DNA of 64,000 nucleotides from Gammaproteobacteria bacterium (GTDB lineage: Bacteria; Pseudomonadota; Gammaproteobacteria; Steroidobacterales; Woeseiaceae), in assembly GCA_029884165.1 (NCBI GenBank), contig JAOUIH010000012.1:1-64000 (forward strand). Direction: 5' to 3'. This document shows positions 1 to 64,000 of this stretch, piece by piece (the first letter of the stretch is position 1; each line of letters begins with the position of its first letter). Position numbers and translations under genes: made by a program. The notes beneath the pieces are model-generated. The model was not told the DNA's origin and did no database searches. It was given only the letters and a program-made list of their open reading frames with translations.

Positions 1-745
1 CGCGAATTCCTGCGACATGGCGTACCCGCTCGATGCCCGTCAGTCCCAGCGCGTTGAGATCGCCGACCTTCTTCGGGTTGTTGGTCAGCAGGCGGAACGG
101 CCGCTTGCCGTGGAAGTGTTTGATCAGCGACGCCGCATCGCTGAAATCGCGAGAGTCGTCCGGCAGGCCGAGCGAACGGTTGGCCTGGTAGGTATTCTCG
201 CCCGCGTCCTGCAACAGGTAAGTGGCCGCTTTTGCCCACAGGCCGATACCGCGTCCTTCGTGCCCGGCCATGTAGATCAGTAGCCCTCCTTCCGTGTCCG
301 ATGCGATGCGCTCCAGCGCCGCGTCGAGCTGCGGCCCGCATTCGCAGCGTTCGGACCCGAACACATCACCCGTCAGGCAACTCGAATGCACCCGGATCAG
401 CGGCCGGTCCCAGCTTTGCGGATCGCCAATGACAAGCACGCTGTTGACGGCCATCGACGAGGCCATCATCGCGAACGACTGCTGCCCGTGCTGCGCGACC
501 AGCTGGTCGGCAAGCGCCTGCACGGCGCCGAGTTCCGTGTGGCGCACCGACACGTACCACTGCACGCGATACTTCCGCCCGCCGCGGTCTAGCGGGAGCG
601 GTATCGGCCCGAGTATGCTCAGGAAGCGGCCGCCCGGCACGGGTCCGGCCCGCGGGTCCGTCGCATTGCCCTCGGCGTCGATCCGGATCAGCTTGCCCTC
701 ACCGATTAGGCGCTCGCGGATGGACGGGTCGAGGTAGGTAAACAT
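1..745 (-). CDS. ribA: GTP cyclohydrolase II-like protein (3' end outside window)
   Basis: The gene reads leftward from an ATG at 745 and runs off the window after 248 codons, so the C-terminus is missing. It carries the RibA zinc site SSCLTGDVFGSERCECG (C-x10-C-x-C), the GHEGRGIGL catalytic loop and the LLTNNPKKV segment of the GTP-binding region. RibA opens GTP to 2,5-diamino-6-ribosylamino-pyrimidinone phosphate, the first committed step of riboflavin synthesis. About 110 residues precede the zinc site, roughly twice as many as in E. coli RibA, so this may be an extended subfamily rather than the housekeeping enzyme. The start lies only 58 bp from the TetR operators that serve the gene on the other side. 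Confidence 0.75.
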   Translation of the reverse strand, partial: MFTYLDPSIRERLIGEGKLIRIDAEGNATDPRAGPVPGGRFLSILGPIPLPLDRGGRKYRVQWYVSVRHTELGAVQALADQLVAQHGQQSFAMMASSMAVNSVLVIGDPQSWDRPLIRVHSSCLTGDVFGSERCECGPQLDAALERIASDTEGGLLIYMAGHEGRGIGLWAKAATYLLQDAGENTYQANRSLGLPDDSRDFSDAASLIKHFHGKRPFRLLTNNPKKVGDLNALGLTGIERVRHVAGIR

Positions 746-802
746 GGCGCGAGACTATATCACCGGCTTCCCCCGCTTGAACCGCGCCGCCTCCCCGGGG
801 GC

Positions 803-848
803 TTGCTGACCCGTTGGTCATTAAATATACTTGCTGACCTCTGGGTCA
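803..848 (+). promoter_or_regulatory. Sigma70-type promoter with two TetR-type operators
   Basis: A -35 box TTGCTG (803-808) and a -10 box TATACT (826-831) are separated by 17 bp. Two copies of TGACC-N4-GGTCA lie at 807-820 and 835-848, exactly 28 bp apart. The first covers the -35 edge and spacer, and the second covers the expected start of transcription. This is a classic autorepression layout for the TetR gene that starts at 862. The binding protein is inferred, not shown. Confidence 0.75.
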
Positions 849-861
849 CTAACTGCCGTGC

Positions 862-1494
862 ATGCCGAAACCCCGCTACCGCAGGCGCAAGGAGGACCGC
901 CCTGCCGAGATCACCGAGGCGGCCATGGAGGCTTTCGCCGAGAAAGGCTACGACGCGACCCGGGTCGACGACGTGGCCCGCCGCGCCGGCGTCAGCAAGG
1001 GCTTGCTGTATCTTTACTTCAGGACCAAGGAAGAACTGTTCAAGGCCGTCATCCGGAGCTTCGTGAGCCCGAAGGTGACCGAGCTCCAGGACATGGTCCA
1101 GACGAGCGAGCTGTCCGCCGAAGCGTTCCTGCGAGGCCCCTTTCTCGCATTCGCGCAACAGCTGCCCCGCTCGCCGGCTGCGATTCTCGTGCGGCTGATG
1201 ATCGCCGAGGGGCCCAAGCACCCGGACCTGACGGCCTATTACTGGGAGAACGTCGCCAGTCACGGTCTCGCCGCGCTGTCGCAGGTGATCCGCCGGGGCG
1301 TGGCGAACGGTGAGTTCCGGCCATCCGCGCTGGACGATTTCCCGCAGTTGCTGGTGACCCCGGTGCTGTTCTCGGTCCTGTGGTTGACCGTCTTCCAGCA
1401 ACACCGGCGGCTGGACACGGACCGGATGATAGAAGCGCATATCGATCTCGTACTGCGCGCGATCCGCGCGGACGGCAAGGACAAGCGTATATGA
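862..1494 (+). CDS. TetR/AcrR family transcriptional regulator
   Basis: This 210-residue protein has an N-terminal TetR helix-turn-helix (about residues 14-60; recognition part RRAGVSKGLLYLYF) and a C-terminal ligand-binding domain. The ATG at 862 sits about 24 nt downstream of the predicted transcription start. The stop codon overlaps the start of the membrane-fusion gene (ATGA), so regulator and exporter are one transcript. The order TetR - HlyD - ABC ATPase - ABC permease matches E. coli cecR-ybhGFSR, where the TetR protein controls a drug-related exporter. By analogy it probably represses its own operon through the two palindromes at 807-848. The ligand is unknown. Confidence 0.9.
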   Translation: MPKPRYRRRKEDRPAEITEAAMEAFAEKGYDATRVDDVARRAGVSKGLLYLYFRTKEELFKAVIRSFVSPKVTELQDMVQTSELSAEAFLRGPFLAFAQQLPRSPAAILVRLMIAEGPKHPDLTAYYWENVASHGLAALSQVIRRGVANGEFRPSALDDFPQLLVTPVLFSVLWLTVFQQHRRLDTDRMIEAHIDLVLRAIRADGKDKRI

Positions 1495-2456
1495 GACAGG
1501 CAACCTGGATTATCGGCATGGCGGTCCTGGCCGGTGGATGCGGCGCGGGCGGGAACGAGGACCGCTACGTGGGCCAGCTCGAGTCGGACCGAATCGAGCT
1601 CGCGGCGGAGTTCGCCGAGCCGCTAGTGGAGCGGCTGCTGCCCGAGGGCGCAAGCGTCAGCGCCGGACAGCACATCCTCCGACTGGACGACCGCCGCGCC
1701 AGCGCTCGGCTGGCGGAGGCCGAAGCGGCGCTGGCACAGAGCCGGGCCCGTCTCGACGAGCTCGTGCGCGGCCCCCGCGCCGAGCTGATCGAGGCCGAGA
1801 GGGCGAACGTCGCCGGCGCCCGCGAGGACGTCGAGTTCCGCCGCATCGAGTGGGAACGAGCTGTGCAGGTCTACGAGCGGGCGTTGGGCTCGCCGGAATC
1901 CCGGGACCGCGCGCGGGCCGCGCTGGATGCCGCGCTCGCCGCGCTGGCATTCCGCGAGGCCCGGCTGGCGGAACTCCTGAGCGGCACCACCGTGGAGGAA
2001 CTGCGCCAGGCGGAACAGGCGGTCCGGCAGCAGGAGGCACGCCTCGACGCCCTCGCGCTCGATGCGGCGCGGCACGTCGTCACGGCCCCGGTGGACGGCG
2101 TCCTCGACAGTCTGCCGTTCGAGCTCGGGGAGCGCCCTGCCGTCGGCCAGCCGGTCGCCGTCCTGCTCGCGGGCACGCAGGCGCACGCCCGGGTCTACGT
2201 GCCCGAGTCGCTGCGCGTCCGGATATCGCCCGGGGCCGCGGCACGCGTCTTCGTGGACGGCCTGGACCGGCCCGTCGACGGCAAAGTCCGGTGGGTGGCG
2301 AGCGAGGCCGCGTTCACACCCTATTTCGCGCTCACCGAACACGACCGCGGGCGGCTGAGCTTTCATGCCAAGATCGACCTCGTCGGCATCGACCGGCGCC
2401 TGCCCGATGGCGTGCCGGTCGAAGTCGAGTTCCCGGGCCTGGCCGGGACTCACTGA
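1491..2456 (+). CDS. HlyD-type membrane-fusion protein (YbhG-like)
   Basis: This is a periplasmic adaptor of 321 residues. It has a hydrophobic N-terminus ending in LAGGCG (possible but atypical lipobox, Cys at about 18), a first half of the lipoyl/barrel domain, a long Glu/Ala/Arg-rich alpha-hairpin (about residues 60-190) and a C-terminal barrel (TAPVDGVLDSLPF onward). Such proteins link an inner-membrane ABC exporter to an outer-membrane channel. The ATG at 1491 overlaps the TetR stop. An earlier in-frame start at 1380 would lie wholly inside tetR and would bury the signal sequence, so it is not used. No outer-membrane channel gene is present here. Confidence 0.88.
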   Translation: MRQATWIIGMAVLAGGCGAGGNEDRYVGQLESDRIELAAEFAEPLVERLLPEGASVSAGQHILRLDDRRASARLAEAEAALAQSRARLDELVRGPRAELIEAERANVAGAREDVEFRRIEWERAVQVYERALGSPESRDRARAALDAALAALAFREARLAELLSGTTVEELRQAEQAVRQQEARLDALALDAARHVVTAPVDGVLDSLPFELGERPAVGQPVAVLLAGTQAHARVYVPESLRVRISPGAAARVFVDGLDRPVDGKVRWVASEAAFTPYFALTEHDRGRLSFHAKIDLVGIDRRLPDGVPVEVEFPGLAGTH

Positions 2457-2457
2457 G

Positions 2458-3411
2458 GTGACCGCTGCGGATGACCGGGCGATCAGCGCCCGTGGCCTGA
2501 CCAAGAGCTTCGGCGAGCTGGTTGCCGTGAGCCACCTGGACCTCGACGTGCCGCGTTCCCGGATCTATGGCTTTCTGGGCCCCAACGGCTCGGGCAAGTC
2601 GACGACGATCCGGATGCTTTGCGGCCTGCTGACCCCGAGCAGCGGTCGTGCCCGCGTCCTCGGTCTCGACGTACCCGTCGATGCGGCAGCGCTCAAGCCG
2701 CGCATCGGCTACATGACGCAGAGGTTTTCCCTGTACGAGGACCTCACGAGCGAGGAAAACCTCGAGTTCATCGCCGACATCTATGCGTTTGACCGGCAAC
2801 GACGAAAACGCCGTATCGCCGAGGTGCTGGAGCGCTACGACCTGACCGACCAGCGCCGTCAGTTCGCTGGAACACTGAGCGGCGGCCAGAAGCAGCGGCT
2901 CGCGCTGGCCTGCGCGGTTTTGCACCGGCCGGAACTCCTGCTGCTGGACGAGCCGACCAGCGCCGTCGACCCGAAGACCCGGCGGGATTTCTGGGGCAAG
3001 TTGTTCGAACTGGCCGAGGCCGGCACGACGATACTCGTGTCGACGCACTACATGGACGAGGCGGAACGATGTCACCGGCTCGCCATCCTCGACCGGGGCG
3101 TCAAGGTCGCCGACGGAGCCCCGTCGGAGCTGAAGGCCTCCACCGGCATGACGGTCGTCGAGGTGTCGGGCGACGACCCCTATGCCGCACAGCGCGCACT
3201 TTCCGGGCACGCGGAAGTCGTGAGCGTCACGCAGCTCGGCGTCCGCCTGCGCATACTGATCCCGGATTCGGTTCCGCGGGCTCTCGAACTCGTGCGCGCG
3301 GCGTTGTCGGGAGCCGGCGTGCGCGCGGAGGCGGAGATCGTGCCAGCGTCGCTCGAGGACGTATTCGTCGCCGTAACGCAAAACGGCCGGCGGCGGGAGG
3401 CGCGGGCGTGA
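2458..3411 (+). CDS. ABC transporter ATPase (YbhF-like exporter)
   Basis: This is a single nucleotide-binding domain of 317 residues. Walker A is GPNGSGKST, the signature is LSGGQKQR and Walker B is LLLLDEPTSAVDP, followed by the H-loop VSTHYMDEA. The C-terminal 80 residues match the extension common in ABC-2 exporters. The GTG at 2458 lies one base after the upstream stop. E. coli YbhF has two such domains in one chain, so this half-size protein would be expected to work as a homodimer. The 3' end overlaps the permease start by 4 bp (GTGA), which suggests translational coupling. Confidence 0.92.
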   Translation: MTAADDRAISARGLTKSFGELVAVSHLDLDVPRSRIYGFLGPNGSGKSTTIRMLCGLLTPSSGRARVLGLDVPVDAAALKPRIGYMTQRFSLYEDLTSEENLEFIADIYAFDRQRRKRRIAEVLERYDLTDQRRQFAGTLSGGQKQRLALACAVLHRPELLLLDEPTSAVDPKTRRDFWGKLFELAEAGTTILVSTHYMDEAERCHRLAILDRGVKVADGAPSELKASTGMTVVEVSGDDPYAAQRALSGHAEVVSVTQLGVRLRILIPDSVPRALELVRAALSGAGVRAEAEIVPASLEDVFVAVTQNGRRREARA

Positions 3412-4505
3412 AGGCACTGATCCGGCTCCTGGCCATCATCCGCAAGGAACTCCGCCAGCTGCGCCGCGACCGGCTGACCTTCGGCATGATCGTCGGCATT
3501 CCGATCATCCAGATCCTGCTGTTCGGTTACGCGATCAATACTGACGTGCGCAACCTCGTCGCGGCGGTAGCGGACCAGTCCGACACCCACCTGTCGCGCC
3601 AGTTCATCGCGGAGCTCGGCCAGACGCAGGTGCTCGACCTGGGGCGGGCCGCCGCGGGGCCGGAGGAACTCGAGCGCTGGCTGCGGGACGGCAGCATTTC
3701 GGTCGGCGTACTCATCCCTCCGGACTTCGACCGGCGTGTGCTGGACCCGGGCCGCCCGGCGGCCCACCTGCTCGTGGACGGGGCCGACCCGACCATACTC
3801 GGCGTGGCAAACCAGCTCGCATTCATGCCGCTGGCGTTCGATACGGGCAAAGCCTCGAGACCGGCGCGTACGCTCGAAGTGCGCCCCTATTACAACCCGG
3901 AGCGCCGTACGGCAATCAACATCGTCCCCGGACTGATCGGCATCATCCTGACGCTGACGATGAGCCTTTTCACCGCCGTAGCAATCGTTCGGGAACGAGA
4001 GCGCGGCAATCTCGAACTGCTGATCAATACACCGGTCAGCACGCTCGAGCTCATGCTGGGCAAGATCGCGCCTTACGTCGTCATCGGGTTGATCCAGCTG
4101 GCCCTGATTCTCATCGTCGGCCGGCTGCTGTTCGACGTGCCCACGCGCGGCAGCATCGTGGAACTGTACATGGCGGCCGCGGTTTTCATCATCGCCAACC
4201 TGGCGCTCGGCCTGCTCCTGTCGACGGTCGCACGCACGCAGTTTCAGGCGATGCAGATGACGATCTTTTTCCTGCTGCCGTCGATATTGCTGTCGGGCTT
4301 CATGTTTCCGTTCGCCGGAATGCCGCCGTTCGCACAGTGGCTCGGCGAGCTCCTGCCGAACACCCATTTCATCCGGCTGACTCGCGGGATCATGCTGCGC
4401 GAAGCGCGGCTGGCCGAGCTCCTGCCGGAGGTCTACGCGCTATTGGCCTTCACGCTGGTTGCCATGGCAGGCGCCGTGCGGCGCTTTTCGCGTCGCCTCG
4501 ATTAG
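3408..4505 (+). CDS. ABC-2 type permease (YbhS/YbhR-like)
   Basis: This inner-membrane subunit of 365 residues has one N-terminal membrane helix (IVGIPIIQILLFGYAI), a periplasmic domain of about 150 residues and five or so helices at the C-terminus. That is the ABC2_membrane_3 pattern. The RERERGNLELLINTPVS segment is characteristic of the family. The GTG at 3408 overlaps the ATPase stop. E. coli ybhSR supplies two different permeases, while only one is encoded here, so a homodimer is likely. Its stop overlaps tail to tail with the convergent antiporter gene (4502-4505). Confidence 0.9.
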   Translation: MKALIRLLAIIRKELRQLRRDRLTFGMIVGIPIIQILLFGYAINTDVRNLVAAVADQSDTHLSRQFIAELGQTQVLDLGRAAAGPEELERWLRDGSISVGVLIPPDFDRRVLDPGRPAAHLLVDGADPTILGVANQLAFMPLAFDTGKASRPARTLEVRPYYNPERRTAINIVPGLIGIILTLTMSLFTAVAIVRERERGNLELLINTPVSTLELMLGKIAPYVVIGLIQLALILIVGRLLFDVPTRGSIVELYMAAAVFIIANLALGLLLSTVARTQFQAMQMTIFFLLPSILLSGFMFPFAGMPPFAQWLGELLPNTHFIRLTRGIMLREARLAELLPEVYALLAFTLVAMAGAVRRFSRRLD

Positions 4506-5797
4506 GAGGGCGCCCGGGACGCGTCCCCGGCGGCCTGCAGCGCCCGGTTGTAATGCGGCAGCCACCAGCTGATCGTGAGGGGCACGGCGATGTTCAGGAA
4601 GAACGCGGTCATCATCAGCGTGAAGAAGGCCTCGGCATTGAGTATCCGGTTCTGGACGTAGGCGATATCCATGACGACGAAGGCGAGCTCCGCCCGGCCG
4701 AGCATGCCGAAGCCCACCATCAGGCTCTCGGCGAAATTCATGCCGCCGGTGTAACGTGCTGCAAGCCCGGCCGATGCGACCTGGACGATCAGGATGCTCG
4801 CCGTCATGAGCAGCGCGTAAGGCAGGACGGCGGTGAAAACATCCAGGTCGAACAACAGCTTGGCACCCAGGTCGACGAAGAAAACCGGCCCTATCCAGGA
4901 GAACGCCGCGTTGTCCACGATATGCTTGGTCTCGAGGTAGACGTTGCGCTTTTTCAGGTCGAACATCGTGGGCTCGTCGCCGACGGTGAAATACTCTTCC
5001 TTGACGATCAGGCCGGCCATGTAGGCGCCTACGGCCGGGTGGAAGCCGAACCAGGTCGCGACGATGCCGACCACCAGGGCGACGAGCAGTATCGCGAGCG
5101 TCGCGTGGTTGCCGTCGTCGAAGGTCAGGATATGACGCACTCCCAGGCGGCCGAGCAGCGGTACGCGGGCGAACCAGCCCTTCGGCTTGTGGGGGAAGAT
5201 CCACGCGCCGACGATGGACACGAGAACGAAGAAGACGGCCGCCTTGCCGGCCGTCACCAGGGTCGACTCGAGGGTAATCGGTTGCCCACCGACGGCAATC
5301 GGCACGACGATCGCGACCATCACGAGCGAACCGATGTCGTCCAGCACTGCCGAGGTCATGATTCTCGTTGCGACCGGCGACTTCTGCAGGCCGACGCCCT
5401 TCAATGAGACCATGGTCAGCGAGACCGCGGTGGCTGTCATTGCCAGCGCGCACATCAGGGAGATATTTCGGTCTTGCCATACCTGGTCGGCGATGATGTA
5501 GGCCGCGGCGAACGGCGCGACGGCCCCGAACAGCGCGATACCCCAGCTTTTTTTCAGGCTGCCCAGGAAGTTATCGGTGGACTCCTCGAAACCGAGGGCG
5601 AACATGATCAGTACGATACCCAGTTCGGCGAATTCCCGGATGAAGTCCCCGCTCTCGTGGGGCAGAACGCCGACATTTACGAGGACGAATCCCACGAACA
5701 GGAAGTAGAGTACCGGGGTCAGGCGCGTCCTCTTGGCCGCAACGACGGCGACGAAAACGCCGGCCCAGATTATCGCCAGATGAACCAGAGGATGCAT
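4502..5797 (-). CDS. CPA2-family cation:proton antiporter
   Basis: This integral membrane protein of 431 residues has about 12 hydrophobic segments and matches the KefB/NapA-type exchanger fold. It begins MHPLVHLAIIWAGVFVAVVA and contains the conserved stretch ELGIVLIMFALGFEESTDN. It lacks the C-terminal TrkA-N/RCK domain of KefB and KefC, so it is more likely an ungated Na+(K+)/H+ antiporter than a glutathione-gated K+ efflux system. It is convergent with the exporter operon and divergent from the response-regulator gene, so it appears to be a single-gene unit. The ion is not decided by the sequence. Confidence 0.85.
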   Translation of the reverse strand: MHPLVHLAIIWAGVFVAVVAAKRTRLTPVLYFLFVGFVLVNVGVLPHESGDFIREFAELGIVLIMFALGFEESTDNFLGSLKKSWGIALFGAVAPFAAAYIIADQVWQDRNISLMCALAMTATAVSLTMVSLKGVGLQKSPVATRIMTSAVLDDIGSLVMVAIVVPIAVGGQPITLESTLVTAGKAAVFFVLVSIVGAWIFPHKPKGWFARVPLLGRLGVRHILTFDDGNHATLAILLVALVVGIVATWFGFHPAVGAYMAGLIVKEEYFTVGDEPTMFDLKKRNVYLETKHIVDNAAFSWIGPVFFVDLGAKLLFDLDVFTAVLPYALLMTASILIVQVASAGLAARYTGGMNFAESLMVGFGMLGRAELAFVVMDIAYVQNRILNAEAFFTLMMTAFFLNIAVPLTISWWLPHYNRALQAAGDASRAPS

Positions 5798-5918
5798 TCA
5801 GGTACCTTATCGCTCTTGAATCCCGTGGGAATCGGCGGGATCGTACTACAAGTGGCTGTAAATACATGTTAAACAGGTCGCGGTAGCCGGGACGGGCACC
5901 GCGTTAACGGGTACATCG

Positions 5919-6536
5919 ATGTCAGACTTCACCGGGCAGAAATCAACCGTATTCGTCGTCGACGACGATCAGGCTATCCGGCACGCAATGGAACTGCTGA
6001 TGCGTTCGGTCGGGCTGGAATACGAAATTTTCCATTCGGGCGACGATTTCCTGTCCAAGTATTCGATCGATCGCCCCGGATGCCTCGTCCTGGACATCCG
6101 GATGCCAGGGTTGGGCGGCCTCGAACTGCAGCAGAAACTGATCGAGATGGAGAGCTCCCTGCCGATCATCTTCATCACCGGCCACGGTGACGTGCCGATG
6201 GCGGTCGAGGCCATGCAGAAGGGAGCCGTCGACTTCATCCAGAAGCCGTTCCGCGACCAGGAGCTGCTGGACCGGATCCGGGAGGCGCTGAAGACCGACG
6301 AGGAGCGGCGCTCGGCCCGCGAACATCACGACGAGGTGACGTCCAAGTTGCGCAAGCTGACCCGGCGCGAGCGCGAGGTCCTGGACCTGGTCGTGACCGG
6401 CAAGCCGAACAAGATCATCGCCTACGAGCTGGGGGTCAGCCAGCGCACCGTGGAAATCCACCGGGCAAGGGTGATGGAAAAGATGGAGGCCAAGTCGCTT
6501 GCGGACCTCGTCCGCATGCACATGGATGAAGAATAG
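5919..6536 (+). CDS. FixJ/TodT-type two-component response regulator
   Basis: This 205-residue regulator has a receiver domain (residues 10-125: acidic pair VVDDD, phosphoacceptor Asp in CLVLDIRMPG, Lys in FIQKPF), a short linker and a LuxR-type helix-turn-helix (about 145-200: LTRREREVLDLV, NKIIAYELGVSQRTVEIHR). Phosphorylation normally dimerises such proteins for DNA binding. No histidine kinase is adjacent. The nearest candidate is the hybrid kinase at 9855-11750, transcribed from the opposite strand. A perfect 8-bp inverted repeat at 6991-7012, upstream of the stress-protein gene, is a possible target, but that link is inference. Confidence 0.9.
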   Translation: MSDFTGQKSTVFVVDDDQAIRHAMELLMRSVGLEYEIFHSGDDFLSKYSIDRPGCLVLDIRMPGLGGLELQQKLIEMESSLPIIFITGHGDVPMAVEAMQKGAVDFIQKPFRDQELLDRIREALKTDEERRSAREHHDEVTSKLRKLTRREREVLDLVVTGKPNKIIAYELGVSQRTVEIHRARVMEKMEAKSLADLVRMHMDEE

Positions 6537-6551
6537 CGCCAGGTGCCGCCC

Positions 6552-6902
6552 TCAGGGCCGGGCCTTCAATTCCTCGTCGAGCGAGGCACAATCGATGCAC
6601 TTGCGAGCATATGGATGCACACGCAGGCGCTCCTGGCTGATCGGCGCATCGCAGTCCTCGCAAACCCCGTACTCGCCGACCTCGATTCGCTGCAGCGCAG
6701 CATTTACCTTGTTGAGCTCGACACGCGCGTCATTGCCCAGCGCGTCGATCACCTCGCTGTTCTCGAGCTGTTGTGCGCGCTCTTCGGAATCCGATGCAAG
6801 ACTCTGCCGGACATTGCGCGTGACCCGCTCCAGCCGCGCGCTGAGCTCGGCCTTCTTGGCCTCGAGCCGGGTTCTCGCGGCTTCGACCCACTGGTCTCCC
6901 AT
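6552..6902 (-). CDS. DksA/TraR-family C4 zinc-finger protein
   Basis: This 116-residue protein has an N-terminal coiled-coil half and a C-terminal C4 zinc finger (CEDCDAPISQERL to ARKCIDC: C-x2-C-x17-C-x2-C). Such proteins enter the RNA polymerase secondary channel and change transcription, often with ppGpp. The ATG at 6902 is preferred over the in-frame start at 6926 because AAGGAG lies 10 nt before it. It lacks the Asp pair at the coiled-coil tip typical of classical DksA as far as I can judge, so a DksA-like or TraR-like role is the safer call. It is convergent with the response regulator and divergent from the Usp gene. Confidence 0.82.
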   Translation of the reverse strand: MGDQWVEAARTRLEAKKAELSARLERVTRNVRQSLASDSEERAQQLENSEVIDALGNDARVELNKVNAALQRIEVGEYGVCEDCDAPISQERLRVHPYARKCIDCASLDEELKARP

Positions 6903-6990
6903 GCGCACAGTACTCCTTCCGGCCACAGCATCGACCGTGGCCTTGCCATGAAATCCAATGAAGTCTACGGGCCGACCCAGATTAGCAAGT

Positions 6991-7012
6991 ATCCGTAAAT
7001 CCCCTTACGGAT
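6991..7012. promoter_or_regulatory. Perfect 8-bp inverted repeat, likely operator
   Basis: ATCCGTAA (6991-6998) and TTACGGAT (7005-7012) are perfect inverted copies separated by six bases. They lie in the divergent interval between the DksA-like gene and the universal stress protein. The T run that follows is short and the position is 125 bp upstream of the Usp start, so a protein-binding site is more likely than a terminator. Confidence 0.45.
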
Positions 7013-7136
7013 TTTCGATAAGTAGATTCCGATACTGGCTAAGGATCAGGTCGTATAGGCAATTCGGGCAGTCGGACCTAGGCTGCGATTGAAGGCCACG
7101 ATGAGCGGCCTTGACCAACAGGGGCAGGAACAGCAC

Positions 7137-8099
7137 ATGCATAACATCAAGCAAATAATGTGTGTCATCGACCCAACTGCTGACGCACAGCCGGCGATGA
7201 ACCGTGCCGCCTGGCTGGCCCGGAACACCGGCGCGAAGCTGGAACTGTATGTCTGTTATTACAATGAGTACCTCGCCGGCGACCGCCTGTTCGATTCGCC
7301 GTCGCTGGAGAAAGCCCGCAAGGAGGTCATTGCCGGGCAGGAGAAATTCCTGGAGAAGCTGGCCGAGCCGCTGCGCGCGTCCGGCATCGTCGTGAAGACC
7401 TCGGCATCCTGGGACCACCCGTTGTACGAGGGAATCGTCCGCCGCGCAATCGCCACGCACGCCGATGTCGTTTTCAAGGATACGCACCACCATTCCGCGC
7501 TGGCCCGCGCACTGCTGACGAACACGGACTGGAACCTGATCCGGACTTGTCCGGTGCCACTCTGGCTCGTCAAACCGCGCGAGTTCACCCAACACCCAGT
7601 ATTTCTCGCAGCGATCGATCCTCTGAACGAACACGACAAGCCGGCGGCGCTCGACGACGAAATCCTGGTATTGGCGAAGACGCTCGCCGAGAAATCAAAG
7701 GGCGAGGTGCGCGCCTTCCATTCCTACGACCCGCGGATCGCCGTAGCTACCGCGACCGCCAATGCGTATATCCCGGTTTCGTTGCCGTTCGACGAGATCG
7801 AAGAACAGATGCGTGAGCAGCACGAGAAGCGCTTCAAGGAGATCACCCAGTTCCACGGAATCCAGGGTGACAAAGCGCACCTCGTTGCGGGCCTCACGCA
7901 TGAAGAACTTCCGCTGCTTGCCTCGAACCTGGATGCGGCAGTGGTCGTGATGGGTGCGGTAGCCCGCAATCGCTGGAAGCGCCTGTTCATCGGTGCAACG
8001 GCCGAGCGGACGCTGGAACATCTGCCTTGCGATCTTCTGATCGTAAAGCCGGACTGGTTCCGGACGCCGGTTAATCTGTCCAGCGACAAGGCTGCCTGA
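7137..8099 (+). CDS. Tandem universal stress protein (UspE-like)
   Basis: This cytoplasmic protein of 320 residues has two fused UspA domains (about 1-150 and 160-310). The first begins IKQIMCVIDPT and ends in NLIRTCPVPLWLVKP. The second ends VVMGAVARNRWKRLFIGATAE, a G-x2-A-R-x8-G variant of the ATP-binding loop in which the second Gly is Ala. UspE-type proteins act in oxidative, starvation and motility responses. The ATG at 7137 is chosen because AGGA lies 7 nt before it; in-frame starts at 7089 and 7101 have weaker context. A strong terminator follows at 8161-8190. Confidence 0.88.
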   Translation: MHNIKQIMCVIDPTADAQPAMNRAAWLARNTGAKLELYVCYYNEYLAGDRLFDSPSLEKARKEVIAGQEKFLEKLAEPLRASGIVVKTSASWDHPLYEGIVRRAIATHADVVFKDTHHHSALARALLTNTDWNLIRTCPVPLWLVKPREFTQHPVFLAAIDPLNEHDKPAALDDEILVLAKTLAEKSKGEVRAFHSYDPRIAVATATANAYIPVSLPFDEIEEQMREQHEKRFKEITQFHGIQGDKAHLVAGLTHEELPLLASNLDAAVVVMGAVARNRWKRLFIGATAERTLEHLPCDLLIVKPDWFRTPVNLSSDKAA

Positions 8100-8160
8100 C
8101 CCATAACCCCCTGCCGGGGGCGGAAGATCGCCTCCGGTCATCCCCTGCCTTAATGGTTTG

Positions 8161-8190
8161 ACCGGCACCTTACACGTGCCGGTTTTTTTT
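8161..8190 (+). terminator. Rho-independent terminator of the Usp gene
   Basis: ACCGGCAC (8161-8168) pairs perfectly with GTGCCGGT (8176-8183) around a 7-base loop, and is followed by a run of eight T residues. It lies about 60 bp after the stress-protein stop. Confidence 0.9.
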
Positions 8191-8222
8191 GAGCCGCGTT
8201 CGGCCCGGGGCAGGTGGGCCAC

Positions 8223-9230
8223 TCAGGCGAGGGAATGAGCCGCGATATGGGCCGTCAGTTCGCGGAGAACGGCCGCCGGCTCGCACTCCAGCAGCCAGTG
8301 ACCGGCATCGAGTTCGACATAGCGGTAGTAACCACGGATATAGTCACGCTGCAGCTCGACGGCCCGCCGCCCGGCGGCCGGATCCCGGTTGCCCCAGATG
8401 AATAGCACCGGCTGCTTGACGGGTTCTCGTGGCCAGGGGCTTTGCCGCGTCACCATCGCCCGGTACCAGTTGAGCACTGCCGTCAGGGCGCCGGGTTCCG
8501 CCAGCATGCGACGGTATTCGGCGACGTGCTCCGCCGGCATATGCCGGTACATCACCCGCCGCATCAGCTGGTTGCGGTTGAAGCCCAGCAGCAACTCCGG
8601 CAGGAACGGCAGCCGGAAGAACTGTATGTACCGGCTGCGCCGCCGCTGGTCGGCATCCCGGCGGAGCGCTTCGCCGAATGCCGCCGGGTGCGCGATCGAC
8701 AGGGCAGACCAGGACAGGATCCGATCGGGCCTCGCAATCAGTACGCTCCAGCCGACGGCGGCGCCCCAGTCGTGGCCGGCGAGGTGAAAACGGTCGAAGC
8801 CGAGCGCATCGGCGATGCCGATCACGTCGGCCACCAGTTGCTCCAGCGCATACGCAGCGATGCCTGTGGGCCGCGCGCCCGGGCTGTAGCCGCGCTGGTC
8901 GAAGGCGGCGACCCGGTAGCCGAGCCGGGCCAGCTCGGTCATCACCGGCTGCCAGGAAGCCGAGGTCTGTGGCCAGCCGTGCAGCAGGATCACGCCGTCA
9001 CCGCGTCCGCGCAGGTTTGCCACGCGAGCCCGGAAATCCATTCCGGCGACGCGGATCCTCAGGAGCCCGTCTGGCGAAACCGCCGGATCTGCGAGCAACG
9101 GCAGTGCCGCGCTGGCCGCCGCATGGGCTCGCCCCGGGTCGAGTGACAGTAGCGTGCCGACGAACAGCACGAGCAACGGGATCAGCGCGAGGGCTGCGAC
9201 GGACAGGATGAGCAATTCGAGCCAGTGCAT
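8223..9230 (-). CDS. Alpha/beta hydrolase, epoxide-hydrolase-like, membrane-anchored
   Basis: This 335-residue protein starts with one hydrophobic anchor (LLILSVAALALIPLLVLFVG) followed by a canonical alpha/beta-hydrolase domain. The oxyanion motif is HGWPQ and the nucleophile elbow is GHDWGAAVGW, with Asp instead of Ser. That is the pattern of epoxide hydrolases and haloalkane dehalogenases. A C-terminal acidic residue (WGNRDP) and the His in DAGHWLLE complete the triad. It would hydrolyse an epoxide or similar substrate at the periplasmic face or membrane. It stands alone, convergent with the Usp terminator and divergent from the SirB-like gene. The substrate is unknown. Confidence 0.85.
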   Translation of the reverse strand: MHWLELLILSVAALALIPLLVLFVGTLLSLDPGRAHAAASAALPLLADPAVSPDGLLRIRVAGMDFRARVANLRGRGDGVILLHGWPQTSASWQPVMTELARLGYRVAAFDQRGYSPGARPTGIAAYALEQLVADVIGIADALGFDRFHLAGHDWGAAVGWSVLIARPDRILSWSALSIAHPAAFGEALRRDADQRRRSRYIQFFRLPFLPELLLGFNRNQLMRRVMYRHMPAEHVAEYRRMLAEPGALTAVLNWYRAMVTRQSPWPREPVKQPVLFIWGNRDPAAGRRAVELQRDYIRGYYRYVELDAGHWLLECEPAAVLRELTAHIAAHSLA

Positions 9231-9355
9231 GCAAAACTCCGGCGATTGCCCGGATGATACTTGGCCGGCCGGCCACGGGTGAATAACGACAGGCGCGAAA
9301 GTTTTGCTACCCTGCCTGCGTGGCCGAATGGCGCGGCGGACTATTCTCGACTCAT

Positions 9356-9748
9356 ATGTATACGAGTTTCAAACTGATACACCTGTGCGCGGCGATCCTG
9401 TCGTTCAACGGCTTCGTGCTGCGTGGCTACTGGATGATGACGGATCCGGGACTGCTCGAGCGCAAGTGGGTTCGGATCGTGCCGCACGTGGTCGACGCGA
9501 TTTTTCTTGTTTCCGGCATCGGGCTCATTTACGCGCTGCGCCTGCAGGTCATGCAGAACGGCTGGTTGCTGATGAAATTCGGTGTACTCGTCGCCTACGT
9601 GGTCCTGGGTTCGCTCGCGCTGCGCCGGGGCAAGTCGATCGCTGTCCGCCAGGCCGCGTTCGCGCTCGCCGTGCTGTGCTTTGTTTACATCGTCGGCGTC
9701 GCACTCAGCAAGTCGATGGCAAGCTGGCTGGCATGGCAGTCGATGTAG
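9356..9748 (+). CDS. SirB2-family membrane protein
   Basis: This small inner-membrane protein of 130 residues has four predicted hydrophobic helices. It starts MYTSFKLIHLCAAILSFNGF, close to the usual SirB2 beginning. The family was named after a Salmonella invasion-gene regulator and its biochemical role is not settled. The ATG at 9356 is preferred to the in-frame GTG at 9320 because family members begin at this point. It is a single gene between the divergent hydrolase and the convergent hybrid kinase. Confidence 0.8.
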   Translation: MYTSFKLIHLCAAILSFNGFVLRGYWMMTDPGLLERKWVRIVPHVVDAIFLVSGIGLIYALRLQVMQNGWLLMKFGVLVAYVVLGSLALRRGKSIAVRQAAFALAVLCFVYIVGVALSKSMASWLAWQSM

Positions 9749-9854
9749 CGGCAGACTCGGGCGCCCGCGCCGGGACTTGCAGCGCGCCGCGGTCGTTCCG
9801 GCAGCCTGTCGAAACGCGGCCTGCTGCTGCAGGCGAGTCGTTCACGAAGTCCCG

Positions 9855-11750
9855 CTAGTCCTCGCCGACCGACCCCATCAGCACCGCGTGACGGACCCGC
9901 TTGAGCAGCGTGTCGGTGTTGACAGGCTTGCTCATCAGCGCGCAATTCTCGAGATCGCGCGCAGCGTCAACGACCTTCGAGGTGTCGCCGCTGACGATGA
10001 ACGCCGGGACGCTGAAACCGAACTCGTCCCGGATTTCCTTTACGGCGTCGACGCCGGTCGACCCGTCGATCAGGTGAAAATCCGAAATGACCAGGTCGGG
10101 GGCATGATCCAGGTGCCTGACGATCGCGCGCGCCTCCGTCGCCGACTGTGCGGTCGCGACCCGGTGCCCTTCAGCCTCCAGCAGCAGGCCCCAGGCATTC
10201 GCGACGGCGAAGTCGTCCTCGATCAGGATGATCGTCCCGCTGGCGTCTTCGACCAGGTCTTCGTCATCGAGAATGTCGGCGTCTCCGTCGACCGGCGCCC
10301 TGCCCTCGACCAGCGGCAGGTGCACGGAGAAACATGAACCGTGACCCGGCACCGATTCGACCGTGATCTTGTGACCAAGCAGGTCTGCGAGTCGGCGCAC
10401 GATCGCCAGGCCCAGGCCGAAGCCCTCCTGCTCCGCGCCAGGCGTCTTGCATTGGTGGAATTCCTTGAAAATCGCGTCGAGCTGATCGGCTTCGATACCG
10501 ATTCCCGTATCACGCACGTCGATTCGCAGCTCGCTTCCTGAGGGCACGCAGGACATGCTCACGCTGCCCTTTTGCGTGTACCGAATCGCGTTCGATACGA
10601 AGTTCTGAATGATTTCGCCGAGCAGGTTCGGGTCACTCCTGACCAGGCAATCGCATTCGCAGGATGTGAAAACCAGCCCCTTGTGACTCGCCTGCCGGCC
10701 GAATTCGGCGGACAGCCGATCGACGAGACGCTGTATCGGGAAGTCCTCGAGTTCCGGCTCTACCGCTCCAGCGTCGAGTCGGCTGATGTCCAGCAGCGAA
10801 TTCAGCAGGTTGGTCATCGCGTCCAGTGAATGCTGCTGGCTCTCCAGCATGTCGCGTGCGAGGGGATCCTTGACCGTGCGACGCAGCGCGCCATTCAGAA
10901 GGCTCAGCGCCTGTACCGGCTGGCGGAGGTCGTGACTGGCGGCGGCGAGGAACGCGGTGTTGGCCTTGTTGGCACGTTCCGCCGCCTGCCGCGCCGCGAT
11001 CAGCTCCGCCTCCATCTGCTTGCGCCGCGTGACGTCACGAATGACACTGGATACAAACGTACCTGCCGAGTGCCGCACCGGGCTCAGGCTGATCTCGACG
11101 GGAAATTCGCTACCGTCCTTGCGCCTGCCGAGCAATTCGAGGCCGGCGCCCATCGGTCGCACGTGCGGCGACTCCAGGTAGGCGTCCCGGTGGCCGACAT
11201 GCCGCTCACGAAATCTCGTCGGCAACAACGCCTCGATATCGCTGCCGAGCATTTCCTCGCGGGTGTATCCGAACATTTGTTCGGCCTGGTGGTTGACGAT
11301 CGCGACCTTGCCGTGGTCGTCGACGATAATCATGGCATCCGGCGCCGACTCGAGCAGGTTCCGGAAATAGGTCTCTGACGCGTCTTCCCGGCTGATCTCG
11401 CGCAGCGTGGTCGCTACCACCATCCCCTGGTCCGTTTCCAGCGGCGTCAATGCAATATCGAGCTCGAAAGTTTCCCCGTTTTTCCGCAGGCCGAGCAACA
11501 TCAGGCCCGATATCAGTGGCCTGGCCCTCGGCCTGCGCCCATACGCCTCGCGATGCTTCTGGTGTGCCTTGCGAAATGATTCGGGCATCAGCGTCTCGAC
11601 CGCCTTGCCGATCATCTCGTCGCTTGCATAGCCGAATAGCTCGGCTGCGCTCCGGTTCGCAAACAGGATGGCCCCGGCTTCGTCGACCAGCAGCATCGCG
11701 TCGGCCGAAGAATTGAGAATCTGGCTCGCAATGTCGGCGGTTACTTTCAT
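9855..11750 (-). CDS. PAS-PAS hybrid histidine kinase with receiver domain
   Basis: This soluble sensor kinase of 631 residues shows no membrane helix. Two PAS domains (about residues 5-120 and 125-245) precede a HisKA domain with the HDLRQP-type box (AASHDLRQPVQAL), a HATPase domain (NAIRYT, DTGIGI, GFGLGLAIV) and a C-terminal receiver (VISDFHL phosphoacceptor, MSKPV lysine). The two PAS domains are alike and suggest duplication. The ATG at 11750 is used. The frame stays open to 13250, but that extension reads through two genes and has no PAS-like content. It is a candidate partner for the orphan FixJ-type regulator at 5919. The signal sensed is unknown. Confidence 0.92.
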   Translation of the reverse strand: MKVTADIASQILNSSADAMLLVDEAGAILFANRSAAELFGYASDEMIGKAVETLMPESFRKAHQKHREAYGRRPRARPLISGLMLLGLRKNGETFELDIALTPLETDQGMVVATTLREISREDASETYFRNLLESAPDAMIIVDDHGKVAIVNHQAEQMFGYTREEMLGSDIEALLPTRFRERHVGHRDAYLESPHVRPMGAGLELLGRRKDGSEFPVEISLSPVRHSAGTFVSSVIRDVTRRKQMEAELIAARQAAERANKANTAFLAAASHDLRQPVQALSLLNGALRRTVKDPLARDMLESQQHSLDAMTNLLNSLLDISRLDAGAVEPELEDFPIQRLVDRLSAEFGRQASHKGLVFTSCECDCLVRSDPNLLGEIIQNFVSNAIRYTQKGSVSMSCVPSGSELRIDVRDTGIGIEADQLDAIFKEFHQCKTPGAEQEGFGLGLAIVRRLADLLGHKITVESVPGHGSCFSVHLPLVEGRAPVDGDADILDDEDLVEDASGTIILIEDDFAVANAWGLLLEAEGHRVATAQSATEARAIVRHLDHAPDLVISDFHLIDGSTGVDAVKEIRDEFGFSVPAFIVSGDTSKVVDAARDLENCALMSKPVNTDTLLKRVRHAVLMGSVGED

Positions 11751-11854
11751 TTCTTTCGGTCCTGCATCGTCGGGGCGGGCGGGGCAAGTATATCCCGGCC
11801 GACCCCGGGACTGTCGCTGGCATTGAAGGTTCGGTCGGCCTTGCCCGTCGGTGC

Positions 11855-12664
11855 TTAGAACGCCTGCCCCGCCATGCGGACCGACATCAGCAGCAGGAAC
11901 AGGCCGAACATCACGGCGAGCTGGCGCGCCGTCAGCCGATGGGCGATCGCCGCTCCCAGCGGCGCGGCCAGTACCGTCGTGGGTGCTATCAGCGCGAATC
12001 CCACCAGGTTCACGTAGCCGACGCTGCCGGGCGGCAGCCTCGGATCGCCGTAGCCGCTCAGCATGAAACCGGCAGTGCCGGGCAGCGCAATGACCAGGCC
12101 GAACAGGGCGGCGGTCCCCACGGCACGATGGATCGGCTGGTTGAAAAGTGTCAGCGCGGCGACGGAGAGCGTCCCGCCGCCGATTCCCATCATGCTGGAG
12201 ACCCCGCCTATGCACAGCGGCACGGCGTTGACCGGCCATGCGCGCGGCACGTCCGCCGCCAGGCGACGGTCCTCCAGGGGCAGCAACAGCTTGATTGAAA
12301 TGAGGAATGCAACGGCCGCGAACACCGCCGACAGAACGCTGCTGTCGACCTGCGCCGCGATCCAGGTACCGGCCAGCGAGCCGCCGAGCACGAACGGCGC
12401 CCAGCGCCTGACCAGCGGCACGTCGACGCTGCCTCGCCGGTAATGCGCCCTCGACGAGGCAATCGAGGTCGGGATGATCGTCGCCAGCGAGGTTGCGACC
12501 GCGACATGCATCCGGATCGACGCATCGGTGCCGAGAAACTGCAGGGCCGCGTCCAGCACCGGAACGATGATGATGCCGCCGCCGATGCCGAGCAGGCCAG
12601 CGAGCACGCCGCCCACGGCACCGGTCGCGAGCATGGCGAGCGCGAGCAGCAGCAATTCCGTCAT
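11855..12664 (-). CDS. TauE/SafE-family sulfite/organosulfonate permease
   Basis: This 269-residue integral membrane protein has about eight hydrophobic segments and the glycine-rich GGVLAGLLGIGGG and GGVSSMMGIGGGTLSV repeats typical of the TauE/SafE (DUF81) family. Members export sulfite, sulfoacetate or related anions, or move other small molecules. The gene lies 24 bp downstream of the S-formylglutathione hydrolase gene on the same strand, so the two may be cotranscribed. That pairing does not identify a substrate. Confidence 0.85.
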   Translation of the reverse strand: MTELLLLALAMLATGAVGGVLAGLLGIGGGIIIVPVLDAALQFLGTDASIRMHVAVATSLATIIPTSIASSRAHYRRGSVDVPLVRRWAPFVLGGSLAGTWIAAQVDSSVLSAVFAAVAFLISIKLLLPLEDRRLAADVPRAWPVNAVPLCIGGVSSMMGIGGGTLSVAALTLFNQPIHRAVGTAALFGLVIALPGTAGFMLSGYGDPRLPPGSVGYVNLVGFALIAPTTVLAAPLGAAIAHRLTARQLAVMFGLFLLLMSVRMAGQAF

Positions 12665-12688
12665 GGGCGGCGCCGGCCGTGGGTCGCG

Positions 12689-13540
12689 TCAGGCAGCGAG
12701 CTGCGCTGCATGGCGCCGCAGGTGATCCTCGATGAACGTCGAGATGAAATAGTAGCCATGGTCGTAGCCCGCGTGACGGCGAAATTCCAGCGCCACGCCA
12801 CCCTCCGCGCAGGCCGCCTCGAACCGCTCCGGTTTCAGCTCCCTCTCCAGGAACTGGTCCGCGAGGCCCTGGTCGACCAGGATCGGGTGCCTGGGCAGCC
12901 TGGGCAGGCTGCGTACCAGCTCGGTCGCGTCCCAGGATCTCCACGACGCCGGGTCGGACCCGAGATAGTTGCCGAAAGCCTTGCGGCCCCAGGGGCAGTC
13001 CATCGGGTTGCTGATCGGCGCGAATGCCGAGACAGAGCCGTAGATCTCGGGATGCTTGAGGCCGATCGTCAGGGCGCCGTGGCCTCCCATCGAGTGCCCG
13101 AACATCCCCTGCCTGCTGCGGTCGCCGGGAAACTCGTCGAATACAAGCTGCTGCAACTCGTGCACGATGTAGTCGTACATCCTGTAGTTGCGGCGCCAGG
13201 GCTCCTCCGTGGCATTCAGGTAGAAGCCCGCGGCCAGGCCGAAATCCCACGCACCGTCGGGATCGTCGGGCACATCTTCGCCGCGCGGACTCGTATCCGG
13301 CGCCACGATCATGAGGCCGAGTTCCGCTGCTACGCGCTGCGCCCCGGCCTTGATCATGAAGGTTTCTTCAGTGCAGGTCAGGCCTGCGAGCCAGGTCAGC
13401 ACCGGCACCGGGCCACTGGCCGCCTGCGGTGGCTGGAATACGGCAAAGCGCATATCGCACGCATTGACCGTCGACCGGTGCCGGTAGAAACCCACCGTGC
13501 CGCCAAAACAAGCGTGTTCGCTGATGACCTCGAGCGTCAT
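12689..13540 (-). CDS. fghA: S-formylglutathione hydrolase
   Basis: This 283-residue esterase-D-type hydrolase converts S-formylglutathione to formate and glutathione, the last step of glutathione-dependent formaldehyde detoxification. The nucleophile motif is GHSMGGHGA. The conserved stretches LAGLTCTEETF, DTSPRG and HAGYDHGYYFI (catalytic His) match the family over the whole length. Its usual partner, the class III alcohol dehydrogenase gene adhC, is not in the window. The gene lies 55 bp after fabB on the same strand. Confidence 0.92.
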   Translation of the reverse strand: MTLEVISEHACFGGTVGFYRHRSTVNACDMRFAVFQPPQAASGPVPVLTWLAGLTCTEETFMIKAGAQRVAAELGLMIVAPDTSPRGEDVPDDPDGAWDFGLAAGFYLNATEEPWRRNYRMYDYIVHELQQLVFDEFPGDRSRQGMFGHSMGGHGALTIGLKHPEIYGSVSAFAPISNPMDCPWGRKAFGNYLGSDPASWRSWDATELVRSLPRLPRHPILVDQGLADQFLERELKPERFEAACAEGGVALEFRRHAGYDHGYYFISTFIEDHLRRHAAQLAA

Positions 13541-13595
13541 GTTGTGCTTCTCCGGCGGCTGCGCTCAGCAGGTAGCCCGGCTGCCATGGCGCTCG

Positions 13596-14810
13596 TCAGT
13601 CGATTTTCGCGAAAATCAGCGTCGCGTTCGTGCCGCCGAAACCGAAACTGTTGGTCATGGCGGTGCGAATTCCGGCACGCTCCTCGCATTTCTTCACGAC
13701 CGGCATGTCGCCCAGTTCGGGATCCGGGTCCACGATGTTGATCGACGGCATGATGAAGTCATTTTCGAGCATCAGCAGGCAGTGGATCGCTTCCTGCACC
13801 CCGGTCGCTCCGAGCGAGTGTCCGCACAGCGACTTGCTCGACGAGAACCTCGGAATCCTGTCGCCGAACACGTCGCGTATCGCCTTCAACTCGGTGGTAT
13901 CGCCCACCGGAGTGCTCGTGCCGTGCGTGTTGATGTAGTCCACCGGATCTTTGCAGGTCGCGCGCGCCATCTCCATGCAGCGCACCGCCCCCTCACCGGA
14001 TGGGGCGACCATGTCGTAGCCGTCGGACGTCGCACCATAGCCGACGATTTCGGCATAGATCCTGGCGCCGCGAGCCTTCGCATGCTCCAGTTCCTCGAGC
14101 ACGACCATGCCTCCGCCCGCCGCGATCACGAATCCGTCGCGCTTGCTGTCATACGGCCTGGAGGCCAGCCCCGGCGTATCGTTGTAAGAGGTCGACAACG
14201 CACCCATCGCGTCGAAAAAAGCCGCCAGAGTCCAGTCCTCCTCCTCGCCGCCGCCGGCGAAGACGATGTCCTGCTTGCCCCACTGGATCTGTTCGACACC
14301 TGCGCCGACACAGTGCGCACTCGTGGCGCAGGCCGAGGTAATCGAATAGTTGAGGCCCTTGATGTGGAACGGCGTCGCCAGGCAGGCCGACACCGTGCTG
14401 CTCATCGTGCGCGGCACCATGTAGGGCCCTATTTTGCGTACGCCCTTTTCCCGCGCGATGTCCGCGCTCTTCACGATGTTCGAGCTCGACGCACCGCCGG
14501 ATGACGCAATGATGCCTGTCATCGGGTTGGATACGTCACCGGGCTCGAGTCCCGAGTCTTTGATGGCCTGCTGCATCGAGATGAAGGCAAACGCTGCCGC
14601 ATCGCCCATGAAGCGGCGGGCACGGCGATCGATCAGCGAATCGACATCGATGTCGACGCTGCCGGCGACCTGGCTCCTCAAGCCCATCTCCCTGAAGGTC
14701 TCGTTGGCCCGAATTCCCGAGCGGCCCGCGCGCAGGGAATCGATTACCTCGGCCTTCGAGTTGCCGAGGCAGGACACGACTCCGAGGCCGGTAACGACTA
14801 CGCGACGCAT
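13596..14810 (-). CDS. fabB: Beta-ketoacyl-ACP synthase I
   Basis: This 404-residue condensing enzyme elongates acyl-ACP and is needed to elongate the cis-unsaturated intermediate made by FabA. The Cys-His-His triad is visible as [21 protein letters not shown] and GHSLGATG, and the C-terminus has [12 protein letters not shown]. The length matches E. coli FabB. The gene follows fabA after 9 bp, the usual fabAB operon of gammaproteobacteria and one of the better taxonomic clues in this window. Confidence 0.96.
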
Positions 14811-14819
14811 TTGTGCTCC

Positions 14820-15377
14820 CTAGAAGTTATCTGTTGACGTAAACAGCCCGACCCGCAGGTCTTCGGCCGTGTAAATCTGCCGGCCGTCGACGGACACGGT
14901 ACCGTCCGCGATCGCCAGCCTCAGCTTCCGCGTGATGACGCGCTTGAAATCGATCTGGTAGGTGACGAGCTTCGCGGTGGGCAGGACCTGCCCGGTGAAC
15001 TTGACCTCGCCGACGCCGAGCGCGCGGCCACGGCCCAGGTGACCGAGCCAGACGAGATAGAAGCCGACGAGCTGCCACAACGCATCAAGACCCAGGCAGC
15101 CCGGCATCACCGGATCACCGGCGAAGTGACATTTGAAAAACCAGAGGTCGGGGTGTATATCCATCTCCGCCGTGATCTGGCCCTTGCCATGCTTGCCGCC
15201 CTCGTTCGTGATCAGCGTGATCCGATCGGTCATCAGCATGTCCGGCAAGGGCAGGCGGCCGCTGTCCTTGTCGAACAGCTCGCCCCTTGCGCAGCGGATC
15301 AGGTCGTCGTAACCGTAGGAATTACGGCGATCCGGCGGCAGGGCAACTTCCCCCGCCTTTATTGTTTTATTGGTCAT
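14820..15377 (-). CDS. fabA: 3-hydroxydecanoyl-ACP dehydratase/isomerase
   Basis: This 185-residue hot-dog enzyme dehydrates 3-hydroxydecanoyl-ACP and isomerises trans-2 to cis-3-decenoyl-ACP, the branch point to unsaturated fatty acids. The active-site block is [19 protein letters not shown] (catalytic His and Asp). The ATG at 15377 has GGAG 5 nt before it. The frame opens earlier, at 15452, but the added residues are Arg/Ala-rich and unlike FabA. It leads the fabAB pair. No FabR-type palindrome is recognisable in the 219 bp upstream (15378-15596), where I see no other feature. Confidence 0.96.
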
Positions 15378-15596
15378 ACGCGCTCCGGCGCCTGCAAGTT
15401 TCCGGACGGCCTTCCCCGCCGCGCCCCGGGCCCAGGTCCCGGTTCCTGCCACGCAGCGGGGTCCGACACCCCCTTATCAGCGCTTCGTCACCGCAGCCAA
15501 TGCCGGAGTGCGAAGAGCCATTTGTTGGTCCCCAATCTTACCGAACATCGCACGCGCCTGCTCGCCAATCCTGCTTTCGCCGGCTCGGGGTGCGGA

Positions 15597-16664
15597 TCAG
15601 GTGCGGTCGTAATCGAGCGTGATCTCCTCGCTCTCAGGATGCGACTGACACGCGAGGATATAGCCTTGCTCGAGTTCCCAGGGCTCGAGCCCGTAATTGG
15701 TGTCCATGCGTACACTGCCCTCGCGGAGGTGTGTCCTGCAGGTAGCACAGACGCCGCCCTTGCAGGAATACGGCAGGTCTATACCCTGCTCCGCAGCTGC
15801 ATCGACGATTGCGACTCCTTCCGACTGCATCGTGAATGCTTTCCGGTGCCCGTCCATGATCACGGTGACGCGCGTCTGCCTGTCGCTGCTCCCGCGCTCT
15901 GGCGCCGGCGTCCTCGCGCCGGCACGCGCCGTACCGAAGCGCTCCCGGTGGATAATCGCCTGGTCGATCCCGAGTTCCTGTAGCGCCTCGCCGACCTCGT
16001 CGCTCATCGTGCCGGGGCCACAGACGTAAACCTCGCTTGCGCGGCCACCGGCGAAAAACCGCTCCATCAGCTCGCGCACCTTGCCGCGCTCGAGGCGCCC
16101 GGCAAGCACCGGGAATTCCTGCTCCTCCTGCGAAAACAGGAAGACGAGCTGCAGCCTGTCCGGGTATCGATTCTTGAGGCCATACAGATCGTCGATGAAC
16201 ATCGTGCTGCGTTGCGTTCGATTCGCGTAGAACAGCGTAAAGCGACTTTGCGGCTCGGCTGCCAGCGTCGCAGCGATGATCGAAATTATAGGGGTTATAC
16301 CGCTGCCCGCCGCGAACGCGACGCCGGACCTGTCGTCGCCCGGTGTTACGTCGGGGTGAAACTGTCCGAACGGCGGCATCACGCGCAGCGTGTCGTCCGC
16401 CGAGAGGCCGGCGGCGTAATTCGAGAACTGGCCTCCGGGCTGGATCCGTATGCCGATCTGCACGGGCCAGGTGCCTGGCGGCGTGCAGATGCTGTAGGTC
16501 CGGCGAACGCGCTTGCCGCCTATCTCGGCCTCGATGGGCAGGTGCTGGCCCGGCAGGTGCCGAAACTCGTCGCGCAGTTCTTCCGGGACGTCGAGCGCGA
16601 TGCGCACCGAATCGGCGGTCTCTTGTTGAACGCTGGCAATTTTCAGGCTGTGATACTGGCGCAT
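15597..16664 (-). CDS. paaE: Phenylacetyl-CoA epoxidase reductase subunit
   Basis: This 355-residue oxidoreductase passes electrons from NADPH to the PaaABC oxygenase. An N-terminal ferredoxin-reductase module binds FAD (RRTYSICTPPG) and NADPH (AAGSGITPIISI), and a C-terminal plant-type ferredoxin module has the [2Fe-2S] cysteines CKGGVCATC plus a last Cys in ILACQSHP. It is the last gene of paaABCDE, 29 bp after paaD. The next gene downstream on this strand is fabA, so the paa operon ends here. Confidence 0.95.
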   Translation of the reverse strand: MRQYHSLKIASVQQETADSVRIALDVPEELRDEFRHLPGQHLPIEAEIGGKRVRRTYSICTPPGTWPVQIGIRIQPGGQFSNYAAGLSADDTLRVMPPFGQFHPDVTPGDDRSGVAFAAGSGITPIISIIAATLAAEPQSRFTLFYANRTQRSTMFIDDLYGLKNRYPDRLQLVFLFSQEEQEFPVLAGRLERGKVRELMERFFAGGRASEVYVCGPGTMSDEVGEALQELGIDQAIIHRERFGTARAGARTPAPERGSSDRQTRVTVIMDGHRKAFTMQSEGVAIVDAAAEQGIDLPYSCKGGVCATCRTHLREGSVRMDTNYGLEPWELEQGYILACQSHPESEEITLDYDRT

Positions 16665-16693
16665 GAACTGGATGGCCTGCGGCTAGCAACGAT

Positions 16694-17206
16694 TCAGAGG
16701 CATTTGAAGTACTCGAAAGGCTCCAGGCAGGACGCGCAGCGGTACGCGGCCTTGCACGGCGTGGAACCGAACTGGCTGACGAGAGCCGTGTTACCGGACG
16801 CGCAGCGCGGGCAGGACACGCGTGGCGCATCGCCGGACAGGGAGCGCTTGTCCGCCGAGCGATCCGGCGGCGCGATGCCGTATGCGGCGAGCTTGGCCCG
16901 GCCGGCGGCGCTGATCCAGTCTGTCGTCCAGGGAGGCGACAGGCAGCGCCGGACACGGATCGAATTGAGACCACGCTCCTCCAGCGCATCGACAATACTC
17001 TGCTCGATGACGTCCGTCGCCGGGCAGCCGGAATAGGTCGGCGTAACCTCTATCTCGATGCCGTCCGCGCCGGCGTGCACACCACGAACGATACCGAGAT
17101 CCACGACGCTCAGTACCGGGATTTCCGGGTCCGCCACATCCTCGAGCCAGGCCAGGATCTGCGCCTCGAGCCGCTCCTGCCGCGCGTGCTTGCGAATGAC
17201 CATCAT
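16694..17206 (-). CDS. paaD: Phenylacetyl-CoA epoxidase assembly protein
   Basis: This 170-residue protein has an N-terminal MIP18/DUF59 domain (DPEIPVLSVVDLGIVRGV, TPTYSGCPATDVIEQ) and a C-terminal zinc-ribbon-like part with paired cysteines (CPRCASGN and CKAAYRCASC). PaaD is needed for a functional epoxidase, probably by maturing an iron-sulfur or diiron site. The start is one of two adjacent ATGs at 17206 and 17203, one base after the paaC stop. The frame continues upstream to 17500, but that part is antisense-like paaC sequence. Confidence 0.93.
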   Translation of the reverse strand: MMVIRKHARQERLEAQILAWLEDVADPEIPVLSVVDLGIVRGVHAGADGIEIEVTPTYSGCPATDVIEQSIVDALEERGLNSIRVRRCLSPPWTTDWISAAGRAKLAAYGIAPPDRSADKRSLSGDAPRVSCPRCASGNTALVSQFGSTPCKAAYRCASCLEPFEYFKCL

Positions 17207-17207
17207 C

Positions 17208-17993
17208 TCACCATGCTGCGCCCGGGTAGGCGCGCTGCATGAACTGCAGCTCGGCCAGGAGGTAGCCCATGTGCTCGGTATGCACACCGCGGCGGCCGCC
17301 GCCCGGCTTCCAGCCGTCGACCGGGACCCGCAGCCCGGCATCGGCAAACACGAACTCGAGGCTCCTCCGCCATTCGCCCCGCAGAGCGTCGAGGTCGGGT
17401 CCGCCCCAGGACACTCGCATCGCGTCGTCGATCGCGTCGCCGTCGAACAGCTCACTGGTATACGGCCACAACCGCTCCACCGACTCCGCGACGCGGGCAT
17501 GGCTCAGGTCCGTGCCGTCGCCCAGGCGGACGAACCATTGCGTGCTGTGCCGGAGGTGATAACGAACCTCCTTGACGACTCGCGTCGCGATGCTTGCCAG
17601 GCGCTCGTCGCTGCACTGTGCGAACGCCGCGAGCTGCAGCACGTAGAAGGCCTGGAACAGCAGCTGCCGGACGACCGTGTCGCCGAAATGGCCGTTCGGC
17701 TGCTCCAGCAGCAAGAAGTTCTGGAACTCGTGGGCATCGCGCAGGAAGGCAAAATCGTCCTCGCTCCGCCCCTGCCCTTCGAGCTCCCCCGCGTAGCTGT
17801 AGAACATGCGCGCCTGGCCGATGTAGTCGAGCGCGAAATTGGCGTTCGCCAGCTCTTCCTCGAGCTCCGGCCCATGGGCCACGAGTTCCGTCAGTCGCTG
17901 CCCGAGGACCAGCGCGTTGTCGCCGAGACGCCTGACGCAGGCCAGCAAAACCGCAGCGTCGTCGCCCCCAGATTCAGATGTTTTCGACGCCAT
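17208..17993 (-). CDS. paaC: Phenylacetyl-CoA epoxidase structural subunit
   Basis: This 261-residue ferritin-like subunit pairs with PaaA in the 1,2-phenylacetyl-CoA epoxidase. Recognisable stretches are LGDNALVLGQRLTELVAHGP, NFALDYIGQARMFYSYAGEL and VKEVRYHLRHSTQWFVRLGDG. PaaC keeps the helical bundle but is the non-catalytic partner. Its 5' end overlaps the end of paaB by 20 bp, and paaD starts one base after its stop. Both features point to tight translational coupling in the complex. Confidence 0.95.
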   Translation of the reverse strand: MASKTSESGGDDAAVLLACVRRLGDNALVLGQRLTELVAHGPELEEELANANFALDYIGQARMFYSYAGELEGQGRSEDDFAFLRDAHEFQNFLLLEQPNGHFGDTVVRQLLFQAFYVLQLAAFAQCSDERLASIATRVVKEVRYHLRHSTQWFVRLGDGTDLSHARVAESVERLWPYTSELFDGDAIDDAMRVSWGGPDLDALRGEWRRSLEFVFADAGLRVPVDGWKPGGGRRGVHTEHMGYLLAELQFMQRAYPGAAW

Positions 17994-18261
17994 CGGGAAC
18001 CTCGTAAAAGGTCGGGTGCCGGTAGATCTTGTCCTCTGCCGGCTCGAAAAACGCGGCCGCCTCGCCCGGGTCCGATGCGACGATGTCGGTCGAGCGAACG
18101 ACCCAGATACTCACGCCTTCGCTGCGGCGCGTATAAGTGTCACGCGCGTGATCGAGCGCCATCTGCGCATCGGCGGCATGCACGCTGCCGACGTGCCGGT
18201 GGCTCAACCCGGATTTCGAGCGAATGAATACCTCGTAGAGCGGCCAGTCCTGCTTCGTCAC
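17974..18261 (-). CDS. paaB: Phenylacetyl-CoA epoxidase small subunit
   Basis: This 95-residue protein (LYEVFIRSKSGLSHRHVGSV near the start) matches PaaB along its whole length. PaaB bridges PaaAC heterodimers in the epoxidase. It lies 18 bp after paaA and overlaps paaC by 20 bp. Confidence 0.95.
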   Translation of the reverse strand: MTKQDWPLYEVFIRSKSGLSHRHVGSVHAADAQMALDHARDTYTRRSEGVSIWVVRSTDIVASDPGEAAAFFEPAEDKIYRHPTFYEVPDGVENI

Positions 18262-18279
18262 TGCAGCGCCTCCCGATCG

Positions 18280-19272
18280 TCAGGCCGCATTCTTCGCGGC
18301 ACGTTTTTCCGCATGCGCCACCGCCGCCTCGCGCACCCAGGCGCCGCCCTCGTGAGCGCGACGGCGTGTTTCCATGCGCTGCCGGTTGCAGGGCCCGTTG
18401 CCCTTCAGCACCTCGTGAAATTCGCTCCAATCGATCTCGCCGAAGCGGTAATGCCGAGCCTCGCGATCGTATTCGAGTTCGTCATCCGGCACTTCAAGGC
18501 CGAGGAACTCGGCCTGCGGCACGGTGACGTCGACGAACTTCTGGCGCAGCTCGTCATTACTGAAGCGCTTGATTTTCCACTTCATCGACTGAGCGCTGTG
18601 CTGAGAGTCGCCGTCACTCGGCCCGAACATCATCAGCGACGGCCACCACCAGCGATCGAGTGCATCCTGGGCCATCGCCTGTTGTGCTTCATTGCCGCGA
18701 CACAGAGTCAGCATGATTTCGAAACCCTGCCGCTGGTGGAAGCTCTCTTCTTTGCAGATCCGTATCATCGCGCGGGCGTACGGCCCGTAAGAGCAGCGGC
18801 ATAACGGGATCTGGTTCATGATCGCGGCACCATCGACGAGCCAGCCGATCGCCCCGATGTCGGCCCAGCTGAGCGTCGGGTAGTTGAAGATGCTCGAATA
18901 CTTCGCCCTGCCCTCCAACAGTTGCTCAACCATCTGGTCGCGCGAAATGCCGAGCGTCTCCGCCGAGCTGTACAGGTACAAGCCATGCCCGGCCTCGTCC
19001 TGCACCTTGGCCAGCAGGATTGCCTTGCGCTTCAGCGAGGGGGCACGGGTCAGCCAGTTGCCTTCCGGCTGCATGCCGATGATTTCCGAATGGGCGTGCT
19101 GGGAAATCTGCCGGATCAGCGTCTTGCGATAGGCGGCCGGCATCCAGTCTTTCGGCTCGATCTTTTCCTCCGCGTCGATGCGAGCCTGGAATCGCGCCAG
19201 CTGCTCCGGCGTTTCCTGCCCGTCGGCGAGCTCCGCCGCGCTATTCGCCTGGTCCAGTCCCTGCGTGTACAT
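18280..19272 (-). CDS. paaA: Phenylacetyl-CoA epoxidase catalytic subunit
   Basis: This 330-residue diiron monooxygenase subunit converts phenylacetyl-CoA to the ring-1,2-epoxide. The iron ligands are in the ferritin-like bundle, including [12 protein letters not shown] and [13 protein letters not shown]. The C-terminus has [20 protein letters not shown], typical of PaaA. The gene leads the paaABCDE block, 73 bp after paaI, so a second promoter may lie between them. Confidence 0.96.
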
Positions 19273-19347
19273 CAGCCGCTCCGCGTGACGCCCGGTGAGT
19301 CGGTCAAATTGTCACATTTTCTGCGTGTTTTCAATTTGGTTTGTATC
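19273..19347 (-). promoter_or_regulatory. paaI-paaA interval with GATACAAA element
   Basis: This is the only real gap in the paaX-to-paaE run. Read on the minus strand it starts with GATACAAA, next to the paaI stop. TTGAAA follows, a possible -35 box. GATAC(A/G)AA also occurs at 20755-20762, just after the predicted paaZ -10 box. A shared PaaX site is possible but unproven. Confidence 0.35.
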
Positions 19348-19783
19348 AGTTTGCGCCCTCCTCGGGCAGGACCGGCCGCCGCGTCGCGTGCGAACGGCCG
19401 CGAAACAGCGCGATTTCCTCGCCGCGCTGATTAACGATGCTGACGTCGTAGATGCCCGAACGGCCGCCGCGGCTGCGCTCGGTCGCCACGGCCGTCAGGC
19501 GGTCGCCCAGGGCGGCCGGACGCAGGAACTCGATGGCGCCACCGGCGGCGAGAGTCAGCACGTTGTACGAATTGCAGGCATAGGCGAACGCCGAATCGGC
19601 GAGCGTGAACAGGAATCCCCCGTGGCAGACCTGGAACCCGTTGAGCATCGACCCGGTCACCGTCATCACCGCGCTCGCCGAACCGCGCCCGACAGAGTCG
19701 ATACGGATGCCCAGTTCCCGCGACGCAGCGTCGTCGTCGAACATTCTTGCTGCGCAGCGGGCCGCCATTTCTTTTTCGTTCAC
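19346..19783 (-). CDS. paaI: Hydroxyphenylacetyl-CoA thioesterase
   Basis: This 145-residue hot-dog thioesterase has the PaaI signature CHGGFLFTLADSAFAYACNS, which includes the catalytic Asp. It hydrolyses ring-hydroxylated or stalled CoA intermediates and so spares CoA when the Paa route jams. Its start overlaps the paaX stop by 4 bp, so regulator and thioesterase form a coupled pair at the head of the catabolic run. Confidence 0.93.
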   Translation of the reverse strand: MNEKEMAARCAARMFDDDAASRELGIRIDSVGRGSASAVMTVTGSMLNGFQVCHGGFLFTLADSAFAYACNSYNVLTLAAGGAIEFLRPAALGDRLTAVATERSRGGRSGIYDVSIVNQRGEEIALFRGRSHATRRPVLPEEGAN

Positions 19784-20715
19784 GACTTATTTCTCCGGAG
19801 GCCGCCGAATCGATCGTAAAACTCGCGCGCAGGTGACGGCAAGGGTCCCGCCGCGGTCTCAATGTGCTGGTCCAGGTACCGGTCCGCGTCCGCGTACACG
19901 ACAAGGTAAAGCTCCCGGCACAGCCGGTAGGCGGCAAGGCCATGCCAGTCGGCTGGCAGCAGCGGCGGCGGCAATTGCGGATCGCGCAGCAGTATGCGCC
20001 GATATTCCTGGATCGCGAGCGAGCGCACCAGGAATGCCTCCAGGGGCTCGAGCCTGTGCGCCCTGCGGAGCGCGGCGCAGACCGGCCGGAACCTGGCGAT
20101 GAAGGCCGCGTAGCGCGCGTCTATGTCCGCCAGGTTCCAGCTCTTCGCAGCAAGTCCGCGAAGCATGTGGTCGTGCCGCACGCTGCCGCTCTTCGCGCCC
20201 AGCACGACGACGGCCTCCGTACCGCCGTGACGGGCGATCGCGTCATCCAGTTCGGCGCGATCGGGCTCGGGATGGACCATCAGGCCGGCGCCGATCGAGC
20301 CGAAGCCGAGCCAGATCATGTCCTTGCGCAGCGCATCGCGCGCGGCGGGCGCCAGGCCCGCGAGCAGCACGATGCACCACTCGCCGCGCCAGCGCTGCCT
20401 GGGCTCGCCGTAGATGCGCTGCGTCGCCTGGTGGAAGCGGAGCGCGCCGTCCACGGTAAGCCCGTAGTAGCTCCGCCGCCCGACGCTCTGGGACTCGAGC
20501 CAGCCGTCCCGGGACAGCCGGAACACCGAGGTCCGGACCAGCCGCTCGCTGATCCCGAACTCGCCCAGCGCGCGGATCAGGCTACCCAGCCAGACAGACC
20601 CGCCACGCGGCGCGAACGAGTCACCGAACACGGTCATGATGAGCGAACTGGCGCGGCGCGTGGGCCGCGCGTTGAATTCCTCGATCAATTTCCGGGTCGC
20701 CTGGTGAATTGGCAT
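19780..20715 (-). CDS. paaX: Phenylacetic acid degradation repressor
   Basis: This 311-residue PaaX-family regulator has an N-terminal winged helix (ASSLIMTVFGDSFAPRGG, FGISERLVRTSVFRLSRDGW) and the C-terminal PaaX domain. PaaX represses paa genes and releases DNA on binding phenylacetyl-CoA. The ATG at 20715 fits the family N-terminus; the earlier start at 20814 adds unrelated residues. It is divergent from paaZ across 122 bp and overlaps paaI by 4 bp. No strong ribosome-binding site precedes it. Confidence 0.94.
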   Translation of the reverse strand: MPIHQATRKLIEEFNARPTRRASSLIMTVFGDSFAPRGGSVWLGSLIRALGEFGISERLVRTSVFRLSRDGWLESQSVGRRSYYGLTVDGALRFHQATQRIYGEPRQRWRGEWCIVLLAGLAPAARDALRKDMIWLGFGSIGAGLMVHPEPDRAELDDAIARHGGTEAVVVLGAKSGSVRHDHMLRGLAAKSWNLADIDARYAAFIARFRPVCAALRRAHRLEPLEAFLVRSLAIQEYRRILLRDPQLPPPLLPADWHGLAAYRLCRELYLVVYADADRYLDQHIETAAGPLPSPAREFYDRFGGLRRNKS

Positions 20716-20724
20716 GGCTGCTGT

Positions 20725-20762
20725 TTGCGCAAGTTCCGGCCGAACGTACAATCCGATACGAA
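20725..20762 (+). promoter_or_regulatory. Putative paaZ promoter with adjacent GATACGAA element
   Basis: A weak -35 TTGCGC (20725-20730) and a good -10 TACAAT (20747-20752) are 16 bp apart. GATACGAA (20755-20762) falls where transcription would begin, a natural place for repression by divergently encoded PaaX. A related GATACAAA occurs between paaI and paaA. Confidence 0.45.
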
Positions 20763-20837
20763 ATTTTTCAATCTGGCCGTTATCCTGTATCCCAAGCACA
20801 GGTTTGCGCGCCACATCGCCGCGTATGGAGCAGTCTC

Positions 20838-22889
20838 ATGGAACTCGGCAGCTTTGCATGCAATCAGTGGGTAACCGGCAGCGGCAGAGGCCAGACGTTG
20901 AGGAGCGCCGTCGATGGCGCCGAGATCGGGACGATCGACAGCAGCGGGCTCGACTTCACCGCAATGCACTCGTTCGCACGCGACGTCGGTGGTCCCAAGC
21001 TACGGCGCATGACGTTTCACCAGCGCGCGCTGCTCCTTAAATCGCTTGCGCAGTACCTGTCAGAGCGCAAGGAAGAGTTCTACGAACTGTCGACGATGAC
21101 CGGCGCGACCCGGGCCGACAGCTGGATCGATATCGACGGCGGTATCTCGACGCTGTTCGTCTATTCCGGCAAGGGTCGGCGCGAACTGCCGAACGCAGGA
21201 CTCGTGCTGGACGGCCCGCCGGAGTCCCTGTCGCGCAAGGGCAGCTTCGTGGGACAGCACGTCTGGCTTCCGAAGCACGGCGTCGCACTGCACATCAATG
21301 CGTTCAACTTCCCCTGCTGGGGCATGCTCGAGAAACTCGCGCCGGCGCTGCTGGCCGGCGTGCCGGTCATCGTGAAGCCGGCATCGGCAACCGCCTACCT
21401 CACCGAGCGCATCGTGCGCCGAATCATCGAATCCGGGCTGCTTCCGGAAGGCGCCCTGCAACTCGTCTGCGGCGGCGTCGGCAACCTGATCGACCGACTC
21501 GACTGCCAGGACACGATAGCCTTCACCGGTTCCAAGAGCACCGCCGAGAAGCTGCAGGTGCACCCGCGCCTGCTGGCCCAATCGGTACGCTTTACCGCCG
21601 AGACCGATTCGCTCAATGCGTCGATCCTCGGGCCCGATGCCATGCCCGGCACACCGGAATTCGACCTGTTCGTCGCAGAGGTAGTGCGCGAGATGACGAG
21701 CAAGGCCGGGCAGAAGTGCACGGCGATCAGGCGCATCCTCGCGCCCGCGTCCGTAACCGGGGATCTCGGGAGTGCACTGTCGAAATCGCTGGCAGAACTC
21801 CGCATAGGCAACCCGGCCCGCAAGGACGTGCAGATGGGCGCGCTGGCCAGCCTGGGACAGCGCGAGGAGCTGCGCCAGCGTATCGCCATGCTCGCCGCCG
21901 AGTCCTCGCTGCTGCTGGACGGCGGCGACGATCCGCACCTGCTCGAGGCGGATGCCGACAAGGGTGCTTTCGTCGGGCCGACCCTGCTCGTTTGCGAACG
22001 CCCCCTGGCCGCGACGGCCGTGCATTCGGTCGAGGCTTTCGGGCCGGTCGCCACGATCCTGCCGTACGAGTCGCTGGACGACGCGATCGAGCTGCTGCGG
22101 CTCGGCGGCGGCAGCCTGGCCGGCTCGATATTCACGAACGACGACGCCGCGGCGCGCGAACTCGTCCTCGGCGCCGCGCCATGGCACGGCCGCATGCTGA
22201 TTGTGAACCGTCATTGCGGCGCCGAGTCGACCGGCCACGGCTCGCCGCTGCCGCATCTGGTGCATGGCGGCCCGGGCCGCGCCGGCGGCGGCGAGGAACT
22301 CGGCGGTATCCGTGGCGTGCTGCACTACATGCAGCGCACGGCGCTGCAGGGCTCGCCCGAAACGCTCGCGGCCGTCGGCGGACGTTGGATCAGGGGCGCG
22401 AACGAGAATCGCGCCGCGCCGCACCCGTTCCGCAAGACCTTCGACGAGCTGCAGCTCGGTGACACGTTCATGAGCGCCGAGCGCGTCGTCAGCATGGAAG
22501 ACATCGAACATTTCGCCGAATTCACCGGCGACCGCTTCTACGCCCACACGGACGAGGCTGCGGCGAGAAAGAACCCGTTTTTCGACGGCCGGGTCGCGCA
22601 CGGCTACCTGATCGTCTCCTTCGCGGCCGGGCTGTTCGTCGACCCGGAATTCGGGCCGGTGCTCGCGAACTACGGCCTCGACGAGCTGCGCTTCGCGAAG
22701 CCGGTCAATCCCGGCGACGCCTTGAAGGTTCGGCTGACCTGCAAGCAGAAGACCTTGCGCGAGGGCTCCGGCTACGGCGAGGTCCGCTGGGACACCGAGG
22801 TCACGAACCAGGCCGGCGACATTGTCGCCGCCTACGATGTGCTCACTATGGTGGCGACCAGCGAGCAGTGGCAGGGTATGAACGGCTGA
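20838..22889 (+). CDS. paaZ: Oxepin-CoA hydrolase / 3-oxo-5,6-dehydrosuberyl-CoA semialdehyde dehydrogenase
   Basis: This 683-residue bifunctional enzyme opens the oxepin-CoA ring and oxidises the resulting aldehyde with NADP+. An N-terminal aldehyde dehydrogenase domain (about 1-520) shows the Glu in [12 protein letters not shown] and the nucleophile Cys in [12 protein letters not shown]. The C-terminal MaoC hydratase domain shows the dyad [15 protein letters not shown]. The ATG at 20838 fits the family start. It is divergent from paaX and ends 1 bp from the convergent Lrp-type gene. Confidence 0.95.
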
Positions 22890-22890
22890 T

Positions 22891-23376
22891 TCAGGCCCTG
22901 AACGGCAGCGCCGTGTCGGCCTTGATCTCCTTGAGGATGATGTTCGAGCGCACCTGCGAAACGCCGGGCAGCTTGAGGATGAAGTCGTCGAGAAAGCGGT
23001 TGTAGGCGTCCATGTCCTCCACGACGACGCGCAGGTGATAATCGGCCTCGCCGCTGGTCGCGAAACACTCCAGCACCTCGGGATGGCGGCGCACCTCGCG
23101 CACGAAGTTCTCCACGTTTTGTTCCTCGTGGCGCGCCAATGACACGAGGGTCATCGACGACAGCGTGAAGCCCGCCCTGCGCGGGTTGACGATCGCCGCG
23201 TAGCGCTCGATGACGCCGGACTGCTCGAGCGCCCGGACGCGGCGCCAGCAGGCGGAGCTCGACATCCCCACCTTGTCCGCGAGTTCCTGCATCGTCAGCC
23301 GGCTGTCGCGCTGCAGCTCGGTCAGGATCGCGCGATCCTTGCGGCTCAGCGGCTCTGTCCCGGTTTGCTTTCCCAT
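22891..23376 (-). CDS. Lrp/AsnC family regulator
   Basis: This 161-residue protein has an N-terminal helix-turn-helix (LSRKDRAILTELQRDSRLTM, ADKVGMSSSACWRRVRALE) and a C-terminal RAM effector domain, which binds amino acids or related acids. It is divergent from the indolepyruvate oxidoreductase gene across an AT-rich 140-bp interval and most probably controls it, perhaps in response to an aromatic amino acid. The regulatory link and ligand are inferred from position. Confidence 0.9.
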   Translation of the reverse strand: MGKQTGTEPLSRKDRAILTELQRDSRLTMQELADKVGMSSSACWRRVRALEQSGVIERYAAIVNPRRAGFTLSSMTLVSLARHEEQNVENFVREVRRHPEVLECFATSGEADYHLRVVVEDMDAYNRFLDDFILKLPGVSQVRSNIILKEIKADTALPFRA

Positions 23377-23516
23377 AGGCTATAAATTACCCGTTTTTTT
23401 ACATTTAGTGAAATATTTTCCGGGTTTCCATCCATTTTTCGGGAAGTCTGGCACCCTTTTGCGCGGCGAACCTGCGATCATGTTCTGCTCCGGGCTGCCG
23501 ACCGAAGGACGAAAGC
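23377..23516. promoter_or_regulatory. AT-rich divergent control region between Lrp-type gene and ior
   Basis: Its 23380-23450 part is strikingly AT-rich for this chromosome and contains the near-palindrome GAAATATTTTC (23410-23420), of the kind bound by Lrp-family proteins. The ior start is preceded by AAGGA with 7-nt spacing. Confidence 0.4.
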
Positions 23517-26500
23517 ATGGCCGTCGCGACCGCCGCCAGGCGCGGGTTCCCCCTCGACAACTACGAACTGATCGACCGTTACCGGCGCGAATCCGGCCGC
23601 GTCTACCTGACCGGCACCCAGGCCCTAGTGAAGCTGCCGCTGATGCAACGCGCCATGGACTACGCGGCCGGCCTGAACACGGCGGGCTTCATCAGCGGCT
23701 ACCGCGGCTCGCCGCTCGGCGCTTACGACCAGGAGCTCTGGCGGGCGCAGGAGTTCCTGGACCGCAGCAACATCCGCTTCCTGCCGGCGGTGAACGAGGA
23801 CCTGGCCGCGACGGCAGTCCACGGCACGCAGCAGGTGGAAGGCGATCCACGCCGGGACGTCGATGGCGTATTCGCGATCTGGTACGGCAAGGGCCCCGGG
23901 CTCGACCGCGCCGGCGACGCCCTGAAACATGGCAACGCATACGGCAGTTCGCCGCACGGCGGCGTGCTGGTCGTCGCCGGCGACGACCACGGCTGTGTCT
24001 CCTCGTCGATGCCGCACCAGTCTGACGTCGCGTTCATGACCTGGCTGATGCCGAACCTGAACCCTGCGAGCGTCGCCGAGTACCTGGAGTTCGGTCTGTG
24101 GGGGATCGCGCTGTCCCGCTACAGCGGCATGTGGGTGGGCTTCAAGGCGATATCCGAGACCGTCGAGTCCGGGATGTCGGTCGAGTTGCCGCCCTACCCC
24201 CAATTCGTGCTGCCCGATAATTTCGTGCCGCCGCCCGACGGGCTGCACATCCGCTGGCCCGACCTGCCCGGCCCGCAGATCGAGGAGCGCCTGATTGCGA
24301 AGAAAGCGGCGACGCTGGCTTTCGCCGAGGCGAACCCGATCGACCGTCGCATCGTCAACACGCCGGACGCACGCTACGGCATCGTCACGACCGGCAAGGC
24401 ACACCTCGACCTGCTGGAGGCGCTGCGCCTGCTGGGCATCGACCGCGAAGTTGCGCTGCAGATCGGCCTGGACATCTACAAGGTGGGCATGGTCTGGCCG
24501 CTCGCGCACGACTCGGCACTGGACTTCGTGCGCGGCAAGCGCGAGGTGCTCGTCGTCGAGGAGAAGCGGGGTATCATCGAGAGCCAGTTCAAGGAGTACT
24601 TCTACGATTACCCGGGCCGCAAGCCGGAGCGCATGGTCGGCAAGGAGGACGAGTCCGGCCGGCCACTGATCCCGTGGACCGGCGAGCTGTCGCCGCTGAT
24701 GCTCGCCGGCGTCGTCGCGCGGCGCCTGGATGCGCTCGGCATCACGAAGGGCCTGGCCGAGCGCGCGGACCAGCTGCGGGAGCGCAGCACACCGGCCATG
24801 GAGATCGGCGGCGCATCCCGCAAACCATATTTCTGTTCCGGCTGCCCGCACAACACATCCACGAAAGTGCCAGAAGGGTCCGATGCGCTGGCGGGCATCG
24901 GCTGTCACTTCATGGCGGCATGGATGGATCGCGACACCGAGGGCCTGATCCAGATGGGCGGCGAAGGCGTCAACTGGATCACGCGCTCGATGTTCAGCGG
25001 CGGACGGCACGTATTCCAGAACCTCGGCGACGGCACCTATTACCACTCGGGCTCGCTCGCGATCCGCCAGGCGCTCGCCGCGAACACCAACATCACGTTC
25101 AAGATCCTGTTCAACGACGCGGTCGCCATGACGGGAGGCCAGCCGGTGGACGGGCCGCTGACGGTCGAGCGCGTCGCCCATTCCGTACGCGCCGAGGGCG
25201 TCGAGCGGATCGCGCTGGTCTCCGACGAGCCGGAGCGCTTCCGCCAGGCCGATCTCCCGCCCGGCACGACGATCTCGCATCGGCGCGAGCTCGATGTCAT
25301 CCAGCGCGAGCTCCGGGAGATCCCGGGTGTCACGGTGCTGATCTACGCGCAGGCCTGCGCGACGGAAAAGCGCCGCCGGCGCAAGCGCGGCCTGCTCGAG
25401 GACCCGCAGCGCTACGCGGTAATCAACGACCTCGTGTGCGAGGGCTGCGGCGACTGCTCCGTCGAATCGAACTGCCTGTCGGTCGTGCCGAAGGAGACGC
25501 CGTTCGGCCGCAAGCGACAGATCGACCAGTCGAGCTGCAACAAGGATTTTTCCTGCCTGAACGGTTTCTGCCCGAGCTTCGTCACCGTCGAGGGCGCCGA
25601 GCGAAGGACACGCGCGGCAGCGGGGGCGGGATTTCCTGCCGAAGCAATCGCGGCGCTGCCGGATGCCGCCCTGCCCGACATCGGCGACACCTACGACCTG
25701 CTGGTAACCGGAGTCGGCGGGACAGGCGTGGTCACCGTCGGCGCGCTGATCACGATGGCCGCGCACCTGGAGTCGAGGGGCGCCAGCGTCCTCGACTTCA
25801 TGGGCTTCTCGCAGAAATTCGGGCCGGTGCTGAGCTACATACGAATCTCGCCCGAACCGAAGAAACTGAACCAGGTGCGCATCGACCACGAGCAGGCCGA
25901 TGCGCTGATCGGCTGCGATCTCGTCGTCAGCACCTCGCGCAAGGCATCGACGACGTATCGACGCGGCCACACGCGCGCCGTCATCAATACGACCGAGATG
26001 CCGACGGCGGATTTCGTGCTGCATCGAGACGCAAACCTGGACGCCGCACGACGCATTGGCGCAATTCGCGACATCGTCGGCGAGGAGCGACTGTCGACGC
26101 TGGCCGCAAACCGCGTCGCGACTTCGTTCCTCGGCGACACGATCTATTCGAACGTCGTGATGCTCGGATTCGCGTGGCAGCACGGACTGATACCCGTGTC
26201 GCGGGCAGCCCTCGAGCGCGCGATCGAGTTGAATGGGGTCAAGGTCCCGGAAAACCTGCGCGCCTTCGGCATAGGCCGGCTTGCAGCCGCGGAGCCCGCG
26301 TACGTCGAGTCGCTGGTAGGCAGCCCGGACGATACGCAGGAAACGCTGGGGCAGGTCATCGCGCGCCGTGTCGCCTTCCTCACCGAGTACCAGGACTCGC
26401 GACTTGCCCAGAAGTACGAGGCCCTGGTCGAACGGGTACGCGCCGCGGAGTCATCCCTGCACCTGCCGGGCGCCGCGGCGCTGACGGAGGCCGTCGCGCG

Positions 26501-26996
26501 CGCTTATTTCCGGCTACTCGCCTGCAAGGACGAGTACGAAGTCGCACGCCTGCACACGTCGACCGGATTCCTGGAAGGGCTGCGCTCGGAATTCGGCCCG
26601 CAAGCCAGGATCCGCTTCCACCTGGCCCCGCCGGTCCTCGGCGGCAAGCCTGACGCTCGCGGCCGGCCGCCGAAGCGCGAATTCGGCGCCTGGATGGTGC
26701 CCGTATTCCGTCTGCTGGCCCGCATGAGACGCCTGCGCGGCACGGTATTCGACCCCTTTGGCTACACGGCCGAGCGCCGGATGGAACGGCGGCTGGTCGT
26801 CGAGTTCGAAAACCAGGTCGGGTCGCTGCTGGAGGCACTGGACGCTGGCAACCGCGACCGCGCAGCGGCCGTCATCCGCCTGTACCTCGACATGCGCGGT
26901 TTCGGTCCCGTCAAGCTCGAGGCCGTGACGCGCGTGCGTGCGGAGATCCGCTCCGCGCTGGCGCAGATCTCGCCGGGCCTCGGCAAGGCGGCCTGA
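23517..26996 (+). CDS. Fused indolepyruvate:ferredoxin oxidoreductase
   Basis: This 1159-residue enzyme oxidatively decarboxylates arylpyruvates to aryl-acetyl-CoA with ferredoxin as acceptor. The N-terminal 2-oxoacid:ferredoxin part (FISGYRGSPLGAYD) is followed by a TPP-binding region (CSGCPHNTSTKVPEGSDA, GIGCHFMAAWMD), a cysteine-rich cluster region (CEGCGDCSVESNC, CNKDFSCLNGFCP) and a C-terminal gamma-like domain (GVGGTGVVTVGALI). Archaeal and anaerobic enzymes split these between IorA and IorB; one long chain is usual in aerobic proteobacteria. Next to paa genes that lack paaK, it could turn phenylpyruvate straight into phenylacetyl-CoA. Confidence 0.92.
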   Translation: MAVATAARRGFPLDNYELIDRYRRESGRVYLTGTQALVKLPLMQRAMDYAAGLNTAGFISGYRGSPLGAYDQELWRAQEFLDRSNIRFLPAVNEDLAATAVHGTQQVEGDPRRDVDGVFAIWYGKGPGLDRAGDALKHGNAYGSSPHGGVLVVAGDDHGCVSSSMPHQSDVAFMTWLMPNLNPASVAEYLEFGLWGIALSRYSGMWVGFKAISETVESGMSVELPPYPQFVLPDNFVPPPDGLHIRWPDLPGPQIEERLIAKKAATLAFAEANPIDRRIVNTPDARYGIVTTGKAHLDLLEALRLLGIDREVALQIGLDIYKVGMVWPLAHDSALDFVRGKREVLVVEEKRGIIESQFKEYFYDYPGRKPERMVGKEDESGRPLIPWTGELSPLMLAGVVARRLDALGITKGLAERADQLRERSTPAMEIGGASRKPYFCSGCPHNTSTKVPEGSDALAGIGCHFMAAWMDRDTEGLIQMGGEGVNWITRSMFSGGRHVFQNLGDGTYYHSGSLAIRQALAANTNITFKILFNDAVAMTGGQPVDGPLTVERVAHSVRAEGVERIALVSDEPERFRQADLPPGTTISHRRELDVIQRELREIPGVTVLIYAQACATEKRRRRKRGLLEDPQRYAVINDLVCEGCGDCSVESNCLSVVPKETPFGRKRQIDQSSCNKDFSCLNGFCPSFVTVEGAERRTRAAAGAGFPAEAIAALPDAALPDIGDTYDLLVTGVGGTGVVTVGALITMAAHLESRGASVLDFMGFSQKFGPVLSYIRISPEPKKLNQVRIDHEQADALIGCDLVVSTSRKASTTYRRGHTRAVINTTEMPTADFVLHRDANLDAARRIGAIRDIVGEERLSTLAANRVATSFLGDTIYSNVVMLGFAWQHGLIPVSRAALERAIELNGVKVPENLRAFGIGRLAAAEPAYVESLVGSPDDTQETLGQVIARRVAFLTEYQDSRLAQKYEALVERVRAAESSLHLPGAAALTEAVARAYFRLLACKDEYEVARLHTSTGFLEGLRSEFGPQARIRFHLAPPVLGGKPDARGRPPKREFGAWMVPVFRLLARMRRLRGTVFDPFGYTAERRMERRLVVEFENQVGSLLEALDAGNRDRAAAVIRLYLDMRGFGPVKLEAVTRVRAEIRSALAQISPGLGKAA

Positions 26997-27047
26997 GCGG
27001 ACAAGTCGCGGGTATCGGTTTCGACCGGCGCGTGCGAAGATGCCGCG

Positions 27048-28094
27048 ATGCTCGACGTGCTCGACGAACCCGTCATCCGCTACGCGTACCCGGCCAACCC
27101 GGAATCCGGCGGCATCCTCGAACTCGAGCCGGGCCTCGTCTGGCTGCGCATGCCGCTGCCGTTCGCACTCGATCACATCAACCTCTGGCTGCTCGCCGAT
27201 GGTGCCGGCTGGGTCATGGTCGACACCGGCGCCGGCACGGACGATGCCAGGGCAATCTGGGAACGAACCCTCGAGCGAGTCGTCGGTTCCGCACGCGTCG
27301 AACGCGTCATCGTCACCCATTTGCACCCGGATCACGTTGGCAACGCCGGTTGGCTGTGCGACCGGCTGTCGGCGACGCTCTGGATGAGTCGCGAGGAATA
27401 CATGCTCTGCCGTGTGCTGTGCGCCGACACCGGCCGCCCCGCGCCGCCGGAGGGTAAGGCCTTCTATCACGGCGCGGGTTTCCCGCCGGAGGCGATGCAC
27501 CGCTACGAGAAGATGTTCGGCATGTTCGGCCGCTTCGTCGCCTCACTGCCCGAGTCGTACCGGCGCCTCAAGGACCGGGACCGAATCGAGATAGGCGAGC
27601 GCAGCTGGGAGGTCGTCGTCGGCCGCGGCCACTCCCCGGAACATGCCTGCCTGTACGATGCGGACAATAACGTGCTGATCGGCGGCGACCAGCTGCTCCC
27701 GACGATCTCGTCGCACATCGGCGTCTATCCCACGGAACCGGACGCCGACCCGCTGGCCGAATGGCTGAGTTCGTTGAAACACATGGAGAGCCGCGTACCG
27801 GACGACGTGCTGGTGCTGCCGTCACACGGCCGGCCGTTTCGTGGCGCGCATGCGAGGCTCGACCAGCTGCAGCGCGAACACGAGGCGGCGCTCGAAAAAT
27901 TGCTCGAGATGTGCCGGGAGCCGCGCCGCGCCGTGGACGTTTTCCCGGCGCTGTTTCGCAGCCGCGTGCGCGAGAATACCTATGTCATGGCGGCCGGCGA
28001 ATCGATCGCGCACCTCAACTACCTGCGCAACCAGAAACTGATCGAACTTTGGACGGATGCCGACGGGGTCAACTGGTACCAGGCGAGTGCCTGA
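27048..28094 (+). CDS. Metallo-beta-lactamase-fold hydrolase
   Basis: This 348-residue cytoplasmic protein has the metal-binding signature THLHPDHVGN and later ligands in GRGHSPEHAC and SHGRPF. A C-terminal helical extension of about 90 residues resembles RoxB/LACTB2-type hydrolases that cleave thioesters or nucleic acids. It starts 51 bp after the oxidoreductase stop on the same strand, so a role in CoA-thioester or aromatic metabolism is possible. The substrate is not visible from sequence. Confidence 0.85.
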   Translation: MLDVLDEPVIRYAYPANPESGGILELEPGLVWLRMPLPFALDHINLWLLADGAGWVMVDTGAGTDDARAIWERTLERVVGSARVERVIVTHLHPDHVGNAGWLCDRLSATLWMSREEYMLCRVLCADTGRPAPPEGKAFYHGAGFPPEAMHRYEKMFGMFGRFVASLPESYRRLKDRDRIEIGERSWEVVVGRGHSPEHACLYDADNNVLIGGDQLLPTISSHIGVYPTEPDADPLAEWLSSLKHMESRVPDDVLVLPSHGRPFRGAHARLDQLQREHEAALEKLLEMCREPRRAVDVFPALFRSRVRENTYVMAAGESIAHLNYLRNQKLIELWTDADGVNWYQASA

Positions 28095-28097
28095 TCC

Positions 28098-28655
28098 CTA
28101 CCCGCCCCCGGCCGGGCGGCGCCGGTAGACGGCGTCGAAGACGGCCCGCCAACTCGCGCCGCCGTCCGTCGAGACCTCGATCAGCTGCCGCACGGCGTCG
28201 GGCTCCATCCTCGTCAGCGTCGTGCGGTCGAGATAGCTGCCGTCCGCCGTCCGGATCTCCCCCTGGAAATGAATCTCGCCCGCTGTCGTGCCCGGCAGTT
28301 CTGTTTTCTCTTTCGTCCCTCCGGGCCGCGCCGCGTTCGCCGTGACCCAGACCTGGCGCCAGCTGCCGTCGGGCGCAACGTAGAACAGGCTGACGCCCTC
28401 GCCGCCGCCGGCCGCAGACCAGTGCTCGGAAACCGCGCATCCATCCAGTATCGACTCGATCCTGTTCCGCCCGGCCAGCGTAGCACCGACGTAGACGTCC
28501 CATTCACCCAGCCAGAAATCGAGCCTGGTATACGCCGGCAGGTCGCGGCACGCGGGCACGGACTGCTGGGCAATGGCCGGGCCGGCTGCCTGCAGCATGC
28601 CGGCCAACAGCAGTGCGGCCATGCGCCAACGATTCCTCGAATCACCGTCCATCAT
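28098..28655 (-). CDS. Exported DUF1579-like protein
   Basis: This 185-residue protein has a signal peptide (MAALLLAGMLQAAGPAIAQ) and a domain starting LDFWLGEWDVYVGAT with a central GCAVSEHWSAAGG. That pattern is typical of DUF1579-like, lipocalin-like beta-barrels that may bind small hydrophobic compounds. The start could be 28655 or the internal ATG at 28622, just before the hydrophobic core. It lies 10 bp before the end of the upstream YfcC-like gene on the same strand. No specific function can be given. Confidence 0.7.
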   Translation of the reverse strand: MMDGDSRNRWRMAALLLAGMLQAAGPAIAQQSVPACRDLPAYTRLDFWLGEWDVYVGATLAGRNRIESILDGCAVSEHWSAAGGGEGVSLFYVAPDGSWRQVWVTANAARPGGTKEKTELPGTTAGEIHFQGEIRTADGSYLDRTTLTRMEPDAVRQLIEVSTDGGASWRAVFDAVYRRRPAGGG

Positions 28656-28664
28656 TGTCCGCGA

Positions 28665-30071
28665 TCAGGGGTTCAGCCCGAGCGCGTCGCCGAAGTGCAC
28701 CGAGATCACGAGGAACGCGATCGCCAGCACGAAGATCTTCGCCAGCAGCGGCACGGTGAATCGGACCCAGGCGCCGTAGGGGATCCTGCCCAGTGCCAGC
28801 GCACCCATCACGAGTGCGCTCGTCGGGATCATCATGTTCGTGAAGCCGTCGCCAAACTGGTAGGCGAGCACCGCGGTCTGCTGCGGCACACCGGTCAGCG
28901 TCGCGAGCGGCGACATGATCGGCATCGTCACGAATGCCTGGCCGCTGCCTGATGGGATGAAGAAGTTCGTGATCGTCTGCACCAGCAGCATGCCGACGGC
29001 GGACAGGTCCGGCCCGAATTCGCGCAGTAGGTTCGCGATGGAGTCGATCACCGTGTCGATGACCTGGCCGTCGGCGAGCACTACCTCGATCGTACGGGCG
29101 AAGCCGACCAGCAGCGCCGCAGCCGTCATCTCGGCCGCCCCCTCGATGAAGCTGCGGCTCGTGTCGGTCGGCGATATCCGCGCGATGGCGGCGGAGGCGA
29201 GCCCGATCGCGAAGAACACGGCAATCAGCTCCGTAATGTACCAGCCATAGAGCGCCGCACCGACGACGAAGCCGACCACGCCGGCGCCGAAGACGAGCAG
29301 CACGCCGAGCCGCGCGCCGCCCAGGCTGATGTCGGCCGGCGCCTCGAAGCCGCGGCTGTAGTCGACATGTGCGACGAGGCTCGTCTCCGGGGCCCGGCGC
29401 ACGCGCATCGCGTAGCGGTAGATGTGATGAAAGGCGACGGCGAGAAAAGCGCTCATCATGACCAGCCGGAACGCCCAGCCGGAGGTAATCGGCAGTCCGG
29501 CAATGTTCTGCGCGATGATGACGCCGAACGGGTTCGTGCCGGCGCAGGACCAGCCTATGCCATACGGAATCCAGACCAGCCCCATCGCGACGATCGCGTC
29601 CATGCGCATCGCGAGGCTCATCGAGACAATGATCGGTATCAGCGGCACGTATTCCTCGCCCATGCCGATCGTGTAGGAGCCGAAGCTGAACAGCAGCAGG
29701 CAGCCGGCGATCAGGATCCACGGGCTGCCCCCGAGTTTTGCGACCGCCGTGTGCAGCATCGCGTCGATCGCCCCGCTCTTCCGCAGGATCGCGATGACGC
29801 CGCCGGCGATGAAAATCAGGAAGATGATTTCCTGGGCCGCCTCGAAGCCCTTCGGGATGGCCAGCAGGAAGTACCACGGCGGGACGTCGACCCGGTCCGC
29901 CTCGCCGCTCCTCTCGTAGGTGTCCGGCACGACCATGGTCCGGCTCGGGTTCTCGGGATAGGGCACGCGTTCGAAATTGCCCTGTGGGATCATGAACACG
30001 AGGAGCTGCGCCACGACGATGATCGAGAACATCAATACGAGCGAGTCGAGCGACCAGGATCTCTTCTGCAC
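28665..30071 (-). CDS. YfcC-family carboxylate/amino-acid carrier
   Basis: This 468-residue membrane protein has about 12 hydrophobic segments and matches the YfcC branch of the C4-dicarboxylate DcuC superfamily. Typical blocks are VPPWYFLLAIPKGFEAAQEI, GSYTIGMGEEYVPLIPI and NFFIPSGSGQAFVTMPIMSP. Family members move dicarboxylates, arginine or related amino acids; the substrate is not determined. The GTG at 30071 is chosen because AAGGA lies 8 nt before it. The frame opens earlier, at 30170, but that part overlaps the terminator of the upstream gene. Confidence 0.85.
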   Translation of the reverse strand: MQKRSWSLDSLVLMFSIIVVAQLLVFMIPQGNFERVPYPENPSRTMVVPDTYERSGEADRVDVPPWYFLLAIPKGFEAAQEIIFLIFIAGGVIAILRKSGAIDAMLHTAVAKLGGSPWILIAGCLLLFSFGSYTIGMGEEYVPLIPIIVSMSLAMRMDAIVAMGLVWIPYGIGWSCAGTNPFGVIIAQNIAGLPITSGWAFRLVMMSAFLAVAFHHIYRYAMRVRRAPETSLVAHVDYSRGFEAPADISLGGARLGVLLVFGAGVVGFVVGAALYGWYITELIAVFFAIGLASAAIARISPTDTSRSFIEGAAEMTAAALLVGFARTIEVVLADGQVIDTVIDSIANLLREFGPDLSAVGMLLVQTITNFFIPSGSGQAFVTMPIMSPLATLTGVPQQTAVLAYQFGDGFTNMMIPTSALVMGALALGRIPYGAWVRFTVPLLAKIFVLAIAFLVISVHFGDALGLNP

Positions 30072-30145
30072 CGGCAGGGTCCTTGTTGTTATTCGGACGG
30101 CGTGCCAACGATAGCAAAATTGTCGCCTGTCGGCGGCGGCCATGA

Positions 30146-30178
30146 AAAAACCCGCTGCGCGTCCCTGCACAGCGGGTC
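30146..30178 (-). terminator. Rho-independent terminator of the repeat-protein gene
   Basis: Read on the minus strand, ACCCGCTG and CAGCGGGT (30171-30178 and 30151-30158) form an 8-bp stem followed by six T residues (30146-30151 as A on the plus strand). It lies 17 bp after the repeat-protein stop and separates it from the carrier gene. Confidence 0.85.
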
Positions 30179-30194
30179 CCGGCCCGGGTGCCGG

Positions 30195-30671
30195 TCAGGC
30201 GCCGTTGCGCCGTCGGGCCTGCCACCGCTCGGCATGCCGGCTGCGCTGGTCGAGACGGCGGTTGCTGCGCTCGCCCCGGTCGTCGAGGCGGCCGTCGATA
30301 CGGTCACCCCGATTGTCCAGCCGATGATTCGCGCGATCGCCGCGGTGATCCAGGCGTTGATCGATGCGGTCGCCGCGACGATCGAGGCGCGCCGCCGAGT
30401 TATCCCGGCCGGCGTCTGCCGCCCGGTCCGATGCGCGATCGAGGCGATCGTTTACCCGATCACCTCGCTGGTCCAGCCGCGCGTCCATACGGTCGCCGCG
30501 CTGGTCCAGTCGTTGGTCGATCCGGTCGCCGCGATCGTCCAGGCGCTCCTCGATGCGGTCGCCGCGCTCGTCGAGACGCTCGCCGGCATCGGCCCAAGCA
30601 GCCGGGACCGCGAGACCGAGGGCGACCAGCATCAGGGCCCGAGCTACCGATAAGTTCCGTGTGTTCATCAT
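30195..30671 (-). CDS. Secreted hendecad-repeat protein
   Basis: This 158-residue protein begins with a clear signal peptide (cleavage after AWA, about residue 27). Almost all of the mature chain is an 11-residue repeat with consensus RLDxRGDRIDx: five copies (32-86), an 8-residue spacer and five more (95-149). Leu and Ile fall at hendecad positions, so a long right-handed coiled coil or extended charged helix in the periplasm is likely. AGGAG precedes the paired ATGs, so it is translated. No known domain is recognised. It may shape the cell envelope or bind metal or DNA, but I cannot assign a function. Confidence 0.8.
   Translation of the reverse strand: MMNTRNLSVARALMLVALGLAVPAAWADAGERLDERGDRIEERLDDRGDRIDQRLDQRGDRMDARLDQRGDRVNDRLDRASDRAADAGRDNSAARLDRRGDRIDQRLDHRGDRANHRLDNRGDRIDGRLDDRGERSNRRLDQRSRHAERWQARRRNGA
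30225..30578 (-). repeat. 33-bp coding tandem repeat (ten units)
   Basis: Ten in-frame 33-bp units encode RLDxRGDRIDx hendecads, arranged 5 + 24-bp spacer + 5. Units 5 and 10 are the most diverged. Confidence 0.9.
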
Positions 30672-30836
30672 CCTGCTCCTGCCGAGTTGAGGGAATGCTT
30701 GTTGTCGATGCATACAACGCCCGCCGGGCGAGCGGGTTGACGGCGGCCGCGGCCGATTTGCGCCTATTGTCAAATTAGTTGTCAAATCGGGGCCGCGCGT
30801 GCTGTGATCGGTCCGCGCCAGACCAGGGGTATATCG

Positions 30837-32138
30837 ATGAACGTGACCGCCAGCGCCTTCGGCGCCGACATTGACGCGCTTTTCCGGCGCCACCGGCTGC
30901 GCGTCATGCTGGCGATCACGCTCGGCTACGGATTCATCTATACCTGTCGCCTGGGGCTCTCGATCGTCAAGAAACCGCTGATCGACGGCGGGATCTTCAC
31001 CGTCGAGGAACTCGGCATGATCGGGGCCGCCCTGTTCTACGGCTACGCGAGCGGCAAGTTCATCAACGGCTTCCTGTCGGACTACGTGCCGCCCCGGGTC
31101 TTCTTCTCCGCCAGCATTTTCCTGTCGGCGCTCGTCAATATCTTCATGGGCACGTCGACGCTGCTGTGGTTGTCGGTCACGCTGTGGGCGCTGAACGGCT
31201 TCGTGCAGGGCATGGCCGCGCCTTCGGCCGTCATCTCGATCACGAACTGGTTCAGCATCCACGAACGCGGCCGCTGTTACGGCATCTGGAGCGCATCGCA
31301 TTCGATCGGCGAGGGCCTGACGTTCTACGTCATCGCGGCGGTCGTCGCCGCCCTCGGCTGGCGCGCAGGTTTCGTCACGCCCGGTATTCTTTGCATCGCC
31401 GTTGCCGCCTGGGTGTATGCGTTCCTGCGCAATGCGCCGCAGACGATGGGACTGCCGGACATCAGCACATACAAGAACGAGCCAAGCGAAGCCGGCAAGA
31501 AACAGGAGACCTGGCGGACCCAGCGCGTGATCTTCGGCATCTCGGCCATCTGGGTCATCGCGATCGCGAGCGCGCTCATGTACGTGACACGCTACGCGGT
31601 CAACAGTTGGGGCGTGCTGTACCTGCAGGAAATCCGCGGTTACTCGCTGCTCGACGCGGGCTGGTTTCTCGCGATCAATACGATCGCCGGCATCGCCGGC
31701 TCGATCGCGTTCGGCTTCATTTCCGACAAGCTGTTCGATGCGCGCCGGCCGCCCGCGAACCTGATCTTCGCGATAGTCGAGGTATTGGCACTGCTCGTCA
31801 TTTTCTATGGCCCGAAGAACGACCTCGTGCTAACGCTCGCGTTCGCCCTGTACGGGGCCGCCCTCAGCGGCCTCGTCGCATCGGTCGGCGGGCTGTTCGC
31901 CGTCGACATCGCCCCGCGTGGCGCGACCGGCGCCGCGATGGGCTTCGTCGGCGTATTCAGCTACCTCGGGGCAGCGATCCAGGAAAACGTCAGCGCGTCC
32001 CTGATCAGCGACAACATGCAGCTCGTCGAGGATGTGCGCATCTACGATTTTGACGCCGCGATCGTCTTCTGGATCGGCACGTCGGTCGTGTCGATGCTGC
32101 TGGCCGCCTCGCTGTGGAACACGAAGATCCGGAACTGA
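30837..32138 (+). CDS. Organophosphate:phosphate antiporter-type MFS transporter
   Basis: This 433-residue major-facilitator protein has 12 predicted helices and resembles the GlpT/UhpT/UhpC group (FIYTCRLGLSIVKKPLIDGG, GASGKF-like YGYASGKFINGFLSDY, NWFSIHERGRCYGIWSASHS). Such carriers exchange phosphate for glycerol-3-phosphate or hexose phosphate; UhpC acts as a sensor. The ATG at 30837 has AGGGG 6-7 nt before it. It is followed after 25 bp by a HAD-type phosphatase gene, which suggests uptake and dephosphorylation of a phosphorylated sugar or polyol. The substrate is unknown. Confidence 0.85.
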   Translation: MNVTASAFGADIDALFRRHRLRVMLAITLGYGFIYTCRLGLSIVKKPLIDGGIFTVEELGMIGAALFYGYASGKFINGFLSDYVPPRVFFSASIFLSALVNIFMGTSTLLWLSVTLWALNGFVQGMAAPSAVISITNWFSIHERGRCYGIWSASHSIGEGLTFYVIAAVVAALGWRAGFVTPGILCIAVAAWVYAFLRNAPQTMGLPDISTYKNEPSEAGKKQETWRTQRVIFGISAIWVIAIASALMYVTRYAVNSWGVLYLQEIRGYSLLDAGWFLAINTIAGIAGSIAFGFISDKLFDARRPPANLIFAIVEVLALLVIFYGPKNDLVLTLAFALYGAALSGLVASVGGLFAVDIAPRGATGAAMGFVGVFSYLGAAIQENVSASLISDNMQLVEDVRIYDFDAAIVFWIGTSVVSMLLAASLWNTKIRN

Positions 32139-32163
32139 TGACACCGCGGAGGCGGAGGACAGC

Positions 32164-32790
32164 ATGACCCGTGACACCTCGATCAGGGCCGTCGTATTCG
32201 ACCTCGGCGGCGTGCTCCTGGACCTCAACGATCCGGTAGCCGTCTTCGGCGTCGATTTCGACCGCGCCGAGTTCAACCGCCGCTGGCTCCTGTCGACGGC
32301 CGTGCAGACCTTCGAGAGGGGCGACTGCGACGCGGCGAGCTTCGCCGGGGCGGTCGTCCGCGAGATGGGCTTCGGTTACGGCCCCGACGAGTTCATCGAG
32401 CGCTTCAACGCCTGGCCGGGGGGCATATTCCCGTATGCACCCGGCGTCGTGCAGGCGATCGCCCCGGAGGTCGACGTCGGCATACTGTCGAACACCAATG
32501 GCATCCACTGGGAGTCCTTCGGCGTGGAGCGGACCTTCGGCGACCGGATCGGCCGTTATTTCCTGTCGTACCAGACGGGACTCGTCAAGCCGCACGCGGA
32601 CGCGTTCGAGCAATTGACGAAGACCTACGGCTGCGAGGCCGCCGAGATCCTGTACTTCGACGACAACCCGCTGAACGTCGATGCAGCGGCGGCACTGGGC
32701 TTCCGTGCCGCGCTCGGCCGCGACGAGGCGGAGCTGCGCGAACCGCTGGCCGCGCTCGGCCTGCTCGACGTCGGGCAGCGCGCGGGCTGA
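32164..32790 (+). CDS. HAD-superfamily hydrolase (YihX-like)
   Basis: This 208-residue phosphatase-type protein has motif I VVFDLGGVLLDLN, motif II ILSNTN, motif III Lys in GLVKPHADAF and motif IV LYFDDNPLNV. Motif I reads DLG rather than DxD, as in E. coli YihX (glucose-1-phosphate phosphatase) and the N-domain of epoxide hydrolase. It is probably cotranscribed with the upstream OPA-type carrier. Sugar-phosphate phosphatase is the best guess. Confidence 0.85.
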   Translation: MTRDTSIRAVVFDLGGVLLDLNDPVAVFGVDFDRAEFNRRWLLSTAVQTFERGDCDAASFAGAVVREMGFGYGPDEFIERFNAWPGGIFPYAPGVVQAIAPEVDVGILSNTNGIHWESFGVERTFGDRIGRYFLSYQTGLVKPHADAFEQLTKTYGCEAAEILYFDDNPLNVDAAAALGFRAALGRDEAELREPLAALGLLDVGQRAG

Positions 32791-32797
32791 ATCCCGG

Positions 32798-33805
32798 TCA
32801 CTGCCCCGCCGGCTGGTCCTCGTCGCGCACGATGACCGAGAAACCGTCGAAGTGGTACTCGCGGTAGCCGTCGCTCAGCGTGAAATCCGTCGCGGTGCCG
32901 GCCTCGATCGCGGCGAATGCGGCGCCGAGCGCCGTCATGTAGCGGCTCTCCACGACCGGCACGTTGTGCGAGGTCAGCGCGGCGTCGATCCGGCCGGCGA
33001 GACCGGCGAGCCGCGCCGCGCTGCGGGCGTAATCGGCGAAGGACGAGCCCTCGAGATGCGTATACAGCGGCGCGAGGTAGAACGTGTCGCCGGTGAACAG
33101 CAGCCGGTTCTCGTGGTCGAGCAGGCAGATGGAGTCCGGCGCGTGACCTGGCGTCACGAGGATCTCGAGCGAGCGAGCGCCGAGCTCGATCCTGTCTCCC
33201 TCGTCGACGTAGCGGTCGATATCGAAGGCGCGGCTCGAAAACTCCCCGGCCACGAAGCCCTCCGGCAGCGCTTTCCAGACCCAGCCTTCCTGCAGGAAGC
33301 CGGCGACCGCCTCGGGCGGGCTGCCGGCCGTGCGGCCGCGCGTATACGCGGTATCCCGGCCGTAAATCGTGTCGAACTGCCAGTTGCCGCCGATGTGGTC
33401 GTAATGCGTATGCGAGTTCAGCACGATGACGTCGAGCTCGGTCAGCTGCTCGACGACGCGGCGCATATCGCCGATTCCGAGCCCGGTGTCGAACAGCAGC
33501 GCCCGTTCCTCGCCCTCGATCAGGAAGGACATCACCTCCTCGAACTGCCCGGGCTCGTAAATCGCGTACACGCCGTCGGCCACGCGGTACACCTCGAACC
33601 AGTCCTGGTCCTGTGGAATCTTCTCGAAGGCCGCCCACTCGGGCCGGGGCAGCGCGTCCCACCAGTTGTCCTTGTTGGCACCGCGGCTCTGCACCTGCTC
33701 GTTGTCGGCGACGGCCGGCGCTCCGCCGGCGGGCCCTGCCGATTCCTGGCCACAGGCCGGCAACAGGGACAGTGCGCAGAGCAGGTTCGCGATTCTGTGT
33801 TTCAC
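32798..33805 (-). CDS. Metallo-beta-lactamase-fold lipoprotein
   Basis: This 335-residue protein has a lipoprotein signal (LLCALSLLPAC, Cys at about 18) and a metallo-beta-lactamase fold. The metal motif is HTHYDHIGG, with later ligands in GHAPDSIC and SHNVPV. It should sit in the periplasm anchored to a membrane. It could be an exported lactonase, thioesterase or phosphoesterase-type hydrolase; antibiotic cleavage cannot be claimed. It is convergent with the HAD gene and divergent from the acyltransferase. Confidence 0.85.
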   Translation of the reverse strand: MKHRIANLLCALSLLPACGQESAGPAGGAPAVADNEQVQSRGANKDNWWDALPRPEWAAFEKIPQDQDWFEVYRVADGVYAIYEPGQFEEVMSFLIEGEERALLFDTGLGIGDMRRVVEQLTELDVIVLNSHTHYDHIGGNWQFDTIYGRDTAYTRGRTAGSPPEAVAGFLQEGWVWKALPEGFVAGEFSSRAFDIDRYVDEGDRIELGARSLEILVTPGHAPDSICLLDHENRLLFTGDTFYLAPLYTHLEGSSFADYARSAARLAGLAGRIDAALTSHNVPVVESRYMTALGAAFAAIEAGTATDFTLSDGYREYHFDGFSVIVRDEDQPAGQ

Positions 33806-33909
33806 TCGATGAGTCTCCGGTTTGCGCGAAAACCGCAGTCTAGCAAAACACCGATGCGGGCCGCCGGCGTGATCCTGTTCCCGGATCGCGCACGCGAGGA
33901 TAGACGAAT

Positions 33910-34527
33910 TTGAGTGAGTGTGAGAATGTCGCGGCCATGCTGCAAGAGCTCGCCAGGCTTATACTCCGAATTTCCGGCTGGACCACGACCGGCGAGGTTC
34001 CGCCGCTCGACAAGGCCGTGTTCACCGCGGCGCCGCACACCTCGAACTGGGACGGCTTCTGGTTCCTCGTCTACAAGGTCGCGCTGGATGTCGAGGTCAG
34101 TTTTCTCGCAAAGCACACGCTGTTCTGGTGGCCGCTCGGCAATCTCTTGCGCGCCCTGGGGGCGATCCCGATCGACCGCAGCATGCAGGCTTCGACGGTG
34201 CAGCAGCTCGTCGACGCATTCGAGCGAGAAGAGCACCTGTTCCTCGCACTGGCGCCCGAGGGAACCCGGCGCTGGAAGCAGTACTGGAAGACCGGCTTCT
34301 ACCGGGTCGCGCGGGACGCGGGTGTTCCGATCGTGCTCGCGTACATCGACTATCCGCGCAAACAGATGGGCATCGGCCCCGAACTCGATCCGGCCATCGG
34401 CCCGGATCGACTGATCGAGCGTATGCGGGAATTCTATTCGCCCCACAAGGGGCGGCGCCCGGAGAATACGGGGCCCATCGCATTCGCGCCGGGCGCGGTA
34501 GCCCGGGACTCGCGAAGGGGCCGATAG
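33910..34527 (+). CDS. PlsC-type 1-acylglycerol-3-phosphate acyltransferase family protein
   Basis: This 205-residue protein has the catalytic HX4D motif (APHTSNWDGF), the substrate-binding block LGAIPIDR and the EGTRRW segment of PlsC-like acyltransferases. It probably transfers an acyl chain to a lysophospholipid or a related lipid. The TTG at 33910 has GAGG 9 nt before it; the ATG at 33937 is an alternative that loses nine residues. It is short and has no clear membrane helix. It is a single gene, convergent with the TonB receptor. Confidence 0.82.
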   Translation: MSECENVAAMLQELARLILRISGWTTTGEVPPLDKAVFTAAPHTSNWDGFWFLVYKVALDVEVSFLAKHTLFWWPLGNLLRALGAIPIDRSMQASTVQQLVDAFEREEHLFLALAPEGTRRWKQYWKTGFYRVARDAGVPIVLAYIDYPRKQMGIGPELDPAIGPDRLIERMREFYSPHKGRRPENTGPIAFAPGAVARDSRRGR

Positions 34528-34591
34528 AGGCCCGTTCGCCCGGGGGGACCGCTCCCGGCACCGTTGCGCTCGAATACAGGAAGTTGTCGCG

Positions 34592-36646
34592 TTACCAGCG
34601 GCGCCGGAGCTCCAGCAGGACGTTCAGACCCGGCGCGTCGATGCCGGAACCGTGGTAGCGATAGCGCGCATCGAGCAGGTTTTCCAGTGCCAGCGTCAGC
34701 TGCCAGCGCTCGTCGGGCTGCCAGTCCGCGCGCAGGTTCAGCGTCAGCCAGCCCGGCGTGCCGTTCGGATCGATGCGAATGTCGTTCGCGTCGCGCGGAC
34801 TCAACCGTTCCTGCCGCAGCGCGAACACGAGGTAGGGCTCGATGCGGAGCGCCGCGTTCCAGTCGTAGACGAGCGCAACCCGGCCGTTCGCCGGCGGCAT
34901 GCGGTCGGCCGGGGCATCGCTGCCGTCCGCTTCCTGCTGCTCGCCCCGCGAGTGGTTCAGCACGACGTCCAACAGCGCTCGCTCCGTGAGCTCGGCGGTC
35001 GCCGCGAACTCGACGCCCCAACTCGTCGCGGCGGCGAAGTTCTGCGACTGCACGACATCACGACCGTCGGGCGTGACCTCGCCTGTCAGCACGGACGCGA
35101 TCCGGTCGCGGTAGGAGAGGTGCCAGACGATGAACTCGGCATCGAGGCGCGCGCCGCGGTGCTTGATGCCGGCGTCGAGCATCAATGCCCGTTCGGACTC
35201 GAGATCGGGGTTCGGGACGTTGAAACGATTACCGGGTCGAGCGCCCAGCGTACCGACATCGAACACGTTCGGCGCGCGGAAACCGTAACCGAGATTCGCG
35301 ACGAACTGCATCGCCTCGGTGACATCGAAGCTCCAGCCGAGATCAGCACTCCAGTCGTCGAGATCGATGCCGGTAACCGACGTGATGTCCGTCGCCGGCA
35401 GGTCGAGCCGGACGCGGCTCAGTCGAATACCGCCACTGAGCGTGCTGTGGACGCCGATGTCGCCGCCCATGTTCACGAACGCGGCCGCCTGGTCCATCGT
35501 CGAGCCGTCGGGATAGCGTGCGGTCGCGATGCGGCGGTTGCCGTCGACGACGTTCTCGCGCACGCGCCGGCTCGACACTTCGTCGTGGTAGATCTCGACG
35601 CCGGCGACCCAGGAGATTCGCTCGCCGTCGTCGCTCGCCAGCACGGAACCGCCGACGAGGTCGCTGCCGTTTTGCTCCAGCGTGCGGATATCGGAGCCGA
35701 AATCCCGTGTGCGCAGGTCGTCGACGATGCGCTGCCAGCCGAGGTCGACGGTCCAGTCGGCCGAGAACCAGCCGTCGCGCCGGACATGCTGGACGTGCGC
35801 GAAGTGCCGCTCGTTCGGCTCGAAATAGTACTCGGCGGACGAGGGCTCGGACTGGCCGAAGCCGGGCACCAGTTCGTCGACGCGCGGCGTGCGCGGCTGG
35901 CGGCCCGTCTGCAGGTCGAAGAACCACTCGGTCTCGTCGTCCGGCGCGAGTAGCAGGGCTGCCCGCGCGCCCCAGGCCTTGTAGCCGCTCGGCACGATAC
36001 GCTCGCCGCCGCCGATCCGGCGGTGGCCGGTCTCGAGGTAGTCGCCGGACAGCAGCAGCCCCGCGCGTTCGTTGCCGGCCTCGGCCGTGCCCTGGACCGA
36101 GCGCAGCTGTTCGGCACTGTCGAGGGCAAGGCCCAGGTCGCCTCGGTACGCGGTAGCAGCGCCCCCGAACTCCGGCCGGCGCGTGATCACGTTGATGACG
36201 CCGCCGACCGCGTCGCTGCCGTACAGCGACGTCGGTGAGCCGCGCAGCAGTTCGATGCGCTCGACGCTGCCGGGCGAAACCAGCGCGAGGTACTGCGTCG
36301 GCGCGTTGCGGAAGATCGCGTTGTTGAGCCGCATGCCGTCGACGAGGTGCAGTACCTCGGAGCCCTTCAGGCCACGCACGATCGCCGCGCCCTGCCCTGG
36401 CGTCGTCTGCTGGCGAAACACGCCGGGCTCCGCGACGAGCAGGTCCGTTACCAGCGGGCCGGCGGACGCCTTGCCGGCCGGGATCAGCGCCAGCGCCGCC
36501 GACAGCTTGCCGGACTCGACGGGTCGGCGGGTTGCGGTGACCTGGATCTCGTTGATCGACTCCTCCTGGGCGCCCGCCTGCCACGGGGCGGCGCAGGCGA
36601 ACAGGGTGATGATCGATGCCAGCGTCCCGTCAGCGGCTGCGCTCAT
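34592..36646 (-). CDS. TonB-dependent outer-membrane receptor
   Basis: This 684-residue receptor has a signal peptide (cleavage near WQAGAQ), a plug domain (INEIQVTATRRPVESGK, GLKGSEVLHLVDGMRLNNA, LLRGSPTSLYGSDAVGGVI) and a 22-strand-type barrel ending in an aromatic-containing C-terminus (ELRRRW). It resembles haem/siderophore/cobalamin-class receptors, but the substrate is not evident. The ATG at 36646 lies inside the cytochrome c gene and overlaps it by 17 bp, so the two are translationally coupled. The frame stays open to 37021, but the added sequence is antisense-like. Confidence 0.9.
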   Translation of the reverse strand: MSAAADGTLASIITLFACAAPWQAGAQEESINEIQVTATRRPVESGKLSAALALIPAGKASAGPLVTDLLVAEPGVFRQQTTPGQGAAIVRGLKGSEVLHLVDGMRLNNAIFRNAPTQYLALVSPGSVERIELLRGSPTSLYGSDAVGGVINVITRRPEFGGAATAYRGDLGLALDSAEQLRSVQGTAEAGNERAGLLLSGDYLETGHRRIGGGERIVPSGYKAWGARAALLLAPDDETEWFFDLQTGRQPRTPRVDELVPGFGQSEPSSAEYYFEPNERHFAHVQHVRRDGWFSADWTVDLGWQRIVDDLRTRDFGSDIRTLEQNGSDLVGGSVLASDDGERISWVAGVEIYHDEVSSRRVRENVVDGNRRIATARYPDGSTMDQAAAFVNMGGDIGVHSTLSGGIRLSRVRLDLPATDITSVTGIDLDDWSADLGWSFDVTEAMQFVANLGYGFRAPNVFDVGTLGARPGNRFNVPNPDLESERALMLDAGIKHRGARLDAEFIVWHLSYRDRIASVLTGEVTPDGRDVVQSQNFAAATSWGVEFAATAELTERALLDVVLNHSRGEQQEADGSDAPADRMPPANGRVALVYDWNAALRIEPYLVFALRQERLSPRDANDIRIDPNGTPGWLTLNLRADWQPDERWQLTLALENLLDARYRYHGSGIDAPGLNVLLELRRRW

Positions 36647-37058
36647 CGATCTCGCGCCATTTTCCGTAGATGTCGTCCGGCCACCAGTGCTGCAGGTAGG
36701 CAATGATCGCCAGGCGGTCGTCGGCGTCGAGTGCCGAGCCGAAAGCCGGCATCTGCCCGCCGAAGGGCGCCCCGCCCTGGACGATCGTAGCGTCGAGCAC
36801 GTCGAGCGGATGATGCCAGGTGTGCGCGCTGCCGTTGAGCGGCGGCGGCGGGTAGTTGCCGTTCGCATCGAGCCTGCGCCAGTCCGGCGTCGCCGAGCCG
36901 TCCTCCCCGTGGCAGGTCGCGCAGTACTGCCGGAACAACGGCTCGCCCGCCTCGACCTGCGAGGCGGTATACCAGCGCCCGGCCACGGTCGGCTCGCGGG
37001 CTTCGTTCGAGCACGCGGCAAGAAGCGGCAGGCAAAAGGTCGCGATCAGGGCGCGCAT
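36630..37058 (-). CDS. Lipoprotein c-type cytochrome
   Basis: This 142-residue protein has a lipobox (CLPLLAAC) and one haem-binding motif CATCH; MPAF near the C-terminus supplies a likely axial Met. It is a class I monohaem cytochrome anchored in the periplasm. Its 3' end overlaps the TonB receptor start. That arrangement suggests a redox step tied to uptake, for example metal oxidation or reduction, though the metal is not shown. The ATG at 37058 is the one that exposes the signal peptide. Confidence 0.88.
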   Translation of the reverse strand: MRALIATFCLPLLAACSNEAREPTVAGRWYTASQVEAGEPLFRQYCATCHGEDGSATPDWRRLDANGNYPPPPLNGSAHTWHHPLDVLDATIVQGGAPFGGQMPAFGSALDADDRLAIIAYLQHWWPDDIYGKWREIDERSR

Positions 37059-37164
37059 GGCAATTCGTCCGGCAAAACAGCGCGCAAGCTTACTGAATCG
37101 GCGCGTGAATTTCCGGCGCTCGCCCGCATCGTGATATTGCAATTCGGAATAAGTGCCGCCCGGT

Positions 37165-38442
37165 TCAGTCGGCCGCATGCCGCAGGCGCCGGTCCAGCAC
37201 GAAGGGCTCGTGGCGCACGGCGGGCGGCCTGCCGTCGATCCGGTCGGCCAGCAGGAGCGCGGAGCCCATCGCCAGCGTCCAGCCGAGCGGGCCATGGCCC
37301 GCGTTCACCCAGAGGCCGTCCGGGCCGCAGGCATCGATGAACGGCTTGCCATCGTAGCTGACCGGCCGCAACCCTGCCCAGGCGTCCGCGCGGCTCCGGT
37401 CGAGGCGTGCCGCTATAGCCGGCATCGTCGTGACCAGCAGGTCGTACAGATTGTCCGTGCGCACCCGGTTCGGCCGCTTGTCGAAGCCCGTGAACTCCGC
37501 GGTCCCGACCATGCGCAGGCGCGTGCCGAGCGGCGTGATCCCGGCGTGCTTGAAATCGTCGATCACCGGCAGCGTCGGCAGCCCGTCGATGCCCGCGGCG
37601 TCGACGGTGACGGAGTAGCCCTTGACCGGCTTCACCGGCAGGTGCACGCCGACGGTCTGCAGCAGCGCCGGGCTTGCGGTACCTGCCGCCACGACGACGC
37701 GCCTGGCATCGATGCGGCCGCGGTCCGTGTCGACGCCGACCACCCGCCCGCCTTCGGCCGCGACGCGCGTTACGCGGACACCCGTCTCGATGCGGCCGCC
37801 CTGCGCGCGGAACCTGCCGGCCAGCGCATCGCAGAACATCCGTGCGTCGCCGTGGTCGTCGTCCAGGTAATGGATGCCGCAATAGATGCTGTTCCTTATG
37901 TCGGCGAGAGCCGGCACGAGGCGGACTATTTGTTCGGCCGAAAGCACCGCGTAGCGCATGCCGAGGCCGCCGGCGATGCGGCAGACAGCCTCCTTGGCTT
38001 CGAATACCTCGCGGCTGCGAAACACGCTCAGCGTGCCGTGGCTCGCGTGGCAGTATTCGAGCTTCAGCCTGGCCGTGATTGCACGCGTTTCCGCCAGCGA
38101 GTAGCTCGCGAGCAAGTAGTTCGCGGCACAGGCGGCGTCATGGTGCCGCTGTGACGAGTGCTGCAGGAAGCGCAGGCCCCAGCCGGTCAGCGACGGGATC
38201 GCGCGCAGCCTGAGCTTCATTGGCGAGCGCGGATCGAACAGCGAGCTCGCGAGATGCCGCAGCACCCCTGGACCGTTCCAGGGTTCCGGCATCGACGGAG
38301 TCAGCATGCCCCCATTCGCGTAGCTGGTCTCCAGTGCCACGCCATCGAGGAGCTCGAGCACGGTCACGCTTTCGCCGCGCTCGAGCAGCACCTCTGCAGT
38401 CGTGAGACCCATCAGTCCGCCGCCGACGACGATCGTGCTCAT
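37165..38442 (-). CDS. dadA: D-amino-acid dehydrogenase (DadA-like)
   Basis: This 425-residue FAD-dependent DAO-family oxidoreductase has the N-terminal dinucleotide motif VVGGGLMGLTTAEVLLERG and C-terminal NAGHGPLGWTLAMGSA, as in DadA. It oxidatively deaminates D-amino acids to 2-oxo acids and passes electrons to the respiratory chain. It is the last gene of a three-gene run with a cyclophilin and a sodium-coupled transporter (gaps of 9 and 10 bp), so imported D-amino acids are its likely substrates. The usual racemase dadX is absent. Confidence 0.88.
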   Translation of the reverse strand: MSTIVVGGGLMGLTTAEVLLERGESVTVLELLDGVALETSYANGGMLTPSMPEPWNGPGVLRHLASSLFDPRSPMKLRLRAIPSLTGWGLRFLQHSSQRHHDAACAANYLLASYSLAETRAITARLKLEYCHASHGTLSVFRSREVFEAKEAVCRIAGGLGMRYAVLSAEQIVRLVPALADIRNSIYCGIHYLDDDHGDARMFCDALAGRFRAQGGRIETGVRVTRVAAEGGRVVGVDTDRGRIDARRVVVAAGTASPALLQTVGVHLPVKPVKGYSVTVDAAGIDGLPTLPVIDDFKHAGITPLGTRLRMVGTAEFTGFDKRPNRVRTDNLYDLLVTTMPAIAARLDRSRADAWAGLRPVSYDGKPFIDACGPDGLWVNAGHGPLGWTLAMGSALLLADRIDGRPPAVRHEPFVLDRRLRHAAD

Positions 38443-38451
38443 GAAATCTGC

Positions 38452-39354
38452 TCAGTCGACGTGTGCGCGCACGGGCAGGGGCACGTTGCATAGCTCGATG
38501 CGGCCGACGGGATCCAGGAACCACTCCTCGCGCCGGTCGCGTCTTGCCTCGACGAGCCGTTCGAAGCTTGCCGTGTCGGTGCGCAGCAGGTCGAGCCGGA
38601 TGCGCTCGTTCTCCGGCAGCTCGGTGCCGAAACGCATTCGTCGCACCGGCACCTGCTCGCTCGCCTCGGCATAGAAGCCGAGCGCAGCGGTGCCCCGCGG
38701 CAGCACCGACAGCCGTTCTATGCCGTGAACCGTGCGGCCGAGCAGCGTCACGTTGCGATCGAGGTGCCGCGGTGCATGGCCGGTGACGACGTAGAGCTCC
38801 GCGCCGCTGCCGCTGCCCGGCTCGTTCCCGCGGCCTGCGCCCAGCATGCCGTAGCAGTGTGCGAGCCAGGCGCGCTCGCCGTCGCTGCCGACCGGGAAGC
38901 CGTCGACGAAGCCGACCGCCTCGGCATAGGCATCGGTGCTGTCGAGCGGCGTTATCTCGAGACCGGCTTTCGCACGGTAAAACTCCGGCGGCAGACCGTG
39001 ACTCGCCTCACCCAGCGGCCTGGCAGCAGCTGTTCCGGCGGCTGGGTCTCCCCACTGCGCGACATAGTTGTCCTGCGAGCGCAGGATCGCGAGCCCGTCG
39101 AAGTAACGCCCCGCGACCAGCTTGCGGACGTTGTCGACGTGCTGCGGCGCGAACTCGGGCGCAAGCTCGAACACGACGACACCCGAATCGAGATACAGGT
39201 ACAGCGCCCGCGACTGGTCCAGCTCGCGCCAGTCCGACGCTGCGGCAGCCTCGAGCACTCCCGCCATGGTGAGCGGCTCGTCGGCGGGCAGGGCCGGCGC
39301 CAGGACCGTTAGCGTGGCGACGGCCGCGAGCGAGCGGCGCCTCATGTTCAGCAT
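38452..39354 (-). CDS. Exported cyclophilin-type peptidyl-prolyl isomerase
   Basis: This 300-residue protein has a signal sequence (LAAVATLTVLAPALPA) and a cyclophilin-like domain (ALYLYLDSGVVVFELAPEFAP, HVDNVRKLVAGRYFDGLAILR, NYVAQWGDP). A long C-terminal part follows. It would speed proline isomerisation or act as a chaperone in the periplasm. The catalytic Arg of classical cyclophilins may be shifted or lost, as far as I can see. The starts at 39354 and 39345 are both possible. It sits between a transporter and DadA, an unusual place for a foldase. Confidence 0.78.
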   Translation of the reverse strand: MLNMRRRSLAAVATLTVLAPALPADEPLTMAGVLEAAAASDWRELDQSRALYLYLDSGVVVFELAPEFAPQHVDNVRKLVAGRYFDGLAILRSQDNYVAQWGDPAAGTAAARPLGEASHGLPPEFYRAKAGLEITPLDSTDAYAEAVGFVDGFPVGSDGERAWLAHCYGMLGAGRGNEPGSGSGAELYVVTGHAPRHLDRNVTLLGRTVHGIERLSVLPRGTAALGFYAEASEQVPVRRMRFGTELPENERIRLDLLRTDTASFERLVEARRDRREEWFLDPVGRIELCNVPLPVRAHVD

Positions 39355-39364
39355 GATCCGCGTG

Positions 39365-40741
39365 CTACTCCATGATGCCCATGACGAGCGTGACAATCAG
39401 CACCGGCGGTATGACGAAGCGGATCATCAGTCGCCAGAAACCGAAGAACACACCGTCGCGCACGCCGATCTCCTCCAGCTTGAGTGCCTTCGGGACGAAC
39501 CACCCGAAGAATATCGATGACATTGAGCCGCCGATCAGCAGCAGGTTGTTGGCCGCCAGCGTGTCCAGCGTGTCGAAGATGTCGAGCCCCCGGTAGGACG
39601 GGATGAACTCGAGCAGCCGCACGTCCTGCCACGCCGAAAACCCGAGTATCGAGGCAATGCCGAGCAGCCACGCGGCACCCACGACGTACAGCACGCCCCG
39701 GGGGCGCGGCACGCCCGCATGCTCGTCGAGCCAGTTGGTCACGCCCTCGGCAAGCCCCAGGCAGGAGGACAAGGCCGCGGAGATCAGCAGTACGAAAAAG
39801 ATGGAGCCGAACAGCTGGCCGCCCGGCATCTGGCCGAAAGCCAGCGGCAACGTCTGGAAGATGAGCCCCGGGCCGCCGCCCGGGTTGAGGCCGTACTGGA
39901 ACACCAGCGGGAAGATCGCGAAACCGGCGAGCACCGCGACGCCGGTGTCCATGAGGATGACCGCCGTGGACGAGCTGGGAATCGAGAAATCCTTGGGCAT
40001 GTAGGCGCCGAAAACGATCAGCGAACCCATGCCGATGCCGATCGAGAAGAAGGCCTGGCCGATCGCGGCCATCAGCGTGCCGAAAGTGATCTTGGAGAAA
40101 TCCGGCTCCAGCAGGAAGCGCAGCGTGGCCGGCATGTCGCCGGCGAACACGCCATAGAGCACCATGATGATCATCGCGCCGAACAGCGCCGGCATCAGGA
40201 TCTTCATCGCTCGCTCGATGCCGGACTGAACGCCCTGCCGAATCACGATGACGATCATGATGTGGATGATCGTGTTCCAGAATAGCAGGACCCAGGGATT
40301 CGCCAGCAGCGCCGCGAACATCGCGCCGGTCGCATCCGCATTCGCGCCCTCGAAGGTGCCGGTCGCCGCCTTGACGAAATAATCGAGCGTCCAGCCCGAC
40401 AGCACCGTGTAATAGGACAGGATGATGAACGCGCAGAAGATGCCGAGGTTGCCGATGAACCCCCAGCCGGCACCGCGGCCGCTCTCCCGGGCCACGTTGA
40501 CGACGCTCTTCGAGGCACTGGCGCGGCCGCGGCGGCCCAGTGAAATTTCCGTGATGAGCAGCGGCAAACCGATACCCAGCGCACAGACGAGATACACGAT
40601 CAGGAACGCGCTGCCGCCGTTTTCACCGAGCTGGTAGGGAAAACGCCAGATGTTGCCCATGCCGACGGCAAATCCCGTCGCTGCAAGCAGGAATCCCCAT
40701 CGCGACGACCACTGCTCCCCCGAACCTCCGCCTGCGGCCAT
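39365..40741 (-). CDS. NSS-family sodium-dependent transporter
   Basis: This 458-residue protein has about 11-12 helices and matches the neurotransmitter:sodium symporter family. The helix-1 motif is [21 protein letters not shown], with unwound-helix residues for Na+ and substrate, and [20 protein letters not shown] in helix 6. Bacterial members, such as LeuT and TnaT, import amino acids with Na+. It leads the operon with the cyclophilin and DadA-like genes, which points to D- or neutral amino-acid uptake. It is divergent from the amidohydrolase gene. Confidence 0.92.
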
Positions 40742-40840
40742 GTTTCCCCCTTATTCCTGGTGGCATGCTTCGATGGGCGGGTATTCTCGCACATTCCGGA
40801 AGACCGCGGCCTCTGCCCGGCCCGAATCCCGCCCGGACGT

Positions 40841-40870
40841 TTGTCCGTTCGTTGCGGCCGGGGCTAGAAT
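40841..40870 (+). promoter_or_regulatory. Putative sigma70 promoter for the amidohydrolase
   Basis: TTGTCC (40841-40846) and TAGAAT (40865-40870) are 18 bp apart and 39 bp upstream of the start codon at 40909. The -10 box is one mismatch from consensus. Confidence 0.45.
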
Positions 40871-40908
40871 GCCTGCCCATTGTCCACCCGACGACGGAAG
40901 CCATATCG

Positions 40909-42189
40909 ATGAATCGCATCCTTGCGGGCCTGATCGGCCTCTGCCTGCTCCCGGCCCCGGCCGGCGCCGACACCCTTATCCACGCAGGCCGGCTGATCGA
41001 CGGCAAGTCCGATCGGGCCGCGACGGAAAAGACCCTGCGCATAAGCGGGTCCACGATCAAAGCGGTCGAAGACGGCTACGTGACGCCGGCCGACGGCGAT
41101 ACTGTCGTCGATCTGCGCGAGCACACCGTGCTGCCGGGGCTCATGGACATGCACGTGCACCTGACCGGCCAGTACAGCTCGGCCAGCCAGGTACAGCGCT
41201 TCACGTTCAACGAGGCGGACTACGCGTTCGACGCGGCGCTGTACGCCCGCCGGACCCTCGAAGCCGGTTTCACCGTGGTGCGAAACCTGGGCGACGCATC
41301 CAACGTGACGGTCGCGCTCCGCAAGGCGATCGATGCAGGTGACGTGCCCGGGCCGCGCATATTCAGCGCAGGCATGAGTCTCGCCTCGACCGGCGGCCAC
41401 GGGGACCGCACGAACGGCTGGGCCATGGACATCATGGGCGACCCCGGCCCGCGCGAGGGAGTCGTCAACGGGGTGGAGGACGCGCGCAAAGCGGTGCGCC
41501 AGCGCTACAAGGACGGCGCCGACTGGATCAAGATCACCGCGACGGGCGGAGTGCTGAGCGTCGCAAAGAGCGGGCAGAACGCCCAGTTCACCGATGAAGA
41601 ACTCGCGGCGATCGTGCGGACCGCGGGCGACTATGGCATGCGCGTGGCGGCGCACGCGCACGGCACCGAGGGCATGAAGCGCGCCGTTATCGCCGGCGTC
41701 GCGTCGATCGAGCACGGCACCTACATGGACCGCGAGGTCATGCGCCTGATGAAGGAACGCGGCACCTACTATGTGCCGACGATCATCGCCGGCGAGTGGG
41801 TCGCCGAGAAGTCGAAGATCGACGGCTTCTTCCCCGAACTCGTCCGGCCCAAGGCCGCCGCGATCGGGCCGCTGATCAAGAGCACATTCGCAGAGGCATA
41901 CCGGTATGGCGTGCCGATCGTGTTCGGAACCGATACCGGCGTATCGCCGCACGGCGATAACGCGCAGGAGTTTGCATTGATGGTCGAGGGCGGCATGCCG
42001 GCGATGGAGGCGATCAAGTCGGCGACGAGCGTCGCGGCGGCCTTCCTCGGCATCGAGGACACGCACGGCACGCTCGAGGCCGGCAAGCAGGCCGACGTCA
42101 TCGCCGTGCCCGGCGATCCGCTCGACGACATCACGGCCATGCAGCGCGTGGCGTTCGTCATGAAGGGCGGCGCCGTCTACAAGGACTGA
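40909..42189 (+). CDS. Secreted metal-dependent amidohydrolase
   Basis: This 426-residue protein has a signal peptide ([13 protein letters not shown]) and an amidohydrolase TIM barrel. Metal ligands are seen in MDMHVHLTG, the bridging Lys in [11 protein letters not shown], later His in [10 protein letters not shown] and [10 protein letters not shown], and the Asp in [12 protein letters not shown]. It resembles the imidazolonepropionase-like/Xaa-Pro dipeptidase branch. Such exported enzymes hydrolyse peptides or cyclic amides. It stands alone next to the D-amino-acid operon, which makes a peptide-derived substrate plausible. Confidence 0.87.
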
Positions 42190-42397
42190 TCCCGCGCACC
42201 CGATCGTTGGCGAACAAGAGATTCGCGGGCCCGGGCGGCGGGGCACGCCCGGCTTGCGGCGATGACGTCTGACTTGCCGTTATGCGCGTGTGTAAGCCGG
42301 CATTGATCATCGCGCCGGCAGCGGCAGTTACGCCGGGTTTTGCGCGATCTGCAATCGTTAATAGCGACCGCTGGGTCTCTGCAACCGGATCTCCCGC

Positions 42398-42430
42398 AAA
42401 ACAAAGCGCCCCCGCTTACGCAGGGGCGCT
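42398..42430 (-). terminator. Rho-independent terminator after first subtilase
   Basis: AGCGCCCC (42405-42412) and GGGGCGCT (42423-42430) form a strong stem. Read on the minus strand it is followed by a T-rich tract TTTGTTTT (42398-42404). It lies 35 bp past the gene stop. The rest of the 275-bp interval to the amidohydrolase (42190-42397) shows no gene. Confidence 0.85.
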
Positions 42431-42464
42431 CTGCCTTTATGTCGGGATGTTATCGCTATCCTGG

Positions 42465-44195
42465 CTATTCTGGCGCGACCCAGCCGCTCATGGTGGCCAT
42501 CTCGGTCAGCGCGTCGGTCCAGAGATAGCCGTCCGTCCACAGGTACCCGTCCGTCCACAGGTAGCCGTCCGTCCACAGGTACCCGTCCGTCCAAAGGTAG
42601 CCGTTGCTGCCAACCGTGCCGTCGGTCCAGAGGAACGCATCCGTCCACAGGTAACCGTCGGTCCAGAGGTAACCGTCGGTCCAGAGGTAGCCGTTGCTGC
42701 CGACGTAACTGCCATCCCAGGTGTAGCCAGACTCCTTGGTGTCGAGTGTGCCGCGCAGATAGAACTTGCTCGTCGTGTCCTGGTTCGTCCGGCCGCCGAA
42801 ATGCTGCAGCCCGGCGATGTCATTGCCGATGTTCAGGCCCACGTTGGCGCAACCGACCGCGCCGGTAGTTATTGAACGGTACGCGTCCACCCGGCCGGCG
42901 CCCTGCTGGTACACGCTGTAGGCAAGTGATTGTCTGCCACCCTTGCCCGCGACCGCCGGTCTCGCTCCCGCGATGAGCTTGCACTTCAGGTCATCGACGC
43001 TGAGCGACGGTAGTGCCTGCAGCAGGAGCGCGGCGACGCCGGACACGACGGCCGTAGCCTGCGACGTGCCCGACATTTCGAAATAGGTCGAGTTGTAGTA
43101 GTACTGCGGGTATGTCGTCGCAAGTGTCGAATTGCCCTGAACCAGGCCTTTCATGTGGCCGCCCGGGGCAACGACCTCGGGCTTGACGAATCCCTCGTAG
43201 GTCGGGCCGGCAGACGAGAAAGTCGCCAGCGTGTCGTCCGACGGGTCGCCCGGCGTGTAGTTGTCGGTCATCGCCCCGACGGTCATCACGTAGGGCACGT
43301 TCCCGGGTACGCCGATCGTCATCGGGTTCGGCCCGCGGTTGCCGGCTGCGGCTACGACGAAAACCTGGGCCCGCCAGGCGGCCATGACGGCCTGATTGAT
43401 CGGATCATCCCAGTAGTAGGACCGCGGTTCGGCGCTGAAGGACAGGTTCAGGATGCGAATGCCGTAGGTATTGCGATTACTGACAACCCAGTCGATCGCG
43501 CGGATGACATCGGCATAGGTACCCTCGCCATTCGCATTGAAGGCCTGAACCGATACGACGTGGGCGCCCGGGGCAATACCGTTATACAGCCCATCGGCCG
43601 TCATGAGACTGGACAGGGCGATACTCGCGACGTGCGAGCCGTGACCGCCCGGGTCGTCCCCGCTCAGGGGGCTCGTCGCCAGGGTATTGGTGATCGCGTT
43701 GTAAACCGCCCTGATACGGACCTGGCCGCGGCTGTCGAGCCTGATACCGTCGTGCCTCCACAACCCGGTATCCAGCACGGCGATGCCCACGCCCCTGCCG
43801 TCGATGCCCATCAGGTGCAGGGCCTTGCCGCTGACCACGCTCGCGTAGAAGGTATCGACAATGCTGCTTCCGTTGGAGCTGGGGCCGGTAGGCTTGCCGG
43901 CGACTTCGACGGCCTCGTTGCCCCACACCCGGCGCACACCCTTCGTTGCCCGCAGTTCGGCAACCTGGTCCGCCGTGAGATCGGCAGCCACCGCATTGAT
44001 GACGCCCAGCTCATGGCTGATCTCGCCGCCGTGCTCAGTGACCAGCGAGCGCAGCGAGTCGAGGTCCTGGCCCTGCACGATGTAGCTCGTTCGCCCGGCC
44101 GGCGCATCCGCGCCGAGAAACGCCGAGGACGCCACCAGCATCGCACCGAGCAGCGCTATCAGGGTGACTGGTCTGGGTCGGGTTGGGGTTGCCAT
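42465..44195 (-). CDS. Secreted S8 subtilisin-like peptidase with nine YLWTDG repeats
   Basis: This exported serine protease has 576 residues from the ATG at 44195. A signal sequence (LIALLGAMLVASSAFLGADA) is followed by an I9-like propeptide (TSYIVQGQDLDSLRSLV) and an S8 catalytic domain with Asp in IAVLDTGLW, His in GGHGSHVASI, Asn in VAAAGNRGPN and Ser in MSGTSQATAVV. A cysteine-containing region (CANVGLNIGNDIAGLQHFGG) then leads to nine (Y/F)LWTD(G/A) hexapeptides. AAGGA lies 7 nt before 44195; in-frame ATGs at 44198 and 44228 are alternatives. It is paralogous to the next gene. Its partner repeats and upstream element suggest one shared function. Confidence 0.93.
   Translation of the reverse strand: MATPTRPRPVTLIALLGAMLVASSAFLGADAPAGRTSYIVQGQDLDSLRSLVTEHGGEISHELGVINAVAADLTADQVAELRATKGVRRVWGNEAVEVAGKPTGPSSNGSSIVDTFYASVVSGKALHLMGIDGRGVGIAVLDTGLWRHDGIRLDSRGQVRIRAVYNAITNTLATSPLSGDDPGGHGSHVASIALSSLMTADGLYNGIAPGAHVVSVQAFNANGEGTYADVIRAIDWVVSNRNTYGIRILNLSFSAEPRSYYWDDPINQAVMAAWRAQVFVVAAAGNRGPNPMTIGVPGNVPYVMTVGAMTDNYTPGDPSDDTLATFSSAGPTYEGFVKPEVVAPGGHMKGLVQGNSTLATTYPQYYYNSTYFEMSGTSQATAVVSGVAALLLQALPSLSVDDLKCKLIAGARPAVAGKGGRQSLAYSVYQQGAGRVDAYRSITTGAVGCANVGLNIGNDIAGLQHFGGRTNQDTTSKFYLRGTLDTKESGYTWDGSYVGSNGYLWTDGYLWTDGYLWTDAFLWTDGTVGSNGYLWTDGYLWTDGYLWTDGYLWTDGYLWTDALTEMATMSGWVAPE
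42510..42689 (-). repeat. 18-bp coding repeat array of first subtilase
   Basis: Ten exact 18-bp registers encode four LWTD hexapeptides, a TVGSNG spacer hexapeptide and five more. Within the five, Gly codons alternate GGC/GGG, giving a 36-bp higher-order unit. Confidence 0.95.
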
Positions 44196-44333
44196 CATGT
44201 CTTCCTTCAATATCGTTTTTGGTGTCATCCGCTGCCGGCAATCACGCCGCTCGTGTCCCTGCAGCCTGGGCGTATTTCAACGCTTCGCGGCCGCAAAAGG
44301 AGTTGCACGGCGAGAGGCGGCGAAGGGCAGGAG

Positions 44334-44349
44334 TGTGAACCGCGTCACA
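44334..44349. promoter_or_regulatory. CRP-like palindrome upstream of first subtilase
   Basis: TGTGAACCGCGTCACA fits the CRP consensus TGTGA-N6-TCACA without a mismatch. It is centred 146 bp before the 44195 start. The neighbouring bases to about 44369 (ATAATCNCCCGGT-AAA type) resemble the site upstream of the second subtilase. Confidence 0.6.
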
Positions 44350-44362
44350 TAATCCCCCGGTT

Positions 44363-44392
44363 AAAAAAGCAAGCCCCCAGCAAGTGGGGGCT
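44363..44392 (-). terminator. Rho-independent terminator after second subtilase
   Basis: AGCCCCCA (44372-44379) and TGGGGGCT (44385-44392) form a strong stem with a 5-base loop. On the minus strand a T tract (44363-44368) follows. It directly abuts the control element of the downstream subtilase. Confidence 0.88.
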
Positions 44393-44420
44393 GCAGTCAC
44401 CCGGGCTTCCGAGGACATCG

Positions 44421-46865
44421 TTACTCCTGGTCGACCCAGAAGTTGGTGCCCATCGGGTGCTCGGAGAGGCTGTCCGTCCAGAGGAAGCCGTCCGTCCACA
44501 GGAAACCGTCGGTCCAGAGGAACCCGTCCGTCCACAGGTAGCCGTCGGTCCAGAGGAAGCCGTCCGTCCACAGGTAGCCGTTGGTGCCGACCGCCTGCGC
44601 ATCGGTCCATAGGTAGGCGTCGGTCCAGAGGAAGCCGTCGGTCCACAGGTTGCCGTCGAGTCCCATCAGGTAGTAATCGCCGTCGGCGTTCTTGTTGGCG
44701 CGGCCGCCGAAGTGGCGCGTGCCTGCCAGGTCCGCAGCGATGTCGAGGCCGCGGTTGGCACAGGCATACTGCGTCGAGGCCGCGGCGCGCTCCGCGTTCA
44801 CGAGGCCCGCACCCTGCTGAAACACGGACACTGCCATCGTGCCGTCGGCGTTCGCCGCCGGCCGCGCGCCGCTCATCAGCTTGCACTTGACCTGGTCCGG
44901 CGTGAGCGCGGGCTCGGCCTGCAGGAGCAGCGCCACGACACCGCTGACTACCGCCGCCGACTGCGACGTCCCCGACATGTAGTAATAGGAGTTGCCGTCG
45001 TGGAAGTCCTTGTGCTCCTTCGGAATGCGGTTCTTCTTGTTCATGACCCCGAGCAGACGCCCGCCCGGCGCCACGAGGTCCGGTTTGACAAAGCCCTCGT
45101 AGGTTGGCCCGGCGGCGGAAAAGCTCGCGATCCGGTCGTCGGTCTCGTCGAGCGGCGTGCGGTTGTCGGTCATCGCGCCGACGGTGATTACGTAGGGCAC
45201 ATTGCCCGGCACGCCGATGGACATCGCGTCAGGCCCCGTGTTGCCGGCCGAGGCGACGACGACGACGCCCGCGCGCCAGGCCGCCATGACAGCCTGGTTC
45301 AGCGGATCGTCCCAGTAGTGCGAGCGCGGCGCCGCGGAGAGCGACAGGTTCAGCACGCGAATGCCGTAGAGGTCTTTGTTGCGCACAACCCAGTCGATGC
45401 CGCGAATCACGTCCAGGTAGGTACCCTGCCCGTACTCGTCGAAAGCCTTGACGGCGACCAGCGACACGCCCGGCGCCACGCCGTTCCAGTCCGGTGCGCT
45501 TCCCGAACCCCGCGCATTGCGGGACGACAGGATGATGCTGGTGACGTGACTGCCGTGGCCGTTATCGTCCTCGGCGTCGTCCGCGTCCCCCTCGACGTCG
45601 TTGATCGCGTCGTAGCTGCGCAGCACGCGCTCCTGACCATCGTAACCCTTTCGCAGCCAGTTCTTGCCGCCGCCCGAGCTCCACACGCCCGTATCGAGCA
45701 CGGCTACCGTCACGCCTGCGCCGGTCATTCCGTTCGCGTGCAGTGTATCGGCGCCCACCTGGTGAACGTAGTGCGTGGAGCGCGCCTTCTTGTTGGCCTT
45801 CTGGTCACTTACGAATGACGCTACTGACGGCACGAACTCCGTGCTGCAGCCCTCGAGAAACTCAACGATGATGGAGCTTGCTTCCTGGTCGGTGTCGATA
45901 TTTGCGCTGAACTCGATTTCGAGCAGCTGCGAACCGCCTGCCGGGATCCGGCGCCGCTTGATATCGGGATGCCAGGCGTCGGCGACCGTCGTGACCGGCG
46001 CATCGCGGTAGCCCAGGAAAATGTCGTTCGCACCGAGCCTTACTTTCTTCAGCTGGCCGTTCGCCTCCGGCCAGTTCAGGGAGACCTCGCCGATCGTAAT
46101 CGCATCGGTGCCGGTATTCGGAATCAGCCACTTGATCTTCTTGTCCTTGAACTCGCGATACTCGAGGCCGGACGAGCGGCAATCCATGACACGCGGCGTG
46201 AACTCGACGGAGCTGCCCTCCTGGAAATCGACGATGATGTCATAGTTGGCTTCCGTCCAGTCGATGTTCGCGTCGAACTCGAACTTCAGCTCGGCCGTCT
46301 GGCCGGGAGCAATCTTCCGCCGCTTGATGTCGTCGTGCCAGCCACTGACGATCTGGACGTGCGGCGGCTCCGCCTGCATCGTCCAGATGTCGGCGCCATC
46401 GAGTTTTACCTTCTTCAGCGTGCTGTTGACGCTCGGCCAGGCAATCGAAAGCGCGCCGATCGTCAGCGTCGACGTACCGGTGTTCCTGATCGACCAGCGA
46501 AACTTGTTGTCCTCGAAAACGGTGCCCGAGCCGACCGCGCCGTTAGCCGCCGAGGTCGTCACAGCCAGGTCCTCGTAGACGCGGCGCACGGCGGCATTGT
46601 GCTCAAGGCGCAGGCGCTGCTCTGACGTCAACAAGGCCCCGACTGCTCGGATGATCGACAGGTCATGCGTGACCAGGCCGCCCGCATCACGGACCGCCTC
46701 GGCCGCCTGCGCCGAAGACGCAGCCTGGACGATGTAGGCAATCGCAACCTCGACCGAGTCGTCGTGGCGCGCCGCTGGCGCCTCCGGCTGCAGCGTGCAG
46801 GCGGGGACCGTGAGCGTGATCACCAGCGAATACAAGACCGTAATAAGAGCGCGATTCACCATCAT
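44421..46865 (-). CDS. Secreted S8 subtilisin-like peptidase with duplicated domain and nine (F/Y)LWTDG repeats
   Basis: This 814-residue protein has a hydrophobic signal ending VPAC (possible lipobox, Cys23). An I9-like propeptide (residues 40-100) is followed by two tandem domains of about 108 residues (116-222 and 236-344) that share NTGT-TIG-WP, LKKV-L-DI, DIKRR-I and EF-ANID. The S8 domain (about 380-655) has Asp in VAVLDTGVW, His in NGHGSHVTSI and Ser in MSGTSQSAAVV. The C-terminus holds nine LWTD hexapeptides and ends TNFWVDQE. The duplicated domains, absent from the paralogue, are likely beta-sandwiches for binding or for holding the enzyme inactive. Function is inferred. Confidence 0.93.
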   Translation of the reverse strand: MMVNRALITVLYSLVITLTVPACTLQPEAPAARHDDSVEVAIAYIVQAASSAQAAEAVRDAGGLVTHDLSIIRAVGALLTSEQRLRLEHNAAVRRVYEDLAVTTSAANGAVGSGTVFEDNKFRWSIRNTGTSTLTIGALSIAWPSVNSTLKKVKLDGADIWTMQAEPPHVQIVSGWHDDIKRRKIAPGQTAELKFEFDANIDWTEANYDIIVDFQEGSSVEFTPRVMDCRSSGLEYREFKDKKIKWLIPNTGTDAITIGEVSLNWPEANGQLKKVRLGANDIFLGYRDAPVTTVADAWHPDIKRRRIPAGGSQLLEIEFSANIDTDQEASSIIVEFLEGCSTEFVPSVASFVSDQKANKKARSTHYVHQVGADTLHANGMTGAGVTVAVLDTGVWSSGGGKNWLRKGYDGQERVLRSYDAINDVEGDADDAEDDNGHGSHVTSIILSSRNARGSGSAPDWNGVAPGVSLVAVKAFDEYGQGTYLDVIRGIDWVVRNKDLYGIRVLNLSLSAAPRSHYWDDPLNQAVMAAWRAGVVVVASAGNTGPDAMSIGVPGNVPYVITVGAMTDNRTPLDETDDRIASFSAAGPTYEGFVKPDLVAPGGRLLGVMNKKNRIPKEHKDFHDGNSYYYMSGTSQSAAVVSGVVALLLQAEPALTPDQVKCKLMSGARPAANADGTMAVSVFQQGAGLVNAERAAASTQYACANRGLDIAADLAGTRHFGGRANKNADGDYYLMGLDGNLWTDGFLWTDAYLWTDAQAVGTNGYLWTDGFLWTDGYLWTDGFLWTDGFLWTDGFLWTDSLSEHPMGTNFWVDQE
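44469..44651 (-). repeat. 18-bp coding repeat array of second subtilase
   Basis: Three LWTD hexapeptides, a 7-residue QAVGTNG spacer and six more. In the run of six, Leu/Thr codons alternate CTG-ACG and CTC-ACC, and Tyr/Phe largely alternate, so the unit is effectively 36 bp. Confidence 0.95.
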
Positions 46866-47171
46866 AGCAACCTGCTTCTGGATAGACTTTCAGCCGCACA
46901 CCGGCTGCGGGTTTCCTCGTGTTCGGCATTCAACCAGTTTCAGTACGGCGAGGTACGTGTACACCAGATGCATTTGGAGGCCGGGCTGTGACGCGGGTCA
47001 CGTAATCGCGCGGTCAAACCGGGCGCGCACTTCGCACAATTTCGAATTCAAACCGAAACAGTGACGCGCCTCGCACAATTTACTGGTCGTACTAGGCTGC
47101 CGGGGACTTGCTGCCCATAATCGGACGGCATAAGGGAGGTTTTCGGGCACATCACCGGTATATCACCAGAA
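46866..47171. promoter_or_regulatory. Divergent control region between subtilase and c-di-GMP genes
   Basis: No gene is seen in these 306 bases. They hold the CRP-like TGTGACGCGGGTCACG (46987-47002; one mismatch in the arms) and an 11-bp direct repeat TCGCACAATTT at 47032-47042 and 47071-47081. GGTTTGACC on the minus strand continues the element shared with the other subtilase. No confident -10/-35 pair is visible for the rightward gene. Confidence 0.55.
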
Positions 47172-48962
47172 ATGAAAATCCGATCACCACGAACAGTCGC
47201 TGCGCGCGACGCCGGCGTATGCACGCGGCGGGCGGCGGCAGCTGATGGGGAGGGCTCGACCAACTCGGCGTGGGATCCGGAACGCGCCGCCAGCCGCGCG
47301 TCGGAGCCCGCCGCCTCCCCGAACATTGTGTTCACCGCCGGAGCCGACGGCGAGATCCGTGCCCTGGTCGACATGCCGGCCGCGCCGGACAATCCCCTGC
47401 CGGATATGGCACAGGGCCGCCGTCTGGACGAGATTTTCACACCCGCGGTTGCACGCACGCTGCAAGACAACGTGCGCCGCGTATTGCGAAGCCGGCAGAT
47501 CAGCAGCGCGAAGCTGCGTCTCGACGGCCCGCAAAAAGAGTACGAATTCATCTTCATTGCGCAGGGCCGCGACAGTGTGATCATCGTTGCCCGCGACGTC
47601 ACCGTTACCGAGGGACGAATCTCCGAACTGGAGAAACTTGCGTATTACGACGCGGTGACGGGCCTGCCGAACCGCGAATGGCTGCTCGCGCAGCTTCGCG
47701 AGAGTATCGAGCGGTTGGCACTGAGCGGCGGCCGCGCCGCGATCATCTGCCTCGATATCGGCCAGCTCGACGTGGTCGAGAACGCGTCCTCACGCGCGTG
47801 TCGTGATGGCGTGCTGCGCGAACTTGCAGAACGCCTCCAGTCCGGATTGCGTGGCGCCAACCAGGTCGGTGAACACGACGACGAGCGCTTTTCCGCTGTC
47901 GCGCGCACGGATTTCAGGGTCTTCACCGTCTTATTGCCGAGCATCGAGACCGGCGAGGACGCCGCGGGCGTATCGGCCCGGCTCGTGGAATCTCTCGAGC
48001 GTCCGATCGAAAATGACGGACGAGCGTCGACAGTGACGGTTTCCGCCGGCATCGCCCTCTACCCGCAGGACGGCGGTTCCGGAGAAGAACTTTTCACCAG
48101 CGCGGTGACGGCGATGCATGACGCCAAAAGCAGCATCACGCAGCAGCAGAAATTTCATTCCGGCACCGTGCGCATGCGTGCGCTGGAGAGGCAGGACCTG
48201 GAACTGGAGCTCCGCGCGGCGCTGGAAAACGGCGAATTCACACTCACGTATATGCCGATCGTTGCCAGCGACAACCGCAAGATATTCGCCGCCGAAGCGC
48301 TGCTGCGCTGGCCGAAGCCGCTGTTTCACGCCAGGCCGATAGACGAGATCGTTGCAGTAGCGGAGTACACGGGACTGATTCTGCCAATCGGCGAGTGGGT
48401 GTTCGACCGGGTCTGCGCACAACTGGACGAGTGGTGCAGGCTGGGACGCGCCCCCTCGAAAATAGCGGTCAACGTATCGGCACAGGAGTTTGCGCGGGCC
48501 AACCTCGTCGAGCGCACCCGCAGCATCCTGGGGCGCCTCTCGATTGACCCGGCGCGTATCATCATCGAAATCACCGAGAAGATCCTTTTCAGGGATTCGA
48601 TGGACGATTTCGCCGTATGCCGAAGGTTGCGCGAGCTCGGAGTCAGCGTATCCGTGGACGACTTCGGTACCGGTGTCTGCTCCTTCGACCACCTGTCGCG
48701 AAGTCCCGTCGACAGCGTCAAGATTCATCCCAGTATCGTCGCGCGCTCGTCCGACTCGGGTCCGGGTCGGGCTGCCTGTGCGGCCATAACCGCGATGGCG
48801 CATACGCTGGGAATGAGCGTCATTGCCGAGAGAGTGGAATCGGAGGACCAGGTGCAGGTGCTGGCGGAGATCGGATGCGATTACCTGCAGGGTTTCGCAT
48901 TAGCCCAACCGATGGACCCGTCGGAACTGGCGAGGCTGATTGAGTCCGGATCGGAATCCTGA
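47172..48962 (+). CDS. PAS-degenerate GGDEF-EAL c-di-GMP protein
   Basis: This 596-residue cytoplasmic protein has a PAS-like N-terminal part (about 45-145), a GGDEF-fold domain (150-320) in which the signature is lost (RTDFRVFT), and an EAL domain (335-590). The EAL block keeps AEALLRW, NVSAQEF, EITEK, SVDDFGTG, Lys of VKIHPSIV, AERVES and DYLQGF. It is therefore a likely c-di-GMP phosphodiesterase whose GGDEF part, if anything, binds GTP. The usual KID reads KIH. It is divergent from the second subtilase and 22 bp before another EAL gene. Confidence 0.9.
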   Translation: MKIRSPRTVAARDAGVCTRRAAAADGEGSTNSAWDPERAASRASEPAASPNIVFTAGADGEIRALVDMPAAPDNPLPDMAQGRRLDEIFTPAVARTLQDNVRRVLRSRQISSAKLRLDGPQKEYEFIFIAQGRDSVIIVARDVTVTEGRISELEKLAYYDAVTGLPNREWLLAQLRESIERLALSGGRAAIICLDIGQLDVVENASSRACRDGVLRELAERLQSGLRGANQVGEHDDERFSAVARTDFRVFTVLLPSIETGEDAAGVSARLVESLERPIENDGRASTVTVSAGIALYPQDGGSGEELFTSAVTAMHDAKSSITQQQKFHSGTVRMRALERQDLELELRAALENGEFTLTYMPIVASDNRKIFAAEALLRWPKPLFHARPIDEIVAVAEYTGLILPIGEWVFDRVCAQLDEWCRLGRAPSKIAVNVSAQEFARANLVERTRSILGRLSIDPARIIIEITEKILFRDSMDDFAVCRRLRELGVSVSVDDFGTGVCSFDHLSRSPVDSVKIHPSIVARSSDSGPGRAACAAITAMAHTLGMSVIAERVESEDQVQVLAEIGCDYLQGFALAQPMDPSELARLIESGSES

Positions 48963-48984
48963 TCATCAGGCAGGAAATTGAGCC

Positions 48985-50874
48985 ATGAACACGCGAAATA
49001 GTGTGCCGCACGACGCCGACGACTCCGACACGGGATTGACCCAGACCCTGAAGGCGCTGCACACCAAGACGACTGGCACACTTGAGCCGGAGACAACCGG
49101 GCTGTTCCAGAACGGCGTTGTTATTGTCAGCTCCGACAAGTCGGCCGAGAAATGGGCGACCCGCTGGCTGGGCCAGTACGGCTTCGATGTTGCGGTAATG
49201 CCGGATGCCGAACGGGCGCTGCAAGCCGTGAGAGAGACGCCGCCGGCACTGATGATCATCGATGCGTCCGCCCGCTCGGCCAGCGGAAGCCGGCTCATGC
49301 GGGAATTACAGCATTCCGGTGAACCTGGCATTCCCCTCTTCGCGATCTGCGGCTCCAGCCAGGAGGTAAACGAGGCGATCGACGCCAACGCATACGACAT
49401 TGCCCGCAAGCCGGTCGATTGGCAGATCCTCGCACGCCGGGCTCGGATGGCCGTCGAGCGGATTCGCCGCGATGCGCAATTCAACGAGACACAGAAAGCT
49501 CTCAAATCAGCGCTGGCCCTGGCCAGCCGGGCGCGGCAACAGCTGCGCAAGGCCGAAGCCTTCGAGCCGACGACCGGGCTACCCAATCGCAAGAGATTCA
49601 TCGATCTCATTGCGAAGGCGATGTATGCCGCCGACAGAGACGGTACGCATGTTGCAGTTGCTGCTATCAAGCTGTCCCGTTGCCAGATGCTCATCGAAGC
49701 GCTGGGTCGCGAGCTGGCAGACAACGTATTTTCCGAGGTTGGAAACCGGCTCGGAGCCTGCCTGCGTGCCGCCATTGACGCGAGCCCGCCGATAAAGGGG
49801 CTGAGGACCGCCGCGATCGGCAACATCGGAGTGGGCGATTTCGGAATCATGCTTACCTGTGGCCCCGGCCTCAATGAACTGCAATTATTGAGCCGCGAGA
49901 TAGAGACGTCATTCCGGGAGCCCGCCAGCGCCGGAGGCCAGACAGTCTTCCTGTCGGCAACGTCGGGCGCATCGTCGTATCCGAGCGACGTAGGGGAGGC
50001 AGAGAGCTTGCTCATCAGGGCCGAGGCAGCCCAGCGCATATCGCTAAGACGAGGATTGGCGTTCTCGCTCTTTTGTCCGCAACAGGAGGCCGCAGCTGCG
50101 CGGCGGCTCGAGATCGAGCAGAAGCTCTACTCGGCGCTGGCACAGCGCGAGCTCCGGGTCGCCTATCAGCCGATCAACGACGTCAGAACCAGCCGAGTCG
50201 TCGCAGCAGAGGCGCTGCTTCGATGGCCGCAGCCCAACGGGGAATTTATCAGGCCTGCGGAATTCATACCGATTGCTGAAGACGCGGGCCTGATGACCCG
50301 GCTCGGAGAATTCGTCATCGAGGAAGTGTGCCGGCAGATCAAGGCATGGGAAACCGCCGGTTTCGGTAAGATCAAAGTAGCCGTCAATGCATCGCGGTCC
50401 CAGCTACTGGACACGGAGTTTCCCGGTATCGTGACCCGGCACGTGCATTGCCATGGCGTACGTCCGGACACTGTCGAGATAGAGATAAGCGAGCGTGGAA
50501 TCCTGACGGACAATGAGGACGTTACGCGGCGTTTGCATGAGCTGAAGAGCGTGGGTCTGAGCGTATCCCTGGACGACTTCGGTACCGGTAATTCGTCGAT
50601 TGCCTATCTCAAGGACATGCCAATCGACACGCTGAAGATCGACCGTTCCTACACGGCTCGACTGGCGGAAGATGGCCGGGAAAGCCGCATGGTTTCGGCG
50701 ATGATCGCGCTTGCACATCAGCTCGACATCACCGTAGTCGCCGAGGGTGTCGAGACAGCACGGCAACTCAACCTGCTTCAGTCTCTGAGCTGTGACATGT
50801 ACCAGGGCTATCTGTGCTCTCCGGCCGTATCCCCGGGGAAATTCACGGCAGTCGTAGCCAAATCCCGAGGCTGA
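48985..50874 (+). CDS. Receiver-degenerate GGDEF-EAL c-di-GMP protein
   Basis: This 629-residue protein has an N-terminal receiver-like domain (about 43-155; phosphoacceptor-like Asp in LMIIDASAR, Lys in ARKPVD), a GGDEF-fold domain whose signature is GVGDFG, and a C-terminal EAL domain with AEALLRW, AVNASRSQL, EIEISERG, SLDDFGTGNS, LKIDRSY and VAEGVET. Phosphodiesterase activity is likely and synthesis unlikely. It starts 22 bp after the previous gene with AGGA 9 nt before the ATG, so the pair is one operon. A receiver input allows control by a histidine kinase not found nearby. Confidence 0.9.
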   Translation: MNTRNSVPHDADDSDTGLTQTLKALHTKTTGTLEPETTGLFQNGVVIVSSDKSAEKWATRWLGQYGFDVAVMPDAERALQAVRETPPALMIIDASARSASGSRLMRELQHSGEPGIPLFAICGSSQEVNEAIDANAYDIARKPVDWQILARRARMAVERIRRDAQFNETQKALKSALALASRARQQLRKAEAFEPTTGLPNRKRFIDLIAKAMYAADRDGTHVAVAAIKLSRCQMLIEALGRELADNVFSEVGNRLGACLRAAIDASPPIKGLRTAAIGNIGVGDFGIMLTCGPGLNELQLLSREIETSFREPASAGGQTVFLSATSGASSYPSDVGEAESLLIRAEAAQRISLRRGLAFSLFCPQQEAAAARRLEIEQKLYSALAQRELRVAYQPINDVRTSRVVAAEALLRWPQPNGEFIRPAEFIPIAEDAGLMTRLGEFVIEEVCRQIKAWETAGFGKIKVAVNASRSQLLDTEFPGIVTRHVHCHGVRPDTVEIEISERGILTDNEDVTRRLHELKSVGLSVSLDDFGTGNSSIAYLKDMPIDTLKIDRSYTARLAEDGRESRMVSAMIALAHQLDITVVAEGVETARQLNLLQSLSCDMYQGYLCSPAVSPGKFTAVVAKSRG

Positions 50875-51070
50875 GTCCCGTCGCCACTTTACCTGGTGAT
50901 TATGAGAACCCGTTCACGTTCCGTCGCACATCACACAACGCCTTGATCGGCGCCCCGCCCTGGACCCGGTGCTCTAATTCGTACTAATTGGGACGACTGG
51001 CGATTGGCGGGAATGTGGGCGCGGATCCGCAGAACCGTCGATCAGGAACGAATCCTCCGGCAGAGAGCAA

Positions 51071-54000
51071 ATGATGGCGAACATCGCGCCGAATCGAAAG
51101 ATGCACTGGGGTGGCGCCCGCTACCTGCTGACCTTTATCACGATCTGGTCGACGTCGTCGTTCGCCAGCGCAGACGTGCACCCGATGCGCTTCGATAGGC
51201 TGACGCAGGACGACGGGCTGTCTCAGAGTTCCGTCATCAGCATCCACCAGGACAGCGAGGGGTTCATTTGGTTCGGCACCGAGAACGGCCTGAACCGCTA
51301 CGATGGCTACGAATTCAAGCACTTCCGGCGAGACCGGGGCAACAACGCGGCACTTCGGAACGATTTCATTTTTGCCCTGACAGAGGCGCGGGACGGCGGA
51401 CTCTGGATCGCCACGAACGGTGGCGGGCTGTCCTATTTCGACGCCGACCGACAGCAGTTCCGGAACTTCCTGCACGATCCCGCGAATCCGGAGGGGATAG
51501 GTGGAAACATAGTCCGTGCGTTACTGCGGGACCGGGATGACCGGCTGTGGGTGGGAATGCGTGGCGCGGGGCTCGATCGCTACGACGCCCGTGATGGAAA
51601 ATTCCACCATATCGACCTGGGCGGCCCGGCCAGCGTCTTCGCCCTTTACCAGGATCGGCGCGGGGCCATCTGGGCGGGTGCAGACGAGGGCCTGTTCCGT
51701 ATTGATCCCGAGACCGGTGCCGTCCGGCACTTCGCGAACGACCCCGACGACGGCACGTCACTGAGCGGCAACCAGGTGCGTTCCCTCCTCGAGGACGCTC
51801 GAGGCAATCTCTGGATCGGCACCCGGGGCGCGGGCCTCAACCGATTCAGCCTGGAAACCAGCACTTTCGAACACTTCCGCAACGACCCGTCGAACCCGGC
51901 CAGCCTGAGCAGCGACCGGGTTACCGCGATACTCGAGGACGACGCCGGTCGGCTCTGGATCGGCACTGCGGATGGCCTGAATCTGTTCGATCGGAACAGC
52001 GGCAATTTCAGGCGCTTCCAGAACGAATCTGCCGATGCCAGCAGCCTCGGTGGCAACTCCGTTGCCGCTCTGTATCAGGACCGTGGCGGCATCATATGGG
52101 TCGGAACTTTGACTGGCGGAATCAGCAAATGGAATCCGCGTACCTGGACGCTGGGATTTCTTGATTCGCGTGACTTGGCGGAAAGCAACGAGGAATCTCG
52201 CCCGAACGTTTCGGCGATCACCACGGACGCCGACGGGAAACTCTGGATCGGCACGTTCGGCGATGGCCTGATCCGGCGTGATCGCGACACCGGCAAGTCC
52301 GTCCACTATCGCTTCGATCCCGCAGACCCCGACAGCATTAGTGACGACCGTATCATGAGCCTGCGCTTCGGGTCCGATGGCAAGCTCTGGATAGGTACGA
52401 TGACGGGCGGGCTCAACCGGTTCGATCCGCTGACCGGACGCAACTCTGTATTCAGGCACGATCCCGCCGACCCTACGAGCATCAGCGCGAACGGGATCAT
52501 GACGATATTCGAGGACAGCAGTGGCCTCGTCTGGGCCGGCACATTCGGTGGCGGTATCAGCGTGTTCGACCCGATCAAGGGGCACTTCACACGGTACGCC
52601 GCAGACGGCGCCGAGGGCTCGCTGTCGTCCGATCGTGTCACCAGCATCGCCGAAGACCGCAACGGAATGATCTGGGTGGGCACCGACGGTGGTGGCCTGA
52701 ACATCCTGAACCCGAAAACCGGCCGCTTCCAGGCATATCGGTACGATGGCGACGACCCCACCAGTGTCGCCGACGAAACCATTTACTCGCTGCATGTCGA
52801 TGGGGAAGGGACCGTCTGGGTCGGCACGCGAGGGGGCGGTCTCGACCGGGTCGCAGGCAGCTCGACATCGCCGGCCGACGTGCGCTTTGCGAACGTCTCC
52901 CAGAAGAACGGGCTGGCGAACGATGTCATCTACAGCATACAAAGCGATGCGAACGGCGATATCTGGCTGAGCACGAACTACGGCATCAGCCGATTGAATC
53001 CCGAGACCGGCGCGATCCGGAATCTGCACAGCAGGGACGGCCTTCAGTCGGAAGAGTTCAACTTCGGGGCCAGTCACCGCAGTCCGAAAGGCGAGCTTTT
53101 CTTCGGTGGCATCAATGGCTATAACGCGTTCAAACCCGAGACCCTGGCAACGAACTCGAAGGCGCCGGCTATATTGCTGACCGGCATAAATGGTCCGGGA
53201 GACCGATTGAAGTCCGGTATCCCTGTGGACACGGAAAAGGGTGTCGAACTGAGCTACCGTGACGATATCGTCAACTTCCAGTTTGCGGCCCTCGATTACT
53301 CGTCGCCCGAGAAGAACAGGTACATGTACAAGCTCGAGGGCTTCAACGAGGAATGGATCGACCTGGGCAATCGGCGGCGGATAACCTTCACGGATCTGAG
53401 CGATGGCAACTACCTGCTGCGTGTACGGGCGGCAAACAGCGATGGCGTCTGGAACGATGCCGGTATCAGCATACCGGTACGGGTGACGCCCGCTCCTTGG
53501 GATACCTGGTGGGCCTATCTCGGATACATCGCGATCGCTATGCAGCTCGGTCTGTTTCTCTGGTGGGGACATCAGCGCAAGCTGCAGCGCGAGGAAGAAT
53601 ACAGCCGGAGGCTGGAGCAAGAGGTCCAGAAACGGACCGACGAGCTGTCCAAGCGAAATGATGAACTGAGGCAGCTCAATCGAAGCCTTCAGGAAAGCAG
53701 TCTCAGCGACCCCCTCACAGGATTGAGGAATCGGCGCTTCGTGTTCGAGGAAGTATCCCGCGAGATGAGCAACATCGGCCGCAAGCACGAAAAGAAGCTG
53801 GAAGGGCTCGATCCCAGCAAGGCGGCCGACCTGGTGTTCATGGTGATCGACCTGGATAACTTCAAGCCGATCAACGACACGTACGGTCATGCCGCCGGGG
53901 ACAAGGTGCTCCTGGACATCCGTGACGTGCTGTTGAGCACGTGCCGCCGGTCGGACTTCGTGATTCGCTGGGGCGGTGACGAATTCGTGGTAATCGCCAA

Positions 54001-54379
54001 GCAGGCTCATCCGGGCGAGTCGGAGGCGCTGGCGGAACGTATTCGGCAGAGGGTTGCGTCGGCCGAATTCGTGCTTCCAGATGGACAAATTGTGCGTACG
54101 ACATGTTCGATCGGCTTCACAGCGTTCCCGCTGTTCAGCGGGCAGGCGAGAAATGGCAGCCTCGACGACGTCATCAACATCGCGGACAACCTGATGTACG
54201 AGGCCAAGCGCGAACGCAACGCCTGGGTAGGCATGCTCAGCATCAACGAGGCCGTGACCAGCGAGGGCTACAAGGCGGATGCGCTGGAACCGACGTCGCT
54301 GCTCTTCCGCGCACGCCGGCAGGGCACCCTGACCGTTCACGAGGCCGGGAATACAACCGGGCGCGCGATCGCCGGCTGA
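51071..54379 (+). CDS. Beta-propeller sensor diguanylate cyclase
   Basis: This 1102-residue membrane sensor has a signal sequence (about 1-34), many two-component-regulator propeller repeats (IWVGT/LWIGT every 40-50 residues, to about 690), a Y_Y_Y domain, one membrane helix near 810, a coiled coil (KLQREEEYSRRLEQEVQKRT) and a GGDEF domain. The active loop RWGGDEF (about 967) and the inhibitory RxxD site five residues before it (RRSD) are intact, so it should make c-di-GMP with product feedback. Propeller ectodomains usually sit on hybrid kinases, often for carbohydrate fragments. Here the output is c-di-GMP. Confidence 0.93.
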   Translation: MMANIAPNRKMHWGGARYLLTFITIWSTSSFASADVHPMRFDRLTQDDGLSQSSVISIHQDSEGFIWFGTENGLNRYDGYEFKHFRRDRGNNAALRNDFIFALTEARDGGLWIATNGGGLSYFDADRQQFRNFLHDPANPEGIGGNIVRALLRDRDDRLWVGMRGAGLDRYDARDGKFHHIDLGGPASVFALYQDRRGAIWAGADEGLFRIDPETGAVRHFANDPDDGTSLSGNQVRSLLEDARGNLWIGTRGAGLNRFSLETSTFEHFRNDPSNPASLSSDRVTAILEDDAGRLWIGTADGLNLFDRNSGNFRRFQNESADASSLGGNSVAALYQDRGGIIWVGTLTGGISKWNPRTWTLGFLDSRDLAESNEESRPNVSAITTDADGKLWIGTFGDGLIRRDRDTGKSVHYRFDPADPDSISDDRIMSLRFGSDGKLWIGTMTGGLNRFDPLTGRNSVFRHDPADPTSISANGIMTIFEDSSGLVWAGTFGGGISVFDPIKGHFTRYAADGAEGSLSSDRVTSIAEDRNGMIWVGTDGGGLNILNPKTGRFQAYRYDGDDPTSVADETIYSLHVDGEGTVWVGTRGGGLDRVAGSSTSPADVRFANVSQKNGLANDVIYSIQSDANGDIWLSTNYGISRLNPETGAIRNLHSRDGLQSEEFNFGASHRSPKGELFFGGINGYNAFKPETLATNSKAPAILLTGINGPGDRLKSGIPVDTEKGVELSYRDDIVNFQFAALDYSSPEKNRYMYKLEGFNEEWIDLGNRRRITFTDLSDGNYLLRVRAANSDGVWNDAGISIPVRVTPAPWDTWWAYLGYIAIAMQLGLFLWWGHQRKLQREEEYSRRLEQEVQKRTDELSKRNDELRQLNRSLQESSLSDPLTGLRNRRFVFEEVSREMSNIGRKHEKKLEGLDPSKAADLVFMVIDLDNFKPINDTYGHAAGDKVLLDIRDVLLSTCRRSDFVIRWGGDEFVVIAKQAHPGESEALAERIRQRVASAEFVLPDGQIVRTTCSIGFTAFPLFSGQARNGSLDDVINIADNLMYEAKRERNAWVGMLSINEAVTSEGYKADALEPTSLLFRARRQGTLTVHEAGNTTGRAIAG

Positions 54380-54599
54380 CCGGTAAAGCCACCGCGCGGG
54401 TAGCAAAGGCTAACCTCTTTCCGTGCTCCGGGTGAGACCCTGCCGGGCCCGGGCGGTGCACCCCTGCGCTGTCGACTTCGGCCTCGAGACCGGCATCTGA
54501 CCTTCGACCAGGACCATTCAGCCTGCCCCCGGTCTGCGTTACCATGCGCTTTCGGCGAGACCGAACGAAGAACGTCGCATCGAATTGAGGCAGAAGACG

Positions 54600-54944
54600 A
54601 TGACCGATCCGGCGCTTATTACGCCGCGGCGACCCGCCGACGTCCTGTCCCTTGCGCTCGATTGGGTGTACGCCGGCCGCAAGGTCGCGATTGCGACGGT
54701 CGTCGAGACCAGCGGCTCGTCGCCGCGCCCGGTTGGCAGCAACCTCGTCGTCGACGGCGACGGCAACTTCGAGGGCTCGGTCTCCGGCGGCTGCGTCGAG
54801 AGCGCCGTGGTCGGCGCAGCGCAGGACGTCATCGCAAGCGGCGCGCCTGCCCTGCTCGAGTTCGGTTACAGCGACGCCGATGCCTGGGCCGTCGGCCTTG
54901 CCTGCGGCGGCAGGATCCACGTCTACCTGGAGCGCATCGAGTGA
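54600..54944 (+). CDS. XdhC/CoxI-family protein, N-terminal half
   Basis: This 114-residue protein has the XdhC/CoxI N-terminal motif (VVETSGSSPRPVGSNLVV, GSVSGGCVESAVVGAA). XdhC proteins sulfurylate or insert the molybdenum cofactor into xanthine-dehydrogenase-type enzymes. The ATG at 54600 has GAGG 9 nt before it. Its stop overlaps the GTG of the next gene (GTGA), so the two halves are made together. No molybdenum hydroxylase genes lie nearby. The 220 bp upstream (54380-54599) hold no visible feature. Confidence 0.82.
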   Translation: MTDPALITPRRPADVLSLALDWVYAGRKVAIATVVETSGSSPRPVGSNLVVDGDGNFEGSVSGGCVESAVVGAAQDVIASGAPALLEFGYSDADAWAVGLACGGRIHVYLERIE

Positions 54945-55645
54945 AGCGCGAGCTCCTGGAGACGCTCGTCGCGGCACGCGAGCACCGCGAGCCGGTCGTG
55001 CTGGCGCGCGGGCTGGCGTCGGGCCGGCAGTTCATCGCCACGCTGCGCGAGTTCGCCGGCGACGACGACGACGTAGACCCGGCGCTGCGGGACGCCGCGC
55101 GCGCCGCGCTGGACTGCGAGGGTGCGCGAAGCGTCACCGTCGGCGCGGAGGCCTGGCTGTTACAGACGCTGGTCGAGCCGGCCCGGATCGTCGTCGTCGG
55201 AGCCGTGCACATCGCCCAGGCGCTGGTGCCGATGGCGCTGCGCACCGGCTACGCGGTGGTCCTGATCGATCCCCGCACCGCGTTCGCGAGTGAGGAGCGC
55301 TTCCCGGGCATCCGCATCGATCACCGCTGGCCCGGCGAGGCGATGCCGGATCTCGCGCTGGACCCGCAGACGGCGGTCGTGGCGCTGAGCCACGACCCGA
55401 AAATCGACGACCCGGCGCTCGAGGCGGCGATGGACTCGGATGCGTTCTACATCGGTGCACTGGGCAGCCGCGGCAACCAGGCGAAGCGCCGCGAGCGATA
55501 CGCCGCGCGTGGCTACACGGATGCGCAGATCGACCGCATCCACGGCCCGATCGGGCTGCCGCTCGGTGGTCGTTCGCCGGCGGAAATCGCCGTCGCCACG
55601 CTCGCCGAGATCATCCAGGCGCGTTACCGGCCGCGCGACCAGTAG
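54941..55645 (+). CDS. XdhC/CoxI-family protein, Rossmann half
   Basis: This 234-residue protein has a helical N-terminal part and the XdhC C-terminal Rossmann domain (RIVVVGAVHIAQALVPMA, VALSHDPKIDDPAL, YIGALGSRGNQAKR, GPIGLPLGGRSPAEIAVA). It is the natural second half of the preceding protein. Splitting XdhC over two ORFs is known in several bacteria, so this is not taken as a frameshift. The client molybdoenzyme must be encoded elsewhere. Confidence 0.85.
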   Translation: MKRELLETLVAAREHREPVVLARGLASGRQFIATLREFAGDDDDVDPALRDAARAALDCEGARSVTVGAEAWLLQTLVEPARIVVVGAVHIAQALVPMALRTGYAVVLIDPRTAFASEERFPGIRIDHRWPGEAMPDLALDPQTAVVALSHDPKIDDPALEAAMDSDAFYIGALGSRGNQAKRRERYAARGYTDAQIDRIHGPIGLPLGGRSPAEIAVATLAEIIQARYRPRDQ

Positions 55646-55751
55646 ACTGACCGGCATCCCCGCTGGCAGGCTCAGCAAGAAACACTAGCAATGCCGGCAC
55701 GAAGCGGGCACCGCACGGCAGCATTGGAGTCGTCAGCGCTCGGTACGCGCT

Positions 55752-56939
55752 TCAGGGCCGGAGCTTCTCGTCCCAGTCGAGAACACCATACTTGGCCAGC
55801 ACCCGCTTCAGGTCCTCGACCGGGATCGCCTTCAGCTCGCCGCGACCGCTCGTCACGGTCGTCGCCTTGAAGATCGCGTTGTAGATCGCCTCCTCGGTTG
55901 CCTCGGCGGTCGCGGCGAACAGCGGCGACATCGATTCGTTGACGAGCACCTCGCTTTCGACCGGTGCCGCGCTCGAGCGCGGCCGCCGCAGCGACGGATG
56001 CGTCGAGAAGGCGATCACGTAGTCGCCCGAGCCGTTGCTCGCGTAAGAGCCGGTGCGCGCGAGACCCATCATTGCGCGCATGCCGAGGCGGTCGAGATTG
56101 CGTGCCGTCAGCGGCGCATCGGTCGCGACGACCATCATGATCGAACCGTCAGCCTGGTCGGACGCGTCCGCCTCGAGTTGCTCCCGGTAGGCGTAGTTGC
56201 CGAGTTCACGGCCCACCGGGGCACCGTTGATCGTCAGGATGCCTCCGTAGTTGGTCTGCACCAGCACACCGATCGTGTAACCGCCGAGGGACTCCGGCAG
56301 CACCCGCGAACTCGTGCCGATGCCACCCTTCCAGCCGAAGGCCTGCGTGCCGGTGCCGGCGCCGACGCTGCCCTCCGCTACCGGGCCATCGCTCGCCGCG
56401 TCCAGCGCCGCGAACACCTCGGCACGCTGGATCGGATCGGCCCACATGTTGTTGACGACGCTGTCGTTGGTCTCGCCGACGACCGGGTTGACCGTGTGCT
56501 CGCCCATGCCCGGCTGAAGGTAGACCCACTCCTTCAGCGCGTTCGCCGCGCTCCATACGCACAGTGTGCAGGTCAGGAGGATCGGCGTTTCGATCTCGCC
56601 GAATTCGCGCACCTGGGTCTCGCCAATCAGCTTTCCGTAGCCGTTGCCGACGTGTATCCAGGCGGGCACCGGGTGCGTGTACATGTTGCCGGGTGCCGGG
56701 ATGATCGCCGTAACGCCCGTGCGTATGTCGTCGCCCCGGACCACGGTCTGGTGACCGACCCGGACGCCGCCGACGTCCGTGATCGCGTTAAGGGCACCGG
56801 TCGGGAATACCCCGACGACGAGCCCGACGTCCCGGGCGCGGGGTCGCTCGGCCGTCTGCGCCGGGGTAGTCCCTGCGACGAACAGAAACAGCAGGCCTGA
56901 GAAAATGAGAACGCTGCGTGACAGGATACTCGATTGCAT
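55752..56939 (-). CDS. P1-family (DmpA/BapA-like) aminopeptidase
   Basis: This 395-residue protein has a signal peptide (LIFSGLLFLFVAGTTPAQ) and a P1 fold of the N-terminal-nucleophile class. The family self-cleaves before a Ser, seen here in WKGGIGTSSR; VGAGTGTQAFG precedes it. DmpA is a D-amino-peptidase/amidase and BapA cleaves beta-peptides, so an exported enzyme for unusual peptides is likely. It follows the DUF5916 gene on the same strand after 144 bp. The ATG at 56939 exposes the signal; the earlier 57077 start does not. Confidence 0.88.
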   Translation of the reverse strand: MQSSILSRSVLIFSGLLFLFVAGTTPAQTAERPRARDVGLVVGVFPTGALNAITDVGGVRVGHQTVVRGDDIRTGVTAIIPAPGNMYTHPVPAWIHVGNGYGKLIGETQVREFGEIETPILLTCTLCVWSAANALKEWVYLQPGMGEHTVNPVVGETNDSVVNNMWADPIQRAEVFAALDAASDGPVAEGSVGAGTGTQAFGWKGGIGTSSRVLPESLGGYTIGVLVQTNYGGILTINGAPVGRELGNYAYREQLEADASDQADGSIMMVVATDAPLTARNLDRLGMRAMMGLARTGSYASNGSGDYVIAFSTHPSLRRPRSSAAPVESEVLVNESMSPLFAATAEATEEAIYNAIFKATTVTSGRGELKAIPVEDLKRVLAKYGVLDWDEKLRP

Positions 56940-57040
56940 GACGAAGGCTCCGCAAGGGCTATCGACGCACAGTATTGATATGTCGACACACAGGCAAGCG
57001 TGCCGCGATCGCGGCTCACGCAGCACGAATCGATGGGAGC

Positions 57041-57070
57041 CGCGGGCGGCCGAGGGCGGCCGAGGGCGGC
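57041..57070. repeat. Triple 10-bp direct repeat
   Basis: CGCGGGCGGC is followed by two copies of CGAGGGCGGC, then the palindrome GGGCGGCCGCCC extends the last unit. It lies between the P1 peptidase and DUF5916 genes. No function is evident. Confidence 0.5.
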
Positions 57071-57083
57071 CGCCCACTCGGTA

Positions 57084-59291
57084 TCAGTTGAACACGTCGA
57101 ACATGTAGCTGTACTTGACGATGAACTCGCGGCCATTGGGCGGCGCGCCAGGAAAGCGCTCGTCGAACTCATTGTAAACGACGAACAGGCCCGAGTTCGC
57201 GGTGCGCAACAGTGAGAATCGGATATTCGTCGACAGGGTGTCGGCCGCGTCGTTGTACTGGACGAGGGCCTGCAACAGCATGCGCGGCGTAAACGAGTAC
57301 GAAAGTCGGAGGCGCGACACCATGACCGAGAACTCCCCGTCCGGGACCGGCAGGTCGAAGTCGTTGTATACAACCGACAGCTCGGAACTGAACGTCTCGC
57401 CAATACGGTACACCACGGTCGGCGTCGCCTGTACGCGAGTACCGCCGAACTTGTCGCCGGCGTTCAATCGGAACTGCAGGCTCAATGGTGCCGAAAGGTC
57501 GGTCCGGAAATGCAGCGCGGCTTCGGTCCCGGAGTACGTACCCGGCTGTACCACGACGCCGCCCACGATTTCGAACGGATCTTTCAGGCCATCCTTGACG
57601 TAGTTGACGCCGGTATCGACCTGGTAACCGTTTTTGAATTCCCAGTGGATATCGTAGTGCTGGAACCCGGTCTCCATGAAACCGTCCAGGTCCCAGAAAT
57701 TTCGAATGCGGATGTGAGGCCGAACTTCGAGCAGCGGACCCTCGGGCCGGTATCGGCGCATGACATAGAATTCGGCACGTTTATAGTCGTCGCGGAGCAG
57801 GAAGCCGACTTCGGGATTGAAGTCCTCGCGCACCTGGCCGTAACCGAGTTGTCCGGACCAGGTCGAGGAGTCGTAGCTCATCTTCGTCGAATACGCGTAA
57901 TCGTCTCCTTCAAGCCCCGGCGTGCTGGTCTTCGAATACCAGCCGTCGAAAAGGAGGTTTTTGCCGACACCCCAGCGGCCGTCGATCGCGTAGGTTTGAT
58001 TTTCGTCTTTGGCGCCAGGCGGCAGCAAACTGCCGTCACCCTGGCGGCCCACGACCAGCGCGCCGATCGACGAACGGTTCGGCAATTCCTGGTTGACGCG
58101 TGCGACGACATAGTCGTTCTGCGGTGCAACGCCGTCCAGGCCAGCGTCGGCCATGTAAAGGAAGCCCACGTTGGTCGCCGAACCCACTTTGCCCGAAAGG
58201 CGTACGCCGCCGTCGATTGCCACCTGTTCGCCGTCGACGATCCCGATCCGTCTGCTGAAGAAGAGCTCTTCTTCGCCCCCGTTGCCCACGGAGAACAACC
58301 CCGCGTTCTCGAGGAAGAACGGCCGCTTCTCCGGAAGGAAAATGCTGAACCGGTCGAGATTGACCACGACGTCGTCGACCTCGACCTGGGCAAAATCCGT
58401 ATTGTAGGTTGCATCGAGCGTCAGGCTGGGCGTCAGCGAATACTTTATGTCGACGCCGAATTCCTGGTTGCTTTCCGTCCCCGCGAGTTCGCCGCCGCGC
58501 TCCCACTTCGCAAGTGCATACGGAGTAATCTGCAGATTGCGCGTTGGGGGCGGGCTCAGGCCGGCGACGGTACCCGCCTCGGATATACGATTGAGATTTC
58601 GTTCCCGTGCGATCGGCGCCCAGTACACGATTTCATTGTTCCGGCGTATGTTTCGCTGGAAGTTGATGCCCCAGGACTGGTTGTCGCCCTTGCCGAAACG
58701 CAGCGTGCGGAACGGGATCTCGAATTCGGCGCTCCAGCCTATGTCAGTGATCGTGGCTACGACATTCCAGCTGCCGTCCCAGTTCAGATTGAAGACGCCG
58801 CCCGAGTTCGGGCCGCGAACCGTTTCCACACCCTCCTTGGTGATCTGCGCATCGTATTCGACGCCGGCCGGGTTCGTGCCGAACAGGAAACCGTTCTGCC
58901 GGTCCAGGAGGCCATCGATGACCATGCGGAAACTGTCGGAATCGTCGAGCGAGGAGTCGCGCCGGCTGTCGGAAACGATGATGCCCGAGGGATCGTCGTC
59001 GTAGGCGATCACGCCGACATAAAGCGACGTGTCGGTAAAGCCGATGAACACCTCGGTTTCCTGCGACGCAGGCGCCCCGAGCACCGGTTGAACCGCGGTA
59101 AAGCCGCGCGTCGGAACCACGTTCTCCCAGGCGCTGTCGCCGGCGACGATGCCGTCCAGGTTAGGCGCCTTCTCCAGCTTGAATGCCCGTGTTTCCGGCC
59201 GGGGCAACTGGTCGAGCCGTATGTTGGTCTGGCCTGCCGCGCCGGCCGCGAACAGCAGCGCCACGGACGCAAGAATCCCTCGCAGGTACAC
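57084..59291 (-). CDS. DUF5916 outer-membrane barrel with CBM9-like domain
   Basis: This 735-residue exported protein has a signal (ILASVALLFAAGAAGQ), an N-terminal carbohydrate-binding-family-9-like domain (NLDGIVAGDSAWENVVPTRG, SLYVGVIAYDDDPSG, DSDSFRMVIDGLLD) and a C-terminal region of alternating beta strands (DUF5916), ending SYMFDVFN, as expected of an outer-membrane barrel. Family members often sit beside secreted peptidases, but their role is unproved. The GTG at 59291 is chosen for GGGAG 5 nt before it; an earlier in-frame start is at 59342. Confidence 0.85.
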   Translation of the reverse strand: MYLRGILASVALLFAAGAAGQTNIRLDQLPRPETRAFKLEKAPNLDGIVAGDSAWENVVPTRGFTAVQPVLGAPASQETEVFIGFTDTSLYVGVIAYDDDPSGIIVSDSRRDSSLDDSDSFRMVIDGLLDRQNGFLFGTNPAGVEYDAQITKEGVETVRGPNSGGVFNLNWDGSWNVVATITDIGWSAEFEIPFRTLRFGKGDNQSWGINFQRNIRRNNEIVYWAPIARERNLNRISEAGTVAGLSPPPTRNLQITPYALAKWERGGELAGTESNQEFGVDIKYSLTPSLTLDATYNTDFAQVEVDDVVVNLDRFSIFLPEKRPFFLENAGLFSVGNGGEEELFFSRRIGIVDGEQVAIDGGVRLSGKVGSATNVGFLYMADAGLDGVAPQNDYVVARVNQELPNRSSIGALVVGRQGDGSLLPPGAKDENQTYAIDGRWGVGKNLLFDGWYSKTSTPGLEGDDYAYSTKMSYDSSTWSGQLGYGQVREDFNPEVGFLLRDDYKRAEFYVMRRYRPEGPLLEVRPHIRIRNFWDLDGFMETGFQHYDIHWEFKNGYQVDTGVNYVKDGLKDPFEIVGGVVVQPGTYSGTEAALHFRTDLSAPLSLQFRLNAGDKFGGTRVQATPTVVYRIGETFSSELSVVYNDFDLPVPDGEFSVMVSRLRLSYSFTPRMLLQALVQYNDAADTLSTNIRFSLLRTANSGLFVVYNEFDERFPGAPPNGREFIVKYSYMFDVFN

Positions 59292-59455
59292 GCGATCTCC
59301 CGATTGTTTCAACGAAGCCCCCGATAGTTGCCGCAGCAACAAACAGCCTGCTGCGCGCCGAGCAAAACGGCCTGCAAGTTTAAGGACTTATGGACCTCGC
59401 GCAACGCGCCGAGTTCGCTATGCGCAACACCCCGGACGGCTTATAGCCGTTGGTT

Positions 59456-60457
59456 TCAATCGGTACGCAGGCGGTCCCGGTAGGCAAACAGCCCGGCCGA
59501 TCCGCCCGTGTGGACGAACACGACGTTCTTCGCACCGGCGAAGTATCCCTTGCCGACCAGGTCGATCATGCCGGCCAGGCCTTTGCCGCTGTAGACCGGA
59601 TCGAACAGCAGGCCCTCGAGCCTCGCCAGCAGCAGTACCGCCTCGTTCATGGCATCCGTCGGCACCCCGTAGCCCGGTCCGACGTAATCGCAGTTTGCGA
59701 CGACGTCTTCTCGTTGCACGATGCCGGGCGCGCCGAGAAATTCGGCAGTCTCGCAGGCCAGCTTGTACACCTTCGCTTCCTGGTCGGGCTTCGGCGCATT
59801 CACGCCGATGCCGGTGAGCGGGATGTTGCTGGACATCGCCTTCAGCCCGACGACGAGTCCCGCCTGCGTGCCCGCGCTGCCGGTCGCGTGCACGACATGA
59901 TCGACCACCAGGTCTTGCCGGTTGGCCTGCGTGATCAGCTCCAGCGCACAGTCGACGTAACCGAGCGCCCCGATCGGGTTCGAACCGCCGCCCGGAATAA
60001 TGTAAGGCGTCTCGCCTTGCTCGCGCAGCTCCGCAGCAACCTTCTCCATCTCCGCGTTCATGTCCGAGCCCTTCCGCACATCACGGATGCCGGCCCCGAA
60101 CAGGTGATCCAGAAAGACGTTGCCCGAGTTCAGGTAGATCTCGGATGCGTCACCGACCCGCTTCTCGAACACGAGCTCGCACTTCATGCCCAGCTTGCAG
60201 GCGGCCGCCGCGGTTTGCCGCGCATGGTTGGACTGCACCGCGCCCTGTGTGATGACGACCGTCGCCTTCCGCTTTAGCGCGTCGGCCATCAGGAACTCAA
60301 GCTTGCGCGTCTTGTTGCCGCCCGTGCCGAGGCCCGTGCAGTCGTCGCGCTTGACGTGAATGTCCGGCCCGCCGAGATGCTTCGAGAGGCGGGGCAGGTA
60401 TTCGAGCGGGGTCGGCAGATGCGCCAGCGAAACGCGTGGAAATCGGGATAACAGCAC
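59456..60457 (-). CDS. D-cysteine desulfhydrase / L-cysteate sulfo-lyase-like PLP enzyme
   Basis: This 333-residue beta-family PLP protein has the Schiff-base Lys in [15 protein letters not shown] and the [29 protein letters not shown] and [12 protein letters not shown] blocks of the DcyD / CuyA / ACC-deaminase group. Members release ammonia from D-cysteine, L-cysteate or aminocyclopropane carboxylate by beta-elimination. It is the last gene of the four-gene operon (5-bp gap). Which substrate is used cannot be read from the sequence. Confidence 0.87.
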
Positions 60458-60462
60458 GGTCT

Positions 60463-61212
60463 TTACCTTTTCGTTAAATTGTCGGTCGGCAGGGCCCTGG
60501 CGCCGGTCGCGTAGTCGACGCTGCGACTCGCAAGCACCCGGGTCGAAGAAATCAGCGCTACGCCGTCACGCACGGCATCCAGCACCAGCGGTATCTCGGT
60601 GCAGCCGGCTATGACCGCTTGCGCGCCGGCATCGGCCAGGGTGATCGCGATCTCGCGCATCGCGGCGCGCACCGCCTCGCCGGTGTCACCCGACTTGACG
60701 CGGAAGATCAGCTCCATGCTGCGCCGCTGCGCATCCGCATCCGGCAGCGTCAGCTCGAGCCCGGCGCGCCGGAGCGCGTCCTGGTAGACGCCGGCGGCGA
60801 TGCAGGCATCGGTCGCCAGCAGGCCCACGCGGCGTATGCCGGGATGCTGCTCGCGTATCGACTGCACGGTGGTGTCGATGATACTGATGAACGGCACGGA
60901 TACCGCCGCGACCGCGTCTCCAACAAACGCATGCGCGGTGTTGCAGGGCATCACGAGAAAATGGGCGCCCGCGGCTTCGAGCCGACGGGCCATGTCGGCC
61001 AGGGTCCGCCGCACCGGCCCCGGATCACCGCGCATGGCCGCCTGGCGGTCGGGCACCTGGGGATTGTGATCGACGATCATGCGCACGTGTTCCTGGTCTC
61101 GCGACGCATCCGTCAGGCCAATTACCTCGGACATGAAATCGACGGTTGCCTCGGGGCCCATGCCGCCGAGCACGCCTACGATCAGGTCCGGGGACTTCCG
61201 GTTTTCGCTCAC
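60463..61212 (-). CDS. Aspartate/glutamate racemase family protein
   Basis: This 249-residue protein has both catalytic cysteines, in [11 protein letters not shown] and [11 protein letters not shown], and the N-terminal [15 protein letters not shown] block of aspartate-racemase-type (PLP-independent) racemases. The GTG at 61212 overlaps the stop of the upstream BKACE gene (GTGA). It should interconvert L- and D-forms of an acidic amino acid or act on a related acid such as a hydantoin or maleate. Its place beside a D-cysteine-desulfhydrase-like gene suggests D-amino-acid chemistry. Confidence 0.85.
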
Positions 61213-62048
61213 CTGAGCCACAGCTCCCTGAGTTCGTCGGCGCTGGCGGGTCGACGGCCAAGCGACGACACCGCATCGCGATACTGGCTTACGAGTTCGG
61301 CATTGTTGCGTGCGGGCTGACCGTTCGACAAGACCAGATTGTTTTCGAAGCCGATCCGGACATGCCCCCCGGCCCGGGTCGCGGCGAGCATCGCGTCGAG
61401 CTCGTACTGCCCGAAACAGCAGACGGCCCACGGGAAGCGGCTGCAGTCCGCGGCGGCGAGCATCGCGTCGAGTTCCTCCGGCCGTCCCTCGAGCCGGTCG
61501 GAATAGCGTCCCAGCACGAACAGGCAGAACGGCGCCTCGTCGGCAAACAGGCCCCGTCGCCGCAGCGCGTCGAAGCGCTGCAGTTCTTCCGGCGTATAAA
61601 TGATGTATTGCGGCCAGATGCGCTGCTGGACAAGCCACGCGAAAAACCGCCCCGCTTCCGGCTCGGCTGCTTCATCCGGGCAGAGTTCGCGCAGCGCGAG
61701 CGATACGGCCTCGGGCTCGAGGTCCCTGACGCAGGCCACCTGTTCCTCGCGTGAAAAGCGACCGCCGGCCTCCGTCGTGACCTGCAGCACGAGCGCCGAA
61801 CCGACCCGTTGTCGTATCGCACGGATAGCCTCCCGGTACCGCACCGGGTCCAGCGTGTGCTGACCTTCGGCATCGCGCACATGCAGATGCAGCACCGACA
61901 CGCCGACCTGTTGGAGTTCGGCGGCGCACTCCGCGAGTTCCACGGCAGTAAGCGGCAAGGCCGGGTGATCCGCCTTCCCGCGGCGCGCACCGTTCGGCGC
62001 CGCCATGATGACGACGCGCTCCGGCACGCTGCGAGTAGAATCGATCAT
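61209..62048 (-). CDS. BKACE-family beta-keto acid cleavage enzyme
   Basis: This 279-residue TIM-barrel protein matches the beta-keto acid cleavage (Kce, 3-keto-5-aminohexanoate cleavage) family. Metal ligands are in SVLHLHVRDAEGQHTLD, and further blocks are LQVTTEAGGRFS and GGHVRIGFENNLVLSNG. It condenses a beta-keto acid with acetyl-CoA to give acetoacetate and an acyl-CoA. The family has many unknown substrates. It lies 6 bp after the aminotransferase gene, which could supply a beta-keto acid from a beta-amino acid. Confidence 0.9.
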   Translation of the reverse strand: MIDSTRSVPERVVIMAAPNGARRGKADHPALPLTAVELAECAAELQQVGVSVLHLHVRDAEGQHTLDPVRYREAIRAIRQRVGSALVLQVTTEAGGRFSREEQVACVRDLEPEAVSLALRELCPDEAAEPEAGRFFAWLVQQRIWPQYIIYTPEELQRFDALRRRGLFADEAPFCLFVLGRYSDRLEGRPEELDAMLAAADCSRFPWAVCCFGQYELDAMLAATRAGGHVRIGFENNLVLSNGQPARNNAELVSQYRDAVSSLGRRPASADELRELWLR

Positions 62049-62054
62049 TGCCGC

Positions 62055-63383
62055 TCAGGTGACCCGCAGGTCCGCAAGCGTTCGCGCGAGCCGCTCAACC
62101 AGTTCGTCCGCATTGGCTCGCGTATATATGAACGGCGGAGCCAGCAGGACGTGGACGCCGTTCCGGCCGTCGGCCGTGCCGCCGGCTGGATAACAGATCA
62201 GGCCCTGGGTCATCGCGGCAAGTCTGATCGTCTTCGCCAGCCCGAGTTCTGCCCTCGGCGCTTCCCTCGTCGCCCGATCCACGACCAGTTCGACGCCCAG
62301 GAACAGTCCGCGCCCGCGGATGTCGCCCACGTGCGGATTGCCGGCCAGGGCGTCGGTCAGGCGGTCGCGCAGGTAGCCGCCGACCTCGCGCACGTTGTCG
62401 AGCAGGCCATGCTCGTCGAGTTCCTGCTGCACGGCGACTCCGGCGGCGCAGGCCGCCGGGTGGCCGACGTAGGTGTGCCCGTGCGCGAACTCCCCGTGCT
62501 TTTCGACGATCGCAGTGTAGATATGTCCTCGCGCGAGCGTGGCGCCGATCGGCTGGTAGCCCCCGCCCAGGCCCTTCGCCATCGTCACGATGTCCGGCAG
62601 GATGCCCTCCTGCTCGAATGCGTAGAACGTACCGGTCCGGCCGCAGCCGGACATCACCTCGTCGAGTATCAGCAGCACGCCGTGCCTGTCGCAGATGTCG
62701 CGGATCCTGCGGAAATAGCCATCCGCGGCCGGAGCGGCGCCGAGGGTCGCGCCGACGACCGTCTCCGCGACGAACGCGGCGACGTTTGCGGAACCCAGCT
62801 TCACGATCACCTGCTCGAGCTCCTGCGCACAGCGTTCCGCATAGTCGGCGGAGGTTTCGTCCGCCCGGCGATTCCGGTACTCGAAGCACGCCGTGATTTT
62901 CGGCCAGTCGTGCAGGAGCGGGCCGTACAGCTGGCGCCGGCCAGGGTTGCCGGACAGGGAAAGGGCCCCGAGCGTGTTGCCGTGGTAGCTCTGCATGCGG
63001 CTGACGAAGACTGTCTTCTGTTCCTGCCCCCGTGCGACCCAGTACTGCCGCGCCAGCTTGATGGCGGCCTCGTTCGCCTCCGAGCCACCGGATACGAAAT
63101 AGACCTTCGCACCCGCTTCGGGGAAACGCCGCGCCAGTCGGCTGGCGAGTTCTTCCTGTACGTCGCTGGTGAAAAACGCCGTGTGCGCGAACGCGAGCGT
63201 ATCGAGCTGTGCCTTGATCGCATCGATGACGCGCCGGTTGCCGTGGCCGAGGCAGGACACGGCCGCGCCGCCGCTGCCGTCGAGGTACTCGCGCCCGGAC
63301 GAATCATAAATGCAGACGCCGGCGCCCCGCGCGCCGGTCGGGTACGCGTGGGTCGGATCGCGGTAAAAGACGTCACCCGTCAT
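62055..63383 (-). CDS. Class III PLP-dependent aminotransferase
   Basis: This 442-residue enzyme has the class III pattern: SGGSEANEAAIKLARQYW, SYHGNTLGALSLSG, LILDEVMSGCGRTGTFYA, and the PLP Lys in VTMAKGLGGGY. It transfers an amino group from an omega- or beta-amino acid or amine. The ATG at 63383 begins the family-like MTGDVFYRDPTH; the earlier 63488 start adds unrelated sequence. It leads the operon with BKACE, racemase and desulfhydrase-like genes and is divergent from the last gene. Confidence 0.92.
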   Translation of the reverse strand: MTGDVFYRDPTHAYPTGARGAGVCIYDSSGREYLDGSGGAAVSCLGHGNRRVIDAIKAQLDTLAFAHTAFFTSDVQEELASRLARRFPEAGAKVYFVSGGSEANEAAIKLARQYWVARGQEQKTVFVSRMQSYHGNTLGALSLSGNPGRRQLYGPLLHDWPKITACFEYRNRRADETSADYAERCAQELEQVIVKLGSANVAAFVAETVVGATLGAAPAADGYFRRIRDICDRHGVLLILDEVMSGCGRTGTFYAFEQEGILPDIVTMAKGLGGGYQPIGATLARGHIYTAIVEKHGEFAHGHTYVGHPAACAAGVAVQQELDEHGLLDNVREVGGYLRDRLTDALAGNPHVGDIRGRGLFLGVELVVDRATREAPRAELGLAKTIRLAAMTQGLICYPAGGTADGRNGVHVLLAPPFIYTRANADELVERLARTLADLRVT

Positions 63384-63518
63384 TTCGCTGTCACTTTGTG
63401 CGGGACCGGGGCGCAGAATACACCCGCAGCCCCGGGCCGGCGACACCTGACGACGGGCACCCATATCGGGTACCCTAGGCCGCCGCACATTCGAAATCCA
63501 ACATCGCGCGGGGGAAAC

Positions 63519-64000
63519 ATGCGATTACCAGTCCGTATCGGGACCCTGCTCTGTTGCCTGTGCGTGAGCATGGCGACGGCGGCCCAGTACACGAAGCCGG
63601 TCGATGCGCGTTCGTACAACCTGGGCATTATCGGCGGGTTCGCCGAGGTCGTCCGCCTCGGCGTAAAGACGCTCGCACTGAGCGAGGTGCTCGCGCCCGA
63701 GGAGATGGATGAGCTGTGGCCGGATGCCCTCGTCGTCGCCGAGCGTAACGGCGTGCGCCTGTACCGGGAAGACGACTTCCTGGTAACCGACCTGTTTCCG
63801 GCGGACGTCGCCGCGGGCAGGCACGTGCTGCTGATCTATACGGGTGACACGCTCGAGCAGTATCTTTCGGTCAAGGCAGACAAGGCCAGGCTTGTCGCCG
63901 AAGATGAATATGCCGGCACAGCACGGCGCGACATCGCGCGCCGTTTTGGCCGGCTGCTGAGTTATCCGGAGGCGATGATCGAACGCCTCATCGACGAACA
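63519..64000 (+). CDS. Exported protein of unknown function (5' part only)
   Basis: The ATG at 63519 has a G-rich ribosome-binding site and begins a signal peptide (GTLLCCLCVSMATAAQ). The mature part (YTKPVDARSYNLGIIGGFAEVV onward) runs for about 140 residues to the window edge with no recognisable domain. It is divergent from the aminotransferase operon. I cannot assign a function. Confidence 0.75.
   Translation, partial: MRLPVRIGTLLCCLCVSMATAAQYTKPVDARSYNLGIIGGFAEVVRLGVKTLALSEVLAPEEMDELWPDALVVAERNGVRLYREDDFLVTDLFPADVAAGRHVLLIYTGDTLEQYLSVKADKARLVAEDEYAGTARRDIARRFGRLLSYPEAMIERLIDE

Follow-up and report, generated by a model that had tools for sequence, protein, structure and literature searches.

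The locus and its expression signals

The window, a stretch of 64,000 nucleotides from a Woeseiaceae genome, carries on its reverse strand a gene for a protein of 158 aa dominated by 11-residue repeats (hendecads). The features of the locus are:

30195..30671, reverse strand: hendecad gene, 158 codons plus stop, read as an open reading frame
30591..30671, reverse strand: signal peptide, residues 1-27, read by eye, with low AlphaFold2 confidence
30411..30590, reverse strand: N arm, residues 28-87, four regular and one degenerate hendecad, predicted helix 27-86
30402..30410, reverse strand: hinge core, residues 88-90, GRD in RASDRAADAGRDNSAARL, conserved, model break at 87-89
30198..30401, reverse strand: C arm, residues 91-158, four regular and one degenerate hendecad and a basic tail, predicted helix 90-157
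30676..30680, reverse strand: ribosome-binding site AGGAG, from the sequence
30716..30741, reverse strand: ECF-type promoter pattern GTCAACCCGCTCGCCCGGCGGGCGTT, with -35 GTCAAC, a 16-base gap and -10 CGTT
30144..30178, reverse strand: intrinsic terminator, 12-bp stem, 6-base loop and U-run after the stop, z -3.6

The stop codon ends at 30195 and the start is the ATG at either 30671 or 30668; the second shows a better spacing from the ribosome-binding site and agrees with homologues beginning MNT. The gene had been credited with its own ribosome-binding site and terminator, and both are recovered (AGGAG at 30680-30676; the 12-bp stem and its U-run). The terminator stem is absent from the output of a simple terminator scan, and Rfam gives no match in the window at gathering scores. 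A single clear hendecad copy is found in the window's genome.

Two transporter genes flank the hendecad gene, one of the MFS type (30804-32138, forward strand) and one of the DcuC type (28665-30170, reverse strand). Among Woeseiaceae-like relatives, the MFS gene lies beside the hendecad gene in 8 other loci and the DcuC-type gene in 7. These neighbours look like inherited gene order with no shared function. The GTG start listed for the DcuC-type gene falls inside the hendecad gene's terminator, and its real start is probably further in. An antisense frame of 428 codons (29367-30653, forward strand) is open across the hendecad gene and its neighbour; its openness looks like an incidental effect of GC-rich coding sequence.

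Repeat organization and charge

A signal peptide with its cleavage point (MMNTRNLSVARALMLVALGLAVPAAWA/D) can be read by eye and is followed by regular 11-mers, as expected from the preliminary description of a secreted hendecad protein. That description gave the arrangement as five units, a spacer and five units. The two blocks and the spacer are present, but each block contains four regular RLDxRGDRIDx units (beginning at residues 32, 43, 54 and 65 and at residues 95, 106, 117 and 128) and a degenerate fifth (RLDRASDRAAD in the N arm, RLDQRSRHAER in the C arm). The unit can be parsed as RxDx-RGD-RxDx, i.e. three Arg-x-Asp triplets with a 4+3+4 spacing. Hydrophobicity has its spectral peak at 3.66 residues per turn in the N arm and 3.64 in the C arm, near the 3.67 of 11/3 hendecads. 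Per-site divergence among the eight regular units is 0.20, 0.12 and 0.63 at codon positions 1, 2 and 3 respectively. Because the units differ mostly at third codon positions, the repeats are old and maintained by selection on the protein.

Placed on an 11/3 helix, the position table would give four stripes by our own geometry: Arg (positions 1/5/8), hydrophobic or Gly (2/6/9), Asp (3/7/10) and variable (4/11), the variable positions lying opposite the hydrophobic stripe. Gly occupies position 6 in every counted unit, but the counting pattern required Gly. In an alignment of 43 sequences (the window protein and 42 of the 44 loci described below) the repeat glycines G59, G100 and G111 and the hinge glycine G88 form invariant columns. 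One further family alignment comprises 28 sequences. The RGD triplet was dropped as an integrin motif since it is a mere consequence of the repeat. EF-hand and beta-solenoid readings of DxRGDRID were also rejected: no profile exceeds its cut-off and helices are predicted.

The mature chain is 54% charged and contains 9.2% Gly, no Cys, no Pro and a single aromatic residue (GRAVY -2.0). With a net charge of +3 the whole chain is indeed nearly charge-neutral, as first proposed, but this does not extend to the arms, which differ (-5 for the N arm, +8 for the C arm). The asymmetry is general: charge per residue is more positive in the C arm than in the N arm in all 46 proteins tested (46 of 53; in the other 7 the search pattern found no hinge). 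The difference lies largely at positions 4/11, where N arms tend to have acidic residues or Asn and C arms are rich in Arg.

A family of hendecad proteins

A scan of species genomes yielded 44 loci, with 43 credible relatives. They occur in Woeseiaceae and other gammaproteobacterial MAGs, Methylotenera, Rhodocyclaceae, Lysobacter, Pseudoxanthomonas and others, as well as in Nevskia, Cycloclasticus, Mariprofundus and Desulfobulbaceae. The closest named relatives would likewise put the window in or near the Woeseiaceae. A Streptomyces locus (L047; 34% identity, E 9e-5) was dropped as a probable unrelated coiled coil. Of 99 genomes, own included, 41 show a match at E <= 0.001 and 35 of those a strong one (E <= 1e-10). 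Homologues with different repeat numbers, proposed at the outset as something to search for, thus exist, and a complete lack of homologues, which would have pointed to a spurious gene, is ruled out by the same 43 relatives and 35 genomes. In a sample of 397 genomes across the phylum only 7 matches were obtained. Two of these, the window's own and that of genome G328, are clear, while the remaining five (E 2e-8 to 5e-7) are taken for unrelated coiled coils; the family is therefore rare outside its home groups.

For the window protein, every Pfam and NCBIfam model stays below its cut-off, in agreement with the first impression that it carries no known domain. The commonest weak likeness, seen in 35 of the 43 members, is to the Apolipoprotein profile (PF01442), which describes 11-mer amphipathic helices. 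Sequence comparison with solved structures returned only apolipoprotein A-IV (E 0.024 and 0.1). PHROGs gave weak matches only. The viral contigs and plasmids searched contain no relative and a phage or plasmid gene was set aside as far as could be seen. A literature search for peptide words of the repeat found no paper. With neither model nor paper found for the hendecad protein, the family is previously undescribed.

Two matched arms and a conserved hinge

The spacer between the arms is a conserved hinge across the family. Arm lengths range from 38+38 to 87+94 residues in single-module members, and those of the N and C arms covary (r 0.82, n 51). This count covers 51 of 53 proteins, leaving out L043 (no hinge) and L031 (doubled module), and the hinge position used for L022 is off by some residues. 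The correlation persists in phylogenetic contrasts computed on a tree of the hinge region (r 0.71, 50 independent contrasts). Both arms change in 39 contrasts, with equal sign in 32 of them; none of 1000 permutations scored as high as the observed contrasts. In the 268-aa protein of L031 (6001-6804), N arm, hinge and C arm occur twice in tandem, pointing to the whole module as the folding unit.

Structure prediction, recommended in the preliminary description, was run with AlphaFold2 and the family alignment. For the window protein it gives two helices, 27-86 and 90-157 (pLDDT 84.6), with a pTM of 0.57. For a Methylotenera relative the predicted helices span residues 3-74 and 78-123 (pLDDT 82.8, pTM 0.58), the first taking in the low-confidence signal peptide. 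The helix breaks at the hinge in both models. Mean pLDDT over the five models per job ranges from 73 to 85 for the window protein and from 77 to 83 for the second. The modest pTM values, the spread among models, the ease with which charged repeats are over-predicted as helix and a core Gly that is unusual for a stable helix count against the reading preferred here. The right-handed coiled coil proposed earlier is plausible from the periodicity and the two predicted helices, but finds no counterpart among solved structures (no Foldseek match at E <= 0.001). Weak alignments cover both helices (about 120-138 residues) of the PspA, Vipp1 and p85 iSH2 hairpins, from which a fold-back of the two helices may be read. 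With an rmsd of about 7-9 A, 6-14% identity and a Foldseek E of about 1 or worse, kinship is not claimed. In the fold comparison the best Z is 10.0 (8xku_C) and the lowest rmsd among rows of at least 130 residues is 3.3 A (a phage AP205 chain); Z values of 8-10 are usual for long helices, so the PspA, Vipp1 and iSH2 matches are within the ordinary range. The CpxP/Spy cradle fold does not appear in the fold-comparison listing, an absence that excludes nothing.

Judging from the conserved hinge and the helix break predicted there, the protein is most likely an antiparallel helical hairpin. It could instead be a disordered polyampholyte of the hydrophilin or LEA type that shields the periplasm and folds only on drying or membrane contact, the hendecads being weak amphipathic helices with no stable hairpin. 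This appears rather unlikely. Hydrophilins are recognised by a Gly content over 6%, and the glycine content and hydropathy of the mature chain place it within their range. The lack of Cys and Pro, the near absence of aromatic residues, the narrow hydrophobic stripe and the widespread Apolipoprotein likeness are also in favour of disorder. However, a disordered shield would not predict matched arm lengths together with a conserved hinge, and the confidence of the second model peaks around the hinge.

Packing raises another question. In a simple antiparallel hairpin with facing hydrophobic stripes, like would meet like, Arg against Arg and Asp against Asp, which runs counter to a hairpin. By the same geometry, drawn by us from the position table, the stripe order suits parallel packing better. 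Long rods might accordingly associate in parallel, as dimers to tetramers, with the Arg stripes of one chain paired to the Asp stripes of the next, the hinge being a kink and the length serving as an envelope spacer or ruler. Only parallel packing sets Arg opposite Asp, and hendecads are typical of right-handed bundles. Such an oligomer nevertheless leaves both the similar arm lengths and the strong conservation of the hinge unexplained, and we consider it unlikely. The main tension is thus between the charge stripes, which speak for parallel packing, and the matched arms, which speak for a hairpin. Side-by-side stacking of hairpins through oppositely charged outer faces might satisfy both.

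An ECF-type promoter pattern

Of 52 family genes, 40, the window gene included, have the pattern GTCAAC-N16-CGT in the 150 bases preceding the start, against a shuffle mean of 0.06 (counts refer to the 52 genes with at least 100 bases upstream). Its distance to the start is mostly 60-80 bases. The spacing is essentially 16 only, the CAAC-n-CGT counts being 1, 41 and 2 at n 15, 16 and 17. A looser form, GTC[AG][AT]C, is found for 47 of the 52 genes; 12 genes are without the strict site and 5 without the loose form. Among 382 neighbouring ORFs used as a control, whose starts were set mechanically, the strict form is absent and the loose form occurs once. In the betaproteobacterial loci L033, L034, L037, L039 and L044, GTCGTC replaces GTCAAC with the same spacing before CGTT. 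AAC and CGT boxes together with autoregulation are presented as ECF hallmarks in PMC8103513. The literature combining TGTCAAC and ECF gave unrelated matches only.

The same pattern precedes the sigma gene of the window's genome described below (contig C191, 2646-2671) and is found upstream of 24 of 30 ECF genes, own genome included. These 30 loci are the best-scoring 30 of 65, and the 24 were counted by reading the list. The hendecad promoter may thus be read by this sigma factor; the window's genome holds further ECF-like matches, AAC and CGT boxes are common to many ECFs, and another ECF could read it.

An ECF sigma factor operon as probable partner

Clustering of neighbouring genes revealed an RNA polymerase sigma factor adjoining the hendecad gene in 13 distant relatives, and a search profile was built from 12 of these 13 proteins. 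An ECF sigma factor is the next gene downstream, on the same strand, in 20 of the 43 loci, once in each. No other match to the sigma profile is present in the flanks at E <= 1e-15 (flanks extend up to 6 kb, some being shorter, and in one locus the available sequence stops within the sigma gene). The two linked sigma factors tested belong to the NF006550/PRK09047 type (230 and 231 bits, cut-off 173). In three operons tested, DUF3619 exceeds its cut-off in two and DUF3106 in all three; a DUF3106-type gene is near the hendecad gene in 11 loci. In genome G328 the sigma gene again lies just downstream of the hendecad gene.

The window's genome has one sigma factor over the NF006550 cut-off (C191, 2882-3415; 242.3 bits against 173) and 7 further ECF-like matches, all below it. 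The hendecad gene and this sigma operon are unlinked, lying on separate contigs. Beside the sigma gene are a DUF3619-like protein, a small exported protein and DUF3106. The DUF3619-like protein shows 35% identity to a DUF3619 match, while Pfam itself reports none. The small exported protein is acidic, is encoded between the DUF3619-like and DUF3106 genes (L104, 3773-4054) and reaches no Pfam cut-off.

The two genes also co-occur: in the 99 genomes both are found in 34, the hendecad gene alone in 1, the sigma factor alone in 31 and neither in 33 (Fisher p 1.8e-7, kinship ignored). Thresholds were E <= 1e-10 for the hendecad protein (35 genomes) and E <= 1e-30 for the sigma factor (65 genomes, 63 over the cut-off). 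Hence the sigma factor is present in 34 of the 35 genomes with a strong hendecad match, the single exception being 71% complete, and in 31 of the 64 others. In the phylum sample it occurs in 44 of 397 genomes. The literature searched contained no paper naming DUF3106 or DUF3619. A likeness to SbrI/SbrR of P. aeruginosa was dropped, the literature search having found nothing that ties SbrI/SbrR to an NF006550-type sigma. From sediment Woeseiales, transcripts of an ECF sigma annotated as SigV and of membrane-associated stress genes are reported (PMC7451513).

This linkage could also indicate that the hendecad protein senses a signal for the ECF pathway or feeds back on it, as a CpxP-like inhibitor or signal binder rather than a protective effector. 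In line with this role, the sigma gene follows immediately in 20 of 43 loci and DUF3106-type genes are near in 11, and such feedback loops are known for Cpx. Yet in the window's genome the gene is unlinked to the sigma operon and still keeps the promoter pattern, and 31 genomes have the sigma factor with no strong hendecad match, which makes a regulatory part improbable. A chance or decaying reading frame, to which the long open antisense frame (common in GC-rich DNA) might point, is refuted by the homologues, the third-position divergence among units, the conserved promoter pattern, the ribosome-binding site and the terminator, and the gene is real, as originally stated.

Candidate regulon in the window's genome

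A search for the strict site with CGTT yields 14 copies in the window's genome against 5 in a reversed control, so that about one third of the sites may be due to chance. Sites precede the sigma operon, the hendecad gene, a gene for an exported charged repeat protein (contig C81) and three lipoprotein-like starts (C14, C84 and C194). Most remaining sites fall inside longer frames. These targets, picked and judged by eye, look like envelope proteins, which would fit an envelope response. The charged repeat protein (L109, 1245-1803) contains MSPEER-type units and has a likeness to DUF3106 below the cut-off. Of its 8 relatives, 7 were assessed for the site and three carry it (L161-L163); two of the starts are doubtful.

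A proposed role in the envelope

Taken together, these data point to an exported helical protein that probably acts as an effector in an ECF envelope-stress system not yet characterised. The product would be exported, very likely to the periplasm, and almost purely helical, with two length-matched arms of 11-residue repeats that double back at the conserved hinge to give a long antiparallel hairpin. Each turn would display three stripes, of Arg, of Leu/Gly/Ile (narrow) and of Asp; positions 4/11, opposite the hydrophobic one, lean acidic on the N arm and are basic on the C arm. A single ECF sigma of the NF006550/PRK09047 type would read both the hendecad promoter and its own operon, composed of sigma, a DUF3619-like single-span protein (the likely anti-sigma) and DUF3106. 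Release of the sigma factor, presumably by envelope stress, would lead to synthesis of the hendecad protein with other exported charged helical proteins, and the hendecad protein may then shield or chaperone envelope components. The family, the matching of the arms, the hinge, the promoter pattern, the gene linkage and the co-occurrence are read from sequence and the helices are predicted; the periplasmic location, the closure of the hairpin, the use of the promoter by this sigma factor, the anti-sigma role, the inducing signal and the protective function are inferred. The early hint of expression under envelope stress thus gains specific support, at the level of sequence, from the ECF-type promoter and the ECF sigma partner. 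Promoter and partners give a clue to the circumstances in which the protein is made, which adds to its interest beyond the first impression.

A broader scheme may be entertained tentatively. The family could be a new class of periplasmic proteins, four-sided helical rods with Arg, Leu/Gly/Ile, Asp and variable faces that are folded into hairpins, whose length is tuned by hendecads added to both arms and whose oppositely charged outer faces let hairpins stack. It could represent the hallmark product of an envelope-stress system so far undescribed, made up of the sigma factor, a DUF3619 anti-sigma and DUF3106, in gamma- and betaproteobacteria and some zeta- and deltaproteobacterial lineages, acting as an ATP-free chaperone or an envelope scaffold.

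The analysis thus attaches a promoter pattern, a likely sigma factor and an initial candidate regulon to a family for which no model or paper was found. They point to an ECF envelope-response system with parts (DUF3619, DUF3106) not found named in the literature searched. The matched arms provide a natural length series for testing hendecad folding, and the Methylotenera relatives (L033, L037) are places to test the hendecad system.

Comparison with known systems

The arrangement resembles ECF regulons with an NF006550/PRK09047 sigma, DUF3619 and DUF3106 in its AAC/CGT promoter, in the site before the sigma gene and, judged by eye, in its exported products; the hendecad protein itself differs in reaching no Pfam or NCBIfam cut-off. 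CpxP and Spy (LTxxQ) are likewise small, exported, all-helical stress proteins, envelope-stress control being presumed for the hendecad protein. However, the latter has no LTxxQ match in the Pfam listing at E <= 1, and where CpxP/Spy form a globular cradle under two-component control, it would combine repeat arms and a hinge under ECF control. Apolipoproteins A1/A4/E (PF01442) have in common the 11-residue helical periodicity and the weak profile matches, but the hendecad protein scores 28.2 bits against a cut-off of 90, and RLDxRGDRIDx differs in presenting a single narrow hydrophobic stripe that includes a conserved Gly. Group 3 LEA proteins and hydrophilins are similarly built of 11-mer repeats, Gly-rich and strongly hydrophilic. 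The hendecad protein differs from them in being exported, in its matched arms and hinge and in its predicted folding.
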